This document shows positions 1 to 64,000 of a stretch of 64,000 nt of DNA, piece after piece (position 1 is the first letter of the stretch; each line of letters opens with the position of its first letter). This DNA is from a bacterium HR28 (GTDB taxonomy: Bacteria; Chloroflexota; Chloroflexia; Thermomicrobiales; Thermomicrobiaceae): positions 744,001 to 808,000 of the forward strand of contig BEIE01000001.1 of assembly GCA_002898255.1 (NCBI GenBank), in the 5' to 3' direction. Position numbers and translations under genes: made by a program. The notes below the pieces were generated by a model. That model was not told the DNA's origin. It searched no databases and saw nothing but the letters and a program-made list of their open reading frames with translations.

Positions 1-200
1 AAGGCGCCCATGCGCTGTATCCCGTGGCTCGTTGACGTTCTGCGCTGGCGGTCGGTACGCTTGCCGGGAGAGGCCGTCCGACGGGAGGAAGGTCCTTCCG
101 ACGAGTACGGCGCTCGTCGATTGGCCGCCCGTGAGTACTGAGTGCTGCTTGAGGGTAATCTGGTTCTCGATCGCGACACTCGACGTGGAGGTGGGACTCG
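1..200. other. Leader region upstream of valS
   Basis: No complete gene is seen here. The only short reading frame overlaps the valS start in another frame and resembles nothing known. I looked for the T-box antiterminator core that often precedes aminoacyl-tRNA synthetase genes and did not find it. A short inverted repeat (ggaagg/ccttcc) lies near position 90. The last 12 bases hold the strong ribosome site of valS. Confidence 0.4.
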
Positions 201-2879
201 ATGACGCACGTGGCGCGCTCCGACGAACTTGCCCCGACCTACCAGCCGCAGGCGGTGGAGGCGCGCTGGTACGACTGGTGGGAGCGACAGGGGTACTTCA
301 CGCCGACGATCGACTGGAGTCGCAAGCCGTTCGTCATCATCATGCCGCCGCCGAACGTCACCGGCGAGCTCCATATGGGACACGCGCTCTTCGTCGCGAT
401 CGAGGACTTAATGATCCGTTGGCGGCGCATGCAGGGCTACCCGACGCTCTGGCTGCCTGGGGCGGATCATGCTGGGATCGCTGGGCAATGGGTCGTTGAA
501 CGGGAGCTCCTCAAGGAGGGGCTGACTCGGCACGATCTGGGGCGGGAGAAGTTCCTGGAGCGTGTCTGGGATTGGATGAACCGCTACCGCGGCCGAATTC
601 GCGAGCAGCTTCGGATCCTTGGTGCCTCCTGCGATTGGACACGCTTCCGCTTCACGATGGATCCTGGCCCTTCACGGGCAGTGCGGACGGCCTTCAAGCG
701 GCTTTATGACAAAGGGCTGATTTATCGTGGTGAACGCCTCATCAATTGGTGCCCGCGCTGTATGACCGCGCTGTCCGACCTTGAGGTTGACCACGAGGAG
801 TTGGAAGGGACGCTCTATTACCTGCGGTACCCGGTGGAAGGAAGTGACGAGTCGCTGGTCGTGGCGACGACGCGACCGGAGACGATGCTCGGCGATACTG
901 GTGTGGCTGTCCACCCGGACGACGAGCGCTACCGGCACCTTGTTGGGAAGACAGCGATCTTGCCCCTGCTGGGGCGGCGACTGCAAATCGTCGCTGATGA
1001 GGCAGTCGATCCGGCTTTTGGCACAGGGGCGGTGAAGGTGACACCAGCCCACGATTTCACCGACTTTGAGATTGCCCAGCGGCACCAACTGCCGCCGGTC
1101 AACATCCTGAATCCGGACGGCACCTTGAACGAGGCGGCTGGGCCGTTCGCGGGGCTGACCATCCAGGAAGCACGGCGTCGCGTTGTCGAGGAACTCGATC
1201 GACAAGGCTACCTCGTGCGGACGGAGCCGCATCGCTACAGCCTTGGTCACTGTCAGCGTTGCGGAACAGTGGTCGAGCCGCTTATCAGCAAGCAATGGTT
1301 CGTGCGCATGGCTCCGCTTGCCCAGCCCGCAATCGAGGTGGCCCGCAACGGAACGCTCCGGTTTATCCCCGAGCGCTTCCGGGCCGTCTACCTTCACTGG
1401 CTGGAAAACGTGCGCGACTGGTGTATCTCTCGGCAGCTCTGGTGGGGACACCGCATTCCGGTCTGGTATTGCCAGGACTGCGAGCAGTTGACAGTGACGG
1501 CCGAGGAGACGATCGACCGCTGTGAGCACTGCGGGAGCACGCGTATCGAGCAAGATCCAGATGTGCTGGATACCTGGTTCTCGAGCGGGCTGTGGCCGTT
1601 CAGCACGCTGGGGTGGCCGGACGAGACCGAGGATCTGCGGTACTTCTATCCCGGCTCGGTGATGGAGACGGGGTACGACATCCTGTTCTTCTGGGTCGCA
1701 CGCATGGTCTTCCTCGGCCTCGAATTCATGGGTGAGGTGCCGTTCTATACCGTCTATTTGCATGGCACGGTGCGCGACGAGCGCGGTCAGCGCATGAGCA
1801 AGACGAAAGGGAACGTGATCGACCCGACCGAGGTGACGCAGCAGTACGGCGCGGACGCGTTGCGCTTTACGCTGGTGACGATGGCTGGACCCGGTACCGA
1901 TATGAAGCTTAGCCTGAGCCGGGTTGAGGCGAGCCGCAACTTTGCGAATAAGATCTGGAATGCCACTCGCTACACGCTGCGTGCACTTGCCGGCGGGACG
2001 ATCGACCGCGGGCGAGACGGGAGTGTGCTGCCTCCGGCGCGAGAGGCGGCCGGCTTGGCCGACCGCTGGATCCTAAGCCGACTGCAACGCGTCACTGAAA
2101 CAGTGACGGACCTCATGGAGCGCTATCAGTTCCACGAGGCCGGCCATACGCTCTACGAGTTCCTCTGGTCAGAGTTCTGCGACTGGTACATTGAGGCGAG
2201 CAAAGTGGCGATCAATGCGGGCGGTACAAGCGCGCAGGCCGCGCGGCAGACCCTGGCCTATGTACTGGAGCGGGCGCTGCGATTGCTCCACCCGTTCATG
2301 CCGTTTATCACCGAGGAACTGTGGCAACGACTACCGCACGCTGGCGAGAGCATTATGGTCGCTCCCTGGCCCCAGCCAGATACGACGCTGGTGGACGAAG
2401 AGGCAGAGCAGGAGTTCGCCTTCCTCATGGAAGCGATCCGGGCGGTGCGCAATGCACGGGCCGAGGCTGGGGTGGAGCCGGCCCGCTGGATCCAGGCAAT
2501 CGTCTTCCCTGGCTCGCACCGGCGGACGTTCCAGGACAGCGAGGGTGTGTTCCGCTTCTTGGCGCGGATCGCCAGCGATGGCCTCGAGTATGTCGACGAA
2601 CTTCTCGAGGCACCGCGTCAGGTCGTCTCGCTGATTGTCGACGATGCAGTGATCTATCTGCCGTTGCGCGGCATGCTGGACATTGAAGCGGAGCGACAAC
2701 GGCTGCAGCGTGAACTGGAAGAGCTCCTCGCTGAACTCGAGCGTACGCGCACGCTTCTGGCGAATGAGCAGTTCGTGACCCGCGCACCGGCGCACGTTGT
2801 GGAACGACACCGCGCCAGACTCGTGGATGCCGAGGAGCGTGTGCGGCTTATCCAGGCGCGGCTTGAGGAGTTGGCCTGA
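201..2879 (+). CDS. valS: Valine--tRNA ligase
   Basis: Class Ia aminoacyl-tRNA synthetase that charges tRNA(Val) with valine in the cytoplasm and edits misactivated threonine. It is 892 residues, normal for ValS. The HIGH-type motif is PPPNVTGELHMGHAL near residues 50-65. The KMSKS-type motif is RMSKTKGN near residue 530. Between them lies the CP1 editing domain with ATTRPETMLGDT. Two CxxC pairs (near residues 350 and 410-430) look like metal-binding knuckles. The last ~65 residues form the Glu/Arg-rich coiled coil typical of ValS, which separates it from IleS and LeuS. The ATG follows a strong GGAGGTGGGA ribosome site by about 6 bases. It stands alone, with 336 bases before the next gene. 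Confidence 0.98.
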   Translation: MTHVARSDELAPTYQPQAVEARWYDWWERQGYFTPTIDWSRKPFVIIMPPPNVTGELHMGHALFVAIEDLMIRWRRMQGYPTLWLPGADHAGIAGQWVVERELLKEGLTRHDLGREKFLERVWDWMNRYRGRIREQLRILGASCDWTRFRFTMDPGPSRAVRTAFKRLYDKGLIYRGERLINWCPRCMTALSDLEVDHEELEGTLYYLRYPVEGSDESLVVATTRPETMLGDTGVAVHPDDERYRHLVGKTAILPLLGRRLQIVADEAVDPAFGTGAVKVTPAHDFTDFEIAQRHQLPPVNILNPDGTLNEAAGPFAGLTIQEARRRVVEELDRQGYLVRTEPHRYSLGHCQRCGTVVEPLISKQWFVRMAPLAQPAIEVARNGTLRFIPERFRAVYLHWLENVRDWCISRQLWWGHRIPVWYCQDCEQLTVTAEETIDRCEHCGSTRIEQDPDVLDTWFSSGLWPFSTLGWPDETEDLRYFYPGSVMETGYDILFFWVARMVFLGLEFMGEVPFYTVYLHGTVRDERGQRMSKTKGNVIDPTEVTQQYGADALRFTLVTMAGPGTDMKLSLSRVEASRNFANKIWNATRYTLRALAGGTIDRGRDGSVLPPAREAAGLADRWILSRLQRVTETVTDLMERYQFHEAGHTLYEFLWSEFCDWYIEASKVAINAGGTSAQAARQTLAYVLERALRLLHPFMPFITEELWQRLPHAGESIMVAPWPQPDTTLVDEEAEQEFAFLMEAIRAVRNARAEAGVEPARWIQAIVFPGSHRRTFQDSEGVFRFLARIASDGLEYVDELLEAPRQVVSLIVDDAVIYLPLRGMLDIEAERQRLQRELEELLAELERTRTLLANEQFVTRAPAHVVERHRARLVDAEERVRLIQARLEELA

Positions 2880-3215
2880 GCCGCCGCGCGAGAACGCAAC
2901 GGTCGCGGGGTTTTGTGATCGGCCCCTCTCCACAGGTGGTCGCCAGTGCGCCTGCTCCGAGAGTGGTGGTCAGCTGAACGTGCTCTCGGTCGACGCGCAT
3001 TCAGGTGGCCTATCCGTTATGGGAGCGCTGGTCGGCTGCCGCCAGCTGTCCGCTTGATCGGTTCGCCGAAGACTGGCCGTCGCTGCTCTGCCACGAGGAA
3101 GGCGAGTTGAGCGGTACTCCGGGGTGCGGGGAAAGTGGTGAAGACTGTCCTCAGGTAACAAGGTGGCGAGGCTTGCTCGCCCGCGGAGCCGGAGTCGAAG
3201 GCACTGGAGGCCATC
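2880..3215. other. Intergenic region between valS and mpg
   Basis: Apart from the weak terminator at its left end and the TGGAGG ribosome site of the next gene at its right end, no feature is seen. Short frames on both strands have no ribosome sites and no recognisable product. Confidence 0.4.
2887..2914 (+). terminator. Weak intrinsic terminator candidate after valS
   Basis: A short hairpin (about 5 bp, cgcga/tcgcg type) begins 8 bases after the valS stop and is followed by four T residues. The stem is short, so this is only a plausible terminator. Confidence 0.35.
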
Positions 3216-3881
3216 ATGAGCCAAAGAACTAATATGCTCGCGTCGCTCCAGCTCGACCCCGCGCTCGCCTTACCGCGGGAGTGGTACGCGCGGCCGGCGG
3301 TCGAGGTTGCTCGGGAACTCCTTGGGGCGATCCTGGTAAGCGTTGTTGAAGGGGAACTTGTGGCGGGGGAATTGGTTGAGGTTGAGGCCTACGGTGGGCC
3401 AGAGGATCCGGCGTCGCATGCGGCGCGCTATCGGAACGGGCCGGTGCGGGTGATGTGGGGACCACCGGGACATGCCTACGTGTACCGAGCTTACGGCATG
3501 TATCCCTGCTGCAACGTCGTGACGGAACCGGAGAGCCAGGCTGGTGCCGTGCTGCTCCGCGCGGCTGCACCGCTCGTCGGAATCGAGACGATGCGAGCAC
3601 GACGGCTGCGCCAGCGTCGCACTGCTCGGGAGCTCGCGCCGGTACGTCTGGCAAGTGGTCCTGGTGCGCTGGCGATCGCTTTTGGGATCACGCTGGCGCA
3701 CAACGGTCTTCCGCTGGATGGGCCACCTCTCTGGATCCAACCGGGCCGGCAGGTTGCCGAGGTGACCTGTACGACGCGTATCGGGATTAGCCGCGGGACG
3801 TCGTTGCTGTGGCGCTTCCTGGTGCCTGGTCATCCCTCCGTCTCAGGGGCGCGCAGTGACCGTGGCTGTACGGTAGACTGA
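3216..3881 (+). CDS. mpg: DNA-3-methyladenine glycosylase (MPG/AAG type)
   Basis: Base-excision repair glycosylase that removes alkylated purines such as 3-methyladenine and hypoxanthine from DNA. The 221-residue protein has the AAG core: REWYARPAVEVARELLGA near residue 21, GELVEVEAYGGPEDPASHA near residue 50 (Glu and the YxGxxDxAsH element line the active site), then a GPPGHAYVYRAYGMYPCCNVV strand that fits the family nucleotide-flipping site, and GAVLLRAAAP further on. Length matches bacterial AAG proteins (about 200). The ATG at 3216 follows TGGAGG by 6 bases. The gene seems to be a single unit, with 38 bases before the next gene on the same strand. Confidence 0.95.
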   Translation: MSQRTNMLASLQLDPALALPREWYARPAVEVARELLGAILVSVVEGELVAGELVEVEAYGGPEDPASHAARYRNGPVRVMWGPPGHAYVYRAYGMYPCCNVVTEPESQAGAVLLRAAAPLVGIETMRARRLRQRRTARELAPVRLASGPGALAIAFGITLAHNGLPLDGPPLWIQPGRQVAEVTCTTRIGISRGTSLLWRFLVPGHPSVSGARSDRGCTVD

Positions 3882-3919
3882 GGTCGTGGACATTACCCTC
3901 CGGTGAGGCGGATCACACG

Positions 3920-4897
3920 ATGCCGACGTTTTCGGCACTGCAGCTCGTCAGTCTGGCAATGGCCGCACTCTCGCTGCGGGCACTGGCGCGGGCCTGGCGT
4001 GGGCGGCGGTATCTCTTCGCTGAGCCGATCATCTCGGGACAACTCTCGCTCCTTGTAGAAATTGCGCTCTTTCTCCTGGTTCCGCTTGGAGTGCTACTCC
4101 ACGAGGTCGGACACATGGTCGCGGTCTGGCTGGCGGGCGGTCGGGTGACCGGATTCGGCTATCTTCTTTTCCTTGGTTGGGTGGAGTACATCGGTGTGAC
4201 GGACCCGTTTGCTCACTTCTGGATCGCACTGAGCGGGAACTTGGTGAGCGTAGCACTCGGTATTGTGATGCTCATCATGGGGCTCCTCGTGAAGGTGCGA
4301 CGGCCAGTCAGCGTCGTACTCCTTGCGAGTGGTGGGTTGATCCTGGCGACGACTCTTGTCTTTTATCCTGCGCTCGACCTGGTGAGTGGGTTGTACGGTG
4401 ACTGGATGCAGCTCTATAGCGCACCGTGGCCCTACCCGCTATGGCTTGGGATCGTGCATGGGGGACTGCTTCTGACTGGTGTCGCCCTCTGGCGAAGTCG
4501 CTGGTTGCGCTGGCGTGTTTCCGAGCGCATTGGCATCCCCTGGCGACTCGATGAGGCTGACCGGCGAGTCCTGGCATGGCGGCAACTCGCCGAGGCGGCG
4601 GAACGTCTTGGCGCGGAGGGCTCGCCGCTCACCGTGCGGTGCGAGGTGGCTGACGGGATGCCTCTCTTAGAACTCCGCTGGGAGCACAGGGGCAGACAGT
4701 GGTTGTTGCGCGCTTGGATCGGCGAGCGTGCCGATATGGTGGAGGCTGTTGCCTTGACCGGCGAGCCACCAACGCCGCGGGCGAGCTGGCGCGCGGTTAT
4801 CCCAGAAAACGCGCTGTTTGTTCGTCCGTCGCCGTTGGTTGAGCTTCTACGGCGGCTTCAGACTGCGACCGATGCGCTCGAACTCGATGGCAGGTGA
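3920..4897 (+). CDS. M50-like membrane metalloprotease (site-2 protease family)
   Basis: Predicted integral-membrane zinc protease of 325 residues. The zinc motif HEVGH lies in a hydrophobic segment near residue 60, inside VPLGVLLHEVGHMVAVWLAGG. The stretch WIALSGNLVSVALG resembles the Gly/Asn element found after HExxH in site-2 proteases. A likely third ligand is an Asp in PALDLVSGLYGDW near residue 155. There are about six hydrophobic segments in the first ~195 residues, followed by a soluble C-terminal domain of ~125 residues with a beta-rich pattern. The substrate is unknown. The next gene starts at or within a few bases of its stop, so the two are probably translationally coupled. Family assignment is good; activity is inferred. 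Confidence 0.75.
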   Translation: MPTFSALQLVSLAMAALSLRALARAWRGRRYLFAEPIISGQLSLLVEIALFLLVPLGVLLHEVGHMVAVWLAGGRVTGFGYLLFLGWVEYIGVTDPFAHFWIALSGNLVSVALGIVMLIMGLLVKVRRPVSVVLLASGGLILATTLVFYPALDLVSGLYGDWMQLYSAPWPYPLWLGIVHGGLLLTGVALWRSRWLRWRVSERIGIPWRLDEADRRVLAWRQLAEAAERLGAEGSPLTVRCEVADGMPLLELRWEHRGRQWLLRAWIGERADMVEAVALTGEPPTPRASWRAVIPENALFVRPSPLVELLRRLQTATDALELDGR

Positions 4898-4902
4898 TCA
4901 CT

Positions 4903-5754
4903 ATGTCCTGGAAACGTTTCTTCCAACGGAAGCCGGAAAACACGGGTGAGGCAGCAGAGGCAGCGGACTCAGCCTCGTCCTATGTGCGCGAAGCGGAGCG
5001 CCGGCGGCTCGCGCGCCTCTTGGAGCGCCGCGCGGCACTCCAGTATGACCTGGCGCAGGCGGAGCAAGCGCTCCTACCCGAGAACCGGTGGACAGAGCGG
5101 ATCCGCGAGCTGGAAGCTGCGCTGGCTGAGTTAGAGGTAGAACTCACGCAGCTTGAAGTGAGCCCTGCGCAAGCTCCAGAACCAGCACTGCCAGCAGTTG
5201 CCGTGAAGGTGACAGTCGATGCCGAAGCGCAGCCAGCGACCGTTTCGCTCGAGATCGATGGGATGACCTTCCGTTGGGTCGAGGAAGTTGATTGGGCAGA
5301 GCGTGGACATCAGATTGCGCCAGCGCGGCTCCGACGGGTGGAAGGGGATGTGGCAGCGCTCCTGGCGGAAGTCGGGTACGGGAGTCCGCGTGAGGAACTC
5401 CTCGAGACCCTAGCCGCGAGCTTGGAACTGCTGGCTGCGGACGCGCTCGCGGCCGCGCGCCGCGAGGGTGTGGTCTGGGTGCCGCTCACGCTCACCGATC
5501 TCGCGCGCCCGTGCGAGCGATGTGGAGGCTGGCGCGACGTGCGTGGACGCTGCCCGACCTGCGCCGCGCGTGACTGGCAGAGACAGCAGCTCCTCCTTGA
5601 GCGGAACCGGCTTCGACAAGAGCGCGACGAAGTCTACCGCGACTGGCAGCGGACGCGTGACCGGCTTCCGGTCGTCCAGCGGCAGCTCGCGGAGATTGAG
5701 GCGGATATCCGTGCGCTGGAGGCCAAAGGCGTCCGACCTTCCGAGGAGTCCTGA
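4903..5754 (+). CDS. Coiled-coil protein with zinc ribbon, unknown function
   Basis: I do not recognise this 283-residue protein. An Arg/Glu/Ala-rich coiled coil occupies residues ~25-90. A middle domain of mixed sequence (~105-190) follows. A four-cysteine ribbon CERCGG...CPTC (CxxC, nine residues, CxxC) lies near residue 205, and a second coiled coil covers ~225-275. No signal peptide or membrane segment is seen. The ATG at 4903 is preceded by AGGTGA; an in-frame GTG at 4894 overlapping the stop of the protease gene is the alternative start. Tight linkage to the M50-like protease suggests that the two act together, perhaps as protease and cytoplasmic partner, but that is inference. Confidence 0.7.
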   Translation: MSWKRFFQRKPENTGEAAEAADSASSYVREAERRRLARLLERRAALQYDLAQAEQALLPENRWTERIRELEAALAELEVELTQLEVSPAQAPEPALPAVAVKVTVDAEAQPATVSLEIDGMTFRWVEEVDWAERGHQIAPARLRRVEGDVAALLAEVGYGSPREELLETLAASLELLAADALAAARREGVVWVPLTLTDLARPCERCGGWRDVRGRCPTCAARDWQRQQLLLERNRLRQERDEVYRDWQRTRDRLPVVQRQLAEIEADIRALEAKGVRPSEES

Positions 5755-5842
5755 TGGCCGATCGCCACAAGAGATGTTCGGCTATACTCCGGTACGACTT
5801 CCGAAGGGGTGACGCTGTGCTGTAACCAGGGGAGGGGACGGG

Positions 5843-7108
5843 GTGCAGTGGCGGGAGCCGCTGCGGTTGCTGGTAGGGAACCGGCGCTTCGCAGCGCTAT
5901 GGAGTTCCGATCTCGTCGCAACGATTGGTGACCGAATTCATCGGGTCGCTCTGGCTGCACTGGTGTACCAGCTTACCGGTTCGATGACGGTCGCCGGGTT
6001 GGCCTTTCTGGCCTCGGGGTTGCCTGATCTCCTGCTGGGGCCGCTGGCCGGGGTGATTGTCGATCGCTTTGACCGGCGTGCGGTGATGATTGCCTCCGAT
6101 CTGGTGCGTGTCCCGCTTGTCCTCGCGTTGCCGCTTGCGAGTTGGACATGGCTCCTCAGCATCTATCCGTTGCTTTTCCTCATCAATGCGGCAGCGATCT
6201 TGCACCGTCCGGCGAAGATGGCGGCGATTCCCTCGGTGGTTCGGGGTGGGCAGTTGACGACAGCGAACTCGCTGTCCTCGCTCGCGGAGAGTCTTGGCGA
6301 TATCGGAGGGTATCCGCTTGCTGGACTGCTCGTCGGGGGACTCGTGGCGGCGTTCGGGACGGAACAGGGGCTGATTGGGGCGTTTGCTGTTGCAGCGCTG
6401 GGATACCTCTGCTCGGCTCTCGTACTCTGGCCGCTCCGTCTTCCCCGTCATGAGCGGTTGGAAGCGGCTAGCGTGCAAGCAGTGTGGAGCGATCTGGTGC
6501 AGGGGATTCGCTTTTTGGTCGGCAACACGCTCGTCCGGACAAATACGGCAATCGTCGCGCTGGGCGCGGTAGCGATTGGGATGGCGATGCCCCTCCTTGT
6601 GGGGTATGCCTATGCCCGCCCCGAGCGTGGCGAAGTGGCGTACAGCATGTTGAACTTCGGAATCGGCGTCGGGAGCGTCGCTGGGGCGATGCTCGTGGGG
6701 ACGCTGAATGCGCGGCGCCTTGGCTCACTGGTGCTGGGCGGACTCGTGGTCATGGGCGTTGGTCTCTTTGGCCTCGGACTGGAACCGCCACTTTGGCTCG
6801 GAGTCGGCTTGACCGCTTTGACGGGTCTTGGCAACATGCTGTTTCTTGTGCCGAGCGTGACTATCGTGCAGCGGGCGACACCGGCGCACCTCATGGGCCG
6901 GATCTTCGCGCTACGCTCGACGGTGCTCTTCACCATGCTGATTGCAGCGAACGGTGTCGGCGGTTGGATCGGAGATTGGGTGGGCGCCACTCGAGCCTTT
7001 TTCCTGGTTGGGAGCGTACTCGTCCTCGCAACGATCATGGCGATGCTCTTGCCGTCGATCTGGCTCGCTGATCGGCTTGATGAACTGACCTTCGAACCGT
7101 CGAGTTGA
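5843..7108 (+). CDS. Major facilitator superfamily exporter (MFS_3/MdtH-like)
   Basis: Twelve-segment secondary transporter of 421 residues, most like the drug and siderophore exporters of the MFS_3 group. The N-terminus LLVGNRRFAALWSSDLVATIGDRIHRVALAALVY is typical of that group, and the loop GVIVDRFDRRAVMIASD is the conserved motif between segments 2 and 3 (GxxxDRxxRR). The substrate cannot be told from sequence. The GTG start follows GGGGAGGGGA. A TATACT box lies at 5783-5788, about 55 bases upstream, without a convincing -35. It is the first of three clearly separate MFS genes in the window outside the aco neighbourhood; another of the same subtype is at 54029. Confidence 0.88.
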   Translation: MQWREPLRLLVGNRRFAALWSSDLVATIGDRIHRVALAALVYQLTGSMTVAGLAFLASGLPDLLLGPLAGVIVDRFDRRAVMIASDLVRVPLVLALPLASWTWLLSIYPLLFLINAAAILHRPAKMAAIPSVVRGGQLTTANSLSSLAESLGDIGGYPLAGLLVGGLVAAFGTEQGLIGAFAVAALGYLCSALVLWPLRLPRHERLEAASVQAVWSDLVQGIRFLVGNTLVRTNTAIVALGAVAIGMAMPLLVGYAYARPERGEVAYSMLNFGIGVGSVAGAMLVGTLNARRLGSLVLGGLVVMGVGLFGLGLEPPLWLGVGLTALTGLGNMLFLVPSVTIVQRATPAHLMGRIFALRSTVLFTMLIAANGVGGWIGDWVGATRAFFLVGSVLVLATIMAMLLPSIWLADRLDELTFEPSS

Positions 7109-7144
7109 GCGGTATACTTGCTTGTTGCGGTCTGGAGGAGACGC

Positions 7145-7624
7145 GTGCCGGAACATCCACTCGCACGGAGAGTCTACGAGTTATTCACCCGGCGGGGACA
7201 CACGCTTGCCACGGCGGAATCTTGTACGGGTGGGTTGATCGGCCATCTGGTAACCTCTGTTCCCGGCAGCAGCGAGTACTACATTGGTGGAATCATCGCC
7301 TACAGCAATGCCGTGAAACGGGACGTTCTGGGTGTTCCTGAGGAGCTCCTTCGTGCCGTCGGCGCGGTGAGCCCCGAATGCGCTGAGGCGATGGCGCGTG
7401 GTGTGCGCGCACTCTTAAAGACCGACTATGCCGTGGCGACGACGGGGATCGCTGGACCAGGTGGAGGTACGCCGACGAAGCCGGTCGGACTGGTCTACAT
7501 CGCCTGCGCTGGCCCAGAAGGAACAGTGGTAGAGGAGCACCGGTTTAGGGGAGACCGCTGGGAGAATATCGCGCAGGCAGCTGAGGCAGCACTGCACCTC
7601 CTGCTCCGAGTTGCCGGTGAGTGA
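7145..7624 (+). CDS. pncC: CinA C-terminal domain protein, nicotinamide-nucleotide amidase
   Basis: Likely deamidates nicotinamide mononucleotide to nicotinate mononucleotide in pyridine-nucleotide salvage. This 159-residue protein is a stand-alone CinA C-terminal domain (family usually ~160). Diagnostic segments are TLATAESCTGGLIGHLVTSVPGSS near residue 20, YSNAVKRDVLGVP, and VATTGIAGPGGGTPTKPVGLVYIA near residue 100. The N-terminal molybdopterin-binding-like half of full CinA is absent. I chose GTG at 7145 because AGGAG lies 5 bases upstream; a longer TTG start at 7118 has no ribosome site. A TATACT element at 7113-7118 may be the -10 box. Confidence 0.92.
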   Translation: MPEHPLARRVYELFTRRGHTLATAESCTGGLIGHLVTSVPGSSEYYIGGIIAYSNAVKRDVLGVPEELLRAVGAVSPECAEAMARGVRALLKTDYAVATTGIAGPGGGTPTKPVGLVYIACAGPEGTVVEEHRFRGDRWENIAQAAEAALHLLLRVAGE

Positions 7625-7650
7625 CCACAGCCAGGAAACGGGTGTGAAGG

Positions 7651-8922
7651 ATGGAGTACGAGAAGACACAGCTTGCTAACGGGATCCGCATCGTCACGAC
7701 CCGAATGCCTCACGTCCGTTCGGCGACGGTCATTATTTATGTGCGTGTTGGCTCACGGTACGAGAGCGATTGTCTTGCGGGGATCTCGCACTTCTTGGAA
7801 CACATGCTCTTCAAAGGGACGGAGCGCCGCCCCGATCCGGTCCTGATCAGTGAAGCGATCGAAGGGGTCGGCGGTATAATGAACGCCTCGACTGGCCGCG
7901 AATCGACTGATTACTGGGTCAAGGTGCCGAGCGCACACTTAGGGCTGGCCTTCGATGTTCTTGCCGATATGCTGCGCCACCCACTCTTCGATCCGGTCGA
8001 ACTCGAGAAGGAGCGGCACGTTATCGTCGAAGAAATTCACGGGATCCGCGATACACCGGACGATTACGTCCACGATCTCGTCGACCAGGCGCTCTGGAAC
8101 GGTCACCCGTTGGGGCGGCCGATCATTGGTACGGAGGAGACAGTCGAAGCAATCACGCGCGACGAATTGATCGCCTATCTCCGCGAGCATTACCGTGCGG
8201 ATCGGCTGGTGATTGCAGCAGCTGGTGACCTCCTGCACGAGCAGGTTGTCGAACTGGTCGAGCAGTATTTTGGTGACCTTGAGCCCGGGCCACCTGGTGA
8301 CCCACATCCGGCGCGGCTCGATGATGCATGTCCCAGCGTCCAGCTGCTTGGTCGGCCGACTGAACAGGCACATCTCTGCTTAGCCTGGCCAGCGTTGCCT
8401 TACACCGACGAGCGACGCTTTGTTCAGGGAATGCTCGATGCGGTCTTGAGTTCAGGCATGAGTTCCCGGCTCTTTAAGGAGATCCGTGAACGGCAGGGCC
8501 TAGCCTACGAAGTCTACGGGTATCTGCGCGAGTACGCCGACGTGGGACAGGGTGTGGTGTACACCGGCACAGACGTGGAGCGGGCCGAGCGCGCACTTAG
8601 GGCGGTGCGTAACGAGTTGGAAAAGCTGGTGCGTGAACCGGTGCCGACAGAAGAACTTGAGCGGATGAAGGAGCTGCGTGTCGGTCGGATTGTCATGGGT
8701 CTTGAAGATAGCCGCGCGGTGGCAAGCTGGATTGGCGGGCAGGAGCTCGTCTTTGGCGAGGTGCTGACGCCAGAAGAGGTCATCGCGCGTATCCGTGCGG
8801 TGACAAGCGAAGAAATCCAGGCGCTCGCGCAGGAGCTGTTCCATCCTGACCGGTTCGCGCTCGCGGTCATCGGCCCATTTGAAGATCCTGAGCCACTCCT
8901 CACGGCAGCACGTGGCGATTAG
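7651..8922 (+). CDS. M16 family zinc peptidase (processing-peptidase-like)
   Basis: Cytoplasmic zinc endopeptidase related to mitochondrial processing peptidase beta and bacterial PqqL/YmxG-type proteins; 423 residues, the usual single-pair size. The inverted zinc motif HFLEH is at residues ~48-52 in GISHFLEHMLFKGTERRP, and the third ligand Glu lies ~76 residues on in EKERHVIVEEI. The second, inactive-type domain begins near residue 200 and carries SSRLFKEIRERQGLAYEVYGY near residue 275, which is characteristic of MPP-like proteins. The ATG follows GTGAAGG. The stop codon overlaps the stop of the convergent MBL gene by 4 bases. Confidence 0.95.
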   Translation: MEYEKTQLANGIRIVTTRMPHVRSATVIIYVRVGSRYESDCLAGISHFLEHMLFKGTERRPDPVLISEAIEGVGGIMNASTGRESTDYWVKVPSAHLGLAFDVLADMLRHPLFDPVELEKERHVIVEEIHGIRDTPDDYVHDLVDQALWNGHPLGRPIIGTEETVEAITRDELIAYLREHYRADRLVIAAAGDLLHEQVVELVEQYFGDLEPGPPGDPHPARLDDACPSVQLLGRPTEQAHLCLAWPALPYTDERRFVQGMLDAVLSSGMSSRLFKEIRERQGLAYEVYGYLREYADVGQGVVYTGTDVERAERALRAVRNELEKLVREPVPTEELERMKELRVGRIVMGLEDSRAVASWIGGQELVFGEVLTPEEVIARIRAVTSEEIQALAQELFHPDRFALAVIGPFEDPEPLLTAARGD

Positions 8923-9554
8923 CGCCACTGGCTGACTAGTTGCTCCATCCACGGTCGTTCACGGCCGATCGTCGTCGTCGGACCGTGGCCGGGGAAGACA
9001 GTCACCTCGTCCGGAAGCTGAAGCAGACGGCGTAAGGTCTGGATGGTTTGCTCCATGCTTGAACCCGGCAGGTCAACCCGTCCGTACCCGCCAGGGAAGA
9101 GCGTGTCACCCCCGAAAAGCCAGCGACGAGTGGGCTCGTAGAGAGAAATTTGCTCTGGTGTGTGCCCTGGCGTGTGGATGATCTGGAAGTGCAGGGGACC
9201 AAAAGAAAGCGTGTCTCCGTCGTTCAGGAGTTCATCTGGCGGTGCCGGCTCGATGGCGAACGGTAAGGGCGTCAGGAGCGAACGCGGATGTTCCAGGCGA
9301 GGTACTGCTTCTGGGTGCGCAGCGATCGGCGCACCAGTCTCACGTCGCAGTTTGGCGGCATCCACGATGTGATCCCAGTGCGTGTGCGTAATGACGATCC
9401 GCTCCAGCCGGGCGTGTCGTCGCTCGAGTTCGTCAAGTACGGCCAGGAACGACTCGGGCGGTGCGTCGATGAGGAGCGCGCGGTCCCCATCCACAATGAG
9501 GTAGGCATTCGTCTCTAACGGCCCACAAGGAAGCGTCACAATCTCGATGTCCAT
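8919..9554 (-). CDS. MBL-fold metallo-hydrolase (glyoxalase II-like)
   Basis: Metallo-beta-lactamase-fold hydrolase of 211 residues. The signature THTHWDH lies near residue 58 (HxHxDH), then GHTPEQ near 130, GGDTLF near 150 and FPGHGP near 188, giving the full set of His/Asp metal ligands. Size and motifs fit the YcbL/GloB-like subgroup, which hydrolyses thioesters such as S-lactoylglutathione or bacillithiol and mycothiol analogues, but the real substrate is not visible. The ATG follows GGGAGGGGATC. It is the last gene of a minus-strand run after the ABC transporter pair (67-base gap) and converges with the M16 gene. Confidence 0.92.
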   Translation of the reverse strand: MDIEIVTLPCGPLETNAYLIVDGDRALLIDAPPESFLAVLDELERRHARLERIVITHTHWDHIVDAAKLRRETGAPIAAHPEAVPRLEHPRSLLTPLPFAIEPAPPDELLNDGDTLSFGPLHFQIIHTPGHTPEQISLYEPTRRWLFGGDTLFPGGYGRVDLPGSSMEQTIQTLRRLLQLPDEVTVFPGHGPTTTIGRERPWMEQLVSQWR

Positions 9555-9621
9555 GATCCCCTCCCGTTCGCGCGGCGCTGCATCCCGCGCAGACGTTCGT
9601 CAGTATGCCGCAGACGTAGGA

Positions 9622-10479
9622 CTAAAGATCGCGTCGCTGGAAGCGAGCCATTGCGAGCAGCAAGAGAACGACCATGTATCCGATGCTGTACCAGACAGCG
9701 AGCGAGCTCGGTGGCACCGTCGTCCCGAACGGGTTTGGCCCCAAGAAATTGACCGCAATGCGCGGCTGGACAAGATAACTCGCGAGCCGCCACATGCTGT
9801 CGCTGGGGACGAGGATCGAGACGATCACGCCGATGCGTACGAGGACGTCGTTATCAAGCGCAGTGCCGATCTGTTCCACGAGCCCTCCAGTGATGGCCAT
9901 GCCATACAGCATGAAGACGATGACACCATTGGCAACGGTCGAAAAGAGCGTGCTGCCAAGCATCGTCAGGCTTAACAACATCAACGCAACGAGCAGGATA
10001 AGGCCGTAGGCCTGGAGGATGTTTGGTGGCCTGTAGTCACCAATGAAGTGAGCCGTTGTGGTGACGATAGCGACCATGACACCGATGTAGATTGCCAGCA
10101 TCCCGGCATAGCCGAGCCACTTGCCGAGCACAATTTCCCAGCGACGGATCGGCTTGGGGACAATCCCATGGAGTGTTCCCTGTTCGATCTCGCTCGCAAT
10201 CGTGCCAACCGCGGCGAAGATGGTCATGACACCGGCGAGAAAGTTGACGGTCCATAGTCCGAGGAGGACCATCGCACTGGCAAAAACCTCGTAGGGAAGC
10301 ATCGTGGTCGCGCCTTGCGCCTGACGCCGGGCTTCCATCGCACGCCAGTCCTGCACAAAGAGGTGGAAGCCCCAGACGTAGAGCGCCGCGAAGATGAGGC
10401 TCAAGAGGACGACGCCAAGGACAAGCTTCTTTCGCAGTCCCTCCCGGAACGTCAGCTGCGCGATGACGAGGGCTTTCAT
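9622..10479 (-). CDS. ABC-2 type transporter permease
   Basis: Integral-membrane subunit of an ABC exporter, 285 residues with six hydrophobic segments. The N-terminus ALVIAQLTFREGLRKKLVLGVVLLS and the segment ASEIEQGTLHGIVPKPIRRWEIVLGKWLGY (residues ~110-140) are typical of ABC-2 permeases of the NosY/YhaP kind. The gene starts inside the last codons of the ATPase gene (ATGA overlap), so the two are translationally coupled and almost surely form one transporter. The cargo is unknown. Confidence 0.9.
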   Translation of the reverse strand: MKALVIAQLTFREGLRKKLVLGVVLLSLIFAALYVWGFHLFVQDWRAMEARRQAQGATTMLPYEVFASAMVLLGLWTVNFLAGVMTIFAAVGTIASEIEQGTLHGIVPKPIRRWEIVLGKWLGYAGMLAIYIGVMVAIVTTTAHFIGDYRPPNILQAYGLILLVALMLLSLTMLGSTLFSTVANGVIVFMLYGMAITGGLVEQIGTALDNDVLVRIGVIVSILVPSDSMWRLASYLVQPRIAVNFLGPNPFGTTVPPSSLAVWYSIGYMVVLLLLAMARFQRRDL

Positions 10480-11432
10480 CGTGGCTCCGACCGCTCCTCG
10501 TTCACGAGTTGGACGAAGAGATCCTCGAGTGAGCGACGCTCCGGTATGACCCCATAGACCGGAACGCCAGCACGGACCAGGAGATCGACCGCCTGGGCAA
10601 CTGCTGCCTCGTCGGCGGCGCGGGCGACGAGCACAGGACGTTCACCGTGCTGCACGGCGTCGATTTGGATCACGCGCTCCAGCGCAGCGAGTGTGCCATC
10701 TGGTAGAGCACCAAGTCGGAACTCGACGACCAGTTCGCCGGCTAGAAGCGAGGACATCGGCCCGAGGGCGATGACACGACCGCGGTTGACAATTGCAATC
10801 CGGTCGCAGATGGCCTCCACCTCGCTCAAGAGGTGCGAATTCAGGAAGACGGTCACGCCGTCATCCCGCAGGCGGCGAATCAGGTCACGCACATCGCGGC
10901 GCCCAAGTGGGTCGAGTGCCGATGTTGGCTCGTCCAGGATGACCAGCCGGGGTGAGCCGAGCAGCGCTTGGGCAATTCCGATGCGTTGCTGCATACCTTT
11001 GGAGTAGGTGCGTACCCGACGGCGCGCTGCCTCCGTAAGTCCGACGAGTTCCAAAACTTCAGGAATGCGGCGTCGGCGCTCGGCGCGACTGAGTCCGTAG
11101 AGCTGGCCGTGGAGATCAAGCAGCTCCTCACCGGTCAGCCAGTCGTGGAAACGGAAGAGTTCCGGCAAGTAGCCGATCTGCCGACGAGCACGGTGATCAC
11201 CGAGTGGCCGCCCAAGCACAAGGCCGCTGCCGGCGGTGGGGCGAATCAAGCCGACCAACATCTTGACGGCGGTCGTCTTGCCGGCACCATTTGGGCCCAG
11301 GAACCCAAATACCTCACCGTACCCGACGGTGAGCGAGAGGTCTGCGACAGCGACACGGTCACCGAAGACTTTCCGCAAACCGTGGGTTTCGATTGCCCAG
11401 CCGCTGCGATGCGGGGTTGTTCCGCTGGTCAC
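10476..11432 (-). CDS. ABC transporter ATP-binding protein
   Basis: Cytoplasmic ATPase partner of the ABC-2 permease, 318 residues. Walker [10 protein letters not shown] lies near residue 45, the Q-loop near IGYLPE, the signature YSKGMQQR near residue 143, and Walker [13 protein letters not shown] near residue 163, with SHLLSEVE as the H-loop. The last ~95 residues are the extra C-terminal domain seen in exporters of the DrrA/NatA class. The GTG at 11432 follows GGGAAG. The permease gene overlaps its stop. Upstream, a 9-bp hairpin separates it from the anti-sigma gene. Confidence 0.95.
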
Positions 11433-11459
11433 CGATTCGCTTCCCGTCCTGCATGCGAG

Positions 11460-11489
11460 CAGGGCGAGCGACGGTTATCTCTCGCCCTG
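11460..11489 (-). terminator. Hairpin between anti-sigma gene and ABC operon
   Basis: A perfect 9-bp inverted repeat (cagggcgag / ctcgccctg) with a 12-base loop lies 24 bases past the anti-sigma stop on the minus strand. There is no T run after it, so it could be a weak terminator or an RNA-processing or attenuation structure that lowers expression of the ABC genes. Confidence 0.4.
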
Positions 11490-11512
11490 GCTCTTCCGAG
11501 CCGATCTTTGGC

Positions 11513-12622
11513 TCAGCGGAGCGAGCGCGCCACTACGATAGCCTGGTCGGCGCTTAAATGCCCTCCAACAACATGAAGGATGCCACGTTCTTGCCAGAGG
11601 ACCGCTGCTCCATCAGGTGACTCGATCAGAAGCCCGGTTGTGCCGCGGAGCGAGATCGACCGCGAGGTTGCGCCCTCAGGGAGAGGGATAATGAGAGTCT
11701 GTCGCCAGTCGCGCACGGAGCGGATTTGGGCGACGACGTCAGGCGGAAGTCCGGGTAGCATCAGCAGGTCTTCGCGGAGGAGTTCTGGGTCAATTTCGGC
11801 TGGAAGTTCAAGCACTGGGCTTTCGAGTTCCGCCACAACAAGTGCATGCTCGTCGCTGGTCTGCCACACCTGGGCGGCACTTGCGGGAATGGCAACGGCG
11901 ACGGTGACGGTTGGCGTCACGGTTGGATCGGGGAGACTCGCAAAATGGAGCCCAAGCGCACCGAGTGCCTGTTGGACGCGCGCCACGTCGATGGTTGCCT
12001 CTGTGCGGCGCGGATCACCTATGAAATAGCGCGGCTGAATCTCGGAGAACGGGGATGGGAGCTCGCTTGGCACAAGTGGTGTCCGACCGAGATGTGCGGC
12101 TGCTTCCTCAAGGGAACTCACTTCACGGACGCCTTCCGTTTGCTGCTGTGGCGTGACTTGCAATGCTTGTGCGAACTGTTCCCGGAAAGTCGCACGGTTC
12201 TCTTCGGGAATTGCCTGGAGTTGGGTGCCGAGGGCTTGCACAGTGTCGGCTGGAATGGTGATCGCAGCGAACTGTTGGACACGGAAGCGTTGGACGAGCT
12301 GGTCGGCTAAAGCACCGACGGGGGCGAGCCAGACGACGAAGGCGATGGTCGTTGTGACGGCGAGCGCGAGAGCCGGGGCACGCAAGCGACGCATGGGGGT
12401 CTCCTTTCGTGTTGGTGACGATAACACAAGCGGTGCGCTGGGGGCGGTCTCCAGTGCAGCGAGGGCCCGCACAGCGAAGTCGGCATCCGCCCGTAGACGG
12501 GCGAGCCGGCTCTGGCATGCGGCGCAGTTATCCAAATGGGAGCGGATGATCGGATCATCTGGAGTATCGAGGTAACGGCGCAACCGCCCTTCGGACGGGC
12601 ACTTCCTTCGCCATAGTCGCAC
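11513..12622 (-). CDS. Zinc-finger anti-sigma factor with large extracytoplasmic domain
   Basis: Predicted membrane-bound partner of the ECF sigma factor encoded just upstream (21-base gap), 369 residues. The N-terminal ~45 residues contain HLDNCAACQ (HxxxCxxC), the zinc anti-sigma signature that captures the sigma factor in the cytoplasm. One membrane segment, ALALAVTTTIAFVVWLAPVG, lies near residues 83-102. The remaining ~265 residues should be outside the membrane and carry no motif that I recognise; they are rich in Leu/Pro/Glu with beta-strand-like stretches and probably sense an envelope signal. The GTG start follows GAGGAGGTGGGG. Confidence 0.85.
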   Translation of the reverse strand: MRLWRRKCPSEGRLRRYLDTPDDPIIRSHLDNCAACQSRLARLRADADFAVRALAALETAPSAPLVLSSPTRKETPMRRLRAPALALAVTTTIAFVVWLAPVGALADQLVQRFRVQQFAAITIPADTVQALGTQLQAIPEENRATFREQFAQALQVTPQQQTEGVREVSSLEEAAAHLGRTPLVPSELPSPFSEIQPRYFIGDPRRTEATIDVARVQQALGALGLHFASLPDPTVTPTVTVAVAIPASAAQVWQTSDEHALVVAELESPVLELPAEIDPELLREDLLMLPGLPPDVVAQIRSVRDWRQTLIIPLPEGATSRSISLRGTTGLLIESPDGAAVLWQERGILHVVGGHLSADQAIVVARSLR

Positions 12623-12643
12623 TGCCCCACCTCCTCTCGAACG

Positions 12644-13210
12644 CTAGTCTATGCGTGTGAGTGCCTCATACCTCTCCCGGAAGCGGCGTTCGGCGCGTGC
12701 CAGCAAGGTGCCGAGCGAACTCGGACGAATCCCGAGCGTTGAGGCGATTTCCTCATAGTTGAGGCCGCTCGCGCGCAGTGCCAGGAGTGCACGATCGCGA
12801 TCCGAAAGCTGGTCGAGTACGGCTCGCACGAGCGCTGCGGTTTCGGCACGCTCGTACCCTTCGTCCCGCCGTTGCCGGTGCAGCCACTCCAGGCGGAGCC
12901 AGCGAGCCCAGTGGAACTGCGCACGGCGTCGACTTCGGAGAACGTTCAGTGCGGTATTCGTCGTCACGCGGGCCAGCCAGAGCCGAAGCGCCTGTGGTCC
13001 CTCCAATGCGGGTGGTTGCTGGAACAGGCGAACGAAGACCTCTTGACAGATATCTTCTGCGTCTTCGGCGTTTCCGACGATGCGAAGTGCGATGCGCGAA
13101 ACGAGCGGCCGATAGCGCTCATGGAGGGCAGTGAAAGCCTCCTCATGTCCTCGGCGGATTGCCTCGAGGAGATCCTCATCGTGCAGGCTCGTCACTAGCG
13201 GCACCGCCAT
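12644..13210 (-). CDS. ECF-type RNA polymerase sigma factor
   Basis: Extracytoplasmic-function sigma-70 factor of 188 residues, about the family norm. Region 2 spans ~25-95 with FTALHERYRPLVSRIALRIVGNAEDAEDICQEVFVRLFQ. Region 4 spans ~125-185 with LSDRDRALLALRASGLNYEEIASTLG and the second helix RPSSLGTLLARAERRFRERYE. I chose ATG at 13210, preceded by GTGAGGTG, over a longer frame starting at 13267. It is followed directly by the anti-sigma gene, so the pair is probably co-transcribed and autoregulated. Confidence 0.92.
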   Translation of the reverse strand: MAVPLVTSLHDEDLLEAIRRGHEEAFTALHERYRPLVSRIALRIVGNAEDAEDICQEVFVRLFQQPPALEGPQALRLWLARVTTNTALNVLRSRRRAQFHWARWLRLEWLHRQRRDEGYERAETAALVRAVLDQLSDRDRALLALRASGLNYEEIASTLGIRPSSLGTLLARAERRFRERYEALTRID

Positions 13211-13321
13211 CAACACCTCACTGGGCACTTCTATAGGAAAACACCGCTGGGGCTCTTTGTGTGACACCCTACCCCAGCGGCCAGAACGGACCGGAGGTTG
13301 TCAGGCAAGTTTTTCCCTAAC

Positions 13322-13663
13322 TCATGGCGTCGGAGTAGCAGCTGGAGTACGCGCCGGGCTCGGTGTGGCACGCGGTGTCCCGGCAGGTGAGGCAGCTGGA
13401 GTTGCCGCTGGTGTCCGCGCTGGCGTTGCGGCTGGTGTGCGTGCTGGTGTTGTCGTCGGTGTCCTGGCTGGTGTGGCGGCTGGCGTGGCGTGCGGAGTCG
13501 TAGCGGGCGAGGCGGCAGGTGTGCGCGGTGCAGCGGCTGGGGTCGCTGCGCGGGTCGGTGTCGGAGTGGCCGCGCCACCACCGCGACAGGCAGCAGCGGT
13601 GACGAACGCCAAGGTGAGGAGGACGATCGCAATCACCATCGTCCGAGGCATTGACCTCTTCAT
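13322..13663 (-). CDS. Thr/Pro/Ala-rich low-complexity lipoprotein
   Basis: Small secreted lipoprotein of 113 residues. It starts with a basic signal peptide and a hydrophobic stretch ending in FVTAAAC, a lipobox with the lipidated Cys near residue 26. After Cys-Arg-Gly-Gly-Gly the whole mature protein is made of near-repeats of the type TPAAxPAR/TPA (Thr, Pro, Ala with scattered Arg), with no folded domain. Such stretches usually serve as wall-spanning or O-glycosylated spacers. The reverse strand also reads open because of the repeat, but that frame has no ribosome site. The start follows AAGGAGGTGCCGCC. An 11-bp inverted repeat lies 67 bases upstream. Confidence 0.7.
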   Translation of the reverse strand: MKRSMPRTMVIAIVLLTLAFVTAAACRGGGAATPTPTRAATPAAAPRTPAASPATTPHATPAATPARTPTTTPARTPAATPARTPAATPAASPAGTPRATPSPARTPAATPTP

Positions 13664-13729
13664 TCTGGCGGCACCTCCTTACTTTGCAGCTCCGACTCAT
13701 GCGAATGCCTTCACCTCCGGCCGTTCCCG

Positions 13730-13755
13730 GGAGCATGGTCAACCGACCATGCTCC
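13730..13755. promoter_or_regulatory. Perfect inverted repeat between divergent lipoprotein genes
   Basis: ggagcatggtc and gaccatgctcc form a perfect 11-bp inverted repeat around the 4-base loop aacc. It sits 67 bases upstream of the minus-strand lipoprotein and 127 bases upstream of the plus-strand one, so an operator for a dimeric regulator fits its position. It lacks a T run on either side, which argues against a terminator. Confidence 0.45.
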
Positions 13756-13881
13756 ATCTCCTGAGAACACCGGTGGCTGGGCTGGTGTGACAGCGAGAGG
13801 TGCCTGTTGACTGTGGTAGAGTCGGCGCTGGCGGTGGACAGAGGTCGCTCTACCGTCGTAACGGTGAAGGGGACGGGAGCA

Positions 13882-14532
13882 ATGCGGTTGCGAAGACTAT
13901 TGGTTGGCCTCGCGCTGGCCTCGTTCGTTGCCGTTGCGTGTCGTTCGAGTGGAGGAACAGCGACGTCGACCCCGGCAAGTATCGTCCCGACGCAGGTGGC
14001 GACGCAGGAAGCAACTCCAGCGCCAACCGCTGCGTTAACGGTGACGCCTGGGCGGATCGTTCTCAAGCCACCGGATCTCACGGTGCGGGCGGCGAACGGT
14101 GAGCAAACGGCGACAATCGGGCCGTTCTTCTGGGTTCTCGATTCCGGCTTCGCTGGTGAGACCACTGCACCGGGACTTGTCTTGCCGAGCGAGCAGCCTT
14201 TGACTGTGAAGGTGGGTGAGGAACTCCACTTCACCTTTGCTGAGGACCGGCCACCGCAGAGCGTGAAGCTCGCCGTGTATCCCCAGGAGGGGAACTACGA
14301 CCAAATCGCTCCTGACCCAGATGCACCGAAGGGGTTCGTGCTCAAGACTGATCCGGCTCTGACGGCAGAGCCAACGCAGCAAGGTGCGGCCTTTGACTGG
14401 ACAGTCCCGGAACTGGCTTCCGGTGCCTACTTTGTCCGAATCGAGGTGGAGTGGCCTCAGCATCCCAAGAATCCGCGACCGGATAAGACACCGAGGGCTG
14501 TGTATCTATTCTGGGTGCAGATCAGTTCATGA
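13882..14532 (+). CDS. Secreted lipoprotein of unknown function
   Basis: 216-residue predicted lipoprotein. Basic start RLRR, then a hydrophobic core ending ASFVAVAC, a good lipobox with Cys near residue 20. A Thr/Pro/Ser-rich linker (~21-55) leads to a folded domain of ~160 residues with a beta-sandwich-like pattern (PGRIVLKPPDLTV, LTVKVGEELHFTF, SGAYFVRIEVEW, AVYLFWVQI). No enzyme motif is seen. The ATG at 13882 follows AAGGGGACGGGAG; the upstream in-frame GTG/TTG codons have no such site. Two small membrane-protein genes follow within 10 bases of each other, suggesting an operon. Confidence 0.75.
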   Translation: MRLRRLLVGLALASFVAVACRSSGGTATSTPASIVPTQVATQEATPAPTAALTVTPGRIVLKPPDLTVRAANGEQTATIGPFFWVLDSGFAGETTAPGLVLPSEQPLTVKVGEELHFTFAEDRPPQSVKLAVYPQEGNYDQIAPDPDAPKGFVLKTDPALTAEPTQQGAAFDWTVPELASGAYFVRIEVEWPQHPKNPRPDKTPRAVYLFWVQISS

Positions 14533-14541
14533 GCGGGGCCA

Positions 14542-14880
14542 ATGCTGGAGAGTGAGGGGATACCAGCAGGCTTGCTCATCGCGAGCTTGCTCGGTAGCAT
14601 GCTGGGGTTAGGCTGGCACGCGCTGTTCGGTCGCCGGCTCTGGCAGCTGCCGGTCTATTGGCTCGGCGGCGTGATCGGGTTTCTCGGAGGTGTCGTCGCG
14701 AGCGGGCTTCTCGGCCGAGCGTTCTACCGGCTCGGTACTGTCCCTCTGGTGGAGGGCACACTCGGTGCGTTGTTCGTCCTCACGCTCCTGTGGCTGTTTA
14801 CGACGCCAACGGAGCGACCGCAACGGTGGAGCGACGGTCGCGGCACGCAAGAGCCGGAGCGACCGGAAGGGAAGGGGTAG
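14542..14880 (+). CDS. Small membrane protein, unknown function
   Basis: 112 residues with three hydrophobic segments at about 8-25, 38-58 and 72-88, then a charged tail rich in Arg/Glu/Gly. No conserved motif recognised. It begins 9 bases after the lipoprotein stop and ends 3 bases before the next membrane-protein gene, so it belongs to the same transcription unit. The ribosome site is the AGCGGGG before the ATG. Confidence 0.65.
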   Translation: MLESEGIPAGLLIASLLGSMLGLGWHALFGRRLWQLPVYWLGGVIGFLGGVVASGLLGRAFYRLGTVPLVEGTLGALFVLTLLWLFTTPTERPQRWSDGRGTQEPERPEGKG

Positions 14881-14883
14881 GGG

Positions 14884-15258
14884 ATGCGGCGCGGCTGGAT
14901 ATGGGTTATCGTCGGTGGGTTGCTTGCCCTCTTTGTCATTCTTTTCGTCGTCCTGTATCTCCTGGGAGGGCCAGAGCAGTCGCCGCTTGAACGTGTACGT
15001 GACATTGCTGTTATCTTCCTCGCGTTAGCGACCGTGCTTGTCGTCCTCTTGCTCGGAGTGCTCGTGGGGGTAGCGATTTGGCTCGGCCTCCTGATTCGCG
15101 ATCACCTCATCCCGCTCCTGGCAGCGGCGACCGAGACGATGACGAAGGCGAAAGGGACGGTCGAGTTTGTCGGGGAAACGGTAGCGCGGCCGATCATCCG
15201 AACCTATGGTCGTGTTGCGGCGCTGCGCGCGCTTATCCGCACGTTGACGCACCGTTAG
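14884..15258 (+). CDS. Small membrane protein with cytoplasmic helix, unknown function
   Basis: 124 residues. Two long hydrophobic segments (about 6-28 and 42-72) are followed by a helical, partly amphipathic tail with many Thr/Ala and Arg. No family recognised. The ATG at 14884 follows GGGGTAGGGG. It is the last gene of the lipoprotein-membrane protein trio, and a 26-bp perfect palindrome begins 24 bases after its stop. Confidence 0.65.
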   Translation: MRRGWIWVIVGGLLALFVILFVVLYLLGGPEQSPLERVRDIAVIFLALATVLVVLLLGVLVGVAIWLGLLIRDHLIPLLAAATETMTKAKGTVEFVGETVARPIIRTYGRVAALRALIRTLTHR

Positions 15259-15775
15259 CATCGTCCTCGTCTCTTGCGCCCGGCGTCGACCGGGTACCCG
15301 GTCGACGCTGCCACTGCACTGTGGGGCGCACGCGAAGCCCTGGACAGCGCAGGGGAACGTTGTGTGAGTGATCACAGTCGACGAGGCACGATAGAGTTCC
15401 AAGGGCGCGCTCTTTCTCAAGGGGCTAGGAACGTCTGACCGGGGCTCTCGGCTCACGCGTTTAACCTGGCACTTACCCGCGCGCGGAATCGGGCAGTGGG
15501 TGGTGAAAGTCGGTCTCTTGCTTCTGGCCGTGGAGCCCTGAGCCGAGAGGACAGCAGGTTCTTCAGGCGCTAGGATGGGGTTCTGACCCGGTTGCTTGTG
15601 TGCGCTAGGAGCGGACGGGCGATATACGCAGCGCACCGACATTGGCCATGTTTCTTGGGCTGGTCGCCTTCTCATGGGAGGAGTAGACTCCTGCACCACG
15701 AGTCGGTCACAGCGTGTTCCTGTGGGCGCTGGCCCAGAGAAGCGGAGCGACGCCAGCATCAGACAGGAGAGATCG
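15259..15775 (+). other. Long leader region upstream of mgtC
   Basis: 517 bases with no supported gene. Besides the 26-bp palindrome near its left end it holds an 11-base inverted repeat with arms at 15445-15455 (ctctcggctca) and 15539-15549 (tgagccgagag) enclosing 83 bases, which could close a large structured RNA. I did not find the conserved core of the Mg2+-sensing ykoK (M-box) element. The mgtC ribosome site CAGGAGA lies at the right end. Confidence 0.4.
15283..15308. repeat. 26-bp perfect palindrome
   Basis: The 26 bases centred on gggtaccc read the same on both strands (arms gcgtcgaccgggt / acccggtcgacgc). It starts 24 bases after a stop codon and has no T run, so it could terminate transcription as a strong hairpin or bind a dimeric protein. 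No gene starts within 450 bases to the right. Confidence 0.55.
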
Positions 15776-16258
15776 ATGCTTAGCGAGACCGAAGCGGCTG
15801 TTCGTCTCGTCATCGCACTCCTGCTCGGTGGCTTGCTCGGCTTTGAACGGGAGCTGAGTGCCAAACCGGCCGGGATCCGGACGCACATGCTCGTCGCTGA
15901 GGGGTCGGCGCTCTTCATGGTCTGCGCCATGCTCCTCATGCAGCAGTTCTCCCAGCCTGCCGCAGGAATCCTCATCGATCCGAGCCGCATTGGGTCGACG
16001 ATCGTGACCGGGGTGGGATTTCTGGGGGGTGGGATGATCCTGCGTTCGCGTGACCGTGTCTACGGGCTGACGACAGCTGCTGGGATCTGGGTTGCGGCGG
16101 CTATTGGCATGCTGGTTGGAGCCGGCTATTACTTGATTGGTATTCTGGGTACGCTTCTCGCCGTCGCAACGATTGTTCTGGTGCGTCGGCTGGAGCAGTA
16201 TCTGCGGATTCCCGAGCGTCTCCGCGAGCGGCCGATTGACGAGCTCTCGGAGGAGTAG
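15776..16258 (+). CDS. mgtC: MgtC/SapB family membrane protein
   Basis: Integral-membrane protein of 160 residues. The family signature is LLGGLLGFERELSAKPAGIRTHMLVAEGSALFM near residues 15-45, followed by GSTIVTGVGFLGGGMILRSRDRVYGLTTAAGIWVAAAIGML. Four hydrophobic segments plus a short tail that ends ERPIDELSEE. MgtC proteins help cells survive low magnesium and acid or envelope stress; the biochemical role is debated. The ATG at 15776 follows CAGGAGA with a 5-base gap. The broken DUF488 gene follows after 4 bases. Confidence 0.92.
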   Translation: MLSETEAAVRLVIALLLGGLLGFERELSAKPAGIRTHMLVAEGSALFMVCAMLLMQQFSQPAAGILIDPSRIGSTIVTGVGFLGGGMILRSRDRVYGLTTAAGIWVAAAIGMLVGAGYYLIGILGTLLAVATIVLVRRLEQYLRIPERLRERPIDELSEE

Positions 16259-16262
16259 TGCC

Positions 16263-16703
16263 GTGACCATTCAGCTCAAGCGGGTGTACGATCCCGTCGA
16301 GCCGGGTGACGGCGAACGGTATCTTGTCGAACGACTGTGGCCGCGCGGGATGCGCCGTGACGAGTTGGTGATAACCGCCTGGCTGCGCGAGGCTGCGCCG
16401 AGCGATGCCTTGCGACGGTGGTATGGCCACGATCCGGCCAAGTGACCAGAGTTCCAACAGCGCTATCGGGAGGAACTCCTCGCCCATCCGCAGGTCTGGG
16501 AGTCGTTACTTGCCGCTGCACAGCGTGGGCTGATCACGCTGCTCTACAGTGCGCGGGATAGAGCGCGCAACAGTGCGGTCGTGCTCCGCGCGGTCCTCGA
16601 GGAACACTTACAAGGCGCTGGTGAGAGGACTGAGAAAACAGCCACGTCGGGCGGCTTCACCCAGCGCGAGGCGCGGGTCGAGGACGAGCGGGCCGCTTGG
16701 TGA
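16263..16703 (+). pseudogene. DUF488 (YeaO-like) gene interrupted by one in-frame TGA
   Basis: The first 60 residues read VTIQLKRVYDP...RYLVERLWPRGM...WYGHDPAK, a good N-terminal half of the DUF488 family. A TGA at 16443-16445 then stops the frame, and the same frame continues PEFQQRYREEL...LITLLYSARDRARNSAVVLRAVLEEHL, the family's C-terminal half. In homologues the position after HDP(A/E)(K/R) is normally Trp, so TGG to TGA is the simplest explanation. No frameshift is needed. Function of the family is poorly known. Either a recent pseudogene, a sequencing error, or readthrough. The end of the frame overlaps the 3' end of acoX on the other strand by ~95 bases. Confidence 0.8.
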
Positions 16704-17627
16704 CAGACGTACCGTGACGCGGTGGCTACGCTCAACGCGGAGCTCCCGCTCGCCGTCGAGGGCCAGCGTGCAGGGCCGTTGCTCGATAACGATCTCGTCG
16801 CCCGGTTCCACCGGGCACCAGGCGCGGACTGGTACTGTTGTCACCAGACCGGGAGCGAGCGGGACGGTCACGGAAACTGAACCTGGTCCGAGTTCCACGA
16901 ATGCACCTGTTGGTGCAGGGATCGGACAGAGCGCCGCTGCCACGGCTGCTAAGCCGATGACGCCGGGGATTACGCGTGAGACGATGATTTGTTCGATGGT
17001 ATTGGGGTCCCAGATCGCGCGTGTGCCAAGAAAGCGCTCACGAGACACGGCCACGTCGATGAGCGCGATGTCCACCAGCGTCCCATCGATCCAAACCTCG
17101 AGACGCGGTCGTTGCTCCAGGCACGTATCGTCCAACTGACCGACCGCGAGCAGCCCTGCGGCTAGACCTGCGATTGTGCCGTCCACCAGATAGGGAAAGA
17201 CATTGTTCGTGCCGGTGGCGATCGGTACGAGCGGGACTTCCCGACAGCCGCGTGCGACCACGCGGTTCGTTCCGTCGCCACCGAGCGTCATAATGCAGGC
17301 CGCACCGTGCTCGGCGAGCCAACTCGCTGCCTGCTCAGAGTCGCTTGCGGTGAAGGTGCATGGTACGGGAATAGGCTCCAGGTCTAGGTTGAATCGGTTG
17401 TTCTCAGCAGCTCGCGTGACGATTCCGAACGAGTCCGGAAGGTAATAGACACGGCGCACACCTGTAGCGGTGAGGCCGGCAAGCGCCCGGCGGACAATAC
17501 GGACCTTCTCTTGGTTGTCGAACGTCGAGGCAAGCGCGACGAGCCGCCGGACGTCCTTGCCGGCAGCAGGATTGGCGATGATGCCGACCGCCCCCGGGGC
17601 ACCAGCCGCTCGTTGCTTCCCGCTCAC
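16608..17627 (-). CDS. acoX: AcoX-like NAD-kinase-fold protein
   Basis: Member of the ATP-NAD kinase fold group found in acetoin operons as AcoX, 339 residues; its role there is not settled. IIANPAAGKDVRRL near residue 15 and the nucleotide motif LGGDGTNRVV near residue 115 (GGDGT) are clear, then IATGTNNVFP. The C-terminal half (~180-330) forms the beta-rich domain of the fold. Its GTG start overlaps the stop of acoB (GTGA), so it is translated from the same mRNA as the dehydrogenase subunits. This linkage is the best reason to call the operon acetoin dehydrogenase rather than pyruvate dehydrogenase. Confidence 0.85.
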   Translation of the reverse strand: MSGKQRAAGAPGAVGIIANPAAGKDVRRLVALASTFDNQEKVRIVRRALAGLTATGVRRVYYLPDSFGIVTRAAENNRFNLDLEPIPVPCTFTASDSEQAASWLAEHGAACIMTLGGDGTNRVVARGCREVPLVPIATGTNNVFPYLVDGTIAGLAAGLLAVGQLDDTCLEQRPRLEVWIDGTLVDIALIDVAVSRERFLGTRAIWDPNTIEQIIVSRVIPGVIGLAAVAAALCPIPAPTGAFVELGPGSVSVTVPLAPGLVTTVPVRAWCPVEPGDEIVIEQRPCTLALDGERELRVERSHRVTVRLSPSGPLVLDPRLALGEAARRGCFLSPLTSAL

Positions 17628-18643
17628 ACGATCTCCCGTACGGCCGCAATCACGCGTTCCGGAGTTGGGATGTAGTACCGCTCCAGACTGGGGCTAAAGG
17701 GAACCGGCGTATGCGGCGCCGTGACGAGCTTGACTGGTGCGTCGAGATAGTCGAAGCCCTTGTCGACTGCAAGCGCGGCGATGTCCGCAGCGACCGAGCA
17801 GCGAGGATTATCCTCGTCGACGACGACCAAGCGTCGGGTCTTCGCAAGCGAACTGAGCACAGCGTCCTCGTCAAGCGGTGAGAGCGAGCGGAGATCGACG
17901 ACTTCAGCCTCGATCCCCTCGGTGCTTAGCCGCTTTGCAGCCTCGAGTGCGATATGCACCATCCGGGAGATCGCGACGATCGTGACGTCATTTCCCTCGC
18001 GTTTGATGTCTGCCTTACCGATCGGAACCACGTAGTCGCCCTCAGGTACCTCACCCGTCATGTCGTACAGCATCTTGTGCTCGAAGAACATGACCGGATC
18101 ATCGTCGCGGATGGCCGCAATGAGGAGCCCCTTTGCGTCATAGGGTGTGGCGGGTGCAACCGCCTTGAGACCGGGCATGTGGGCAAAGACTGCATAGTGG
18201 CAGCCGGAGTGCTGTCCAGCGGCTCCGAAGCCTGCACCGATCATGGTGCGGATGACCATAGGTACCTTGGCCTTTCCGCCGAACATGTAGCGCAACTTCG
18301 CGCCCTGATTGAAAATCTGATCCATACAAACACCGAAAAAGTCGACGAACATCAGCTCGGCGACTGGCCGCAGGCCTGTTACTGCCGCACCCACCGCAGC
18401 CCCGATAAAGGCGGCCTCACTGATCGGAGTATCAAGGACGCGCTGTCGGCCGAACTCGCTAACGAGGCTCTTCGTGACGCCGAGTGGACCGCCCCAGGCT
18501 CCTTCCTGTTCGATATGCTGGATCGTTGCCCCACCAGCGACGTCCTCGCCCATCAGGATGACGGTCGGATCTCGACGCATTTCGAGGCGCAACGCTTCGT
18601 TGATCGCCTGACGATAACTGAGGACGCGTGTTGCCACGACCAT
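17624..18643 (-). CDS. acoB: Acetoin/2-oxo acid dehydrogenase E1 beta subunit
   Basis: Beta subunit of a thiamine-diphosphate dependent E1 component, 339 residues (family ~325-340). The N-terminus YRQAINEALRLEMRRDPTVILMGEDVA carries the Glu that activates the cofactor, followed by GVTKSLVSEFGRQRVLDTPISEAAFIGAAVGAA, and the C-terminal transketolase domain has VVDLRSLSPLDEDAVLSSLAKTRRLVVVDED. It partners with the alpha subunit encoded 19 bases upstream. ATG follows AAAGGAGGAACTCC. The second gene product of the pair that forms the alpha2beta2 enzyme. Confidence 0.93.
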   Translation of the reverse strand: MVVATRVLSYRQAINEALRLEMRRDPTVILMGEDVAGGATIQHIEQEGAWGGPLGVTKSLVSEFGRQRVLDTPISEAAFIGAAVGAAVTGLRPVAELMFVDFFGVCMDQIFNQGAKLRYMFGGKAKVPMVIRTMIGAGFGAAGQHSGCHYAVFAHMPGLKAVAPATPYDAKGLLIAAIRDDDPVMFFEHKMLYDMTGEVPEGDYVVPIGKADIKREGNDVTIVAISRMVHIALEAAKRLSTEGIEAEVVDLRSLSPLDEDAVLSSLAKTRRLVVVDEDNPRCSVAADIAALAVDKGFDYLDAPVKLVTAPHTPVPFSPSLERYYIPTPERVIAAVREIV

Positions 18644-18662
18644 GGTGGAGTTCCTCCTTTCC

Positions 18663-19655
18663 TCAGTGTCGGAAAGCGAGCTGCTCAGCTGGATAGCTCA
18701 CGTAGACGTCTGTGAGACAGTCCTCGGGCGGTGGCAAGGGGCTTGCTTCGGCGAACCGTACCGCCTCGTTGATCTCGTGCTGCACCGCGGCGTCGATTGC
18801 ATCGAGTTCGTCCTCGCTGAGCAGTCCCTGGCTCAGTACGGTTTGTCGGAAGCGCTGGATCGGATCACGCTGCCGGTAGGCCGCCTCCTCCTCGGGGGTG
18901 CGGTACGACACGGCATCTCCTTGGAAGTGCCCGTAGTAGCGGAACGCGCGGCACTCAAGCAGCGTCGGTCCTTCTCCGCGCCGAGCACGGGCGATCGCTT
19001 CGCCAGCTGCCTCATAGACCGCAAAGACATCAGTGCCGTCGACCAAGACACCGGGCATGTCGTATGCGGCAGCCCGCGAGGCGATGTCCGGAGCGGCACA
19101 GTGGTATGTCCAGGGGGTGGACTCGGCGTAGAGGTTATTCTCGCAGACAAACACGACGGGAAGTTTCCAGATAGCGGCCAAGTTCATCGCCTCGTGAGTC
19201 GTTCCCTGCTCCGCTGCGCCATCGCCGAAGAAGCAGACCGCTACCTGGTCAGTACCCAGCGTCTTCGCCATCAGGCCTGCGCCACAGGCGATTGGTGGTC
19301 CACCCCCGACAATGCCGTTCGCACCGAGCATCCCCTTGTCGACGTCGGCGATGTGCATCGAGCCGCCCTTCCCCTTGCAGACGCCGGTCGCCTTGCCGAA
19401 GAGCTCGGCCATCATCGCCTTCACGTCCACACCTTTGGCAATGCAGTGCCCGTGACCACGATGCGTGCTCGTGATGTAGTCCCGGTCCGTCAGGTGGGCG
19501 CAGACCCCAACGGCGATCGCCTCCTCACCTGCGTAGAGATGGACGAAGCCCGGGAGCTTCCCGGCTGCGAACTCCTGAGCAACCCGATCCTCGAAGGCGC
19601 GGATGAGCGCCATTCGCTCGTAGATCCAACGGAGCCGTTCACGCGGGATCTCCAT
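18663..19655 (-). CDS. acoA: Acetoin/2-oxo acid dehydrogenase E1 alpha subunit
   Basis: Thiamine-diphosphate binding E1 alpha subunit, 330 residues. The cofactor motif runs GDGAAEQGTTHEAMN ... CENN (residues ~170-200, GDG-X-NN type), and THRGHGHCIAKGVD lies near residue 60. Alpha subunits of acetoin and pyruvate dehydrogenases are hard to tell apart by eye; acoX and the hydrolase-type AcoC in the same operon favour acetoin. ATG follows TAGGAGGTGCC. Gaps of 10 and 19 bases to its operon neighbours. Confidence 0.93.
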   Translation of the reverse strand: MEIPRERLRWIYERMALIRAFEDRVAQEFAAGKLPGFVHLYAGEEAIAVGVCAHLTDRDYITSTHRGHGHCIAKGVDVKAMMAELFGKATGVCKGKGGSMHIADVDKGMLGANGIVGGGPPIACGAGLMAKTLGTDQVAVCFFGDGAAEQGTTHEAMNLAAIWKLPVVFVCENNLYAESTPWTYHCAAPDIASRAAAYDMPGVLVDGTDVFAVYEAAGEAIARARRGEGPTLLECRAFRYYGHFQGDAVSYRTPEEEAAYRQRDPIQRFRQTVLSQGLLSEDELDAIDAAVQHEINEAVRFAEASPLPPPEDCLTDVYVSYPAEQLAFRH

Positions 19656-19665
19656 AAGGCACCTC

Positions 19666-21078
19666 CTACCCTACTCGCGACCCGTCTCCAAGGAGCCACT
19701 GTCGGAGCCACACTGTCACTTCGTCGATGACGCGGCGGAAAACCGCATGCTGTGGGTTCAGCCAGTTGAAATGCCCCATTCCCTCGACCAGGATCAGGCG
19801 TTTCGGATCGCCAGCCCGCGCGTATGCTTCGCGCGACTCGTCAGGGGCTACCAAGACATCTTGGATGCCGTGGATGAGGAGAACGGGGCGCGGTGCAATC
19901 TCTCCAATCTCGCGTTCGGGCGCGTACTCGAGGAGCGCTTCAGCTGACTCGAGTGTGATCTCCGGATCGACGGCGAGCTCCGGAAAACGCTTGCCGAGTT
20001 CACGCAGTGTCACATCTGTCTCCGGATCGGGAGGCATGACTATCGAAAGCCGAACGCGGCGGGAGGTTCTGCTCTGCACACGTTCGCGACGATCGGTTGC
20101 AAGTTCTTCTAAGAAGACGCGCCACTGCCACTCTGCGCGGAGACTCCGGAGCCAGCGTCGACCGTTCGTCACTGGAGCAATCGCGATGCAGGCCTGCACA
20201 CGCTCATCGGTGGCGGCAAGCGAGAGGGCGTGAGCACCGCCGAGGCTCAAGCCGAGGATGGCAAGCCGGGTGCGATCGATCATGGGATGGGTCTCGAGGA
20301 AGGTGAGCGCAGCGCGGGCATCCCGTATCCGTTCCTGCGGTAACAGCCGACCCCGTGATCCCTCACTCGCACCAAAGCCGCGGTAGTCGAAAATGAGCGC
20401 AGCGTACCCAGCATCAGCGAGCGCCTGGGCGAGGAGCGGCATGCCGAGTTCCTTGAGCCCCTGGATTCCGGTGCAGAGGACGACGCCCGGCACGGCAGTG
20501 TCTGTGCCGAGCGGCAAGAACAGCTCTCCTGCCAGCGCCAGGCCGTCGCTCCAGAAACGCACCGGTTCACCGCGTGGCCAGGCGGTGCCCTGTGAGGCCA
20601 AATAGCGCTGGACGTCCTCGGCCGTGATGCGTCCACCTGGCCCGGTGCCCCGGACGCGAGCAAGATCGATGCCGTGATCGCGTGCCAGTTTTCGTGCAGC
20701 CGGTGTTGCCCGGATTTCTCCAGTTGGTGTGGGGCTCTGTGCATGAGCTTGTTCCTGCATGGTCGAGCCAGAGGCCATCACTGGTGTCGCGGCTGCTCCA
20801 GAGGTGGCCGGCAAAAGCGAGGCGAGGTCGACTGCTTCTCCCGGCTCGGCAATCACCGCGACGGGTGCGGTGACGGGCAGGACAACGCCCTCTTCGGCAA
20901 GGATGTGGGCGAGAATGCCTGAGGCAGGTGCTTCGACTTCCACGGTCAGTTTCTCGGTCTCTACCTCGAGTACTGGCTCGCCTGCCTGAACCGGCTCACC
21001 AAGTTGTTTGAGCCACCGGCCGACTCGTCCCTCTGTCATCGTCAAGCCGAGCTTCGGAATGACGAGCACGGTAGCCAT
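19666..21078 (-). CDS. acoC: Lipoyl - E3-binding - alpha/beta hydrolase fusion (AcoC-like E2)
   Basis: 470-residue three-part protein. Residues 1-80 are a lipoyl domain with the lipoylated Lys43 in ETEKLTV. Residues ~121-162 are a peripheral-subunit (E3) binding domain, ATPAARKLARDHGIDL...GPGGRITAEDVQRYL. From ~175 on there is an alpha/beta hydrolase instead of the usual trimeric acyltransferase: nucleophile elbow GLSLGG with Ser278, acid Asp407 in HGIQDVLV, and His436 in GMGHFNW. AcoC proteins of acetoin systems are known to carry hydrolase-like domains; here the E3-binding domain is also present. First gene of the operon; a TTGACA promoter lies upstream. Its ribosome site is weak. Confidence 0.9.
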   Translation of the reverse strand: MATVLVIPKLGLTMTEGRVGRWLKQLGEPVQAGEPVLEVETEKLTVEVEAPASGILAHILAEEGVVLPVTAPVAVIAEPGEAVDLASLLPATSGAAATPVMASGSTMQEQAHAQSPTPTGEIRATPAARKLARDHGIDLARVRGTGPGGRITAEDVQRYLASQGTAWPRGEPVRFWSDGLALAGELFLPLGTDTAVPGVVLCTGIQGLKELGMPLLAQALADAGYAALIFDYRGFGASEGSRGRLLPQERIRDARAALTFLETHPMIDRTRLAILGLSLGGAHALSLAATDERVQACIAIAPVTNGRRWLRSLRAEWQWRVFLEELATDRRERVQSRTSRRVRLSIVMPPDPETDVTLRELGKRFPELAVDPEITLESAEALLEYAPEREIGEIAPRPVLLIHGIQDVLVAPDESREAYARAGDPKRLILVEGMGHFNWLNPQHAVFRRVIDEVTVWLRQWLLGDGSRVG

Positions 21079-21400
21079 TGAGACCGTCCGTTCGGTTCAC
21101 TGTTCACCAGGAGACCTTACGGACAGCGTAGAGGACCTGCCGGCCGGTGTCAAGGGGGCTGGCGATCATGGCATCTGCAGAGCGGAAAAGCTGCGGGCGG
21201 AGACGGAGTGAGGCGACACCGGGCAGCGGATTGCGGTGATCTCGGCCTCGTCAAGGATATTGAGGTACGCAGCATCTGCGCACTGGAGGGAGCAGCACTG
21301 TTGCAGATAGCCGGACGGGGCCGCCCCTTCTCGGAAGTCGAGGACTATACTGTCCGGGAATCGTCCGGCACCGGGCGCGCCATGACACGGGGGAGATGCA
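21079..21400. other. Divergent intergenic region between acoC and an MFS gene
   Basis: 322 bases. The left part holds the aco promoter. On the plus strand a TATACT box at 21346-21351 lies 50 bases before the MFS start and may be its -10, without a recognisable -35. No small gene is supported and no sigma-54 GG/GC element, which controls aco operons in some other bacteria, was seen. Confidence 0.4.
21125..21153 (-). promoter_or_regulatory. Sigma-70 type promoter of the aco operon
   Basis: On the minus strand TTGACA (21153-21148) is followed after 17 bases by TACGCT (21130-21125). The -35 is a perfect consensus and the -10 is weak (3 of 6). Transcription would begin near 21118, giving a leader of about 40 bases before acoC. 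Confidence 0.6.
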
Positions 21401-22627
21401 ATGGGAGGAGAGCCAGCAGCGGTAGCTCGGGCGCAGGCGGCCGAGAAGCGCACGTTGTGGGATGCGGGTGGGGTCGCGTTAATGTCGTGGGCGCACTTCG
21501 CTCACGATCTGTACCCCTCTTTTCTTGGCGTGCTTGTCCCTGCGATCCAGGCCAAGCTCGGCGTCTCGCTCTTCTGGGCGAGCGCGATGGTTCCTGCTCA
21601 GCAGTTGCCCTCGATTGTCCAGCCGTTTCTCGGCTATGTCGCGGATCGGACGAGTCGCCGGTGGTTTGTGGTGCTCACCCCGGGAGTTGCCGCGCTCGCG
21701 CTCTCGTCGGTCGGCATTGCACCACACTTCTCCCTCGTCTTGCTCCTTCTGCTTGTCTCGGGATTGGCGTCAGCGGCGTTCCATGCTCCGGCGGTGGCGC
21801 TGGTCGGCGAGTTTGGTGGGCAGCGACTCGGCCGGGCGATGGCGATCTTCATGGCCGGTGGCGAGCTCGCCCGTACGGTTGCGCCGCTGATCCTTACCGC
21901 TGTCATAGCCCGCTTCACGCTTGACGGGATGCCGCTTGTGATGGTTGTCGGGCTTGCTGCGTCACTCACGCTTTACCTGCGGCTGCGAACCGAAGCGAGC
22001 GACGCCATCGCGCGGCGGCATGCCGGGAGTGTCCGGCTGCGTGCCTTGCTGCGCGAGCGCCGACGACCGTTCATCGGCCTGTTAGGTTCGGTCGTCGCGA
22101 ATACCGCAGCAGTGACACCGCCGAGCTTCTTCCTGGTCGAATACCTACTGCAGCGTGGGCGGAGTGAATGGTATGGAGGGCTCGCGCTTTCGGCGTTCTA
22201 TGCGAGCGGAATCATCGGTGGGCTGGTGGGTGGCTCGCTCTCCGACTGGGTCGGGCGACGGGGAGCCTTGCTCCTTTCCTCGCTCGGTACCGCACCCTTA
22301 CTTGCGCTGTATCTTGCAATCGAGGACGGGAGCTGGCTGATGCTCCCGTTGCTCGTCATCATCGGGGTGTTTGCCACCCCACCGCGGTCGGTGACCCTGG
22401 CGCTCGCCAATGACATTGCTCCGGAGGCGCGTGGTCCACTTTCAGGCTTCACGCTGGCGACAAGTTTCGTCGCACAGAGCGTGCTCGCACTCGCCTTCGG
22501 CGCGGTCGCGGACGCGATTGGGATCGAGCGGGCATTCTGGCTGACCGTCGGTGCCTCGCTGGCTGGCGTACCGTTTGCATTGCTGGTACCGGCACACATC
22601 GGGCGAGCACGTCCGGTGTCAGGCTGA
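21401..22627 (+). CDS. MFS transporter, fosmidomycin-resistance (Fsr) type
   Basis: Twelve-segment transporter of 408 residues. The beginning SWAHFAHDLYPSFLGVLVPAIQAKLGVS and the following FLGYVADRTSRRWFVVLTP and FHAPAVALVGEFGGQRLGRAMAIFMAGGELARTVAPL match the Fsr-like subgroup, whose E. coli member exports fosmidomycin. The natural substrate here is not known. ATG follows GGGGGAGATGCA. The stop overlaps the stop of the convergent cupin gene by 9 bases. It is divergent from the aco operon, so a shared signal is possible but not shown. Confidence 0.87.
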   Translation: MGGEPAAVARAQAAEKRTLWDAGGVALMSWAHFAHDLYPSFLGVLVPAIQAKLGVSLFWASAMVPAQQLPSIVQPFLGYVADRTSRRWFVVLTPGVAALALSSVGIAPHFSLVLLLLLVSGLASAAFHAPAVALVGEFGGQRLGRAMAIFMAGGELARTVAPLILTAVIARFTLDGMPLVMVVGLAASLTLYLRLRTEASDAIARRHAGSVRLRALLRERRRPFIGLLGSVVANTAAVTPPSFFLVEYLLQRGRSEWYGGLALSAFYASGIIGGLVGGSLSDWVGRRGALLLSSLGTAPLLALYLAIEDGSWLMLPLLVIIGVFATPPRSVTLALANDIAPEARGPLSGFTLATSFVAQSVLALAFGAVADAIGIERAFWLTVGASLAGVPFALLVPAHIGRARPVSG

Positions 22628-22942
22628 GGTCGGGCGATGCCCCTCAAGGCAAACCACACCCTCTGGACCGACGACGGCGCTGTGGACTGTCCCCGCAGGA
22701 AGGTCGAGGCGGTCGCCCGGGGCAAGTGTGATCGACTCACCGGGATGGAGTTGGAAGGTAATGGAACCCGAGACGACGTAGAGGACCTTATGATAGTTAT
22801 GGGCGTGCGGTGCATAGCGATCACCAGGACCATTCGACCAGCGGTAGGCGATGAGTCCCTCGACGGCAAGGGCAGCGAGCAGTTCAGCCTCGCTTGGGGG
22901 TGTCTTTCCCTGCCAGCGGGTCACACGGACGTTTTCACTCAT
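22619..22942 (-). CDS. Single-domain cupin protein
   Basis: Small cupin of 107 residues. Cupin motif 1 is near residues 38-60, YAPHAHNYHKVLYVVSGSITFQL (two His in HAH, a further His), and motif 2 is PGDRLDLPAGTVHSAVVG with its His near residue 85. Such proteins bind a metal and may act as small isomerases, oxygenases or ligand sensors; nothing more is visible. I placed the start at ATG 22942 (SENVRVTRWQGK) after GGGA; an upstream frame to 22987 looks non-coding. Confidence 0.82.
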   Translation of the reverse strand: MSENVRVTRWQGKTPPSEAELLAALAVEGLIAYRWSNGPGDRYAPHAHNYHKVLYVVSGSITFQLHPGESITLAPGDRLDLPAGTVHSAVVGPEGVVCLEGHRPTSA

Positions 22943-23013
22943 CCCACATCTCCCAAATCGCAGGAGTGCTGCCGACATAGTGCGCACCGGCGGATGGCGA
23001 AAAGGAGCGCACG

Positions 23014-24276
23014 ATGGGTGTGATCACGCGTCGCACCCCTTCCACGCTCCGCTTCGTTACCTCATGGTACCGAAGACAGCGCGTGCTCGTCTGGATCTCT
23101 GCGATTGTTGGGATCAACCAACTTGGTTTTGGGAGTATTGTGCCCATCGTCCCTCTCTACGCTCAGGCGTATGGCGTTCCCGAGGCACTCATTGGGCTCG
23201 CCATTGCCGTCTATGGGCTCGCTCGCTTCACCTCCTCCGCGCCAGCAGGTTGGGTGGCGGACCGTTCGGGACGACGCTGGTCGCTGTTCCTCGGTGGGAT
23301 GCTGACTGCCCTCGGGAATGCGATCTGTGCGATCGCACCGAGCTACCCGGTATTTCTCGCTGGCCGGTTCGTCGCTGGGAGCGGCGCCTCGATGGTACTG
23401 ACCAGTGGACAGATCGTGCTCGCCGATATCACGGAGCCGGCAACGCGTGGCCGGACAATGGCAATCTATCAAGCAGTCTTCCTCTTCGGCGTTGGATTCG
23501 GTCCAATACCGGGTGGGATCCTGGCGCAGTACGGGGGGCTAAGTCTGCCATTCTGGGTCTATGCGATCGTCGGCACGTTGGTGGCGGTATTGGCATTCTG
23601 GCGGCTGCCAGAAACCCGGCAAGCAGGAGCCAAGTCAACGGGGCGTGAGGGGGAGTTCGTCTTTGGGCGGCAGTTCGTCGCGGTGCTGCGCCATCGTCCA
23701 TTATTGCTGATTGGTGTCGTCACCTTCGGGAACTTCTTCGCCCGGACGGGAGCGCTCTTCACGCTGGTACCGTTACGCGCCGAGCGTGAAATTGGGCTCG
23801 CACCAGCCCAAATTGGCCTCGGGCTCGCAGCTGTGAGTGTTGTGTCGTTGCTGATGGCCTATCCGGCCGGCGTCCTCGTTGATCTGTTTGGGCGGAAAGT
23901 CGTCATTGCTCCCGCCACGCTCTTCAGCGGTTTAGGGTTGGTCGGTTTCGCTTTCGCGCCGAGTTATCCCTGGTTCCTCGTCGCCTGCGTCGTCTGGGCG
24001 ATGGCAAGTGGGATCGGAGGTGGAGCCCCGGCTGCATACGCGGCCGATGTTGCGCCCCCTGGCATGACCGCAGCAGCGATGAGTGCCTACCGTATGCTCT
24101 CCGAGCTCGGGTATGTCATAGGTCCGACACTCCTTGGGGTGGCGGCAGGGTGGGTAGGAATCCGCGCAACGCTCGTTGCGACAGCTGTGGGAATCGTGAG
24201 CCTTGGGTTCCTTTTTTGGCTTGCCGCTCCGGAAACCTATCGGGGCCGGAGAGGTGCAACTCCACGAAGTTCATGA
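23014..24276 (+). CDS. MFS transporter (drug-efflux like)
   Basis: Twelve-segment MFS protein of 420 residues in the DHA1 (TetA/multidrug) style. Conserved pieces are GFGSIVPIVPLYAQAYGVPE near residue 35 and GWVADRSGRRWSLFLGG (GxxxDRxGRR) near residue 82, with a second copy AGVLVDLFGRKVVIAP in the C-terminal half. Substrate not predictable. ATG follows AAAAGGAGCGCACG. The stop overlaps the convergent S51-like gene by 6 bases. Confidence 0.88.
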   Translation: MGVITRRTPSTLRFVTSWYRRQRVLVWISAIVGINQLGFGSIVPIVPLYAQAYGVPEALIGLAIAVYGLARFTSSAPAGWVADRSGRRWSLFLGGMLTALGNAICAIAPSYPVFLAGRFVAGSGASMVLTSGQIVLADITEPATRGRTMAIYQAVFLFGVGFGPIPGGILAQYGGLSLPFWVYAIVGTLVAVLAFWRLPETRQAGAKSTGREGEFVFGRQFVAVLRHRPLLLIGVVTFGNFFARTGALFTLVPLRAEREIGLAPAQIGLGLAAVSVVSLLMAYPAGVLVDLFGRKVVIAPATLFSGLGLVGFAFAPSYPWFLVACVVWAMASGIGGGAPAAYAADVAPPGMTAAAMSAYRMLSELGYVIGPTLLGVAAGWVGIRATLVATAVGIVSLGFLFWLAAPETYRGRRGATPRSS

Positions 24277-25152
24277 GTCGGTGGATCGGATGAGCGGCTC
24301 TGTCTTCAGCCACGCGAGTGGGAAGGACTGGCCACGCTCGATCCGCCGCTCGGTACCCTGGGCGAGGATCGTCACGGAGCCCACACCGAGAACGCGGGCG
24401 CTCCCGGACGCAAAGTCGAGGAGACAAGCGGTGTGCTCGTCGAGGCCGAGCACGGCCACCTCAGGTGGTAGGAGACGCAACAAAGCAGCGAAGCGCTCTT
24501 GCCCCATGAAGCATCGACTCGTGTCCAACTCTTCGCCCCCCTCGCGGTTATTCCAGTGCGGGACGATCGCCAGCTGATACCCAAGGGGACCGAGCAGATC
24601 GAGCCCCTCGCTCCAGTGGAGGTCAGCGCCAGCTTTGTAGATTTCGTACACCGGGAGAGCGAAGCGGCTTACGGCAATCGCGGCGGCACTTGCGAAGGCG
24701 AGCCGTGCACCGGTTCGCCAACGTGTGACGATGAGTTGCCAGGTCAGTGTCCCGACAAGTTGGCGGATCATATAGGTGGGACTGCCAGGACCAGCGACGA
24801 TACAGTCCGCCCACGCGAGCGGTTCGGCGACGAGCGGTGCATCAGGGTCGTAGACGCTGCCACGACGGCGCGCCGGTACAAAGCGAACGTCGGGGCGGTA
24901 TTCCGGCAAATGCTCGCGCAGGAAGTCGCCCAGCTTCCGAGCGACCAGTGCGGCATTTGGCTGGAATCCTGCAGGGGTCTCAAGGATCGCGACGTGGACG
25001 GGAGGAGAGAGGGAAGCGAACAGTGCTGCGAAGGCCTGTCGGCCAGAGCGAGAGGTCTCCCCAGAACCGATCAACGCCAGGGTACCCGGTGATACGGTGA
25101 TCAGTTGAGGAACAGCTCCTTCTCGCCCAGATGAGACCCCTGCTTGATCCAT
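24271..25152 (-). CDS. Peptidase S51/cyanophycinase-like protein
   Basis: 293 residues with the glutamine-amidotransferase-like fold used by S51 peptidases (dipeptidase E, cyanophycinase). LALIGSGETSRSGRQAF begins the fold near residue 25; CIVAGPGSPTYMIRQL (~130) stands where GGGNQ-type loops occur; the candidate nucleophile is in RLAFASAAAIAVSRF (~155), where the family normally has a Ser in SAGA. A later His-rich stretch VPHWNNREGGEE and DEHTACLL fit the rest of the pocket. The motif differences make activity uncertain. It begins 16 bases after the CcdA-like gene and is probably the last gene of that operon. Confidence 0.7.
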   Translation of the reverse strand: MDQAGVSSGREGAVPQLITVSPGTLALIGSGETSRSGRQAFAALFASLSPPVHVAILETPAGFQPNAALVARKLGDFLREHLPEYRPDVRFVPARRRGSVYDPDAPLVAEPLAWADCIVAGPGSPTYMIRQLVGTLTWQLIVTRWRTGARLAFASAAAIAVSRFALPVYEIYKAGADLHWSEGLDLLGPLGYQLAIVPHWNNREGGEELDTSRCFMGQERFAALLRLLPPEVAVLGLDEHTACLLDFASGSARVLGVGSVTILAQGTERRIERGQSFPLAWLKTEPLIRSTDS

Positions 25153-25168
25153 CCTGCCTTCCGCTCAA

Positions 25169-25903
25169 CTAGCGATACGACCACCAGTAGAGGACAATGG
25201 TCGTCCCGGCGAACACGAGCAAGGCTGCAGTAGCCGTCTGGACATAGGGGACGACGCGGCGGAGTCCGCGGAGGAGACCAAGCCGGAGAAATGCGAGCGC
25301 AAAGGTCAATGCGACGATAACGCTAGCCATACCAAGGCTGTAGCTGGCGAGTTGGAGCGTACCTCGGAGGACGTTCCCGCTGAGTAGTGCGCTCCCGGCC
25401 GCGACCATAAAGACGGGGAGTGTACAGCTCAGTGAGCACAAGCCATAGCCGAGCCCAAACAGATAGAAACTCCGCACTGAACGCTCGTCGCGATGCCCGA
25501 TGCGGTCTGCGAGGCGTTCAAAGAGCGCAGGGGCGGTCACACGACCGAGGAACAGCGCAGCTCCAAGAACGATGAGAAGGATACCGATGCTGATGCCGAC
25601 CCATGGCATGATCGGAAAGAGAAACGTGCCGCCGAGCGACACAATGACTCCTGCGAGGACGAAGAGTGTCGAGAAACCGAGCGAGACGCTGCTGCCAACC
25701 AGGGCCGCGCGCGCCAGCCGTGGGAGAACGCGCGTGGATCCCCCCTCGCTGGTACCGAGATAGAGTGCCAAATAGGCGGGGAGCATGGCAAAACCGCAGG
25801 GATTCACAGCAGCCAGCATCCCAGCACCGAAGGCATATCCAAACGGTAACCAGCTTGCGATCGCTGAGAGCCAGCTTGCGACCCACACCTGGAACTCAGT
25901 CAC
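25169..25903 (-). CDS. CcdA/DsbD-like membrane protein
   Basis: Six-segment membrane protein of 244 residues in the CcdA family, which moves reducing equivalents across the membrane through paired cysteines; some relatives carry metal ions. Cys36 is in AAVNPCGFAML, and Cys156/Cys160 are in GYGLCSLSCTLP, a CxxxC arrangement. I chose GTG 25903, preceded by AGGGGAC; a GTG at 25918 is also possible. It overlaps the small gene before it. Placement under a CmtR-like metal sensor and without a cytochrome c or thioredoxin gene nearby suggests a role in metal (for example mercury, cadmium or lead) handling rather than cytochrome biogenesis; this is inference. Confidence 0.82.
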   Translation of the reverse strand: MTEFQVWVASWLSAIASWLPFGYAFGAGMLAAVNPCGFAMLPAYLALYLGTSEGGSTRVLPRLARAALVGSSVSLGFSTLFVLAGVIVSLGGTFLFPIMPWVGISIGILLIVLGAALFLGRVTAPALFERLADRIGHRDERSVRSFYLFGLGYGLCSLSCTLPVFMVAAGSALLSGNVLRGTLQLASYSLGMASVIVALTFALAFLRLGLLRGLRRVVPYVQTATAALLVFAGTTIVLYWWSYR

Positions 25904-26108
25904 GGCTCGTCCCCTCACTCTGTGGCGTGTCCGGGAGAGAACAGGCAGGCATTCGCCGCGCGACTAACCAGGCGATGAAGGCTCCGGCAGCTGGTGCACT
26001 TGCGGCAAGCAAGACCGTCCACTGGCCAGTTGCGACGCCATAGGCTATCAACGCGCCAGTGACAAGCAACCAACCGATACGGCACGGAGCCAGGAAGAAC
26101 TCGCGCAC
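25896..26108 (-). CDS. Small membrane protein in metal-sensor operon
   Basis: About 70 residues with two hydrophobic segments (GWLLVTGALIAYGVATG and WTVLLAASAPAAGAFIAWLV). One Cys lies before the first segment (LAPCRIG) and one after the second (MPACSLP), which recalls the size and cysteine placing of small mercury-transport proteins, though no MerT or MerF signature is clear. Start GTG 26108 follows GAGG; a TTG at 26114 overlapping the regulator stop is the alternative. It overlaps both neighbours or nearly so, hence one operon. Confidence 0.65.
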   Translation of the reverse strand: MREFFLAPCRIGWLLVTGALIAYGVATGQWTVLLAASAPAAGAFIAWLVARRMPACSLPDTPQSEGTSRD

Positions 26109-26110
26109 GC

Positions 26111-26545
26111 TCAATCCTCCACGAGGTCATGACGTTCTGCGTATGCACAACTGGCGATTGCCGCTAGATGTGGGCGCGCGAGTTCGCGCGCCAGGGCGAG
26201 CAGGGCAGGAATACGCTGGTCGCTGATGGCATAGAAGCGATACTTCCCCTCGCGGCGAACGCGTACCAACCCGCAGGTACGTAAACACGTCAAGTGCGCA
26301 GAGACGCGCCCTTGTGGCTGTGCGAGTCGTTCCACCAGCGCGCTCACATGGAGTTCTCCCTCACGTGTCAGGAGATCGAGGATGCGTAGGCGAGTAGGAT
26401 CGGAGAGCGCATGGAGAAAACGGGCGAGAATCGATGGGGGTACCTCTCCTGGATCAAAAGGCGCCTCAATCCGACGGCTGCGGATGGGCAGGGTCCGCGG
26501 ATGCTTGCGTTCAGCCAGCTGCAGTTCTTCGGCCTGTTCTGCCAT
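26111..26545 (-). CDS. ArsR-family metal sensor, CmtR-like
   Basis: Winged-helix repressor of 144 residues. The HTH core is ILARFLHALSDPTRLRILDLLT...VSALVERLAQPQGRVSAHLTCLRTCGLVRVRREGKYRFYAI. Cys87 and Cys91 in HLTCLRTCGL and Cys133 in SCAYAERHD match the three thiols (C-x3-C in the recognition helix plus a C-terminal Cys before AER) by which mycobacterial CmtR binds cadmium or lead. So it probably lifts repression of the operon on Cd(II)/Pb(II) or a similar soft metal. ATG 26545 follows GGGAGAAG. First gene of a four-gene minus-strand operon. It has a ~35-residue N-terminal extension compared with CmtR. Confidence 0.85.
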   Translation of the reverse strand: MAEQAEELQLAERKHPRTLPIRSRRIEAPFDPGEVPPSILARFLHALSDPTRLRILDLLTREGELHVSALVERLAQPQGRVSAHLTCLRTCGLVRVRREGKYRFYAISDQRIPALLALARELARPHLAAIASCAYAERHDLVED

Positions 26546-26618
26546 GCTCGCTTCTCCCGGAAGAAGTGTACTGGTTCCACTCGAAGAGCATATCCGTCGC
26601 ACTTTGGTGGATAGGAAA

Positions 26619-26648
26619 ACGGGCGACCACCACACGGTGGCCGCCCGT
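26619..26648 (-). terminator. Intrinsic terminator after the membrane/coiled-coil gene
   Basis: Read on the minus strand, a hairpin with 7-bp (acgggcg/cgcccgt) and 5-bp (ccacc/ggtgg) stems split by one mismatch and a 4-base loop is followed by TTTTCCT. It lies 46 bases after the stop at 26694, and just before the ArsR operon, so it insulates the two units. Confidence 0.75.
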
Positions 26649-26693
26649 CGGGCCTTGTTTCCTGCGGCAATGGGTGGCGATCAGACGAGCTAG

Positions 26694-27383
26694 TCACTCA
26701 GTGAACTCGGCCAGCGGCTCCTCGCTGAACGAGAAGTCAGCCCAGAGTTCGCGGAGCTGCCTTGCGAGCGAACTCAAGCCGCGCCGAACTTGCTCCCGCT
26801 GATCCGGGCGGAGCAGTCCGAAGTAGACGAGTGCCCCAGCGGCGCCAAGCCAGAAGCCGAGCGCTGCGCTCTCTTGTGCGGCACGACGAACGCGCGTGAA
26901 GAGGCTTGGGCGAGCCGGGCGCGGGCGCTTGGCGGCGAGCCGCTCAGGCATCGCGCGGGCGCGCGCCGCCGCTTGTTCGATGGCGTGCTCGGCGGTGCGG
27001 AGTGCTTCCCGGGCGGCCTGTTCGGTCGCCGGCAGGACATTCCGCTGTAACTTTTCGACAGCCGCTCGCTCGGCTTGCAAGACGGTCTGGGCACGGCGAG
27101 CTCGTTCCGGAAGTGTCCGCGCTGTTTGCCGCACCAGTGGTCGCAGCCGCTTGCGCCAGAAGGAGCGGGCGATCTCCCCGTCGTGGATCGGAAGTCGCTC
27201 ACGCACGTCCTGGACTGCTTCCCGGAGTGATCCGAGTGCGGATTCGAGATCGATTTCCTCGGCCAGCCGCTGGCGGAGTGTCCGGCGCTGGCGACGGCGT
27301 ACGATGAGCCATGCTCCGAGTCCCAGCGCTGTTCCGCCGGCGAGCGCTCCCCAGAGCTTCCAGTCGTTCCCTGCCTGAACCAT
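26694..27383 (-). CDS. Membrane-anchored coiled-coil protein, unknown function
   Basis: 229 residues. An N-terminal membrane segment WGALAGGTALGLGAWLIV (~9-27) is followed by a long Arg/Ala/Glu-rich helical region (~30-165) likely to form coiled coil, then a second hydrophobic stretch AALGFWLGAAGALVYFGLL (~182-200) and a charged tail. It resembles YtxH-like or phage-shock-like architecture only in outline. ATG at 27383 follows AAGGAGGGACATCG. Single gene with its own terminator. Confidence 0.7.
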   Translation of the reverse strand: MVQAGNDWKLWGALAGGTALGLGAWLIVRRRQRRTLRQRLAEEIDLESALGSLREAVQDVRERLPIHDGEIARSFWRKRLRPLVRQTARTLPERARRAQTVLQAERAAVEKLQRNVLPATEQAAREALRTAEHAIEQAAARARAMPERLAAKRPRPARPSLFTRVRRAAQESAALGFWLGAAGALVYFGLLRPDQREQVRRGLSSLARQLRELWADFSFSEEPLAEFTE

Positions 27384-27502
27384 CGATGTCCCTCCTTCCC
27401 CGGCGGATCCGGCGAGTTCCATAGTACCACTCGGAGCGAAGGTGACAGAAGCGGCTCGCCGTATGCGGCGGAATTGGTTACGCTCGACAGTGGAGGCAGG
27501 CG

Positions 27503-28234
27503 ATGCGGATCCTCGTGATTGCGGACATCCATGGCAATATGGCTGCGCTGGAAGCGGTCTTCGCGGCGGCGGGGCCGATCGATCGTGTCTGGTGCTTAGG
27601 CGACGTGGTGGGTTACGGGCCGCGGCCGCGTGACTGCGTCGAGTGGATTCGTGAGCGGGCTGGTCCGACAACGGTGCTTGGGAACCACGATGCAGCGTGT
27701 CTGGGGCGCGTACCGCTCGAGGGATTTAACCCAGTCGCGCGCTATGCGTTGCGCTGGACGATGCTGCAGTTAGGACCGGAGCACCGTGCGTTTCTCGAGA
27801 GCCTTCCCGAGAAGCTCGTGCTCGATGAGGTGACGCTCGTGCATGGGAGCCTGCGCGCTCCGGTTTGGGAATACGTCTTCACGAGTGAGCAAGCGAGGGC
27901 GAACTTCGATCTCCTACGGACGCGTCTCTGCTTCTTTGGACACACACATGTTCCGTTCGTGCTGAGCGAAGAAGCAGCACGCAAGGGTGAGCCGCCGTCT
28001 CGTCCGGATGACGGGGATGTGGTCGATGTTCACGCGGGGCGGTTTCTTGTCAATCCAGGCTCTGTGGGGCAGCCGCGTGACGGGGATCCGCGGGCAGCGT
28101 TCATGATTTGGGAGCCAGAGCGGGGGCAGCTGACCTTCCGGCGCGTACCGTACAATATCGCAGTGGTACAGGCCGAGATGGCGGCTGTCGGACTTCCCCA
28201 GCTGCTGATCGAACGCCTGGCGCTCGGGTACTGA
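27503..28234 (+). CDS. Calcineurin-like metallophosphoesterase
   Basis: 243-residue phosphoesterase of the YfcE/MJ0936-like group. Metal motifs are in order: IADIHGN (~6-12), LGDVVGYGPRP (~33), LGNHDAACLG (~59), then VHGSLRAPVWEYVF (~113), FGHTHVPFVL (~147) and NPGSVGQPRDG (~190), the complete DxH-GDxxGYGP-GNHD-GH-GHTH set. Substrate unknown; relatives act on phosphodiesters or nucleotides. ATG follows GGAGGCAGGCG. A stress-protein gene follows after 22 bases, so the four genes to 29.8 kb may be one operon. Confidence 0.93.
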   Translation: MRILVIADIHGNMAALEAVFAAAGPIDRVWCLGDVVGYGPRPRDCVEWIRERAGPTTVLGNHDAACLGRVPLEGFNPVARYALRWTMLQLGPEHRAFLESLPEKLVLDEVTLVHGSLRAPVWEYVFTSEQARANFDLLRTRLCFFGHTHVPFVLSEEAARKGEPPSRPDDGDVVDVHAGRFLVNPGSVGQPRDGDPRAAFMIWEPERGQLTFRRVPYNIAVVQAEMAAVGLPQLLIERLALGY

Positions 28235-28256
28235 GGCGGGCAATAGGAGGAACGCC

Positions 28257-28715
28257 GTGGCGCGCGTCTACCGCCGGGTGGTCGTCCCGGTGAGTGGATC
28301 GCCAGATGACGAGCGGGCGATCGATTTAGCGGCCGCTGTGTGCGCCGGTAGTGATACCACGCTGATTCTGGTCTACGTCGTCGAGGTACCACAACGCTTC
28401 GCGCTGGATGTGGAGCTCCCGGAACAGATTGAGCGCGGAAGTGCGATCTTGGAGCATGCGGCTGAGTATGCCCAGCGCGTCGCACGTGGCAAGTGGAAGC
28501 GGGTGATGACCGAGCTCCTCCAAGCGCGGGTGGCAGGTGCGGCAATCGTCGACGAGGCGATCGAGCGAGCGGCCGATGCGATTATCATGGCGACGCGCAG
28601 CCGTTGGACGCTGGGAGTGCTCACACAAGGAGAGACGCTTCCGTATATCCTTGACAATGCACCGTGCGACGTGGTAGTCGTCCGCGTCGCTGACCAGGGT
28701 GGGGCACCGTCGTGA
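28257..28715 (+). CDS. Universal stress protein (UspA domain)
   Basis: Single UspA domain, 152 residues. It starts RVVVPVSGSPDDERAIDLAA with the Val/Pro/Asp-type N-terminal strand and ends with the expected strand; the nucleotide site GxxG near residue 120 (TRSRWTLGVLTQGETLPYILDNAPCDVVVVR) is less canonical than in ATP-binding members (GSTSE style G2xG9xGS), so ATP binding is uncertain. Located directly before two RCK proteins, with the next start overlapping its stop (GTGA). Usp domains often accompany potassium and ion transport genes. Confidence 0.85.
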   Translation: MARVYRRVVVPVSGSPDDERAIDLAAAVCAGSDTTLILVYVVEVPQRFALDVELPEQIERGSAILEHAAEYAQRVARGKWKRVMTELLQARVAGAAIVDEAIERAADAIIMATRSRWTLGVLTQGETLPYILDNAPCDVVVVRVADQGGAPS

Positions 28716-29134
28716 AGATCATCATCGTTGGTTGCGGTCGTGTTGGTGCCAAGCTTGCCAGCGACTTCGCCGAAGAGGGGCATCAAGTGTCGGTCGTTGA
28801 CCAGCGGCAGACCGCTTTCCGGCGCCTCCCGTCAGGTTTCCGTGGCCAGCTGGTACTCGGTACTGGGATTGACGAGGACGTGCTCCGCAACGCGGGGATC
28901 CAGCAGGCAGACGTCTTCATTGCCGTAACGGAGAACGACAATACTAACATTATGGCTGCCCAGATTGCTCAGGTGATTTATCGCGTTCCAAAGGTGATTC
29001 TCCGCATCTATGACCCGGACCGGGCTGAGATCTACCGTGAGCTCGGCCTCACGGTGATCTGTCCGACCCGTACAGTCGCGGAGATGATTGAGCACGCGGT
29101 ACGCGATCAAGTTGTTCCCACCGAGCCGAGTTGA
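28712..29134 (+). CDS. RCK_N (TrkA-N) NAD-binding regulator
   Basis: 140-residue Rossmann-fold RCK domain that gates potassium channels or Trk/Ktr transporters on binding nucleotide. Nucleotide motif IIIVGCGRVGAKLASDFAEEGHQVSVVD (GxGxxG ... D) at residues 3-30 and IAVTENDNTNIMAAQIA near 70. It lacks the C-terminal RCK_C domain. GTG start overlaps the stop of the stress protein. It is followed immediately by a second, full-length RCK protein, so the two may form a heteromer; no channel subunit is in the window. Confidence 0.88.
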   Translation: MKIIIVGCGRVGAKLASDFAEEGHQVSVVDQRQTAFRRLPSGFRGQLVLGTGIDEDVLRNAGIQQADVFIAVTENDNTNIMAAQIAQVIYRVPKVILRIYDPDRAEIYRELGLTVICPTRTVAEMIEHAVRDQVVPTEPS

Positions 29135-29166
29135 GCGGACGGGCAGCCGAGTGGGGAGCAGAACAC

Positions 29167-29835
29167 ATGTACATCATCGTCGTCGGCGGAGGCAAAGTCG
29201 GTTACTACTTGACGAAGACTCTGGTGAATGAAGGGTATGAAGTATTCCTTATCGAGAAGAACCCAGTTAAAGTACAGCTCTACCGTGACCGCTTCGGTGC
29301 CATCGTCATGCAGGGGGACGGGGCCGAGGTAGCGACGCTCGCAGCGGCTGGTGCCGGGCGAGCCGACGTGGTCATTGCAGTCACGGGAGACGACGAGGAC
29401 AACCTCGTTATTTGCCAGGTCGCTCGGGAGCGTTTTGGCGTCCGACGGACGATTGCGCGGGTGAACAATCCCAAGAACGAAGAGCTGTTCCGCCGATTAG
29501 GGATCGACGTCACGGTGAGTCAGACGAACGTCATCCTGAGTCTGATCGAGCAACAGATCCCCGAGCGGCCCTTTGTGCATCTCTTGGCTTTACGCCACGC
29601 GGATCTCGCCATTGTCGAGGCCAAGGTCGCTGCCGAGTCGCCGGTTGTGCATCAGCCGATCTGGCAGCTGCCGCTTCCGCCGGAGTCGATCATCACCGCG
29701 ATCCTGCGCCGAGGTGAACTGATCATCCCCACGGGGCAGACGGTCATTGAGCCGGGTGACGAACTGATCATTGTCACGAAGCAACAGCGCGAAGCGGAGC
29801 TCCGCGAACTCCTGTGCGTTCCGGCAACGCGCTAG
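29167..29835 (+). CDS. TrkA-type potassium-uptake regulator (RCK_N + RCK_C)
   Basis: 222-residue cytoplasmic gating protein. RCK_N spans ~1-135 with IIVVGGGKVGYYLTKTLVNEGYEVFLIEKN (GxGxxG ... E) and AVTGDDEDNLVICQVARERFGVRRTIARVNNPKNEELF. RCK_C covers ~145-222 (AEVAAESPVVHQPIWQLPLPPESIITAILRRGELIIPTGQTVIEPGDELIIV). I put the start at ATG 29167 after GGGGAGCAG; the longer frame to 29131 overlaps the gene before. Regulation of K+ import is the usual role; the transporter subunit must be elsewhere. Confidence 0.92.
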   Translation: MYIIVVGGGKVGYYLTKTLVNEGYEVFLIEKNPVKVQLYRDRFGAIVMQGDGAEVATLAAAGAGRADVVIAVTGDDEDNLVICQVARERFGVRRTIARVNNPKNEELFRRLGIDVTVSQTNVILSLIEQQIPERPFVHLLALRHADLAIVEAKVAAESPVVHQPIWQLPLPPESIITAILRRGELIIPTGQTVIEPGDELIIVTKQQREAELRELLCVPATR

Positions 29836-30588
29836 GTGGATCCGCTTGGGCTCCGACCGAAAGCGGGTGTCGTGACTCAGGACGAGCATTGGTGCCTCGA
29901 CAGAGAGTGATCATTTTCTCCTCTGCGCGGTGTGTTGCCGGTGTGCCTGCTTCTGCTGTGTGGAATGAAGGAGAGATGCTTTGCCCGACCGCATTGGCCA
30001 TTTATTGGGATCACACTGAGCCTACACCGCCACTTGTGAGGAAGCGTGATTCTGCGTCGTGGCAAGACGCAATACCGGTACGGCGGGAGACGTGAGCGAT
30101 AGAATCACTCGCCCACTCCGCGAGGTGGATCACATCTTCATCAGCGATAACGTGGTCTCCCCAGTAGCCTGTGCCCAATAGTTCTGGATCAATGGTTGTT
30201 GCCCGCAACGATGGAAAAGCGCGCTGTGCGGCAGGTGAAGGTGTTGCGGAGCAGTCAGCTGTGCGTTTTGCCAGCCGGGATCGAGAGGCGCGATGTGAGG
30301 GGACAGCACGAGTCGTCGGGGAGAGCACGGGCGCATTGCATGGCAGGCTCATCGCTGTTGTTGTGGCGGAGTCGTTCCGGATCGAACGGTTGCGTGCTCT
30401 CTAGGGAGCGGCAGTCTCGTTCCAGTCAGACGTTGTCGCTCGCCGGTCTATCTTCGCAAGGGACGGAGCCGACAGACGTTTTTCCGCCAGCACAGCTCAG
30501 GAGCCAGCGAAACGCAGACGGAGGCCGGCTCGCCCTTGCACTCCGCTGAGCCGGCCTCCGTTACAGTTCTCGCGTGAGGTCCTCGGTG
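29836..30588. other. 753-bp gap between RCK genes and glutamate dehydrogenase
   Basis: No supported gene. A minus-strand frame at 30011-30352 (113 codons) and a few plus-strand frames are open, but none has a good ribosome site or a product I recognise. The only clear element is the strong hairpin at 30518-30561 at the right end. Confidence 0.4.
30518..30561 (-). terminator. Strong hairpin terminator after glutamate dehydrogenase
   Basis: acggaggccggctc and gagccggcctccgt form a perfect 14-bp stem around a 16-base loop, starting 27 bases after the dehydrogenase stop on the minus strand. The tail is CTGCGTTTCG, so the T run is poor, but the position and stem strength make a terminator likely. 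Confidence 0.65.
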
Positions 30589-31854
30589 TTACGGGTAGAT
30601 CCCGCGTAACCGTGTGATCTCCGCGACCCGCTGAACGGCGAGTACCAGTGCTGCGGTACGCAGCTGCACGCGATAACGCTCGGCTGTGGCATGGATTGCC
30701 TGGAAGGCGCGTGTCATGATGGTGCGCAAGCGGCTGTTTACCTCCTCTTCCGTCCAGTAGAAGTGCTGGAGACCTTGGACCCACTCGAAGTAGGAAACCG
30801 TGACACCTCCAGCATTGGCATAGATATCGGGGAGAACAATCACCCCACGGTCGAACAAGATGCGATCTGCTTCTGGTGTCGTCGGTCCGTTTGCCGCTTC
30901 GGCGATGAGTCGGGCCTGGATGCGCGGTGCGTTGTGCTCGGTGATCTGCTCTTCGAGCGCCGCAGGAATAAGGATGTCGCAGGGGAGTTCCAGGAGTTGC
31001 TCGTTCGTGATGGTCTCGGCTTCCGGGAAGCCGACGACAGAACCGGTCTGCTGCTTATAGGCGATGACAGCGGGGATATCGAGACCTCGCGGATTGTAGA
31101 TTCCCCCGCGGGAATCGGAGACCCCCACCACCCGGCTCCCAAGTTCGTAGAGCAACCGGGCGGCAGTCGATCCAGCGTTACCGAATCCCTGGATCACAAC
31201 ACGGGCCTCTGTTAGGTCGATATTGTAAGTCTTGGCCGCTTCCTCGATCGCGAAGACGACGCCACGACCGGTTGCCTCGAGGCGACCGGCAGAGCCACCG
31301 AGTAACGTGGGTTTACCGGTGACGACGGCGGGCACACCAACTCCGCCATGTCGATGCATACTGTAGGTATCCATGATCCAAGCCATGATCTGGGGATTCG
31401 TGTTCACGTCTGGGGCCGGAATATCCTGGTGCGGTCCGAGGAGGATCGAGATCTCGGTGGTGTAGCGCCGAGTGAGATTTTGGAGCTCGCCAGGCGAGAG
31501 GAGCTTTGGATCAACGCGCACGCCGCCCTTTCCCCCGCCGAAGGGGAGCCCCATGATGGCGCATTTCCAGGTCATCCACATGGCGAGGGCTTTAACCTCG
31601 TCGAGCGTCACGTTCGGGTGGTAGCGGATACCACCCTTGGCTGGCCCAGCGGCCAGGTTGTGGTGAACGCGGTAACCCGTGAAGACCTTGACGGATCCGT
31701 CATCCATCTCGACGGGAAAATTGACGATAAGTTCACGTTTGCAGGTTCTCAGAATCTGGCGGAGTTCGTCTTCGAGGCCAATGAGATCGGCAGCTTGTTC
31801 AAACTGCTCGACCGCGATGTCGTACAAGCTCTGTTGTGGTGCTGCGATCGCCAT
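30589..31854 (-). CDS. gdhA: Glutamate dehydrogenase (Glu/Leu/Phe/Val family)
   Basis: NAD(P)-dependent oxidative deamination of glutamate to 2-oxoglutarate, linking nitrogen and the TCA cycle; 421 residues, the hexameric short class. Substrate site GPAKGGIRYHPNV...LAMWMTWKCAIMGLPFGGGKGGV near residues 75-115 with the catalytic Lys in PFGGGKGG, and PDVNTN near 150. The Rossmann motif is IQGFGNAGSTAARLLYELG near 210 followed by VVGVSDSRGGIY (Asp favours NAD). ATG 31854 follows GGGGGCGAAGG. Single gene with its own terminator. LeuDH is less likely because of the size. Confidence 0.93.
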   Translation of the reverse strand: MAIAAPQQSLYDIAVEQFEQAADLIGLEDELRQILRTCKRELIVNFPVEMDDGSVKVFTGYRVHHNLAAGPAKGGIRYHPNVTLDEVKALAMWMTWKCAIMGLPFGGGKGGVRVDPKLLSPGELQNLTRRYTTEISILLGPHQDIPAPDVNTNPQIMAWIMDTYSMHRHGGVGVPAVVTGKPTLLGGSAGRLEATGRGVVFAIEEAAKTYNIDLTEARVVIQGFGNAGSTAARLLYELGSRVVGVSDSRGGIYNPRGLDIPAVIAYKQQTGSVVGFPEAETITNEQLLELPCDILIPAALEEQITEHNAPRIQARLIAEAANGPTTPEADRILFDRGVIVLPDIYANAGGVTVSYFEWVQGLQHFYWTEEEVNSRLRTIMTRAFQAIHATAERYRVQLRTAALVLAVQRVAEITRLRGIYP

Positions 31855-31972
31855 CCTTCGCCCCCATAATCGTCGGCATCCAGCGCTCAAGCGTTACTGA
31901 TGCCGTGCGGCCTTGCACGAATCGCGGCCACACGGTTTGCGTCACCGCCGATTGGGGTGCGGGGCGAGCGGG

Positions 31973-33436
31973 TCACTCGACCGGTTGCCGGAGCGCTTCC
32001 TCCAAGATTCGGCGAGCGACAGCCGGGTTGGCGCGTCCACCGAGCGCGCGATTGACCTGGCCGAGGAGGAAGCCGATTGCAGCCGTCTTCCCCTTGCGAT
32101 AATCGGCGACCGCCTTCGGGTTCTCAGCCAACACGCGCTCGACCACTTGGCGCAGTTGTGCTTCGTCGCTGATTTGGGCGAGCCCGCGCTCGGCGACGAG
32201 CACCTCCGGGTCGATTCCCGTCTCGCTGACCGCCACCAGGAGTTCCTTGGCGGTGAGCATGCTGATGGTTCCGCGCCGAACCAGGTCGATGAGCTGTCGC
32301 AACTGGCGTGGTTGCACTCCGACCTCGGAGATGCTGCGGCCACGCTCGCGCAGCAGCGCGAACAGCTCGCCGGTGATCCAGTTAGCGATCTCGCGCGCTC
32401 GCGTGCGGTCGCCGGCGACGCACGCCTCAAAGTAGTCAGCAATCGCTCGCTCTTCGGTGAGGAGCGCCGCCTCTTGTGGTCCAAGTCCGTACTCGGCCTG
32501 GAAGCGCTCCCAGCGAGCCAGCGGGAGCTCGGGCATGGCTGCCCGAATGCGCGCCAGATCGTCCTCAGTCAAGAAGATCGGCGGAAGGTCCGGTTCGGGA
32601 AAGTACCGGTAGTCATCTGGGTATTCCTTGGCTCGTTGGGTGACGGTAATCTCTTGGTCTTCCAGCCAGCCGCGTGTCTCCTGCACGAGCTGCTCGCCGC
32701 GGCGGATCGCGGCGCGCTGGCGCTCTTCCTCATAGGCCAGCGCGCGCTCGACCGAGCGGAAGCTGTTGAGGTTCTTGATCTCGCTCTTTGGCCACTGTTG
32801 CTGACCATCGCGCGTCCGCTGTGAGATGTTGGCGTCGCAGCGGAAAGCTCCCTCTTCCATGTTCCCCGTAGAGACGCCGAGGTAGCGGAGCACCTGGCGC
32901 AGCGCCATCAGGAAGAGCCGTGCCTCCTCTGGGGAGCGCAAGTCCGGCTCCGTCACAATCTCGATGAGCGGAACACCGGAGCGGTTCATGTCGATCAGGC
33001 TGTAGCTCTCACCAGCGACGGTGCGATGGACCAGGCGCGCCGTGTCCTCCTCAAGATGGACTCGCCGGATCCGCACGCGGCGGCGTTCGCCATTGACCAG
33101 GAACTCCAGCATCCCGTCAACACAGAGCGGGAGGTCGTACTGCGAAATCTGATAGCCCTTGGGAAGATCCGGATACATGTAGTTCTTACGGTCGAACTTG
33201 CTGTATGGTGGGATGCGGCACCCCAAGGCGAGTCCGGTCATCACGGTCATCTCCACAGCACGCCGGTTGATGACCGGCAGCGAGCCGGGTAAACCGAGGC
33301 AGACCGGACACACGTGGGTATTCGGCGGTGCTCCAGCGTAGTCTGCTGAGCAGCCGCAGAACATCTTCGACCGGGTCAAGAGCTGGGCGTGCACCTCCAG
33401 CCCGATGACCGTTTCCAGCTCCACAGGAACCTCCAT
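31973..33436 (-). CDS. gatB: Asp/Glu-tRNA(Asn/Gln) amidotransferase subunit B
   Basis: Subunit of GatCAB, which converts Glu-tRNA(Gln) and Asp-tRNA(Asn) to the amide forms; 487 residues (usual ~480). N-terminal catalytic cradle with [26 protein letters not shown], and [19 protein letters not shown] supplying zinc cysteines (CxC ... CxxC). [21 protein letters not shown] and RCDANISQR are diagnostic. The C-terminal GatB/YqeY tRNA-tail domain covers ~335-487. I used ATG 33436 (EVPVELETV); ATG 33466 is possible. A TGCTATACT element 12-20 bases upstream may be an extended -10, giving a very short leader. GatA and GatC are not in the window. Confidence 0.95.
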
Positions 33437-33576
33437 CCCGCTCTCGGTGGCGAGTATAGCATCCATAGCTCGCCGCTCAGCTGTGGCTCGGAAGATGCGT
33501 GGTAAGATCAGGCCAGGTGTGGTCCGGAACGGACCGCGCGTGCCCGTGTTCTGGTTCCCGAGAGGGGACGTGCCGC

Positions 33577-36015
33577 ATGACGGCAACGACTGAAACGCGC
33601 CTCGTTACAGTCACCATTGATGGCCAGCAGTATACGGTTCCCGAAGGCCTGACAATCCTCGAGGCCTGCCGTATGGTCGGCATCGAGGTGCCGAATCTCT
33701 GTTATCAGCCGCTGCTCCGGCCCTGGGGTTCTTGCCGCATCTGCACCGTTGAGATCTTGGGTCGGCGGGGCGGGCTTGTCGAGTCGTGTGCCGCACAGGT
33801 GCGAGACGGCATGGAGATTGCGACTAAATCACCGGCCTGTGAGGCGGCACGGCGATTCGTGCTTCAGCTCTACCTCATCGATCACGCACTTGACTGTCCA
33901 ACCTGTGACAAGTCAGGAGAGTGCTACTTACAGGACAACACATATTATCACAATGTTTGCGAGAACCCATTCCGTCGTCCCAAGCTAGCACGTCCGTACA
34001 AACATCTTAGCCAGTACATCGACTACAAATGGGAGCGTTGCATCCTCTGCGCCCGCTGTACGCGCGTCTGCGACGAGATGATCGGTGTGACGGCAATCGA
34101 GGTGTTGCGGCGTGGCCTGGAGGGTGAGATCGGTAGTGCCTGGGACGTCGATCTCGAGCAGACGACGTGTACCTCATGCGGGATGTGCATCGCAGTTTGC
34201 CCGGTTGGGGCACTCACCGACCGGCGTTTCGCACATCACCCCTGGGAGCTCGATGCGACAGAGACGATCTGCGGTTTCTGCGACGTCGGTTGCACGCTGA
34301 ATGTCGAGCATAGTCGCGGGCTGGTACGACGGATCACCCATCTCTGGGAACGCGGGGTGAACTACGGCTACACCTGCGTCCGTGGCAAGTGGAGCTACGA
34401 GCAGGTGCAGCATCCGACTCGGCTGGAGACCGCCTTCGTCCGCCAGGATGGTGAGCTGGTGCCAGTTGCGTTGGAGGATGCGCTCGATCGCGCTGCCGAA
34501 CTCCTACGGCCGTATCGTGGCTCGGCGTTCGCCTTACTGGCTGCACCTGATCGGACAAACGAGGAACTCTATCTTCTCCAGCGTTTCGCCCGGCAAGTGA
34601 TGGGTTCTCCGAACGTCGAGCGGCTCGCGACACCGGCCCAGCGGGCCGTGGATGCGGCACTTGCTGCGTCGTTCGGCCTCCCCGCCAGTACAAACTCGGT
34701 GCAGGAGGTATTCACCGATACAGGTTGTCTTCTAATCGTCGGACCGAACATCGGCCGGGCTGCACCGGTGGCCAGTTATTGGCATTCCTGGGCCAAGCAG
34801 TACCGCGAGACGGCACTGGTGGTAGTGAGCTCGGACGAGTTCCCGCTCTTCCATCGGGCAGATGTCTGGCTGCGCATTCGTCCCGGGACGGAGGCGCTCG
34901 TCCTCGCTGCAATGGCGCGTGTCATCCGTGACCGGGGTCTTGCTTCGCCGGTCGAGCAGGCCGAAGGGCTTGAGGAGTTCCTGGCCTCGCTCGATACTGT
35001 CGATCCTGCTGCCGCAGCAGAAGCAGCTGGCGTGAGCCTCGCGGCGCTCGAGCGGGCTGCGGTGCTCTATGCGACCGGCGGCCGGGGTACAGGGCCATCG
35101 CCATATCCACCGAGCCAGATCCAGCATACGCTCGCGCACGCCGTACAGGGCGATGTCTTCTCCGCGGCGCTGCGGGCCAACGAGTTGGCGCTCCTCACGG
35201 GGAACCTCGGACGTGCCGGGGGCGGCGTTGTCGCTTTCCGTGGGCCAGCGAACGCTCAGGGGGCATTAGACGTTGGTTGCCACCCGAACTGGCTGCCGGG
35301 TTATCGTCCTGTGACCGATGTGGACGCGCGAACAGAACTCGCAGCGCTCTGGGCCGAGACAGGTGGTAACGGCACCGGAAAAGCCGAACTTCCCAGTGAA
35401 CCGGGGCTTGCGTTCGACGAACTCGTCGAGGCGATCGAACGTGGAACCGTGCGTGCACTCTACGTCGCGGGAGGGAGCCACCCGTTCGCCCAGCCGATCG
35501 ATGAGCGACTACTGGCGGCGCTGGAACGGCTCGATGTCCTGATCGTCGAAGACTGCTTCCCGAGCCCGCTTGTCGAGCGAGCGCAGGTGGTGCTTCCAGT
35601 GGCGATGTTCATGGAGCAAGACGGGACAATGACGAACGCCGATCGCGCGGTGCAGCGCTTACGCCGGGCGGTCGATCCGCCGGGCGAGGCACGACCGAGT
35701 TGGCAGTTGGTTCAGGAACTGGCACGCCGACTCGGTTACCGTTGGCAGGGGCGGCACGCTGTGCATGTCTTCCAAGAGCTGGTCCGGGCGGTTCCCATCT
35801 ACCGGGGCATTACCTTCCCACGGCTGGAGCGTGGACCACTAGCCTGGCCGGTCATGCCGAGCGGTGTGCCCTCGCGCCAGGTGCTCCGTCTCGGCCAGAA
35901 CGTGCCGGGCGGCGGCTGGGCGGTCTGGCTTGGGCAAGGCCTCGCAGTGAGTGAGGCCTGGCTGCGTGTCGATGCTCCACCGCTCGCAGGCCGGCTCCGG
36001 TTCCACGCGCTCTAA
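33577..36015 (+). CDS. NuoG-like iron-sulfur/molybdopterin-fold oxidoreductase
   Basis: 812-residue electron-transfer subunit like complex I NuoG. N-terminal [2Fe-2S] Cys42/53/56/71; His103-Cys107-Cys110-Cys116 is the His-ligated cluster; two [4Fe-4S] sets at Cys155/158/161/165 and Cys198/201/204/208; then the Mo-family [4Fe-4S] set Cys232/235/239/267. The remaining ~540 residues have the molybdopterin oxidoreductase fold. No Cys or Sec stands at the metal-ligand position that I could identify, which favours NuoG over a formate dehydrogenase. It is followed by a NuoI-like ferredoxin but no other nuo gene. ATG 33577 follows GAGAGGGGA. Confidence 0.85.
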
Positions 36016-36039
36016 CGATGCGCGTGCGAGGAGGCACAT

Positions 36040-36495
36040 ATGGTCTTGCAGGACATCCGCGGTTTTCTGGTGACTCTGCGACACTTCTTCCAGCGGCCGG
36101 TGACTATCCAGTATCCGGAGCAGAAACGGGAGCAGGCACCGCGCTTCCGTGGGCTCCCGGCTTTGCGCTCTGACCCGGAGACCGGGGAGGCGCTTTGCGT
36201 CGCCTGCGGGCTCTGTGCGCGGATCTGCCCGACGAGTTGCTTGGAAATGCACGTTGTGCCATCGGAAGAGGGTGATCGTGAGCTCGGGGAATTCATCCTG
36301 CGTGCAGGTCGCTGCATGTTCTGTGGGCTCTGTGCGCAGGTCTGTCCGGTTGATGCCATCACAATGAGCGGTGAATACGAGCAGTCGGTTCTCGATCGTG
36401 AAGGATTGATCTACGTGAAGACGGAACTCGCCGCAATCGGCTCACAGCGGCCGAGTTGGTGGGAAGCAGACGGCGGACTTGGGAGCGAACGGTGA
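36040..36495 (+). CDS. NuoI-like 2[4Fe-4S] ferredoxin subunit
   Basis: 151-residue protein with two classic cluster motifs, Cys53/56/59/63 (CVACGLCARIC) and Cys92/95/98/102 (CMFCGLCAQVC), and the NuoI-type N-terminus GFLVTLRHFFQRPVTIQYPE that lies along the membrane in complex I. It would pass electrons between NuoG-type clusters and a quinone-reducing or other partner. ATG 36040 follows CGAGGAGGCAC, 24 bases after the NuoG-like gene, so both are one unit. No membrane subunits (NuoH, L, M, N) are encoded nearby. Confidence 0.88.
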   Translation: MVLQDIRGFLVTLRHFFQRPVTIQYPEQKREQAPRFRGLPALRSDPETGEALCVACGLCARICPTSCLEMHVVPSEEGDRELGEFILRAGRCMFCGLCAQVCPVDAITMSGEYEQSVLDREGLIYVKTELAAIGSQRPSWWEADGGLGSER

Positions 36496-36521
36496 GGGTA
36501 TGGACGGGGGAGGCACAAACG

Positions 36522-37937
36522 ATGGTCGTGGGGACGGTGCGTATCGAACGTGATTCACTCGGCGAGGTGGAGGTGCCGGCGGAGGCGCTCTACGGAGCCC
36601 AGACGGCGCGAGCGGTCCGCAACTTTCCAATTAGCGGCCTTCGTCCGCATCCTGACTTGATCGTCGCGACGGCACAGGTGAAGCTCGCGGCCGCACGCGT
36701 CAATCACCGAGCCGGGCGGCTCACCGATGAGCAAGCGCGGGCAATCGAACAGGCGGCGCAGGAGATCATTGACGGGTTGTGGCACGAGCACTTCGTCGTC
36801 GATCCCTACCAGGCTGGTGCCGGCACGTCTCACAACATGAACACGAACGAGGTCATCGCCAACCGTGCGAACGAGATTCTCGGCGGGCGGCGTGGTGAGT
36901 ACCGGCCGGTGCATCCGAACGACCACGTCAACCTCGGACAGTCGTCGAACGACGTTATTCCGACCGCGGGACGGCTGGCACTGCTGCGTGCCACTCCCAA
37001 GCTGGTCGATGCGTTTCGCCGACTTGCCGACGCCTTCTGCCAGAAAGCGCAGGAATTCGGCAATCTGACGAAAACGGGGCGTACCCACCTTCAGGACGCC
37101 GTACCGATCCGGCTTGGTGACGAGTTCACTGGCTATGGTTCGGCGCTGCGCCGGGCGGCCGATCGGATTGCGGAAGCGCGCCTGGCGCTGACAGAGATCA
37201 ACCTTGGAGCGACTGCCCTTGGGACGGGGATCAACGCTTTCCCCGGATACCGGATGCAGGTCGCGGAGGAGCTGAGTCGAATCACGGGGTTCCCGCTCCG
37301 GCCAGCGCGCAACACCTTCGAGATCACCCAGAGTCATGCTGACTTCGCGCATCTCTCGGGTGCTATCCGTAATGCGGCGCTGGAAGTGATCCGCATCGCC
37401 AGTGATATCCGGCTGCTCGGCTCGGGGCCGCGGGCAGGGCTGGGCGAGATCATCCTCCCGCCAGTGCAACCAGGATCGTCGATCATGCCGGGTAAGGTGA
37501 ACCCGTCAATCGCCGAGATGGTCAATATGGTTGCCTTCCAGGTGGTGGGCTATGACCACGCGGTCTCGCTTGGCGTCCTCTCCGGACAGCTCGACCTCAA
37601 CGTCTGGACACCGCTGATCGTCTACAACTTGCTCTGGGCGACCGATATTCTGACCAACGCGCTCGAGGTCTTCCGCACACGCTGCGTCGAAGGGATCCAA
37701 GCGAACGAGGCGCGGTTAGCGGAGCTGGCCCACGGCAGTATTGCGCTGGCAACGATCCTGACGCCGCGGATTGGCTACCTCAAGGCGGCCGAGATTGCCA
37801 AGAAGGCTTGGGAGACAGGAAAGACTGTCCGCGAGGTGGTCGTCGAAGAGGGTGTGCTTTCACCGGAGGAGGCCGAGGAGATCTTGGATCCGGTCAAGAT
37901 GGCGCTCCCGCAGGATCCGGACGCTAACCAGTGCTGA
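36522..37937 (+). CDS. aspA: Aspartate ammonia-lyase (or class II fumarase)
   Basis: 471-residue member of the aspartase/fumarase superfamily, reversibly forming fumarate. Shared signature GSSIMPGKVNP near residue 320 with the catalytic Ser loop. Features nearer to Bacillus-type aspartase than to FumC: N-term RIERDSLGEVEVPAEALYGAQTARAVRNFPIS, FVVDPYQAGAGTSHNMNTNEVIAN, GATALGTGINA, and NPSIAEMVNMVAFQVVGYD where FumC has NPTQCEA. Hence aspartase is preferred, but substrate choice is not certain from sequence. ATG 36522 follows GGGGGAGGCAC. The NuoI-like gene ends 26 bases upstream, so co-transcription is likely. Confidence 0.8.
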   Translation: MVVGTVRIERDSLGEVEVPAEALYGAQTARAVRNFPISGLRPHPDLIVATAQVKLAAARVNHRAGRLTDEQARAIEQAAQEIIDGLWHEHFVVDPYQAGAGTSHNMNTNEVIANRANEILGGRRGEYRPVHPNDHVNLGQSSNDVIPTAGRLALLRATPKLVDAFRRLADAFCQKAQEFGNLTKTGRTHLQDAVPIRLGDEFTGYGSALRRAADRIAEARLALTEINLGATALGTGINAFPGYRMQVAEELSRITGFPLRPARNTFEITQSHADFAHLSGAIRNAALEVIRIASDIRLLGSGPRAGLGEIILPPVQPGSSIMPGKVNPSIAEMVNMVAFQVVGYDHAVSLGVLSGQLDLNVWTPLIVYNLLWATDILTNALEVFRTRCVEGIQANEARLAELAHGSIALATILTPRIGYLKAAEIAKKAWETGKTVREVVVEEGVLSPEEAEEILDPVKMALPQDPDANQC

Positions 37938-38051
37938 ACGGGTGGATTTCGGGTACAGTGAGAGTCGTCCGGCCGATCGAGGCTCGCTGTGCGGTTGCGC
38001 CGCGTCCGGATCGGCCGACCGTGGTCGTCTCGGCATGGGAGGAGTGGTGCA

Positions 38052-39488
38052 ATGGCACGCGAATACCCGTTCTACTGCGCTGGTGAGTGGCGGACTTCAC
38101 CGAACCGGCTGGAGATCCGCAATCCATACAACGATGAGCTTGTGGGCGTAACCTATACCGCGACCAACCAGGACTTCGAGGACGCGGTGACAGCGGCGCA
38201 GCGAGCCTTCGAGGTCACACGGCGGCTCCAGAGTTACGAGCGGGCCGAAATCCTCTTGCGTCTCGCCGATGGGCTCCGCCGCCGGCAGGAGGAGTTCGCT
38301 CGACTGATTGCCCAGGAGGCGGGGAAACCGATCCGCGATGCGCGAGTAGAAGTGCAGCGTGGGATTTTCACGCTGACGACCGCGGCGGAGGAGGCGAAGC
38401 GGATCGGTGGAGAGGTGATCCCGCTCGACCTGATGGCGTACAGCCAAGGGCGCTTCGGCTTCACGCGGCGCTTCCCCATTGGCCCGATCGCTGGCATCTC
38501 GCCCTTCAATTTCCCGCTCAATCTGGCGCTGCACAAGATTGCTCCGGCGCTTGCCTCTGGAAACACAATCGTCCTGAAGCCGCCCAGCCGTGACCCGCTC
38601 ACGATGCTCACTTTTGCCGAACTTCTCGACGAAGCCGGCGTCCCCAAGGGAGCAGTCAGCATCATGCCGATGGACCGCGTTGTCGGTGACCGGCTGGTGA
38701 CTGACGAGCGTTTCAAGTTGCTGACTTTCACGGGGTCGCCAGACGTGGGCTGGGATCTGAAGGCGCGGGCCGGGAAGAAGAAGGTCGTACTCGAGCTCGG
38801 CGGAAATGCGGGCGTCATCGTCGACCGCACGGCCAATCTGGATGTGGCGATCCCCCGCATCCGCGTCGGCGCCTTCGCCTACGCTGGCCAGGTCTGCATT
38901 TCGGTGCAGCGCGTCTTCGTCCACCGATCACGGTGGGACGAGTTCGTCGAGCGCTTCGTCGAAGAAGTGAAGAAGATCAAGATGGGCGACCCATTGGATG
39001 AGACGACCGACCTTGGCCCAATGATCGACGAGAAGGCCGCGCGCCGAACCCAGGACTGGGTCGACTCGGCGGTCGCCGAGGGAGCGAAGGTGCTGGTGGG
39101 AGGAAAGGCGGAAGGGCGATTCTTCCAGCCAACGGTACTCGTCGATGCACCCCCGTGGCATCCGGTCTGCAGTCGCGAGGCATTCGCACCACTTGTCGTA
39201 CTCTTCCCCTTTGACGACTTCGAGCAGGCACTAGCGGCGGTGAACGATTCGGTGTACGGCCTCCAGGCGGGCGTCTTCACCGGCAGCCTTGAGCACGCGC
39301 TGCGGGCCTTCGAGGTTCTGGAAGTCGGTGGGGTGATCATCAACGACATCCCGACGTTCCGCATCGACCACATGCCATATGGTGGCGTCAAGGATTCCGG
39401 CCTCAGTCGTGAAGGTCTACGGTATGCGATTGAAGATATGACAGAGTTGCGTCTTGTGGTCTTCAATCGGGTGCCGGAGCCGTCGTGA
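38052..39488 (+). CDS. NAD(P)+-dependent aldehyde dehydrogenase
   Basis: 478-residue ALDH superfamily enzyme that oxidises an aldehyde to an acid. The cofactor/active-site parts are ISPFNFPLNLALHKIAPALASGNTIVLKPPSRDP (~145-180), FTGSPDVG (~230), VLELGGNAGVIV with the general-base Glu (~250), and FAYAGQVCISVQRV with the nucleophile Cys (~283). EAFAPLVV near 375 and the C-terminal PYGGVKDSGLSREG complete the family. It resembles glyceraldehyde-3-phosphate/lactaldehyde-type ALDHs of the same subgroup, but the substrate is uncertain. ATG follows GGGAGGAGTGG. A terminator follows at 39529. Confidence 0.92.
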   Translation: MAREYPFYCAGEWRTSPNRLEIRNPYNDELVGVTYTATNQDFEDAVTAAQRAFEVTRRLQSYERAEILLRLADGLRRRQEEFARLIAQEAGKPIRDARVEVQRGIFTLTTAAEEAKRIGGEVIPLDLMAYSQGRFGFTRRFPIGPIAGISPFNFPLNLALHKIAPALASGNTIVLKPPSRDPLTMLTFAELLDEAGVPKGAVSIMPMDRVVGDRLVTDERFKLLTFTGSPDVGWDLKARAGKKKVVLELGGNAGVIVDRTANLDVAIPRIRVGAFAYAGQVCISVQRVFVHRSRWDEFVERFVEEVKKIKMGDPLDETTDLGPMIDEKAARRTQDWVDSAVAEGAKVLVGGKAEGRFFQPTVLVDAPPWHPVCSREAFAPLVVLFPFDDFEQALAAVNDSVYGLQAGVFTGSLEHALRAFEVLEVGGVIINDIPTFRIDHMPYGGVKDSGLSREGLRYAIEDMTELRLVVFNRVPEPS

Positions 39489-39854
39489 AGAGCTAGGCTT
39501 CCGTCGGGCCGAAAAATCTTTCCCCGTGGGCCCCGTACCCGTACTGTCTCAGGCGGTACGGGGCCGATTGCTTCATTCATGTTGCGGAACGAAATGCGCG
39601 CCCTTGCCAGATCGGTCACTTGGGTCACCTGATGCCGAGCCTCGTTGGATGATCCGTGGCTCTGTGCGCTGCCACACATCGGTCCAGTGCTCGTCGGAGT
39701 GACTCAGGCATGTCTGGGCAGCCTAGTCACTCAGTGTGACCGCCGGCAGGGGGTACCTATGCGAGATGTCCTGCCAGTGTGAAACTCGGACTGGTCGCTG
39801 TTCGGAGCTGCAGCAGGTGAAAACAGTCTCGTGGTGCTCTCGCATGACTTGAGC
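39489..39854. other. Convergent intergenic region
   Basis: 366 bases between convergent genes. The terminator hairpin of the dehydrogenase is at the left. Nothing else is seen; the two short open frames have no ribosome sites. Confidence 0.4.
39529..39565 (+). terminator. Hairpin terminator after aldehyde dehydrogenase
   Basis: ggccccgtac and gtacggggcc form a perfect 10-bp stem with a 17-base loop, 40 bases after the stop. The tail GATTGCTTCATTC is only moderately T-rich. Confidence 0.6.
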
Positions 39855-40529
39855 TCACCCCAGCCACCCGTTACGTTCCAACCACGGCAACACAGCGTCA
39901 AGGCTGGGCAAGAGTGCGTCGGCAGCGTCGAAGCCGCCGAGTTCGCGGGTGTGGGCGTTCGGTACAGCAATGCAGTGTAGGCCAGCCGCCCGTGCGGCCA
40001 TGACACCAAGCGGCGCATCCTCGATCGCAATACAGCGTTCCGGTGGACATGCCAGTCGCGCGGCAGCCAGCCGGTAACAGTCTGGAGCCGGCTTGCCGTG
40101 GGTGACATCGTCGCCGGTCACAACAGCTGCAAACACGTCAGCGAGTCCGAACTCGCCGAGCACGAGGGCGACGTACTGCCGATGACCGCTTGTCGCCAAG
40201 CCCAATGGAACGGCGCGGGTATGGAGCTCAGCGATCAGCTCGAGCACTCCGGGCATTGGCTGGACGTTTCCGGGCACGCTCGTGAGGAAGAGTTCATCAC
40301 GCTCACGTGCTGCGCACAGCGGGTCGACCGGTAATCCCAATGTGTCGACGATGATCCGGGCCGCATCGATCAGACGTCGGCCAAAGAGCCGAGGGAGGAG
40401 GTCGGTGGGAAGCGCGCGGCCGAAACGAGCAACGTACCGCTCCCAGGCGGCAAGTTGAAGGGATTCTGAGTCGACCAGGACACCGTCAAGGTCGAAAACG
40501 ATGGCCGCGAGTCGCTGGTCTTGCCGCAT
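39855..40529 (-). CDS. HAD-superfamily phosphatase (beta-phosphoglucomutase-like)
   Basis: 224-residue haloacid-dehalogenase fold phosphohydrolase. Motif I AIVFDLDGVLVDSE is at residues ~9-22, motif II Thr/Ser in GLATSGHRQ (~110), motif III Lys in THGKPAPDCY (~143), and motif IV IEDAPLGVMAARAAG (~165). The helical cap between ~25 and ~85 is the C1 type of sugar-phosphate phosphatases and phosphoglucomutases. ATG 40529 lies 4 bases after the stop of the ADP-ribosylglycohydrolase gene and uses GGTGA overlapping that stop, so they are translationally coupled. Confidence 0.92.
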   Translation of the reverse strand: MRQDQRLAAIVFDLDGVLVDSESLQLAAWERYVARFGRALPTDLLPRLFGRRLIDAARIIVDTLGLPVDPLCAARERDELFLTSVPGNVQPMPGVLELIAELHTRAVPLGLATSGHRQYVALVLGEFGLADVFAAVVTGDDVTHGKPAPDCYRLAAARLACPPERCIAIEDAPLGVMAARAAGLHCIAVPNAHTRELGGFDAADALLPSLDAVLPWLERNGWLG

Positions 40530-40533
40530 TGGT

Positions 40534-41541
40534 TCACCGGACGAGCAGCCGGACGAAGCGTCCGGCACGCTGCTGGGCGGCCTGGAAGAGACCACGGGCG
40601 GCCAGAAGGATATAAGGACGGCCCTCAAGCCCTTCGACGAGTGCGGTTGGAAGCCGGGAAGCACCAAGATGCGCGCCAGCCAACGCGCCAGTGATCGCAC
40701 CACGTGTGTCGGTCGCCCCGCCAATATTGATTGCGAGTGTCACTGCACGGGCGAAATCATCGTGTGCGGCAGCGAACGAGGCAAAGGCGGTCGCGACGAC
40801 CTCATCGACAGCAGCAGATGTGCCCAGCGCCACGAGTGCACGGACAAGCTCGTCATCGTCTGCGAGCACAGGATGTAGCGCCGCCCGGCGGAGCCGTTGG
40901 GCCACGGCGTCCTCGTCGATGAAGCGGGCAACCTCGTCGAGGAGGACATCGGGAGGTGTCGTGCCCTGGACTAGCAAGAGGATGGCATAGGCCACGGCCA
41001 GTGCGCCGTTGACGACTTCTGGCTCAGCATGGGTAATGAGCGTGGCGCGGAGCACGTCGCGGACAAGGAGGTCGGGGTTGAAGCGAGAGAGGGCGTGCAG
41101 AAGACCAATCGGCGCGGCCCGGGCAGCAGCACTGCCGGTCGCAGTACCTGGGCCAGCGACACCACGCTGGAAGTCCCCGTGCTCCGCGGCTGCAGTAAGG
41201 GCCCGTCGTGTCGGCTCGTCCAGGAAACGGGCTGTCGGCCCATCGAGCAGTCGCAGAAAGCGGTAGCCCGCTGCTGCAACGTCAAGATATCCACGTGCAC
41301 TGATGGCACTTTCTACAAGGGAGAGTGCGAGCTCCGTCTCGTCAGTGAACTCGCCGGCCGGGATGATGACCGTACCATCCTCAGTGACGAGTGGGACAAA
41401 CCGGTCCAGCCAGTGGTAGCGTGCTGCGATCGCCTCGCGTGTCCAACCGCTCACCGGCGTGCCAAGTGCGTCGCCGATTGCTAGTCCCAGCAAGCATCCA
41501 GTGAACCGGTCGAGAAGGTCGGTTCGCTCGCGTTCCTGCAC
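40534..41541 (-). CDS. ADP-ribosylglycohydrolase-family protein with altered metal motif
   Basis: 335-residue all-alpha protein of the DraG/ARH family, which removes ADP-ribose from proteins or small molecules with a di-magnesium centre. GCLLGLAIGDALGTPV opens the fold (~15-30). The first metal motif reads Thr66-Asp67-Glu68 (usually TDD), and the second reads GGATDT with Ala276 in place of the first Asp of GGDTDT. Remaining elements (GALAGAHLG) are normal. It may be a weak or altered enzyme, a binding protein, or act on an unusual substrate. GTG start follows GAAGGAGACG. Coupled to the HAD phosphatase gene downstream, which would suit processing of ADP-ribose products. Confidence 0.85.
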   Translation of the reverse strand: MQERERTDLLDRFTGCLLGLAIGDALGTPVSGWTREAIAARYHWLDRFVPLVTEDGTVIIPAGEFTDETELALSLVESAISARGYLDVAAAGYRFLRLLDGPTARFLDEPTRRALTAAAEHGDFQRGVAGPGTATGSAAARAAPIGLLHALSRFNPDLLVRDVLRATLITHAEPEVVNGALAVAYAILLLVQGTTPPDVLLDEVARFIDEDAVAQRLRRAALHPVLADDDELVRALVALGTSAAVDEVVATAFASFAAAHDDFARAVTLAINIGGATDTRGAITGALAGAHLGASRLPTALVEGLEGRPYILLAARGLFQAAQQRAGRFVRLLVR

Positions 41542-42002
41542 CGTTCACGTCTCCTTCGCATTCTTCCCCTCACAAGTGAAACACGTGACGAGGAATGTGT
41601 GCCGAGAATCAGTGCGTTCGAGTGGAGTAATCGTCTTGTAGTAAGCATGAGGAGCAGTCAGATGCGCGGTCTCTCACAACAACCTGACGACTCGCGCTCA
41701 CACGCGGACAGAGGGTCGCTTTGCTATACCACAGACGAGCATCTTGCTCGAAGGAGCAGAGTCAGTGCTCACTCCTAAGGCCAGACGCGACTTTTTCTAC
41801 GGAGGGCCGTTCGTGGCCATGGCCGGGTTCGGCATTCTGATCCTGTGCAGTCGTTTTGAGCGGAGCAACTCTTGCGTTCGTGCGGCCGTTGCCGGATACT
41901 CGGGGCGGCGCGAGTGTGTCGCTGTGGTCGCGGTGGAGTTGCCGATGTACGCTGAATGCGGATCGGGCTCGCAGTGTGCCCGAGAGTAGGAAGGAGCGGC
42001 GG
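41542..42002. other. Divergent intergenic region
   Basis: 461 bases between divergent genes. A plus-strand frame at 41744-41989 has a hydrophobic stretch but starts at TTG without a ribosome site and is not called. A TATACC box near 41724 is a possible -10 for the plus-strand genes. The GGAAGGAGCGGCGG ribosome site of the next gene ends the region. Confidence 0.4.
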
Positions 42003-42356
42003 ATGTATTTGACTGATGCGCTCCAACGCATCCGCCAACGACTGGTGGAGAACCGCGCACGACCAGAAACGCTCGCGCTCGTGGATCGCGTGCTGGCGAC
42101 GGCGGAGCGAGCTGGCGGTGAGCAGGCTCAAGTGCGGTCGTTGCTGGAGTTAGTGCGGCGGCTGATGCGGACTCCCGAGGCGAACAGCAACGTCGCGATC
42201 TACGACGACCTGGCGGTCCTTGAGGAGCAGCTTGCTCAGCAGGCGGCGCAGGCGGCAGCAGCACGGGCCCAGCAAGAAGAGCGACCGTTACCGAAGCCGA
42301 AGAAGTACTACCGCGAGCTGAAGGAACGCGAGCGCCGCAAGCCGGGACAGTCTTGA
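42003..42356 (+). CDS. Small helical protein, unknown function
   Basis: 117 residues, predicted wholly helical, with Arg/Gln/Glu/Ala-rich heptad-like patterns and a basic C-terminal tail (PKPKKYYRELKERERRKPG). No membrane segment, cysteine or known motif. The strong ribosome site AAGGAGCGGCGG directly before ATG 42003 supports it as a real gene. 36 bases separate it from the dehydrogenase, so it may lead the operon that runs to the aminotransferase. Confidence 0.65.
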   Translation: MYLTDALQRIRQRLVENRARPETLALVDRVLATAERAGGEQAQVRSLLELVRRLMRTPEANSNVAIYDDLAVLEEQLAQQAAQAAAARAQQEERPLPKPKKYYRELKERERRKPGQS

Positions 42357-42392
42357 GACGCCGGCCCGCGGAGCCGGAAGGGAGAGAGGAGC

Positions 42393-43397
42393 GTGAGCGG
42401 GCGCGTCTATCGCGTTGTGCAGTTTGGGCTGGGGCCAATTGGACAAGAATTGGCAAAACTCGCGATTGAGCGTCGGTCCTACCAGTTGGTGGGAGCGATC
42501 GATATCGATCCGACCAAGGTCGGGCGTGACGTGGGGGAGCTGATCGGGTTGGGGCAGCCAGTTGGCGTAGTAGTCCGGGCGGACGCCGAAGCAGTCCTGG
42601 CGGAGACGCGTCCAGACTGTGTTCTCCACGCGACCGGGTCCTACCTCGACCGCGTGTTTCCCCAGTTGGAGCTGGCGGTGCGTCTGGGCTGCAATGTTGT
42701 CTCGACGTGCGAAGAACTGGCGTTTCCCGCTGCGGGCCATCCTGAACTTGCGGCTCGGCTTGATGCCCTTGCGCGGGAGCATGGGGTGACAGTCCTCGGG
42801 ACGGGCGTCAATCCTGGCTATGTCATGGATACCCTTCCGCTCTTCTTTAGCGGCGTCGCGCAGGCAGTGACGGCTGTTCGCGTCGAGCGGATTCAGAACG
42901 CCTCGACGCGCCGCAGACCGCTCCAGGAGAAAATCGGCTCTGGCAAGACGATTGAGGAGTTCCAGGAGCTCGTGGCCGCGGGGACGGTGCGGCACGTTGG
43001 CCTGCGGGAGTCGGCGTATCTCCTCGCAGCGGGTCTGGGCTGGACGATCGAGCACTACGAGGAGCGGATCGAACCGGTGCTGGCTGAGCGGCGGATCGTG
43101 ACACAGTACTTCACGGTCGAACCGGGGCGCGTGTGTGGTGTCGATCAGCTCGGCCGGGCCTTCGTCGCTGGCGAGGAACGCATCACGCTGCACCTGCGCA
43201 TGTACCTTGATGCCGATCCGGCTTACGATCGCGTGCGGCTGGAGGGGCCGACGCCGCTGGAACTCGTGATTCCCGGCGGTCTTCAGGGCGATCGGGCGAC
43301 GACTGCGATTGCGCTCAACGCTGTGCCGCGCGTGGTGGAGCACGCCCCGGGGCTGGTCACCATGGCTGATCTCCCTCTTGTCACGGCTCGGAATTGA
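42393..43397 (+). CDS. DapB-fold amino-acid dehydrogenase (2,4-diaminopentanoate dehydrogenase-like)
   Basis: 334-residue NAD(P)-linked enzyme of the dihydrodipicolinate-reductase-like group that includes 2,4-diaminopentanoate dehydrogenase of ornithine fermentation. The Rossmann motif is VVQFGLGPIGQELAKLAIERRSYQLVGAIDIDPTKVG (~8-45), and CVLHATGSYLD and LGTGVNPGYVMDTLPLFFSG (~130-150) are the family's other marks. Classical DapB is ~265 residues and lacks that C-terminal half. The natural substrate is not proven. GTG follows AGAGAGGAGC. Neighbours are an M20 peptidase and an aminotransferase, which fits amino-acid breakdown. Confidence 0.8.
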   Translation: MSGRVYRVVQFGLGPIGQELAKLAIERRSYQLVGAIDIDPTKVGRDVGELIGLGQPVGVVVRADAEAVLAETRPDCVLHATGSYLDRVFPQLELAVRLGCNVVSTCEELAFPAAGHPELAARLDALAREHGVTVLGTGVNPGYVMDTLPLFFSGVAQAVTAVRVERIQNASTRRRPLQEKIGSGKTIEEFQELVAAGTVRHVGLRESAYLLAAGLGWTIEHYEERIEPVLAERRIVTQYFTVEPGRVCGVDQLGRAFVAGEERITLHLRMYLDADPAYDRVRLEGPTPLELVIPGGLQGDRATTAIALNAVPRVVEHAPGLVTMADLPLVTARN

Positions 43398-43433
43398 TTT
43401 CGGCGGTCTTTCGGTGGTAGCGAGGAGGTTTGT

Positions 43434-44066
43434 ATGATCTTGCCTAACCAGACGGATCGGGTAGCAGTCTTTTTCGATATGTCGAACCTCTACTTCGTCG
43501 CGCGAGACCTCGGCGTGCGCATCGACTACTCGCGTCTGCTCGAGTTCCTGGTTGCGGGACGGCGCTTGGTCTGCGCCTATGCCTACGTCACGCTTGCCAG
43601 CGAGGAGTCGAGCGCGGTTCCCTTCCTCACCTGGTTGCGCCGGAACGGCTTTCGCGTCGTGACCCGGACGTTGCGGCGGGCCGGCGATGGCACCCTGCGC
43701 GGGGATCTCGACTTGGAGCTCGCAGTCGATGTCCTGCTCCAGGCACCGCATGTCGATGTCGTTGTGCTGGTGACCGGAGACGGTGACTACTGCTACCTTG
43801 TGGAGACGGTGCAGCGGCTCGGTCGGCGGGTGGAGATCGCTTCTGCCCCGCGTAACACGGCAGTAGAACTAATGGAGCTCGCTGACTACTACGTCGACCT
43901 GGAGGCGAATCTGCGCCACTTCAGCCAGCCACGCCCGTCGACTCAAGGACGGTCGGAGAGTGGCGGAGCCAATCGCGTGAGTGAACAGTGGCGCACTCGG
44001 CAGGAGTCGGACTCGGAGGCGGCCTGGGAGGAGCGGGAGTTCGCTGATGACGATCTCGATCGCTGA
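43434..44066 (+). CDS. NYN-domain (LabA-like) nuclease-fold protein
   Basis: 210 residues. The NYN/PIN-like core is at ~8-155: RVAVFFDMSNLYF with the first acidic residue, LDLELAVDVLLQ with the second cluster, and VVLVTGDGDYCYLVETVQRLGRRVEIAS with the GDGD acidic pair, the usual metal site for RNA cleavage. The C-terminal ~55 residues are Ser/Glu/Arg-rich and probably unstructured. Probable RNase; target unknown. ATG follows GAGGAGG. The M20 gene starts inside its 3' end (overlap 20 bases), so it is part of the same unit. Confidence 0.88.
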   Translation: MILPNQTDRVAVFFDMSNLYFVARDLGVRIDYSRLLEFLVAGRRLVCAYAYVTLASEESSAVPFLTWLRRNGFRVVTRTLRRAGDGTLRGDLDLELAVDVLLQAPHVDVVVLVTGDGDYCYLVETVQRLGRRVEIASAPRNTAVELMELADYYVDLEANLRHFSQPRPSTQGRSESGGANRVSEQWRTRQESDSEAAWEEREFADDDLDR

Positions 44067-45183
44067 GTTCGCCACGCGCCGCGACGCGTTGCTGGCCGAA
44101 CTCCGCTCCTTGGTCGAGCTGGAGTCGCCGAGTACCGACAAGACCGCTGTTGATCAACTCGTTGGTTACGTGCGCGAGCGGGCTCGCGGACTTGAGGCGA
44201 CGATTGAAGAATATCCGCAACGAGACTACGGTGACCTGACGATCGCGAGCTGGCTGGGCACAAGCGATGCAGCGGCCGAACCGTTGCTTGTCCTGACACA
44301 CGTCGATACCGTCTGGCCGGTGGGGACGCTGGCCAGGCGACCATTCCGCATTGAAGGAGATCTCGCCTTCGGTCCAGGCATTTACGACATGAAGGCGAGC
44401 GTTGCGATGTTCCTAGAGGCAATGCGCTGGCTGGGAGAGCATGGTCTGGCGCACCGTCCGATCCGGTGGCTCATCAATACGGAGGAAGAGGTTGGGAGTC
44501 CGGTGTCACGGCCGCTGATCGAGGCGGAAGCGCAGCGAAGCGCGTTCGTTCTCTGTCTGGAGCCACCGGCGCCTGGTGGTGCGCTCAAGACAGCACGCAA
44601 GGGGGTTGGCATCTTTACGCTGCGGATCACCGGTCGGGCGGCACATGCGGGAGCGGATCCCGAGCGCGGCATCAGTGCGATTCAGGAGTTGGCGAATCAA
44701 ATCCACTACTTGCATAGCTTGAATGATCCGCTGCGTGGCACCACCGTGAACGTCGGGGTAGTCGGTGGTGGAACGCGGAGCAATGTGGTGGCCGCAGAGG
44801 CCTGGGCGCACGTCGACGTACGCGTAGCGACGCGAGACGAGGCCGACCGGATCTGTGCTGCTGTGCTTGGTGCACGTCCATGGCTTCCAGGTACGACCGT
44901 GACGGTCGAGGGCGGCATGAATCGACCACCGATGGAGAGGACGCCGGTGATTGCTGCAGCCTTCGAGCGGGCCCGGGCGATCGGTCGTCAACTCGGACTC
45001 GAGTTGACCGAAGCGGCAACCGGTGGAGCAAGTGACGGGAACTTCACCGCGGCGCTCGGCATTGCGACGCTGGATGGACTGGGCTGTCCAGGTGACGGGG
45101 CGCACGCTGAGCACGAACAGATCAGCCTTTCAGGGTTGATTGAACGCACCGCGCTCCTCGCAGCGCTCCTGCATCACCTCTGA
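44047..45183 (+). CDS. M20 family metallopeptidase (carboxypeptidase G2-like)
   Basis: 378-residue zinc peptidase that releases amino acids from C-termini or from acyl amino acids. The metal residues are in LVLTHVDTVWPVGTL (His and Asp, ~78), GPGIYDMKAS (~110), and NTEEEVGSP (Glu-Glu, ~145); the dimerisation domain begins with GRAAHAG near residue 200 and the last His is in DGAHAEHEQI near 352. It best matches the CPG2/glutamate carboxypeptidase group. ATG 44047 follows GGAGGAGCGGGAG and overlaps the NYN gene. 45 bases to the aminotransferase gene. Confidence 0.92.
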   Translation: MTISIAEFATRRDALLAELRSLVELESPSTDKTAVDQLVGYVRERARGLEATIEEYPQRDYGDLTIASWLGTSDAAAEPLLVLTHVDTVWPVGTLARRPFRIEGDLAFGPGIYDMKASVAMFLEAMRWLGEHGLAHRPIRWLINTEEEVGSPVSRPLIEAEAQRSAFVLCLEPPAPGGALKTARKGVGIFTLRITGRAAHAGADPERGISAIQELANQIHYLHSLNDPLRGTTVNVGVVGGGTRSNVVAAEAWAHVDVRVATRDEADRICAAVLGARPWLPGTTVTVEGGMNRPPMERTPVIAAAFERARAIGRQLGLELTEAATGGASDGNFTAALGIATLDGLGCPGDGAHAEHEQISLSGLIERTALLAALLHHL

Positions 45184-45228
45184 GTAGGGCATGGGACGGA
45201 TGGGGCACAACGGGAAGGACAGGTGATC

Positions 45229-46506
45229 ATGCGACTGGACGTTGATCCACTGCAGATTCTCCCGAGGGTGCTGGCCCGGTACTCCTCGGTCGTCGTGGAT
45301 CGGGCCGAGGGGCTCTATGTGTGGGACGTGAATGGCGAGCGCTGGATGGACTTCACCTCTGGCATCGCTGTCGTCAATACCGGGCACTGTCATCCGCGCG
45401 TTGTGGCGGCAATCCGTGAGCAGGCGGGAAAGATCATCCACGCCCAGGCGAATATCCTCATTCACGAGCCGATGCTTCGCCTCTCCCAACTCATCACTGC
45501 GACGCTTCCGCCGAAACTCAACCAGGTCTTCTTCACCAACTCAGGCGCGGAAGCTGTGGAGGGGGCGGTCAAGCTGGCAAAGGTCGCAACTGGCCGTCCA
45601 GCAGTAATCGCCTTCCGCGGTGCCTTCCATGGGCGCACGCATCTCGCCATGGCGCTGACGAGTTCGCGGGTCAAGGTGCGTGGTCACTATGAGCCGCTCG
45701 TCCCCTCGATCTACTACGCACCGTACCCGTATCCGTTCCGGAATCCCTACAATGTGCCACCAGAGGACGTCGATCTTGTCTGCATTGCCGAGCTGGAGCG
45801 GCTTTTCCAGACGATGGTCATGCCGGACGACGTTGCCGCGATCATCGTCGAGCCGATGCTCGGCGAAGGTGGCTACATCCTACCGCCCAAGCGATTCCTC
45901 CAGAACTTGCGCGCCATCTGCGACCGCTACGGCATCCTGCTCATCGTGGACGAGATTCAGACCGGGGTCGGCCGTACCGGCCGGATGTGGGCCTTCGAGC
46001 ACTTTGAGATAGTGCCGGACATTGTCACGATGGCCAAGGGGATTGCCTCCGGGTTGCCGCTCGCTGCGGTGGTGGCGAACCGTGAGCTGATGGATCGTTG
46101 GGAGCCGGGTGCGCACGGCGGGACATACGGGGGGAACGCGGTGGCGTGTGCAGCTGGCGTGGCAACCTTCGAAGTGATGCGCGACGAGAAGCTGCCAGAG
46201 AACGCCGCCCGTATCGGCAGTTACCTCATGGCACAGCTGCGCGAGATGCAGCAGGAGTTCCCAGTCATCGGGGAGGTACGTGGCCTGGGGCTTATGATCG
46301 GTGTGGAACTGGTCAAGCCAGACCGTTCCCCCAACGGCGAGGCGGTCAAGCGCGTCGTGCAGCGGGCGCAAGAACTCCGGACGTTACTTATTACCGCCGG
46401 CGAGCACGACCAGGTGATCCGCGTCATTCCGCCATTGATCATCACCCAAGAGCAGGCGGACGCCTTCTTAGATGTCTTTGCCGAGGCACTGAAAGCAGCG
46501 GAATAA
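45229..46506 (+). CDS. Class III aminotransferase (4-aminobutyrate/ornithine type)
   Basis: 425-residue PLP enzyme. The opening YVWDVNGERWMDFTSGIAVVNTGHCHPRVVAAI is typical. NSGAEAVEGAVKLAKVATGRPAVIAFRGAFHGRT (~100-135) is the PLP phosphate region, EPMLGEGGYILPP near 205, DEIQTGVGRTGRMWAFEH near 235, and the PLP Lys is in TMAKGIASGLP (~266). It most resembles 4-aminobutyrate or ornithine/acetylornithine transaminases; the exact donor is not settled. The start is either ATG 45229 or GTG 45223 (GGAAGGAC lies before both). A hairpin follows at 46564. Confidence 0.9.
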   Translation: MRLDVDPLQILPRVLARYSSVVVDRAEGLYVWDVNGERWMDFTSGIAVVNTGHCHPRVVAAIREQAGKIIHAQANILIHEPMLRLSQLITATLPPKLNQVFFTNSGAEAVEGAVKLAKVATGRPAVIAFRGAFHGRTHLAMALTSSRVKVRGHYEPLVPSIYYAPYPYPFRNPYNVPPEDVDLVCIAELERLFQTMVMPDDVAAIIVEPMLGEGGYILPPKRFLQNLRAICDRYGILLIVDEIQTGVGRTGRMWAFEHFEIVPDIVTMAKGIASGLPLAAVVANRELMDRWEPGAHGGTYGGNAVACAAGVATFEVMRDEKLPENAARIGSYLMAQLREMQQEFPVIGEVRGLGLMIGVELVKPDRSPNGEAVKRVVQRAQELRTLLITAGEHDQVIRVIPPLIITQEQADAFLDVFAEALKAAE

Positions 46507-46563
46507 ACAGAACGGCTGGCGTGTCAGCTAGCGGTCGGCACGTTTCTGTGTCGAGTTATTCAA

Positions 46564-46592
46564 GGGGCTGACGGCCCAGTGCTGTCAGCCCC
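46564..46592 (+). terminator. Hairpin after the aminotransferase
   Basis: ggggctgac and gtcagcccc form a perfect 9-bp stem with an 11-base loop, 57 bases after the aminotransferase stop. T run is poor (tctgg). Probable terminator of the 42.0-46.5 kb operon. Confidence 0.55.
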
Positions 46593-46797
46593 TCTGGAGT
46601 CAATAGCCTCTATTGAGTCGCTAACTATCCTGAACGACAATGTGATCTAGTTGCTTCTGTGGATTCCGAAGAGCGTTGGGGGACGCGCTGCGAGGAGGAC
46701 TTTGGTCAGCGGATTTCCACAGCAGTATGGTGGCTCGTCCGCTGTGGCGACGCGGAAGAGCTAAGGTTCAGTCCCACTTGACGAGAGTAGACCCAGA

Positions 46798-46899
46798 CAA
46801 AAAACGCGCGGAGCACTGGGGGACGGAGCGCTCCGCGCGCCAAGGGAAGGGAAGGGATTGGGGTGCGGGTCGGGCAGCGGGGGTGCTCCCCGCCCGCCA
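46798..46899 (-). ncRNA. Candidate small RNA, about 100 nt, minus strand
   Basis: On the minus strand a promoter-like pair (TTGCAC, 18 bases, TATACT at 46911-46906) would start RNA near 46899, and a strong hairpin with T6 ends it near 46798. Between them no reading frame exists; the RNA would be G/C rich with a second hairpin formed by the ggcggggagc/ggggtgctcc region. It does not show the conserved loops of SRP RNA, and is too short for RNase P or tmRNA. Homology and expression are unverified, so this is a candidate only. The terminator is the strongest part of the case. Confidence 0.45.
46799..46839 (-). terminator. Classical intrinsic terminator, minus strand
   Basis: cgcgcggagc (46805-46814) pairs with gctccgcgcg (46830-46839) in a perfect 10-bp GC-rich stem. 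On the minus strand the hairpin is followed by TTTTTTG (the A run at 46799-46804). No minus-strand protein gene lies upstream within 7 kb, so it must end a non-coding or unrecognised transcript. Confidence 0.75.
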
Positions 46900-46905
46900 G
46901 TGGAC

Positions 46906-46935
46906 AGTATACCACTCGTGTTCTGTCGAGTGCAA
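46906..46935 (-). promoter_or_regulatory. Promoter-like sequence for the candidate small RNA
   Basis: Minus strand: TTGCAC (46935-46930), 18-base spacer, TATACT (46911-46906). TATACT recurs as a -10-like box before several genes in this window. The -35 matches 3 of 6 consensus bases. Confidence 0.45.
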
Positions 46936-48076
46936 ACCGACATGGTCATGAGAAGAGCAGCTGCTTCTCCCTGCAAGGCGGCGGGACATTTGTCGCCGAA
47001 GTGCCAGGAGTGGGACCCAGAGACGGTGGGCACCTGCGGACACCAAACGGGGAAGCGATCGATGAGTGCAACTGGGCGGCTCAGGCGGGGAGAAGCTCCC
47101 TGCTTGTTTCGGAGTTGTGTTCGACGACCCGGGAATAGGTGACGGAGCGACTAGCATGCGACAACTCCCAGCAGCCACTGACCTGCCTGAGTCAGGAGCA
47201 GGTGCGTCCTGCGACGCCAACGAACGGTTGGAACGTCACATGACCGGCACTGGTGGTGCGGTCAGGATGTACGGACTGTTCTGAAGCGCCGAGTAACGCT
47301 TCTGAGCGCACGCCTCAAGATGGTATTTCCCGCCGGGTATTTCCTGCTGGCCTGCCAGAGCCCGGACGCGCAGACGCAGGTGGTTCGGTTGGATCGGTCG
47401 ATGCGGATACCGCTCGTCAACGGTGTGACTGGTGCCGAGAGAGCCTGTCCGCGACGCCAACTCCAAACACCTCTCATCAGCACTGGAGTGAGCGCACCAG
47501 CTCGCAGTGGCGCGTGACCCCTCGTCAGGGCCGCTCGTACCTCGCTCAAGCACCGCGTGGCTCCCGCGCGGGGCAGTCGACACGAGGGGGCGTGGTCACA
47601 TTGACCGCGCCGTGGCGTGTCTCACTTTCTACGGTCGAGCCGCGCTGTGCCCGGCGTCCCTAGAGCAATGAGTGCGGAAGGTATCCCGACCGTCTGTCAC
47701 TCTCTCTGAGTCCACACATGCCCGTCTGTGGCAGAGGATAGTCTACGCATGCTCACTGGAGTGAGCGAACTCCTGTTACATCGTGCAGAATGGCGGACAG
47801 CTTCTGGGCATGAACTGCGGTTGCTCGGTCGTTCAGAGTTCTCGCATGGAGCGCATGGCCGATTTGGGGTCATTTCGATCACTCCTCTTGTCCAACGTTC
47901 CAGATGGTGGCCACGGTGCCGGGCCTCGGTACGCGGCTGGTGCGACGAACAGGGTTATCGTGTGTTCGTTGCACATTCACCTGAGGACCTTGTCACCCTC
48001 TTGGACTGTGCCGACTTGACCGATATGCATCAGTAGATCCGTGCAGCCGGGATGAAGGACACGGAGGATTGAGGAG

Positions 48077-49813
48077 ATGGAGCAAGGCGTGCGACATCGA
48101 CTGGCCAATGATCGCGAGGTGCTCGCCGTAGGAGATTGGCCCGCGCGGCAGCAGCAGGGATCCAGCTCGGTTTTGGAAACCTTGCGAGCGATCCTCGAGG
48201 CTGGGATCGCCGCAGTGGCGCGACCGATCTCCTTCGCAGCGGATGAACCAGAAGCGCGTCAAATGGAGCGTGCTCTCGAGCACTTTCGTGCTGACCTGCG
48301 GGCGACTATGGGGGCGCTTGAGTCGGTAGTGCGACGCTCCGCGGTCGGGGTGGCGCGGAGCGCGCTCCGTGTCCAGCAGGTGACACGTGAGATCGATCGC
48401 GCGCGGCAAAGTATGGAGTCGGTGACGCAAGCACTCCGCGACGTGCACAGTGGTGTAGAGGAGATTGCACATGCAGCCGGTAATGCCGCTGCTGCTGCGC
48501 GCGAAGTCGATCAGCGAACAGCCAAGGGTTTGCGAGCGAGCAAGGACGCGGAGGCCCACGTTGCAGCGCTTCGTCAGCAGATGCAGGAGGTTGCCGATCG
48601 TCTCCAGGTACTGCTGGAGCAGGTGGCCGCGATCACGCGCGTCAGCGAGCTTATTGCCGGTATCGCAAAGCAGACGAATCTTCTCGCACTCAACGCGGCG
48701 ATTGAGGCGGCACGAGCGGGGGAACACGGGCGTGGCTTCGCGGTCGTCGCGGAGGAGGTGCGCAAGCTGGCTGAACATACGGCGACCCAGACGCGAGAGA
48801 TTCGCGCGCTGACCGATGCGGTTGCAGCTCAGCTGGATCCGGCGCGAACAGCGTTGGCACGGAGCCTGGAGCTCGTCGAGGGCTCGGATCGGGCGACGGT
48901 CGAGTTGGGACGTGTCCTACGTGAGACAAGCGTACTCGCCAGCGAGGCGGCGCAGGCGATCGACGCAATTGCCTCAGCAGTCCAACAACAGACGGCTGCG
49001 TTAGAGAGCGCAACGCGTGCACTGGAGCAGGCGACAGGGAGTGTCGGCGCAATCGAGCGCGAAACACGGCACGTCGCTGAGGAAACGTTCGTGCTTTCGC
49101 AAGGGACGCAAGCGGCGTATGAGCATCTCGCCAAAGTTGATACCGGCACCACCTTCCACCGTGCGCTCGCGTTGTGCCGCGAGCTTGCTGAGCGATGCCA
49201 GCGTGTCTTCGAACGAGCGATCGACGAGGGGCGCGTGAGGTTGGAAGATGTCCTCGAACTCCGGTATACGGAAATCAAAGGCCCCGCAATCCGCTCGCTG
49301 GCACGGCTTTTCGACGTGAGTCGCGTGCCGCCCGAGGGGTTTCAGCCACCAAAGTACGCGACTGCCTATGACGCAGTGGTGGATCTTGCGCTTTCTGAGG
49401 AGATGGAGGCGGTGCTGCGAAAAGAGCCGCGACTCGTCTTCGCGTTGCCGATCGATCTCAACACCTATGCGCCGATGCATAACCGGGCGTTTTGCAAGGA
49501 CTGGACCGGAATACCAGAGCGTGATCTCGTGGGAAACCGCGTCAAGCGATTCTTCTGGGATCAACGAGTACTCGTCCGGGGAGCGCGGGTCGGGCTTGGG
49601 GCAGCTGCTGAGCGACTCCCCAACATGGCCACGAGACAGCAGTTTATCGAGGCTGGGTGCGATCTTCGCGAATCACCGCGCCAGCGCGAACAATTCCTCG
49701 TCCAGACCTATGCTCGCGATACAGGCGAGGTGATGACCGTCATTACCGTTCCGCTCTTTGTGAAAGGACAGCGTTGGGGAGCAGCTCTCGTTGGATGGAA
49801 GGAAGAGGCGTAA
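48077..49813 (+). CDS. Soluble methyl-accepting chemotaxis protein with C-terminal sensor domain
   Basis: 578 residues with no membrane segment and no HAMP domain. The MCP signalling tip [43 protein letters not shown] is at ~190-235, inside a helical bundle (~60-340). The order is unusual: the sensor is C-terminal, ~350-578, and has the pattern [16 protein letters not shown]...[13 protein letters not shown]...[32 protein letters not shown] found after the MCP domain in soluble receptors of other bacteria. It likely reports a cytoplasmic signal to CheA/CheW. ATG follows GATTGAGGAG. A second soluble receptor follows after 93 bases. Confidence 0.9.
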
Positions 49814-49906
49814 GGCAACGCCGTCTCAAGTTCTCCGGTCATCGCGCCGAAGATTCCCGAGTAGGACGGTCGGGGGATCGGCGACTGTGACGATCGGGAG
49901 GGTGCG

Positions 49907-51340
49907 ATGACGGAGCGAGGCACGCTCGAGGCGGAATTGCGTGTGACAAAAGGAAGCGGTCGTGCAGTCAGGGAAGGAGCGGCTCTGGAGATCACCGACC
50001 AGGACTCACAGCCGACGTGGCTAGATGTGCTCCGTGAGCTCGCTGGTGCACTGGCGCGCGGCGACCTTGTTGAGGCAGAGCAGGTGGTGCGACAACTACC
50101 TCCAGAGATCCGTCCAGTTTGGGAACCGGTCGTCGCGACTTGGCGGGAGCGGATCGCCGAACTCCTGTTAGCTGCCTCAGGTGCGGTGGCGGAAGGGCTA
50201 GGCCCAGTCCGCGCAGCCGACGAGTTCCTCCGAGCCTTCCGGGAGCAGCAAGAGCAAGCGGCGGAGGCAGCTCAGGTGGCGCGGGAGCTCGCGACCTCGG
50301 TGGAGGTGGTCTCGGGGAGCGTTGGCCAAGTCTCGGAGGCGGCGCGTGGTGCAGCGGAGCGTGCTGAGGCTGGAATCGCGCGTGTCAACGAAGCCCTGCA
50401 GTCGCTTGCAAGCGTGACTCGCTCCGTCTCAGAGCTCCAGCAGCGAATCGAGGACTTGTCGAAGGCCGTCGAGCCAATCACGCAGGTTCTCGGGACCATT
50501 GCCACGATTGCCAAGCAGACGAATCTTCTCGCGCTCAACGCGGCGATTGAGGCGGCACGAGCAGGAGAGCATGGGCGCGGGTTTGCGGTTGTCGCCGAAG
50601 AGGTTCGGCGACTTGCGGTTTCGACACAAGAGGCTGTTTCCGGCATCCGTAACCAGGTGCAGGCCCTCTCTGAGGGGATGCAACGCGTTGGTGAGGCGAT
50701 GGGTATCGTGGCCGATCAAGTTGAAAGCGGGGCGGCAGTCGCGGCCGGCGGACAAGAGGCATTGACAGCGATTCGTAAGGCTGTTGACGCAATCGTGGCG
50801 CCGTTGCAGGAGATTGCTTCCGCAGCTGAGGAACAGGCGCAGGCGGTCGGGCAGCTGGCGCGTAATGTAGCGCAGGTCGCTGCCGTAGCTGAGCGTGTCG
50901 GTTGGCAGGCGGACGAACTGACAGTGGGTGTCCTTGACCAGATGCAGCGTCTCCGGACGATGCGGGAACTAGTGGCGCAGACGACGCTGGCACTCAGCGA
51001 TGCTCAGCTGGTACTGGTGGCGAAAGCTGATCACCTGCTCTGGGTCCAGCGCCTGTTGGCGATGTTGCACGGGCGCGAGCAGCTGCAGCCTGAGCAAGTA
51101 GCTGACTGGACAGCCTGCCGGCTTGGGCGCTGGTACTACGGACGTGGTCGCGAACGGTACGGCACGTCGAACATTTTCCGTTCGCTGGAAGCGCCGCACC
51201 AGCGTTTGCACCAGACGGCTGCTGAGGCAGTACGTGCCTGGAATCGCGGTGACCGCGAGCGGGCGCGCGAACTTGTGGAAGAGGTTCGTCGCATATCGGG
51301 CGAAATTGTCGAGCTCCTAGACTCGTTGCGGACCATGTGA
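49907..51340 (+). CDS. Soluble methyl-accepting chemotaxis protein with zinc-binding CZB domain
   Basis: 477 residues, no membrane segment. The signalling tip [39 protein letters not shown] lies near 197-235 and is nearly identical to that of the receptor before it. The C-terminal ~110 residues form a chemoreceptor zinc-binding (CZB) domain: His376 in KADHLLW, Cys404 in [10 protein letters not shown], and His431/His435 in APHQRLH, the HxxW...CxLGxW...HxxxH ligand set. CZB domains sense zinc or hypochlorous acid through the Zn-Cys core. The N-terminal ~95 residues have no recognised domain. ATG follows GGGAGGGTGCG. No che genes are in the window. Confidence 0.92.
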
Positions 51341-52418
51341 ACTAGTTTCGCGGGATTTTTGAAGCTCCAGCATTGGTCACTGGTAAGAGACATGTATTTT
51401 GTAGGGGCACGCTTCATCGCGCCCGCCGGCCCCACGGGCCGGCAATGTAACCAGATGCATAGTGTCGTAAGCGCAGGTGCGCTCGCGGGTCGGGGTCTCG
51501 CATCCGGCAGTTCGGGGAGATGCATCGCACCCGCTGGCTCGCGGGGCCGGCCCCGCGGTGCGTAACTGTGGCTCCACCACACGCCATGGCGCGTACAAGC
51601 GCGGGACATGCTGCCTGAGGAGCCTGCGGGCACAAGAAATGGCGCTCCTCCATCGATCGCTCGCCGCGTGGGGTATTCTGGTCGTGAGCTCAGACGTAGC
51701 ATGGCATGCGGCGATGCTGCTCCGCTTGGGCGGGTTAGGAGCTCGGTTCGGGGTGGCGAGTGCGCATCCACGTCGGTGCAGCTCGCTCGTCGCTTCTGCT
51801 TCTCTTGTTCGTGTTGCGGGGGTGGGCAGCGGGCGGTCTGGGATCGGGGTGGCGCGTGCAGTACCCACATTGGCATCCTACCGGGCGAACACGGCCAGTT
51901 GCCGGAAGAGACTGCACCAAGCAGGACTGATCTACCCCCTGCTTGGGATATGCGTCGTACATAGTCTCTGAGGCCGTCTCATCCTGCGCACGGTACATTG
52001 CGAACTGGTGATATCCCGTCAGGCAAGTGTCGAGCCCTGGCGATGCTCAGCGTGGATACCAAGAAGCCCTCACGGAGGATGGGAGCCAGGTGGTACAAGA
52101 GGTGACGCTGAGGGCAGGCGCCAAGACCGTCAGCGGTACCTCCTGATGACGTCCGACCCCGTGAGCGGAGTTGTCAGCGGTCTGCTGCAGTGACCAGCGC
52201 TCTCGCGAACGTGCCCCAGCCGAACGGAGATCGACAACGCTCCGAAGGACTGACCACCCACGCTGCTCAGTAGGAGAGCTCCGGAGTGCGGGAATACCGC
52301 ACGCCGAGAGCAGAAACGCACCAACGCACGCTTGGTCGGCAGCTGGTGTGTTGGGTTGTTGACCGGCTTGGTATGTGTAATACTGTAATCGTCGCAATGG
52401 ACAGAAGGGAGCCTTCTG
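51341..52418. other. 1.08-kb gap with repeats, no supported gene
   Basis: Besides the repeat at 51415-51557, frames of 60-165 codons on both strands lack ribosome sites and known products. At the right end TTGACC (52359-52364) with TACTGT or TGTAAT boxes 16 or 19 bases further is a plausible promoter for the 52419-54032 gene pair, and GAAGGGAGCCTTCTG is the ribosome site of its first gene. Confidence 0.45.
51415..51557. repeat. Degenerate direct repeat with GC hairpins
   Basis: Two copies of a ~28-base unit beginning catcgc (51415-51442 and 51523-51550, 22 of 28 identical) lie 108 bases apart. The first contains an 8-bp hairpin gccggccc-cac-gggccggc (51425-51443) and the second runs into an 18-bp palindrome cgcggggccggccccgcg (51540-51557). 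The left copy is preceded by TGTAGGGGC, a motif common in small extragenic repeats of bacteria. Could also end transcription of the chemoreceptor gene. Confidence 0.5.
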
Positions 52419-52961
52419 ATGAAAAGGGATCCGTTTGCCGCAGAACTTCTGGCCTGGTTTGTGGGTCGCTTGCCCGAGGGCTGGTTTGTCGAGTCACCAG
52501 AGATTACGTACGACCGTGACGAGATTCTGGTTATCGGTCGGCTTCCTGAGCCGGCCCTTCCTGAGGGAGCGAGCGAGGAAGAGCGTCATGCGGCCTGCGT
52601 GGCGCGTATCCAGCGCTTCCGCGAAGAGACGCGTGGACAGCGTATGCGCATCGCCAGCGAGGCCGAGTATCGGTTTGGCCGGAAAGTCTCCTGGGGAGCG
52701 AGGTGTGGACCTGTCCAGCAACTCTTCACGGTCCTCAGCGTCCCGGTGATGACGCGACTGCGGCTTGCCGAGCGGCAGGTGTTGGACACGCTAGTCGAAG
52801 CAGGCGTCGCGCGGAGCCGCAGCGAGGCGCTGGCCTGGTGTGTCCGGTTGGTCGGACGACACGAGGCGGATTGGCTGGAGGAGCTCCGGCAGGCACTGAT
52901 ACGGGTTCAGGAACTTCGCCAATCTGGCCCAGGGGCGGAATCAACCAAACGCGAGTTGTGA
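52419..52961 (+). CDS. Conserved-looking cytoplasmic protein of unknown function
   Basis: 180 residues; I do not recognise the family. N-terminal ~60 residues (WFVESPEITYDRDEILVIGRLPEPAL) look beta-rich, followed by a basic helix IQRFREETRGQRMRIASEAEYRFGRKVSWGARCG. The last ~75 residues, LRLAERQVLDTLVEAGVARSRSEALAWCVRLVGRHEADWLEELRQALIRVQELR, have the look of a ribbon-helix-helix or helical dimer domain (SRSEALAWCV). Two Cys, no signal peptide. ATG follows GAAGGGAGC. The HtrA-like gene follows after 24 bases, suggesting a functional link such as regulator, adaptor or substrate. Confidence 0.7.
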   Translation: MKRDPFAAELLAWFVGRLPEGWFVESPEITYDRDEILVIGRLPEPALPEGASEEERHAACVARIQRFREETRGQRMRIASEAEYRFGRKVSWGARCGPVQQLFTVLSVPVMTRLRLAERQVLDTLVEAGVARSRSEALAWCVRLVGRHEADWLEELRQALIRVQELRQSGPGAESTKREL

Positions 52962-52985
52962 TTCAAACTGGAGGAAGAACAGATC

Positions 52986-54032
52986 ATGCTGCGACAGTCG
53001 TTCACGATTCATCCCATCCTTGGTGACGAGCACGAGCCAATCGCAAACTCGACGAACCGCGTCGAGGCAGCTGAGCCAGAGACGTTGCTCGATGCTTTCT
53101 CGCAGGCCGTCGTCCGTGTCGTGCAACGGGTGGCACCAGCGGTTGTTGGTGTGCAGGTGGTGCGCACCTTCGGCGCTCCTCACCGCTCGGCCGAGGTACC
53201 TGGCGCGGGCTCGGGCTTCGTGATTGCGCCGGACGGGTATATCCTCACTAATAGCCATGTCGTCCACCGTGCACGTCGCATCACGGTGACGCTCGCGGAC
53301 GGGGGCGAACTCCCCGCGCAACTGGTCGGCGAAGACCCTGCCACGGATCTTGCAGTGGTGCGTGTCCAAGCAAATGACCTGCCGGTGGCTGAGCTCGGCG
53401 ACTCTGATCGCCTGCAGGTTGGTCAGCTGGTAATCGCCATCGGCAATCCGTTGGGGTTGCAGGCGAGCGTCGTAACCGGAGTTGTCTCGGCGCTGGGGCG
53501 TTCGTTGCGCGGTCCGGATGGGCGTCTCATCGAGAACGTCATCCAGACTGATGCGCCGCTCAACCCAGGGAACTCCGGTGGTCCACTGGTCGATACGCGC
53601 GGGAAAGTGGTTGGTGTCAACACTGCCATCGTGGCAGGGGCGCAGGGTTTGAGCTTCGCAGTTCCTGCCAACACGGCACAGTGGGTGGTTGGGCAACTCT
53701 TGCGCGGAGGACGCGTGCAGCGCGCCTGGCTGGGCATCGTTGGTGAACTTCGCACTGTGCCGGGTCGGTTTGTTCCTGAGCGAGGAGAGTCCCGGGCGGC
53801 TGGGGTTGCCGTGCTGCAGGTGATCGCCGGTAGCCCCGCGGAGCGGGCTGGCTTGCGACCGGGCGACATGATTGTCAGTTTGGACGGAGTGCCGCTGCGT
53901 TCCCCGGCTGATCTGCAGCGGATGCTGAGTCGTGCACCGGTTGGGAGCACGGTTGTGCTCGGGGTGATCCGTCAGGGACGTCTGTTGACGCTGCGTGCAG
54001 AACTTGCCGCTGAGCCGAACCGGGAGGTTTAA
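52986..54032 (+). CDS. Cytoplasmic HtrA/DegQ-like serine protease with PDZ domain
   Basis: 348-residue S1C protease. Catalytic His91 in LTNSHVVH, Asp121 in TDLAVVRV and Ser197 in LNPGNSGGPL are all present. A single PDZ domain follows (~255-340, GVAVLQVIAGSPAERAGLRPGDMIVSLDGVPL). Unlike usual HtrA proteins it has no signal peptide or membrane anchor: the first 45 residues (MLRQSFTIHPILGDEHEP...) are polar. So it probably works in the cytoplasm unless a start was missed. ATG follows GGAGGAAGAACAG. It ends in a 4-base overlap with the convergent MFS gene. Paired with the unknown gene upstream. Confidence 0.92.
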   Translation: MLRQSFTIHPILGDEHEPIANSTNRVEAAEPETLLDAFSQAVVRVVQRVAPAVVGVQVVRTFGAPHRSAEVPGAGSGFVIAPDGYILTNSHVVHRARRITVTLADGGELPAQLVGEDPATDLAVVRVQANDLPVAELGDSDRLQVGQLVIAIGNPLGLQASVVTGVVSALGRSLRGPDGRLIENVIQTDAPLNPGNSGGPLVDTRGKVVGVNTAIVAGAQGLSFAVPANTAQWVVGQLLRGGRVQRAWLGIVGELRTVPGRFVPERGESRAAGVAVLQVIAGSPAERAGLRPGDMIVSLDGVPLRSPADLQRMLSRAPVGSTVVLGVIRQGRLLTLRAELAAEPNREV

Positions 54033-55294
54033 GGGAGCCGATAGACTTCGGGGAAAAGGCGGCGACCGGCGAACGTGAAGCCGAGAGCGAGACCAGCCGC
54101 GACCGCAACGGTGAAGGGAACACCGAGCACATCCCCGATACTACCCAGTGCCATAGTACCGAGCGGCATGAAGCCCATCGGGATTAGCGTGTAGAGCGCC
54201 ATGACACGCCCGCGGAGCTCGTCTGGCACGATGAGCTGGAGAAGCGTGTTCGTGAGTGCCATGAGGAGCGTCTGGCTGGCGCCAATCGCGAAGAGCAGCA
54301 CGGCGGAGAGGACGAGTTGGTGCGAAGCCGCAAAGGCAATCAGCGTTGTGGCGAAGGCGATGTTCACGACGAAGAGTAGCTGCCCGCGTTTTTGATACTT
54401 GCTTACTCGCCCGACGAGTAATGCACCGGCTAATGCTCCTGCCCCGTTGATTCCCATCAGCGTCCCGTAGCCAGCTGCACTGGTGTGGAGTACATCACGG
54501 GCGAAGACTGGCATCAGCTGCAAGTACGGACGGCCAAGGAACGTGGGGACTGCGAGGAGCGTCAGCAGTCCGAGCAGACGGCGATCTCGCCGCACCGCGT
54601 GGACGCCGATTGCCACATGAGCGAGCAGAGGCGCGCTCGTCGTCCCGCTCGGGCGTGCTGGGTGCAAGGTCCAGACTGCCCAGATGACTGGAAGGTAGCT
54701 CAGCCCGTTCAACACAAAGGCCCAGCCAGTACCCGCGGCGGCAACGAGCATGCCGGCAAGCGAGGGCCCGATAACAGCAGCTGCATTCCACGCCGCCGAG
54801 TTAAGTCCGACTGCGGAGGGAACGCGTTCGTTCCCAACGAGTCCTGGCACCATCGCTTGTCGTGCTGGGTTATCGAACGCCATGACTGTCGCGGTGGCGA
54901 AGGCGATGGCGAGGATATGCCAGGCGCGAACCAATCCGGAGAGATCGAGGAAACCGAGGAGGAGCGCGAGTGCCGCTGCAGACGACTGCGTGACGAGCAG
55001 GATCTTGCGCCGATCGATGCGGTCAGCAATCGCGCCGCCGATGAGGGTGATGGTCAACGTTGGAACGGAACGAAGGAGTCCATAGAGACCGAGATAGAGC
55101 GGGGAATTGGTCAGTGCAAGGATCAGCCACCCTTGGGCGACAAGCTGAAGCCAACTGCCGACATTAGAAATGAGCATGCTGAGCCAGAAGCGGCGATAGG
55201 CTGGGACAGCTAACGCACTCTCGCTGAGCGAGTCACGCAGGCGGGTGAAAAGCGTGCGCTGGGTAGCGGGTACCGTAGGGATGTTTCGCGACAC
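54029..55294 (-). CDS. MFS exporter (MFS_3/enterobactin-exporter-like)
   Basis: 421-residue transporter with twelve hydrophobic segments. FRLSMLISNVGSWLQLVAQGWLIL-type N-terminus, GGAIADRIDRRKILLVTQS (GxxxDRxxRR) near residue 82, and FDNPARQAMVPGLVGNERVPSAVGLNSAAWNAAAVIGPSLAG are hallmarks of the MFS_3 group. Substrate unknown. The GTG at 55294 follows GTAGGAG. It is the same subtype as the gene at 5843 but clearly not a recent duplicate. 159 bases separate it from the peptidase gene upstream. Confidence 0.88.
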   Translation of the reverse strand: MSRNIPTVPATQRTLFTRLRDSLSESALAVPAYRRFWLSMLISNVGSWLQLVAQGWLILALTNSPLYLGLYGLLRSVPTLTITLIGGAIADRIDRRKILLVTQSSAAALALLLGFLDLSGLVRAWHILAIAFATATVMAFDNPARQAMVPGLVGNERVPSAVGLNSAAWNAAAVIGPSLAGMLVAAAGTGWAFVLNGLSYLPVIWAVWTLHPARPSGTTSAPLLAHVAIGVHAVRRDRRLLGLLTLLAVPTFLGRPYLQLMPVFARDVLHTSAAGYGTLMGINGAGALAGALLVGRVSKYQKRGQLLFVVNIAFATTLIAFAASHQLVLSAVLLFAIGASQTLLMALTNTLLQLIVPDELRGRVMALYTLIPMGFMPLGTMALGSIGDVLGVPFTVAVAAGLALGFTFAGRRLFPEVYRLP

Positions 55295-55453
55295 ACAGCA
55301 CTCCTACACTGACGTCTCGTGAGGAAAAGGACTCTCAGGTGGCGAGACGCTCGTGCCGGCGCACAATGGTAACAGACACCAGGGAGGGAGTGCTCTAGCC
55401 AACGCCTTCAATCTGCTCGAGTAGTCAAGCCTGGGATTGGCGATGAAGGTTCT

Positions 55454-56425
55454 TCAGGGGGCGGGTGAGCTGCCGGTGGCAGCAGTAACCCAGGCGATGA
55501 GTGCGCGCATATCGCTATAGCGATCCTGACTGCCAAGGATGACGGCGAGATAGAGCCGCTCGTCGAGAGTCCGCCAGGCTGCAACGAGACATTGGCCTGC
55601 GGCGGGCGAGGTTCCTGTCTTTACTCCAATGACTCCGAGATGCCCAAGGAGTTCGTTCGTGTTAGTCAGCGTGAGAATGCGGGCGTTGGGGCCACCCACG
55701 CGAACGTGAGCTTGGCGCATCGCGACAATGGCGGCAAGTTCTGGGTCAGCCAACACGGCACGTGCGAGCCGAGCTAAATCACGCGCGCTCGTCACCTGTC
55801 CCGGCACGTCGTCGCCGTCCGGCGTTCGGACAATCGTCTGTTCAAGGCCAAGTTCCTCTGCCTTAGCTTGCATCCTGGCAAGAAAACGCTCGCGTGGTGG
55901 GAGCTCGCTGGGGGTTGCGAGGCGCTCACCGGCGACACGGGCAAGGGTGCGCGCTGCGTCGTTCCCCGAAGGCAAGAGGAGCCCAATGAGGAGGTCGTGG
56001 ACAGTGACGGTATCTCCTGCGGCAAGCCCCATGGTTGATTCCATCGTCGGGTCGACCTCATCCTCCGACTGAACGGTAACGATCTCCTCAGGATGCAAGA
56101 TCTCCCGCACGGTGAGGGCGGTGAGGAGCTTGAGTGTGCTCGCCGGTGGGAGCGGGAGCTCGCTCTGCTGGTCGAGCAAGACACGGTCACCCGTGAGATC
56201 GATGACAAGGGTGACGCGCGCGGTAAGCGGGGGTGGAATCGGGGTGGGCGTCGGTGATGGTGTCGGTGTGGGTACCGGTGACGGCGTACTGCCAACTGTG
56301 GGTGTGGGGAGGGTCGTTCCCAATGAAGCGTAACGGGTGAGCGTGAGCCCGGCGATCGTGACACTGAGCGTAAGGAGCAGAAAGGCGAGACCAAACCGGC
56401 GCAGGAGCCCGAACACTGCTGTCAC
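55454..56425 (-). CDS. D-alanyl-D-alanine carboxypeptidase-type serine peptidase (S11)
   Basis: 323-residue penicillin-binding-fold enzyme that trims peptidoglycan side chains or acts as a beta-lactamase-like peptidase. Membrane segment at ~9-30, then a Thr/Pro linker TPTPSPTPTPIPPP (~45-65). Active-site motifs are PPASTLKLLTA (SxxK, ~105), LLPSGNDAART (SxN, ~162) and IGVKTGTSPAAGQ (KTG, ~275). GTG 56425 overlaps the stop of the MpaB gene (GTGA), so a longer frame to 56560 is rejected. Membrane-anchored and outside the cell. Confidence 0.9.
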   Translation of the reverse strand: MTAVFGLLRRFGLAFLLLTLSVTIAGLTLTRYASLGTTLPTPTVGSTPSPVPTPTPSPTPTPIPPPLTARVTLVIDLTGDRVLLDQQSELPLPPASTLKLLTALTVREILHPEEIVTVQSEDEVDPTMESTMGLAAGDTVTVHDLLIGLLLPSGNDAARTLARVAGERLATPSELPPRERFLARMQAKAEELGLEQTIVRTPDGDDVPGQVTSARDLARLARAVLADPELAAIVAMRQAHVRVGGPNARILTLTNTNELLGHLGVIGVKTGTSPAAGQCLVAAWRTLDERLYLAVILGSQDRYSDMRALIAWVTAATGSSPAP

Positions 56426-57282
56426 GAGCTGACCCTCGCGTTCGCTGTCGACCCTGAGCGATATCCAGGAGGTGTGGGGAGCGGCAAACCAGCACGGGCT
56501 TCTGGCCACTGGCGAATGAGGTTCGGCAGATGGCGCCACAGGCGCCGGAGGAAAGCACAAAAGCGGTCGAACTGATGCTCGTCGCGTACTGACCAGGGCA
56601 GGCCGTATGCCTGGCGGAGCCAGTCAGGTAGCAAGCCGACCGTCAACCAGCGCCAGGATGCAGCCGCTGGGGTGAGCCACCACGGACGTGGTGGGTCGAG
56701 GACACGCTCCGCCAACGCTCTTGCAAGCGGGGTCACGGTAACGATGCCGTCCTGCCGTGCTTGGGTAATGGTTTCCTGGAGTGCTTGCCAGGAATCGGGA
56801 AAAGTGCCGGGCGGAACACCGAGCCAATGTTCCATTGCTGTTGCTTCCTGGCAGTACTGATCGCGCTGTGCAGGTGTTAGTGGTGCTACGAAACGCTCGT
56901 AGGCGACGAGCGTTGCCTCGATAGTTGTCACATGAACCCAGGTAAGCAGTTCGGGATCGTGAGCCGAGTAACGAGTACCGGCCGGAAATCGAGCAAGGGG
57001 CTCGCGGAGCATACCCTGCACTTGATCATGCTTCCGCGCGATGCGCCGGGCTGCTTCACGTGCTGCTTCAGGTGGGCCGAAGGTTAATGCGCGCATCGCT
57101 CGTACGGTGGTCTGGAATCGCCGGAATGCGGACCATGTGTCCCGAGCAAAGGTCGAGTGGTCGGCGACACCAGCCGCCACAAGGGGATGAGCCAACTGTG
57201 CGAGGATCGCTCGACCCCACCCGAGGACAACGATCCGCTCAGCGTTGACGATCTGGACGAGCGGTCGAGTGGTGGGTCGCAT
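56422..57282 (-). CDS. MpaB-family (DUF2236) haem-oxygenase-like protein
   Basis: 286-residue all-helical protein of the family that includes the rubber oxygenase Lcp and the fungal oxidase MpaB. Diagnostic parts are VLGWGRAILAQLAHPLVAAGVADHSTFARDTWSAFRRFQTTVRAMRALTFG (~14-70), ARKHDQVQG with a His (~85), and HDPELLTWVHVTTIEATLVAYERF (~115), where a His ligates haem in characterised members. The bacterial substrate is unknown. ATG 57282 lies 13 bases after the methyltransferase stop. It overlaps the peptidase gene downstream. Confidence 0.88.
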   Translation of the reverse strand: MRPTTRPLVQIVNAERIVVLGWGRAILAQLAHPLVAAGVADHSTFARDTWSAFRRFQTTVRAMRALTFGPPEAAREAARRIARKHDQVQGMLREPLARFPAGTRYSAHDPELLTWVHVTTIEATLVAYERFVAPLTPAQRDQYCQEATAMEHWLGVPPGTFPDSWQALQETITQARQDGIVTVTPLARALAERVLDPPRPWWLTPAAASWRWLTVGLLPDWLRQAYGLPWSVRDEHQFDRFCAFLRRLWRHLPNLIRQWPEARAGLPLPTPPGYRSGSTANARVSS

Positions 57283-57295
57283 CCTCAGGAACTCC

Positions 57296-58078
57296 CTAGC
57301 CCCGTTCGCCACCGACGACGAGTGGCTCGGTAGGCTCGCCGCCAAGGCGCGCGACGAGCAGCAAGCGAGGTGCCCAGAGCCCGTATGGAGTCGCATTGTC
57401 GTCTCCCCACCACTCGAGCATCGTCAAGCCGGCGTCGCGGCAACGGGCAGCAAGTTCGGCGGCACAATAGAGACGCAGGGCAACGTGGCGAGTTTCAACA
57501 GTGCCGTGTGGCCACACGAAATGCCAATCCAGTCGTACTGTTCCCGTGGGAACATCCCAGTCCTGACGAACGAGTACGCGCAGCCCGTCCAGGTCGGCCC
57601 AAAACCGCTCCACGAACTCGCGCACAAGGAGTTCACGGTTGGGAAGTTCGAGAACGAGCGTGCCACCAGGTCGCAGCGCAGCGGCCAGTGAACGGAGGAA
57701 CTCCTGATCCTCGGCCTCGTTCCCGCTGGTTCCTAGGACGAGTCCCATGCTGAGGATCAGATCAAAGGCGCGGCGAAACGGGAGGCGATGCGGATCGCGG
57801 CGTACCCAATGCACGGTCGCGGTCGTCCCCGTCAAGCGGCGGCGCGCCTGCTCGAGCAACTCTTCCAGCGGCTCGACTGCAGTCACGCTCACGCCACGAG
57901 CTGCGAGTTCGGCAATGAACTCCGGGGGCGCAAGGAGGACGAGGACGCTGGTTCCGGTCGTGAGGAGCTTGCGCTGGGCAAGCGAATCGAGAAGCTGGCG
58001 GCGCGCCAGATCAGTCGGGGCAGGACGTCCGAAGTCGCGCACGAGGCGGTGGAAGAGAAGATCGCTCTGGCTCGCCAT
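57296..58078 (-). CDS. SAM-dependent methyltransferase (class I)
   Basis: 260-residue Rossmann-fold methyltransferase. Motif I is degenerate (TGTSVLVLLAPPEFIAELAARGVSVTAVEP, with the acidic Glu at the end of the second strand). Motif IV is FDLILSMGLVLGTS, and LAAALRPGGTLVLELPNRE is the post-motif that is shared with many small-molecule methyltransferases. The target is unknown. ATG 58078 follows AAGGAAGGGAAACC. Gaps of 16 bases to the HtrA gene and 13 to MpaB place it in the same operon. Confidence 0.82.
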   Translation of the reverse strand: MASQSDLLFHRLVRDFGRPAPTDLARRQLLDSLAQRKLLTTGTSVLVLLAPPEFIAELAARGVSVTAVEPLEELLEQARRRLTGTTATVHWVRRDPHRLPFRRAFDLILSMGLVLGTSGNEAEDQEFLRSLAAALRPGGTLVLELPNRELLVREFVERFWADLDGLRVLVRQDWDVPTGTVRLDWHFVWPHGTVETRHVALRLYCAAELAARCRDAGLTMLEWWGDDNATPYGLWAPRLLLVARLGGEPTEPLVVGGERG

Positions 58079-58094
58079 GGCGGTTTCCCTTCCT

Positions 58095-59249
58095 TCATTG
58101 GACAACTGGAGCAACCCCGAGCGTGACGGTGAGGCGCTCTTCGCGGCCCCCACGGTTTACAGTCACTGTGACCTGGTCGCCCGGCTGGTGCGTACCAAGA
58201 GCTGCTTGCAGATCGTTGGCGTTCGTGATTGTCCGGTCGTCGAAGCCGACGATGATGTCCCCTGGCTGGATGCCAGCCTGATCTGCTGGTCCACCTGCTT
58301 CCACGTCGACCACGAGGACACCGCGACCGACGGGGAGCCCGTAGGCAGCGGCCAGCGCCGGGGTCACGGAGACAGAGGTGATACCGAGATAGGCTCGCGG
58401 ACGGGCTTCGAGCAGCTGTTGCACGATCTCCTTGGCCTTGTTGATTGGGATGGCGAATCCAATTCCTTCCGCTGTCTGAATCTTGGCGCTATTGATGCCG
58501 ACGACTTCTCCTGCAAGATTCACGAGAGGTCCGCCTGAGTTCCCTGGATTAATAGCGGCATCGGTCTGAATGAGTGGTCCGATTGCGGGCTCTCCTGGGC
58601 TGGGTGTGATGGTACGGTTCAGCGCACTGACGACACCTGCAGTAACGGTTGGCCCGCCCTCGAGGCCGAGCGCGTTGCCAATCGCGACAACCCATTGGCC
58701 GACTCGAAGCTGATCGCTATCGCCCAGCGATGCGACGGGGAGGTTTTCCCCGTCGATCTTCACCACTGCGATGTCGTTCGCGGGCGAGCGACCGATCACG
58801 CGACCAGTGAACTGGCGCCCGTCACCGAGCACGACGAGGATTTCTTGTGCTCCGGCGATGACGTGGTCGTTGGTGAGAATGTAGCCACGTGGATCGAAGA
58901 TGACGCCGGATCCCACACCTTGCTGGATCTGGCCGAAGCCAAACAGGCTTGGCACGATGGCTCGTACAGCGACGTAGACGACAGCTGGCGTCACCTGCGC
59001 TGCGACACTCTCGATCGCAGTTGCGAAGTCACTGCCTGGAACTGGCGCAGGAAGGATCACTGAAGGACTGCTCGATGGTGTGGAGCCTAGGGTGATCGGT
59101 GCTGTGCTGGGAGTGGGTGTCGCTATCGCGATGATGCGGGCTGACTGTGTGGGGCTCGCAGCGATACGGACACTAAGACACCCGCTCCCGGCGATCCAGC
59201 CAGCGAGGAATGCGATCACCGCAATCGCTCCGATCATGCTGCGACGCAT
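58095..59249 (-). CDS. Membrane-anchored HtrA/DegP-like serine protease
   Basis: 384-residue extracytoplasmic quality-control protease. N-terminal membrane anchor IGAIAVIAFLAGWIAGSG (~6-23), Thr/Pro/Ser linker (~42-70), trypsin-like domain with His129 (TNDHVI), Asp159 (NDIAVVKI) and Ser238 (NPGNSGGPL), and one PDZ domain (~290-380, GVLVVDVEAGGPADQAGIQPGDIIVGFDD). ATG 59249 follows GGGAGGACG. It is divergent from an ECF sigma gene (112 bases apart), so sigma-controlled expression of this operon is plausible. First gene of a four-gene operon. Confidence 0.95.
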   Translation of the reverse strand: MRRSMIGAIAVIAFLAGWIAGSGCLSVRIAASPTQSARIIAIATPTPSTAPITLGSTPSSSPSVILPAPVPGSDFATAIESVAAQVTPAVVYVAVRAIVPSLFGFGQIQQGVGSGVIFDPRGYILTNDHVIAGAQEILVVLGDGRQFTGRVIGRSPANDIAVVKIDGENLPVASLGDSDQLRVGQWVVAIGNALGLEGGPTVTAGVVSALNRTITPSPGEPAIGPLIQTDAAINPGNSGGPLVNLAGEVVGINSAKIQTAEGIGFAIPINKAKEIVQQLLEARPRAYLGITSVSVTPALAAAYGLPVGRGVLVVDVEAGGPADQAGIQPGDIIVGFDDRTITNANDLQAALGTHQPGDQVTVTVNRGGREERLTVTLGVAPVVQ

Positions 59250-59361
59250 CGGTTCGTCCTCCCTCCCTCGGCACCGCGGGTCGGTTCGCAGGTCAATCCT
59301 ACGCCCCGAGCAGTGCGTATGATAGAGACGTCGAGCCGGACACGGCGAACGGGCAGGCTGG

Positions 59362-59946
59362 ATGGGCACCGACGTGAGTGAAGCGAGCGACGCAGAACTG
59401 GTCGCGCGCGTTCGCAGTCGAGACCGGGCGGCGTTGGAAGTGCTCTACGACCGCTATGCGCGGTCGGTCTACTCGCTTGCGTTGAGTATCCTCCACGATC
59501 CAGGGGCGGCCGAAGAGGTGACGCAAGAGTTGTTCCTCCACGTGTGGCAGTACCCGCAGCTGTACGATGCGGCACGCGGTCCATTTGGTCCGTGGTTGCT
59601 TCGCTCAGCTCGGAATCGTGCCATCGATGTCCTACGCCGGCGTACTCGCGAGCGGCAACTCAGCTGGCGCCTGGAGATGACGACGCATGTCAGTGATCAG
59701 AATGATCCCGACGATACCGCGCTCCAGAACGAGGCAGTAGCCCGTGTTCGGCAGGCGCTCGCTGAGCTGGACAGCGGTCTGCGACAAGTGATCGAGCTTG
59801 CGTACTTTGGAGGGTTAACGCAGCGGGAGATCGCCGAGCGATTGGGGGTGCCGCTCGGAACAGTGAAGACGCGGGTTCGGACGGCACTGCAGCGTCTCGC
59901 GGCAGCATTGGCGGGGGACCGGGAGCCATGGACGGACACGCGGTGA
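59362..59946 (+). CDS. ECF-type RNA polymerase sigma factor
   Basis: 194 residues. Region 2 at ~20-90: YDRYARSVYSLALSILHDPGAAEEVTQELFLHVWQ with the -10 recognition helix; region 4 at ~130-185: LDSGLRQVIELAYFGGLTQREIAERLGVPLGTVKTRVRTALQRL, a textbook helix-turn-helix. It is most like the SigK/RpoE group that pairs with RskA-type anti-sigma factors, and such a gene overlaps its 3' end by 19 bases. A TATGAT box at 59318-59323 is a possible -10. Clear of the earlier ECF pair at 12.6 kb. Confidence 0.95.
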   Translation: MGTDVSEASDAELVARVRSRDRAALEVLYDRYARSVYSLALSILHDPGAAEEVTQELFLHVWQYPQLYDAARGPFGPWLLRSARNRAIDVLRRRTRERQLSWRLEMTTHVSDQNDPDDTALQNEAVARVRQALAELDSGLRQVIELAYFGGLTQREIAERLGVPLGTVKTRVRTALQRLAAALAGDREPWTDTR

Positions 59947-60713
59947 CAGAACATGAGCAGGAACTCGTGGAGTACGCCCTCGGGGAGCTCGATCCCGAGA
60001 CGGCAGCACGCGTTGCCCGACATCTTGAAGGATGTGAACGCTGTCGGGCAGAGCTCCTTCGGATTGAAGAGGCACTCGGTTGGCTCGGGACGGCGGTGCC
60101 ACAAGTTGACCCCTCACCGGCGCTGCGCGCCCGTGTCCTCGCGACCGCTGCGTTCGAGGGACGCCAGCGCTGGCGGTTGGCATGGGCGCGTGGACTCCTG
60201 GCAGCGGCGGCAGTGTTGCTTGTCTTCGCACTCCTGCTCGCGGTCACCCGAGCTGACCGGCAAGCCGACGAGCTCGCAGCGCGACAAGCAAACATCGCGG
60301 CGGTCTTGGCGGCTGCGGACTGGTCGACAGCGATGCAGGGCGAACGAGCCGACATGCCAGCCCAGGTGGGGCGCGTGTACCTGGATCGGGAGGGGCGAAC
60401 CGGCTTGCTCGTGCTTGCGGAACTCCCACTTCCCGACGAGGGGCGCGTCTACCAGGTGTGGCTCATCCGGTCTGATGGCGGGCGAGACAGTGCGGGGGTG
60501 TTCCTTCCAGACCTTGAAGGGAGAGCGCTCCTTGTGATCCACGCGCGAGATCCCTGGACGACATACCAAGGGATGGGGATCACTGTCGAGCCAGGACCAG
60601 AAGGGAGCGCGCAACCGACCGGCGAACGGATCGCGGGATGCACATGGGACTGGGAGGCTTGGGCGACTCATGACAGGATCGCTCGCCCGCGGCTGGACGC
60701 TGGACATGGGTGA
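59928..60713 (+). CDS. RskA-like anti-sigma factor
   Basis: 261-residue membrane anti-sigma factor. The N-terminal zinc anti-sigma domain holds HLEGCERCRAEL (HxxxCxxC, ~32-40) after EHEQELVEYALGELDPETAARVARHLEGC. Membrane segment ~90-107 (LLAAAAVLLVFALLLAVT). The outside domain (~115-235) is the RskA C-terminal beta fold (GRVYLDREGRTGLLVLAELPLPDEGRVYQVWLI..., GVFLPDLEGRALLVI, GMGITVEPGPEGSAQPTG), as in anti-sigma-K. It overlaps the sigma gene by 19 bases, so the pair is translated together. Regulated proteolysis would release the sigma factor. Confidence 0.93.
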   Translation: MDGHAVTEHEQELVEYALGELDPETAARVARHLEGCERCRAELLRIEEALGWLGTAVPQVDPSPALRARVLATAAFEGRQRWRLAWARGLLAAAAVLLVFALLLAVTRADRQADELAARQANIAAVLAAADWSTAMQGERADMPAQVGRVYLDREGRTGLLVLAELPLPDEGRVYQVWLIRSDGGRDSAGVFLPDLEGRALLVIHARDPWTTYQGMGITVEPGPEGSAQPTGERIAGCTWDWEAWATHDRIARPRLDAGHG

Positions 60714-61054
60714 CTACTGGTTGGGGAGCCTTCTCGGGTACTTTTCTCGCTCGGTTTTGTTCGAACCGATTCGGTAGACCAGCGCCTAGGATCTGACCGT
60801 TGGCGCTGTCACGCCGCTCTTTGCGGAGTCGACAGATGGTGGTTTCTCAGCGAGATCGCTGAGCGGTCTCGACGGATCTTGCCGCAAGCGTCTCGTCTTG
60901 CCGCGCTGAGTTTTCGGTGCGTCGTGAATTGATGAGGATCTCTTGTCACTCCTCTGCTGCGGTGTGAGACAGGGGGTACTTCTTCTGAAGAAGACGGCTG
61001 TCCCCTTATCCCAATCACGGGATAAGGGGACAGCCTTGATCTGGTGCGGTGTGC
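60714..61054. other. Convergent intergenic region with several inverted repeats
   Basis: 341 bases. Short inverted repeats include cagcgcc/ggcgctg (60780-60786 and 60802-60808) and tcggtt/aaccga (60751-60769), either of which could end the sigma/anti-sigma transcript. The strong hairpin at 60996-61035 ends the opposite transcript. No gene is supported. Confidence 0.45.
60996..61035 (-). terminator. Perfect 17-bp hairpin terminator
   Basis: ggctgtccccttatccc (60996-61012) and its exact complement (61019-61035) enclose a 6-base loop. On the minus strand it starts 19 bases after the stop of the substrate-binding protein gene and is followed by GTCTTCTTC. A strong terminator, and one that would also slow transcription from the opposite side. 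Confidence 0.75.
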
Positions 61055-62899
61055 TTAGTGCTTGAGGATCTTGTAGTAGTCGTAATGCCGGATGAAGATG
61101 TTCCACTCCGGGGTAAAGTCACCGTTCCGATTACGCGGAAGGTTCGTGACCCAAGGCTTCATAAGCCCGTAGTTCCAAGGATTGTACACATAGATTGCCG
61201 CCGCATCCTCCAATTGAATTAGTTGCGCCTGGTAATAGAGCTGATACCGCTTCTGAGGATCTTGTTCTCCATTCGCCTGAAGGACTAGCCGGTCGAACTC
61301 ATCGTTGGCCCAGCTGTGGCGGTGGCCAGTCGGGGCCTTCGAGTACCAGACCTGGAACAAGGTATTGGCTGGATCAGGATAGTCGATGTACCAGCGGACC
61401 CACATGAGTGGAATCTCATGCTTCCACATCCGTTCGTAGGTCTCGCGCGGTTCACCAACAATGTGCTCGAGCTCCATACCGAGCACTTCCTTGAGCATCT
61501 GGATGATCGCAGCCGCAGCGGCTTTCGGGGCATCGCCCTCTTCGCGATGGGTAAGCGTCAGGCCCTTCGGCCAGTTCTTCCCGCCCTCGTACGGTGTTCC
61601 CTTGAGCCACTGGCGTGCCTTATCAGGGTTGTACTCGGTGAGTTCGCGGATCTTGTCGTCCGGCTCGATGTAGTAGGGCATACCGGGCGGGTTAAAGGTG
61701 TAGGCGACCGTGGCCAGGCCTTTGAGGACCTGCTTGACGATCGTCTCGCGGTCGATGGCGTGGGCCATGGCGCGGCGGACTTCCTTGAGGTTGTATGGTT
61801 CGAAGTTCGGGTCAGGCACAAGGTACCACGTGCCGTAGAGGTTAAATTGCTGATATTCCTTGCTTAGCTTTGGATCGGAGCGGACACGGTCGAGCTGGCC
61901 GAGCGGGCCTCGCCACATCCAGTCGATTTCGTTGTTTTCGTAGGCTTGGAGTGCTGCCTCGCTGGGGATAATCGGGCGCTCGACGCGCTGAAGCGTGATG
62001 TTCTTCGCATTCCAATACTTCTCGTTCTTCTCCAGCACCACGATCTTATCGTGCTCCCAGCGGACGAGCTTGAACGGACCGTTGCAGACGATGTTCTCTG
62101 CTTCGGTCCACTTGTCGCCGTACTTCTCGACCGAGGGGCGATGTGCTGGGGCAGCGGCGATGTAGGCGGCAAGGATGGGGAAGTAGCCGCGTGGCCCCTC
62201 GAGCGTAACCTGGAGTGTGTAGTCGTCCAGGGCTTTGACGCCGACGTCGTCGCGAGTGACACCGGGCTGCTGCGTGTTGAACGCCTCAGCATTCTTGATG
62301 TCGTAGAGGAAGCCGGCGTATGGTGCCGCCGTGGCGGGATCGAGCTGGCGCTTCCAGGACCACTCGTAGTCGTGGGCGGTCACTGGGTCGCCGTTACTCC
62401 AATAGGTGTCCTTGCGGAGATAGAACGTCCAGACGGATGCGTCCTCGTTCGGCTCCCAGCGTTCTGCAATATCGGGAACGACTTCGAGGTCAGGGGTGAA
62501 CATCCCGAGCATAGCAAAGGTAGATGCATCCCCTTCGCAGTAGAGGTCGCGGTTGAAGTCGAAGCTCTGCGGGTCACGTTCCATGTTGGTGCGGAAGACC
62601 TGCTCGGGAGCGAGTTCACCCTCTACCGCCGTCGGAGTTGGAGCGGCGGTCGGCGTTGGACCGACAGCACGTGGCGGCGTTGGTGTCGGGACGGGAGGCG
62701 GGGTCACAGCGGCGGCTGGTGTGGGTGTCGCCTCAGGGCCGCGTTGGCATGCAGCCATGGCCAGCGCGGCACCGGTTGTGCCACCAACTGCACCGACAAT
62801 GCGCACGAACTCGCGGCGATCCAGGTTGACTGCTTGGAAACGTTTCCAGAGAAGCGCCACCTGTTCAGGATCTTCCCACCAGCGGAGTTTGTCACTCAT
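61055..62899 (-). CDS. Peptide-type ABC transporter substrate-binding lipoprotein (family 5)
   Basis: 614-residue extracellular binding protein of the OppA/DppA family. The N-terminus has an Arg-Arg motif NLDRREFVRIVGAVGG (~24-40, twin-arginine-like) followed by a hydrophobic stretch and the lipobox AMAAC, so Tat export plus lipidation is likely. A Thr/Pro linker (~58-105) precedes the binding fold, with FYLRKDTYWSNGDPVTAHDYEWSWKR (~180) and YNLKEVRRAMAHAIDRETIV (~370) as family signatures. ATG 62899 follows GAGGAGGTACG. Delivers peptides or related solutes to the permeases encoded upstream. Confidence 0.92.
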   Translation of the reverse strand: MSDKLRWWEDPEQVALLWKRFQAVNLDRREFVRIVGAVGGTTGAALAMAACQRGPEATPTPAAAVTPPPVPTPTPPRAVGPTPTAAPTPTAVEGELAPEQVFRTNMERDPQSFDFNRDLYCEGDASTFAMLGMFTPDLEVVPDIAERWEPNEDASVWTFYLRKDTYWSNGDPVTAHDYEWSWKRQLDPATAAPYAGFLYDIKNAEAFNTQQPGVTRDDVGVKALDDYTLQVTLEGPRGYFPILAAYIAAAPAHRPSVEKYGDKWTEAENIVCNGPFKLVRWEHDKIVVLEKNEKYWNAKNITLQRVERPIIPSEAALQAYENNEIDWMWRGPLGQLDRVRSDPKLSKEYQQFNLYGTWYLVPDPNFEPYNLKEVRRAMAHAIDRETIVKQVLKGLATVAYTFNPPGMPYYIEPDDKIRELTEYNPDKARQWLKGTPYEGGKNWPKGLTLTHREEGDAPKAAAAAIIQMLKEVLGMELEHIVGEPRETYERMWKHEIPLMWVRWYIDYPDPANTLFQVWYSKAPTGHRHSWANDEFDRLVLQANGEQDPQKRYQLYYQAQLIQLEDAAAIYVYNPWNYGLMKPWVTNLPRNRNGDFTPEWNIFIRHYDYYKILKH

Positions 62900-62991
62900 C
62901 GTACCTCCTCCTCTCAAGATGAGCTGCTCACCTCGAACGTGCACGGTGGGTCGACAAGTCGCAGCAGGCCGCTTCCTTGTGTCACCCCCTC

Positions 62992-63918
62992 TCACTCACG
63001 CTTACGCGTTCGCGGATCGAGGGCATCGCGCAGTCCGTCGCCAAGGAACGTGAAGCTGAGCATGAGAAGCGCGATGAGGATGGTGGGGAAGAGCGGCATG
63101 TACCAGTACGAAGTAATGTACTGTTGCGTTTCACCAGCCATTTTGCCCCAGCTCGGTCGCGGCTCGGGGATTCCAATACCGATGAAGCTGAGCGCGGCCT
63201 CGGTGAAGATCGCCTGAGGGATGCCGAAAGTGAGAGCGACGATGATCGGTGAGAGAGCGTTGGGGAGCATGTGACGGGTGATAATACGCCACGGAGAGGC
63301 TCCTGCGGCTCGTGCAGCTATGACGAAATCACGCTCGCGGAGTGCGAGGAACTCGGCGCGTGTGAGGCGTGCCAGCGTGACCCAGCCAGTGACACCGATC
63401 GCAATGAAGATGTTTTGCATGCCGCGTCCCAGTGCGGCCATGATGAGGATGACGAAGAGGAGTTGCGGGAAGGCGTACATGACGTCGACAAAGCGCATAA
63501 GGAGCGAGTCGACGCGGCCACCCACGTACCCGGCCAGTGCGCCGATCGGCACGCCAATCAGAAAGACGATCACCTGTGCGCCAAGCCCGACGGCCATCGA
63601 GACCTGTGCACCCCAAATGAGCCGACTCAGCATGTCTCGCCCAACGAGGTCCGTACCGAGCGGATATTTGCCGGTCCAGGTTGGGAACTGGGAAACCGCG
63701 GTGAAATCGGCTTTATCGTACGGGTAGGGTGCGAGTATCGGTGCGAAAAGAGCCATAGCAGTAAAGATGAGGACGATGATCAGGCCAAACATCGCTAAGC
63801 GGTTCGCAAGGAGCCGGCTCAGCGCATCGCGCCAGAGTGTGCGGTGCGGTCGGGCTGCCCAGACCAGGGCGTCGAGCCGCTGTGCCTGTCCGGTCATCCC
63901 AGCACCAGTTGTTGCCAT
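62992..63918 (-). CDS. ABC transporter permease, DppC/OppC type
   Basis: 308-residue inner-membrane permease. It begins with the OppC N-terminal segment RDALSRLLANRLAMFGLIIVLIFTAMALFAPILAPYPYDKAD and carries LGTDLVGRDMLSRLIWGAQVSMAVGL. The EAA-type coupling loop is EFLALRERDFVIAARAAGASPWRIITRHMLPNALSPI (~180-215), after which the last membrane segments follow. ATG 63918 follows GGGAGGAAGTG. Its N-terminal start is 32 bases after the stop of the next upstream permease; the two form the channel of the peptide importer. Confidence 0.94.
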   Translation of the reverse strand: MATTGAGMTGQAQRLDALVWAARPHRTLWRDALSRLLANRLAMFGLIIVLIFTAMALFAPILAPYPYDKADFTAVSQFPTWTGKYPLGTDLVGRDMLSRLIWGAQVSMAVGLGAQVIVFLIGVPIGALAGYVGGRVDSLLMRFVDVMYAFPQLLFVILIMAALGRGMQNIFIAIGVTGWVTLARLTRAEFLALRERDFVIAARAAGASPWRIITRHMLPNALSPIIVALTFGIPQAIFTEAALSFIGIGIPEPRPSWGKMAGETQQYITSYWYMPLFPTILIALLMLSFTFLGDGLRDALDPRTRKRE

Positions 63919-63950
63919 GAGGACACTTCCTCCCAGTATTTCCTCACGCG

Positions 63951-64000
63951 TCAGGCCAAGCGAATCCGCGGATCGACGATGCCGTACAGGATATCCACGA
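63951..64000 (-). CDS. C-terminal end of an ABC permease, DppB/OppB type (partial)
   Basis: Only the last ~16 codons are in the window (VDILYGIVDPRIRLA then TGA at 63953-63951). The DxLYxxxDPRI(R/Y) ending is the hallmark of DppB/OppB-type permeases, and the place right before a DppC-type gene fits. The rest lies beyond the right edge. Confidence 0.85.
   Translation of the reverse strand, partial: VDILYGIVDPRIRLA

Follow-up and report, generated by a model that had tools for sequence, protein, structure and literature searches.

An ArsR–CcdA operon in Thermomicrobium as a putative detached piece of a mercury-resistance system

Gene content and layout of the operon

The window, the whole 64,000-nucleotide stretch of DNA that was analysed, contains an operon of four co-directional open reading frames on the minus strand, all of which are real genes. 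These genes and the features upstream of them are listed here.

24271–25152, minus strand: S51/cyanophycinase-like protein, 293 aa (PF03575 below cut-off; PDB relative 6nqc)
25169–25903, minus strand: CcdA-like membrane protein, 244 aa from a GTG at 25903, with redox-type C36 and C160 (PF02683, fold match, tree)
25896–26114, minus strand: 72-aa protein with two hydrophobic segments, C11 and C58 (genus only; no Pfam or NCBIfam family above cut-off)
26111–26545, minus strand: ArsR/SmtB-family regulator, 144 aa (HTH_metalloreg profile, alignment, PDB relative 2jsc)
26565–26570, minus strand: TACACT, a possible -10 hexamer of the ArsR unit (kept in six of six genus genomes)
26616–26646, minus strand: terminator-like hairpin with a short T run, between the operon and the upstream gene (fold -29.2 kcal/mol, z -5.5)

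An earlier note on this DNA described an operon joined by overlaps, which is true of its first three genes. The ArsR and small-protein genes overlap by 4 nt, and the small-protein and CcdA genes by 8 nt, given the CcdA start at GTG 25903 that comparison with relatives suggests; the CcdA and S51 genes are separated by a 16-nt gap. Because the hairpin precedes the ArsR gene, the transcription unit probably begins past it. A consensus terminator scan placed a site near the hairpin on the opposite strand only. No full sigma-70 match was found upstream of the ArsR unit, and the flank of TACACT is conserved there along with the hexamer. Gene order (ArsR, small protein, CcdA, S51) is kept in six of the seven genus genomes. 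The S51, MFS, and cupin genes remain neighbors even where mer genes vary.

The 72-aa protein was identified in 6 of 41 genomes searched (this one included), all from the genus. Two hydrophobic stretches, putative membrane segments, are visible by eye, and its two cysteines, putatively facing outward as the earlier note described them, are invariant in all six copies. No Pfam or NCBIfam family scored over its cut-off. Identity as a diverged MerE (PF05052) was rejected, with an hhalign probability of 2.4% and no CPC motif; one genome (G001) has both the 72-aa protein and, in a different place, a CPC protein, which also argues against it. A role in thiol handling is a guess. The S51-like assignment is suggested by a cyanophycinase-like PDB relative (6nqc, E 7e-8) and not by PF03575, for which the score was 16.2 bits against a gathering cut-off of 23.9.

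Two ArsR regulators with the same cysteines

The window ArsR is a member of the ArsR/SmtB metalloregulators (88.1 bits against NCBIfam HTH_metalloreg, NF033788, cut-off 55). Its C-x3-C motif and C-terminal cysteine, previously recognized as the pattern of CmtR, are borne out by C87, C91, and C133, which do not vary in any of the 11 aligned sequences, among them the one from the window. Like CmtR of Mycobacterium tuberculosis (2jsc, the best PDB relative), it has C-x3-C in the matching stretch, where C87 and C91 align with HLSCLRGCGLV. The three-cysteine metal site of CmtR (C57, C61, and C102, numbered as in the available text of PMC7863910) is thus matched, with C133 equated to C102 by spacing alone (42 residues, versus 41 from C61 to C102). 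The proposed identity as CmtR itself was not sustained. Unlike CmtR, the window ArsR falls below the family cut-off (58.4 bits against NF047906, cut-off 150), its nearest relatives are located in MerA loci, and its orthologues are linked to MerA and not to a P-type ATPase. The three-cysteine ArsR accompanies CcdA in six of seven genus genomes.

A second ArsR in the same genome (G000:C1:731111) has the same three cysteines and adjoins a cadmium-family P-type ATPase; this is the CmtR-like pair of the genome. It scores 69.1 bits against the CmtR model, likewise under 150, so the cut-off alone is not decisive.

Mercury-resistance genes in the genus and family

Looking for mercury genes in the neighborhoods of relatives, a check proposed with the earlier note, was decisive. 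ArsR and CcdA occur together in the MerA loci of family relatives, and three of these (G009, G016, and G013) have the order MerT-like, MerA, ArsR, MerE-like, TlpA, CcdA. The TlpA frames are split in G016, and G013 has one TlpA. In a fourth relative (G008), ArsR to CcdA and MerA lie at the ends of two different contigs; the MerE of G008 scores 30.3 bits (cut-off 22.8). The MerT-like label of the G016, G005, and G001 proteins refers to a CC motif and position, and none of them matched a Pfam or NCBIfam family. What had been described as a different metal-handling route consists of parts of a mercury-resistance system, and similar systems are also present on actinobacterial plasmids. The broader claim, of a CmtR-type thiol sensor without a P-type ATPase that is tied to metal handling with thiol-bearing membrane proteins, stands.

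MerA is present in six of seven genus genomes, the one without it being 54% complete. In the genome studied here, MerA is encoded on contig C2 and the window operon on C1, and they are not one transcription unit. This MerA, which has no HMA domain and has Leu instead of Pro in GCVPSK, scores 521 bits and that of G016 566 (cut-off 454). The mer TlpA is absent from the window locus, and one Thermomicrobium relative encodes MerT, MerE, and two TlpA proteins at a third place.

A palindrome at mer promoters

The palindrome ATACG-N6-CGTAT marks mer promoters. It occurs with two or fewer mismatches in 10 of the 11 family mer promoter regions examined and is exact in five. Distant mer promoter regions in Thermomicrobium share it with relatives that have ArsR inside the mer operon. 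The genome under study has a single exact copy, at G000:C2:530454–530469 and 634 nt before MerA; here and in G003 the palindrome is 634–635 nt from the MerA start and not adjacent to it. Genus-wide there are nine exact copies, four of them outside mer promoters, versus three for the reversed control. A stricter composite promoter pattern had matches in G001 and G002 only. In actinobacterial mer plasmids, a loosened form (ATNCG-N6-CGNAT, chosen after seeing the plasmids) has a perfect match next to ArsR in all three that bear ArsR, a result equalled in 1, 0, and 4 of 1000 shuffles; the match is not perfect in a fourth, for which no ArsR is listed.

In six of six genus genomes, the region before the window ArsR lacks the palindrome, with four to five mismatches at standard spacing (chance level) and a best match of three mismatches at looser spacing. 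A merA-like palindrome at this operon was therefore rejected. The palindrome is also missing from the G009 mer locus and is at chance level in the G008 mer promoter region, and scanning of the mer-like loci of G043 and G071 yielded no site within two mismatches. Given its lack at the ArsR promoter and these results for G009, G043, and G071, the pairing of ArsR with the palindrome is putative. The earlier claim that the sensor controls its own operon loses ground with its absence there, which makes control of MerA in trans more likely.

The CcdA-like protein and cytochrome c maturation

Membership in the CcdA family was confirmed with Pfam DsbD_TM (PF02683; 31.9 bits, gathering cut-off 27.1), and the reported NPCG motif is conserved in the CcdA alignment. 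The reported CxxxC is no family motif and was rejected as such: its second cysteine, C160, is invariant, and 9 of 12 rows have Ala in place of the first. The alignment used for the structure model had 25 rows, with L124, L125 (stop inside), and L131 excluded. The best fold match is CcdA 5vkv (Foldseek probability 0.98, E 0.084, TM about 0.5); because the model is moderate (pLDDT 66.9, pTM 0.57), this is weak support. The protein resembles CcdA of ccm systems (5vkv and the ccm clusters of the order) in its predicted fold and in two conserved cysteines at matching places. Unlike those proteins, it has NPCGFAMLPAY and SLSCTLPVF instead of SPC.LPL.P and GWTPC.GP, and its gene sits outside the ccm cluster. 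In the tree, CcdA of the genus is sister to the mer-locus CcdA of G009, G016, G013, and G008 (support 100/95).

Two genome searches detected this single CcdA-family protein, though another carrier, of the DsbD_2 family (PF13386), may exist. The ccm cluster of the same genome encodes CcmG, a CopD-like protein, CcmE, CcmF, and a CcmC-like protein, and no CcdA. The 30 CcmG-like loci that were examined include 18 ccm loci from the family, and 17 of these have CcmG-CopD-CcmE without CcdA (the exception is G011). All five loci from family f2 have CcmG-CcdA-CopD. As the only carrier found in a genome whose ccm cluster lacks one, the window CcdA may serve cytochromes as well, and a second role in cytochrome c maturation is plausible. 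Two genomes (G007 and G012) have CcdA with neither an adjacent ArsR nor MerA, and of 79 named CcdA loci, many cut by contig ends, four have a MerA ending in a Cys pair and eight a CxxxC ArsR. The CcdA clade is therefore not mercury-specific.

Proposed function and alternatives

We favor, with somewhat better than even confidence, the reading that a mercury-resistance system has become dispersed in Thermomicrobium and that the operon is the part of it with the regulator and CcdA, a function inferred from sequence comparison. An ArsR dimer would repress the distant merA unit at the palindrome and be released when C87, C91, and C133 bind Hg(II), and possibly also Cd or Pb. MerA would then be made and reduce Hg(II) to Hg(0). 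C36 and C160 of CcdA would take electrons from thioredoxin in the cytoplasm and pass them through the membrane to thioredoxin-like proteins on its outer side, presumably the mer TlpA pair where present and otherwise CcmG or another ResA-like protein. As CcmG or a ResA-like protein would be the acceptor without the TlpA pair, CcdA could supply reductant for cytochrome c maturation. A tentative and less probable extension is that the mer CcdA is now the sole transmembrane carrier of thiol reductant, for cytochrome c and mer alike, while ArsR regulates the mercury reductase gene in trans, from a distant locus.

An unlikely alternative is that the operon is a housekeeping unit, in which CcdA replaces one lost from the ccm cluster and ArsR is a leftover or tunes CcdA to thiol stress. 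The single CcdA detected, the ccm clusters without CcdA here and across the family, the retention of CcdA in G007 and G012, and the loss of mer TlpA from the window locus are all in its favor. However, it leaves unexplained why a three-cysteine ArsR stays beside CcdA in nearly every genus genome, MerA is retained in the same genomes as ArsR-CcdA, and a carrier of the DsbD_2 type may have escaped the searches. It is less likely still that merA is regulated by another protein, with the window ArsR acting on an unrecognized site at its own operon. The ATPase-linked ArsR might compete for the merA site, given its identical cysteine pattern and higher CmtR score, and the conserved TACACT and flank could hide an operator. 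Yet there is no palindrome in the 201 bases upstream of this paralogue either, and the MerA loci of G009, G016, and G013 contain an orthologue of the window ArsR.

That the protein is a true CmtR, sensing Cd or Pb for its own operon with no tie to mercury, is very improbable. Its cysteines and best PDB relative are those of CmtR, and similar thiol sites bind Cd, Pb, and Hg, but the low profile score, the closest orthologues in MerA loci, and the CmtR-like protein already paired with the cadmium-family ATPase all weigh against it. Hardly credible is a chance overlap of a metal-sensor gene with unrelated membrane and peptidase genes: the constancy of the S51, MFS, and cupin neighborhood would fit, but the four-gene order is kept in six of seven genus genomes, and the ArsR-CcdA combination is seen again in other genera and on plasmids of actinobacteria.

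Comparison with known systems

CcdA matched in 57 plasmid records, and four of these were examined. The actinobacterial plasmids of Rhodococcus ruber (NZ_CP044212) and Mycolicibacterium chubuense (NC_018022) encode ArsR, a small protein, TlpA, and CcdA beside merA/merB; the small protein of R. ruber has a weak MerT match, below cut-off. ArsR, a small protein, and CcdA are common to this module and the Thermomicrobium operon, whereas in Thermomicrobium MerA is elsewhere, TlpA is gone from the locus, the small protein differs, and an S51-like gene is added downstream. Repression of mer by ArsR is reported for Sulfolobus and Streptomyces, and the arsR genes of Sulfolobus solfataricus and Streptomyces lividans, likened here by description, belong to mer operons (available text of PMC3466566). 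A literature search for CmtR together with CcdA returned no match. For CcdA with merA, the relevant matches were entries in a review table in which CcdA and TrxA proteins from these bacteria appear as "mercury transporter" (PMC12195606, in its available text); on the role of CcdA and TlpA in mercury loci, the accessible portions of the literature found give database labels only.

Mercury loci of Actinomycetota and Chloroflexota repeatedly include CcdA and TlpA, and Thermomicrobium offers a natural test of their roles, with CcdA retained despite the loss of the mer TlpA and alongside a ccm cluster that has no CcdA of its own. If true, a dispersed mer regulon with one palindrome would mean that a resistance operon can disperse without losing control, and would caution against inferring what an ArsR sensor controls from the genes around it. 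Should CcdA also be the sole carrier, a resistance gene would have turned housekeeping in a mer operon that is dispersed yet one regulon. The source is a hot-spring bacterium, with the sensor and membrane electron carrier in one place and the detoxifying enzyme elsewhere.

Operon layout and conservation

The four genes of the operon run in the same direction:
26545-26111, minus strand, ArsR sensor
26114-25896, minus strand, 72-aa protein
25903-25169, minus strand, CcdA-like protein (GTG start at 25903)
25152-24271, minus strand, S51-like protein

The ArsR gene overlaps that of the 72-aa protein by 4 nt, which in turn overlaps the CcdA gene by 8 nt. The earlier description of an operon joined by overlaps thus holds for these three genes and fails for the S51 gene, which lies 16 nt beyond CcdA. 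Directly upstream of the operon, a strong hairpin precedes a short T stretch. A promoter scan gave no sigma-70 match for the ArsR unit, and a TACACT hexamer precedes the window ArsR in 6/6 genus genomes. The order ArsR, small protein, CcdA, S51, MFS, cupin, MFS is kept in six of seven Thermomicrobium genomes, the seventh (G004) being 54% complete. The S51-like, MFS, cupin and second MFS genes (21401-25152) are conserved as a block in all six locus-bearing genus genomes and partly kept in the same-family genomes G008, G013, and G016.

The sensor and its paralogue

The window ArsR passed a general metalloregulator model and missed the cut-off of the CmtR model. The CmtR-like C-x3-C plus C-terminal Cys pattern read earlier from the sequence was borne out: C87, C91, and C133 are invariant in an alignment of 11 sequences from five genera, and aligned positions in the CmtR structure 2jsc match C87 and C91. 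The genome has five further ArsR-like matches. One, L002 (G000:C1:731111; about position 5112 of locus L301), shares the CxxxC and C-terminal Cys and likewise falls below the CmtR cut-off (69.1 of 150). It lies ~13 kb beyond the window, and the gene directly after it encodes a P-type ATPase of the cadmium family (TIGR01512, 454 bits against a cut-off of 313.5). Of the remaining four ArsR-like proteins, L004, L005, and L006 lack the cysteine pattern, and L003 was not picked up by the filter applied. The CmtR-like sensor with a pump in this genome is therefore L002 with its ATPase neighbor, which makes the window ArsR a second sensor, of mer type.

A mercury neighborhood in relatives

The search for neighboring mercury genes placed ArsR and CcdA inside mer loci of family relatives and actinobacterial plasmids. 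The order MerT-like, MerA, ArsR, MerE-like, TlpA, CcdA was found in G009, G016, and G013, with TlpA frames split in G016 and a single TlpA in G013. In G008, ArsR, MerE, two TlpA genes, and CcdA occupy one contig end and MerA the end of another contig. Pfam MerE was above cut-off for G008, below it for the class-level relative G043, and without a match for the G009 and G001 proteins, so the label MerE-like in G009, G001, and G043 rests on a CPC motif and position. On plasmids of Rhodococcus ruber and Mycolicibacterium chubuense, ArsR, a hypothetical protein, TlpA or thioredoxin, and CcdA adjoin merA/merB. A Pseudonocardia plasmid has ArsR divergent from TlpA-CcdA, and a Pseudarthrobacter plasmid has TlpA-CcdA some kilobases off merB-merA with no ArsR listed. 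The G043 locus, which also holds MerE-like and TlpA genes, has an ArsP-like permease (PF03773, 99.6 bits; L070 4839-5927) between ArsR and CcdA.

The observation is real and more specific than the earlier note supposed: the cadmium/lead context drawn from CmtR gives way to mercury.

The single MerA above cut-off in this genome (G000:C2:528170-529549; 528170-529819 for L101) is on a contig other than the window's and scores 521 bits against the MerA equivalog model (566 for G016; cut-off 454). MerA occurs in five more genus genomes and in 10 of 21 family genomes; it was not found in the 54% complete G004. No ArsR lies beside MerA in 6/6 genus MerA loci. The HMA domain had no match in this MerA, whose N-terminus the G003 copy resembles, and GMTCxxC is retained in MerA of G001, G002, G005, G006, and G009. 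This putative MerA reads GCVLSK; the other copies compared read GCVPSK. A third locus in G001 encodes MerT-like, MerE-like, and two TlpA proteins.

In the parts of the published sources covered here, 22 of 272 mer operons carry arsR and mer repression by ArsR is given for two organisms (PMC3466566). MerA is present in many Chloroflexi (PMC8261052, with no occurrence of Thermomicrob or cytochrome c in the part covered), a Thermus mer operon is described, as is Hg(II) as an inducer of tlpA (PMC6445937), CcdA and TrxA bear the label "mercury transporter" and one ArsR that of mer repressor (PMC12195606), and CmtR is treated in PMC7863910 and PMC3378830. The literature searched, which takes in few subscription journals, gave no account of a Thermomicrobium mer system scattered over the genome.

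A palindrome at mer promoters

The exact palindrome ATACG-N6-CGTAT lies upstream of MerA in this genome (634 nt before the start), G003 (635 nt), and G002 (109 nt), 69 nt before MerT-MerA in G005, and upstream of the G001 MerT-MerE-TlpA-TlpA genes. Inexact copies were found at G001 MerA (one with 1 and one with 2 mismatches), G006 (2), G016 (1), and G013 (2). The G008 MerT region has a 2-mismatch site of a quality that shuffles often reach (121/1000, loosened form), and the G009 mer locus has none. In total, 10 of 11 mer promoter regions carry the palindrome with ≤2 mismatches, nine of them better than that of G008; none was found in the class-level loci of G043 and G071. Background rates were 1.6e-4 per position for 2-mismatch sites and about 5e-5 for closer ones (230,915 positions in 14 loci, mer sites included). 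The exact palindrome occurs once in this whole genome and nine times in seven genus genomes, where five sites are mer promoter regions, three are within reading frames (G003, G004, G005), and the ninth, from G001, sits in a CRISPR-like array. The reversed control matched three sites.

A loosened form, ATNCG-N6-CGNAT, in which the third base of each half is left free, was chosen after seeing the data. This post hoc form is perfect beside ArsR in 3/3 of R. ruber, M. chubuense, and Pseudonocardia, and has no perfect match in two Pseudarthrobacter regions; its background is nine in 228,286 positions (13 loci, those of the three plasmid sites included). Between ArsR and TlpA, the Pseudonocardia mercury plasmid has a perfect 10-4-10 palindrome (L195 3031-3054) whose core fits the loosened form.

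At standard spacing, the closest matches ahead of the window ArsR have 4 or 5 mismatches in 6/6 genomes, equal to the shuffled level. Looser spacing gave 3 mismatches at best, and the loosened form had no match in four genomes tried. Presence of the palindrome at mer promoters and its absence here point to MerA as a more likely regulated target than the window operon. The proposal that the sensor controls its own operon consequently loses ground, and control in trans is probable on promoter sequence. The ATPase-linked paralogue is a competitor as regulator of MerA, although its own upstream region lacks the palindrome. What the window ArsR senses, its binding to the palindrome as operator, and the protein with which CcdA exchanges electrons are inferred here.

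CcdA and cytochrome c maturation

In a 45-row tree, the CcdA proteins of G008, G009, G013, and G016, all from mer loci, form the sister group of the genus CcdA (100/95). The clade is broader than mer: among 79 named CcdA loci, many clipped by contig ends and drawn from the best 80 of at least 576 places, four have a MerA ending in a Cys pair and eight a CxxxC ArsR. Protein and Pfam searches found one CcdA-family protein in this genome, the Pfam model being one that misses the divergent CcdA of G007, G010, and G012. The ccm cluster (L239 4113-10757; G000:C1:1162112 on) encodes CcmG, a CopD-like protein, CcmE, CcmF, an ABC protein, and a CcmC-like protein. CcdA is absent from it, as from those of 16 other family genomes examined. 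Among 30 CcmG-like loci examined, five of them with no ccm neighbor, CcdA is missing from 17 of 18 family ccm loci (exception G011). It is present in 5/5 ccm loci of family f2 and in that of G027, is absent from that of G023, and forms CcmG-CcdA-CopD ahead of CcmF in G021. A single detected CcdA-family protein and a ccm cluster without CcdA therefore leave room for a double role of CcdA, in mer and in cytochrome c maturation.

In five of 13 loci scanned (L122, L124, L127, L129, L130), from Rubrobacteraceae or actinobacterial MAGs, the TlpA gene directly upstream of CcdA has an in-frame TGA where the codon for the first CxxC cysteine is expected (FMAGW*xxC). After each TGA comes a stable hairpin, with folding energies of -20.0 to -24.3 kcal/mol and similar sequences among the five loci, and these genes probably encode selenocysteine TlpA proteins.
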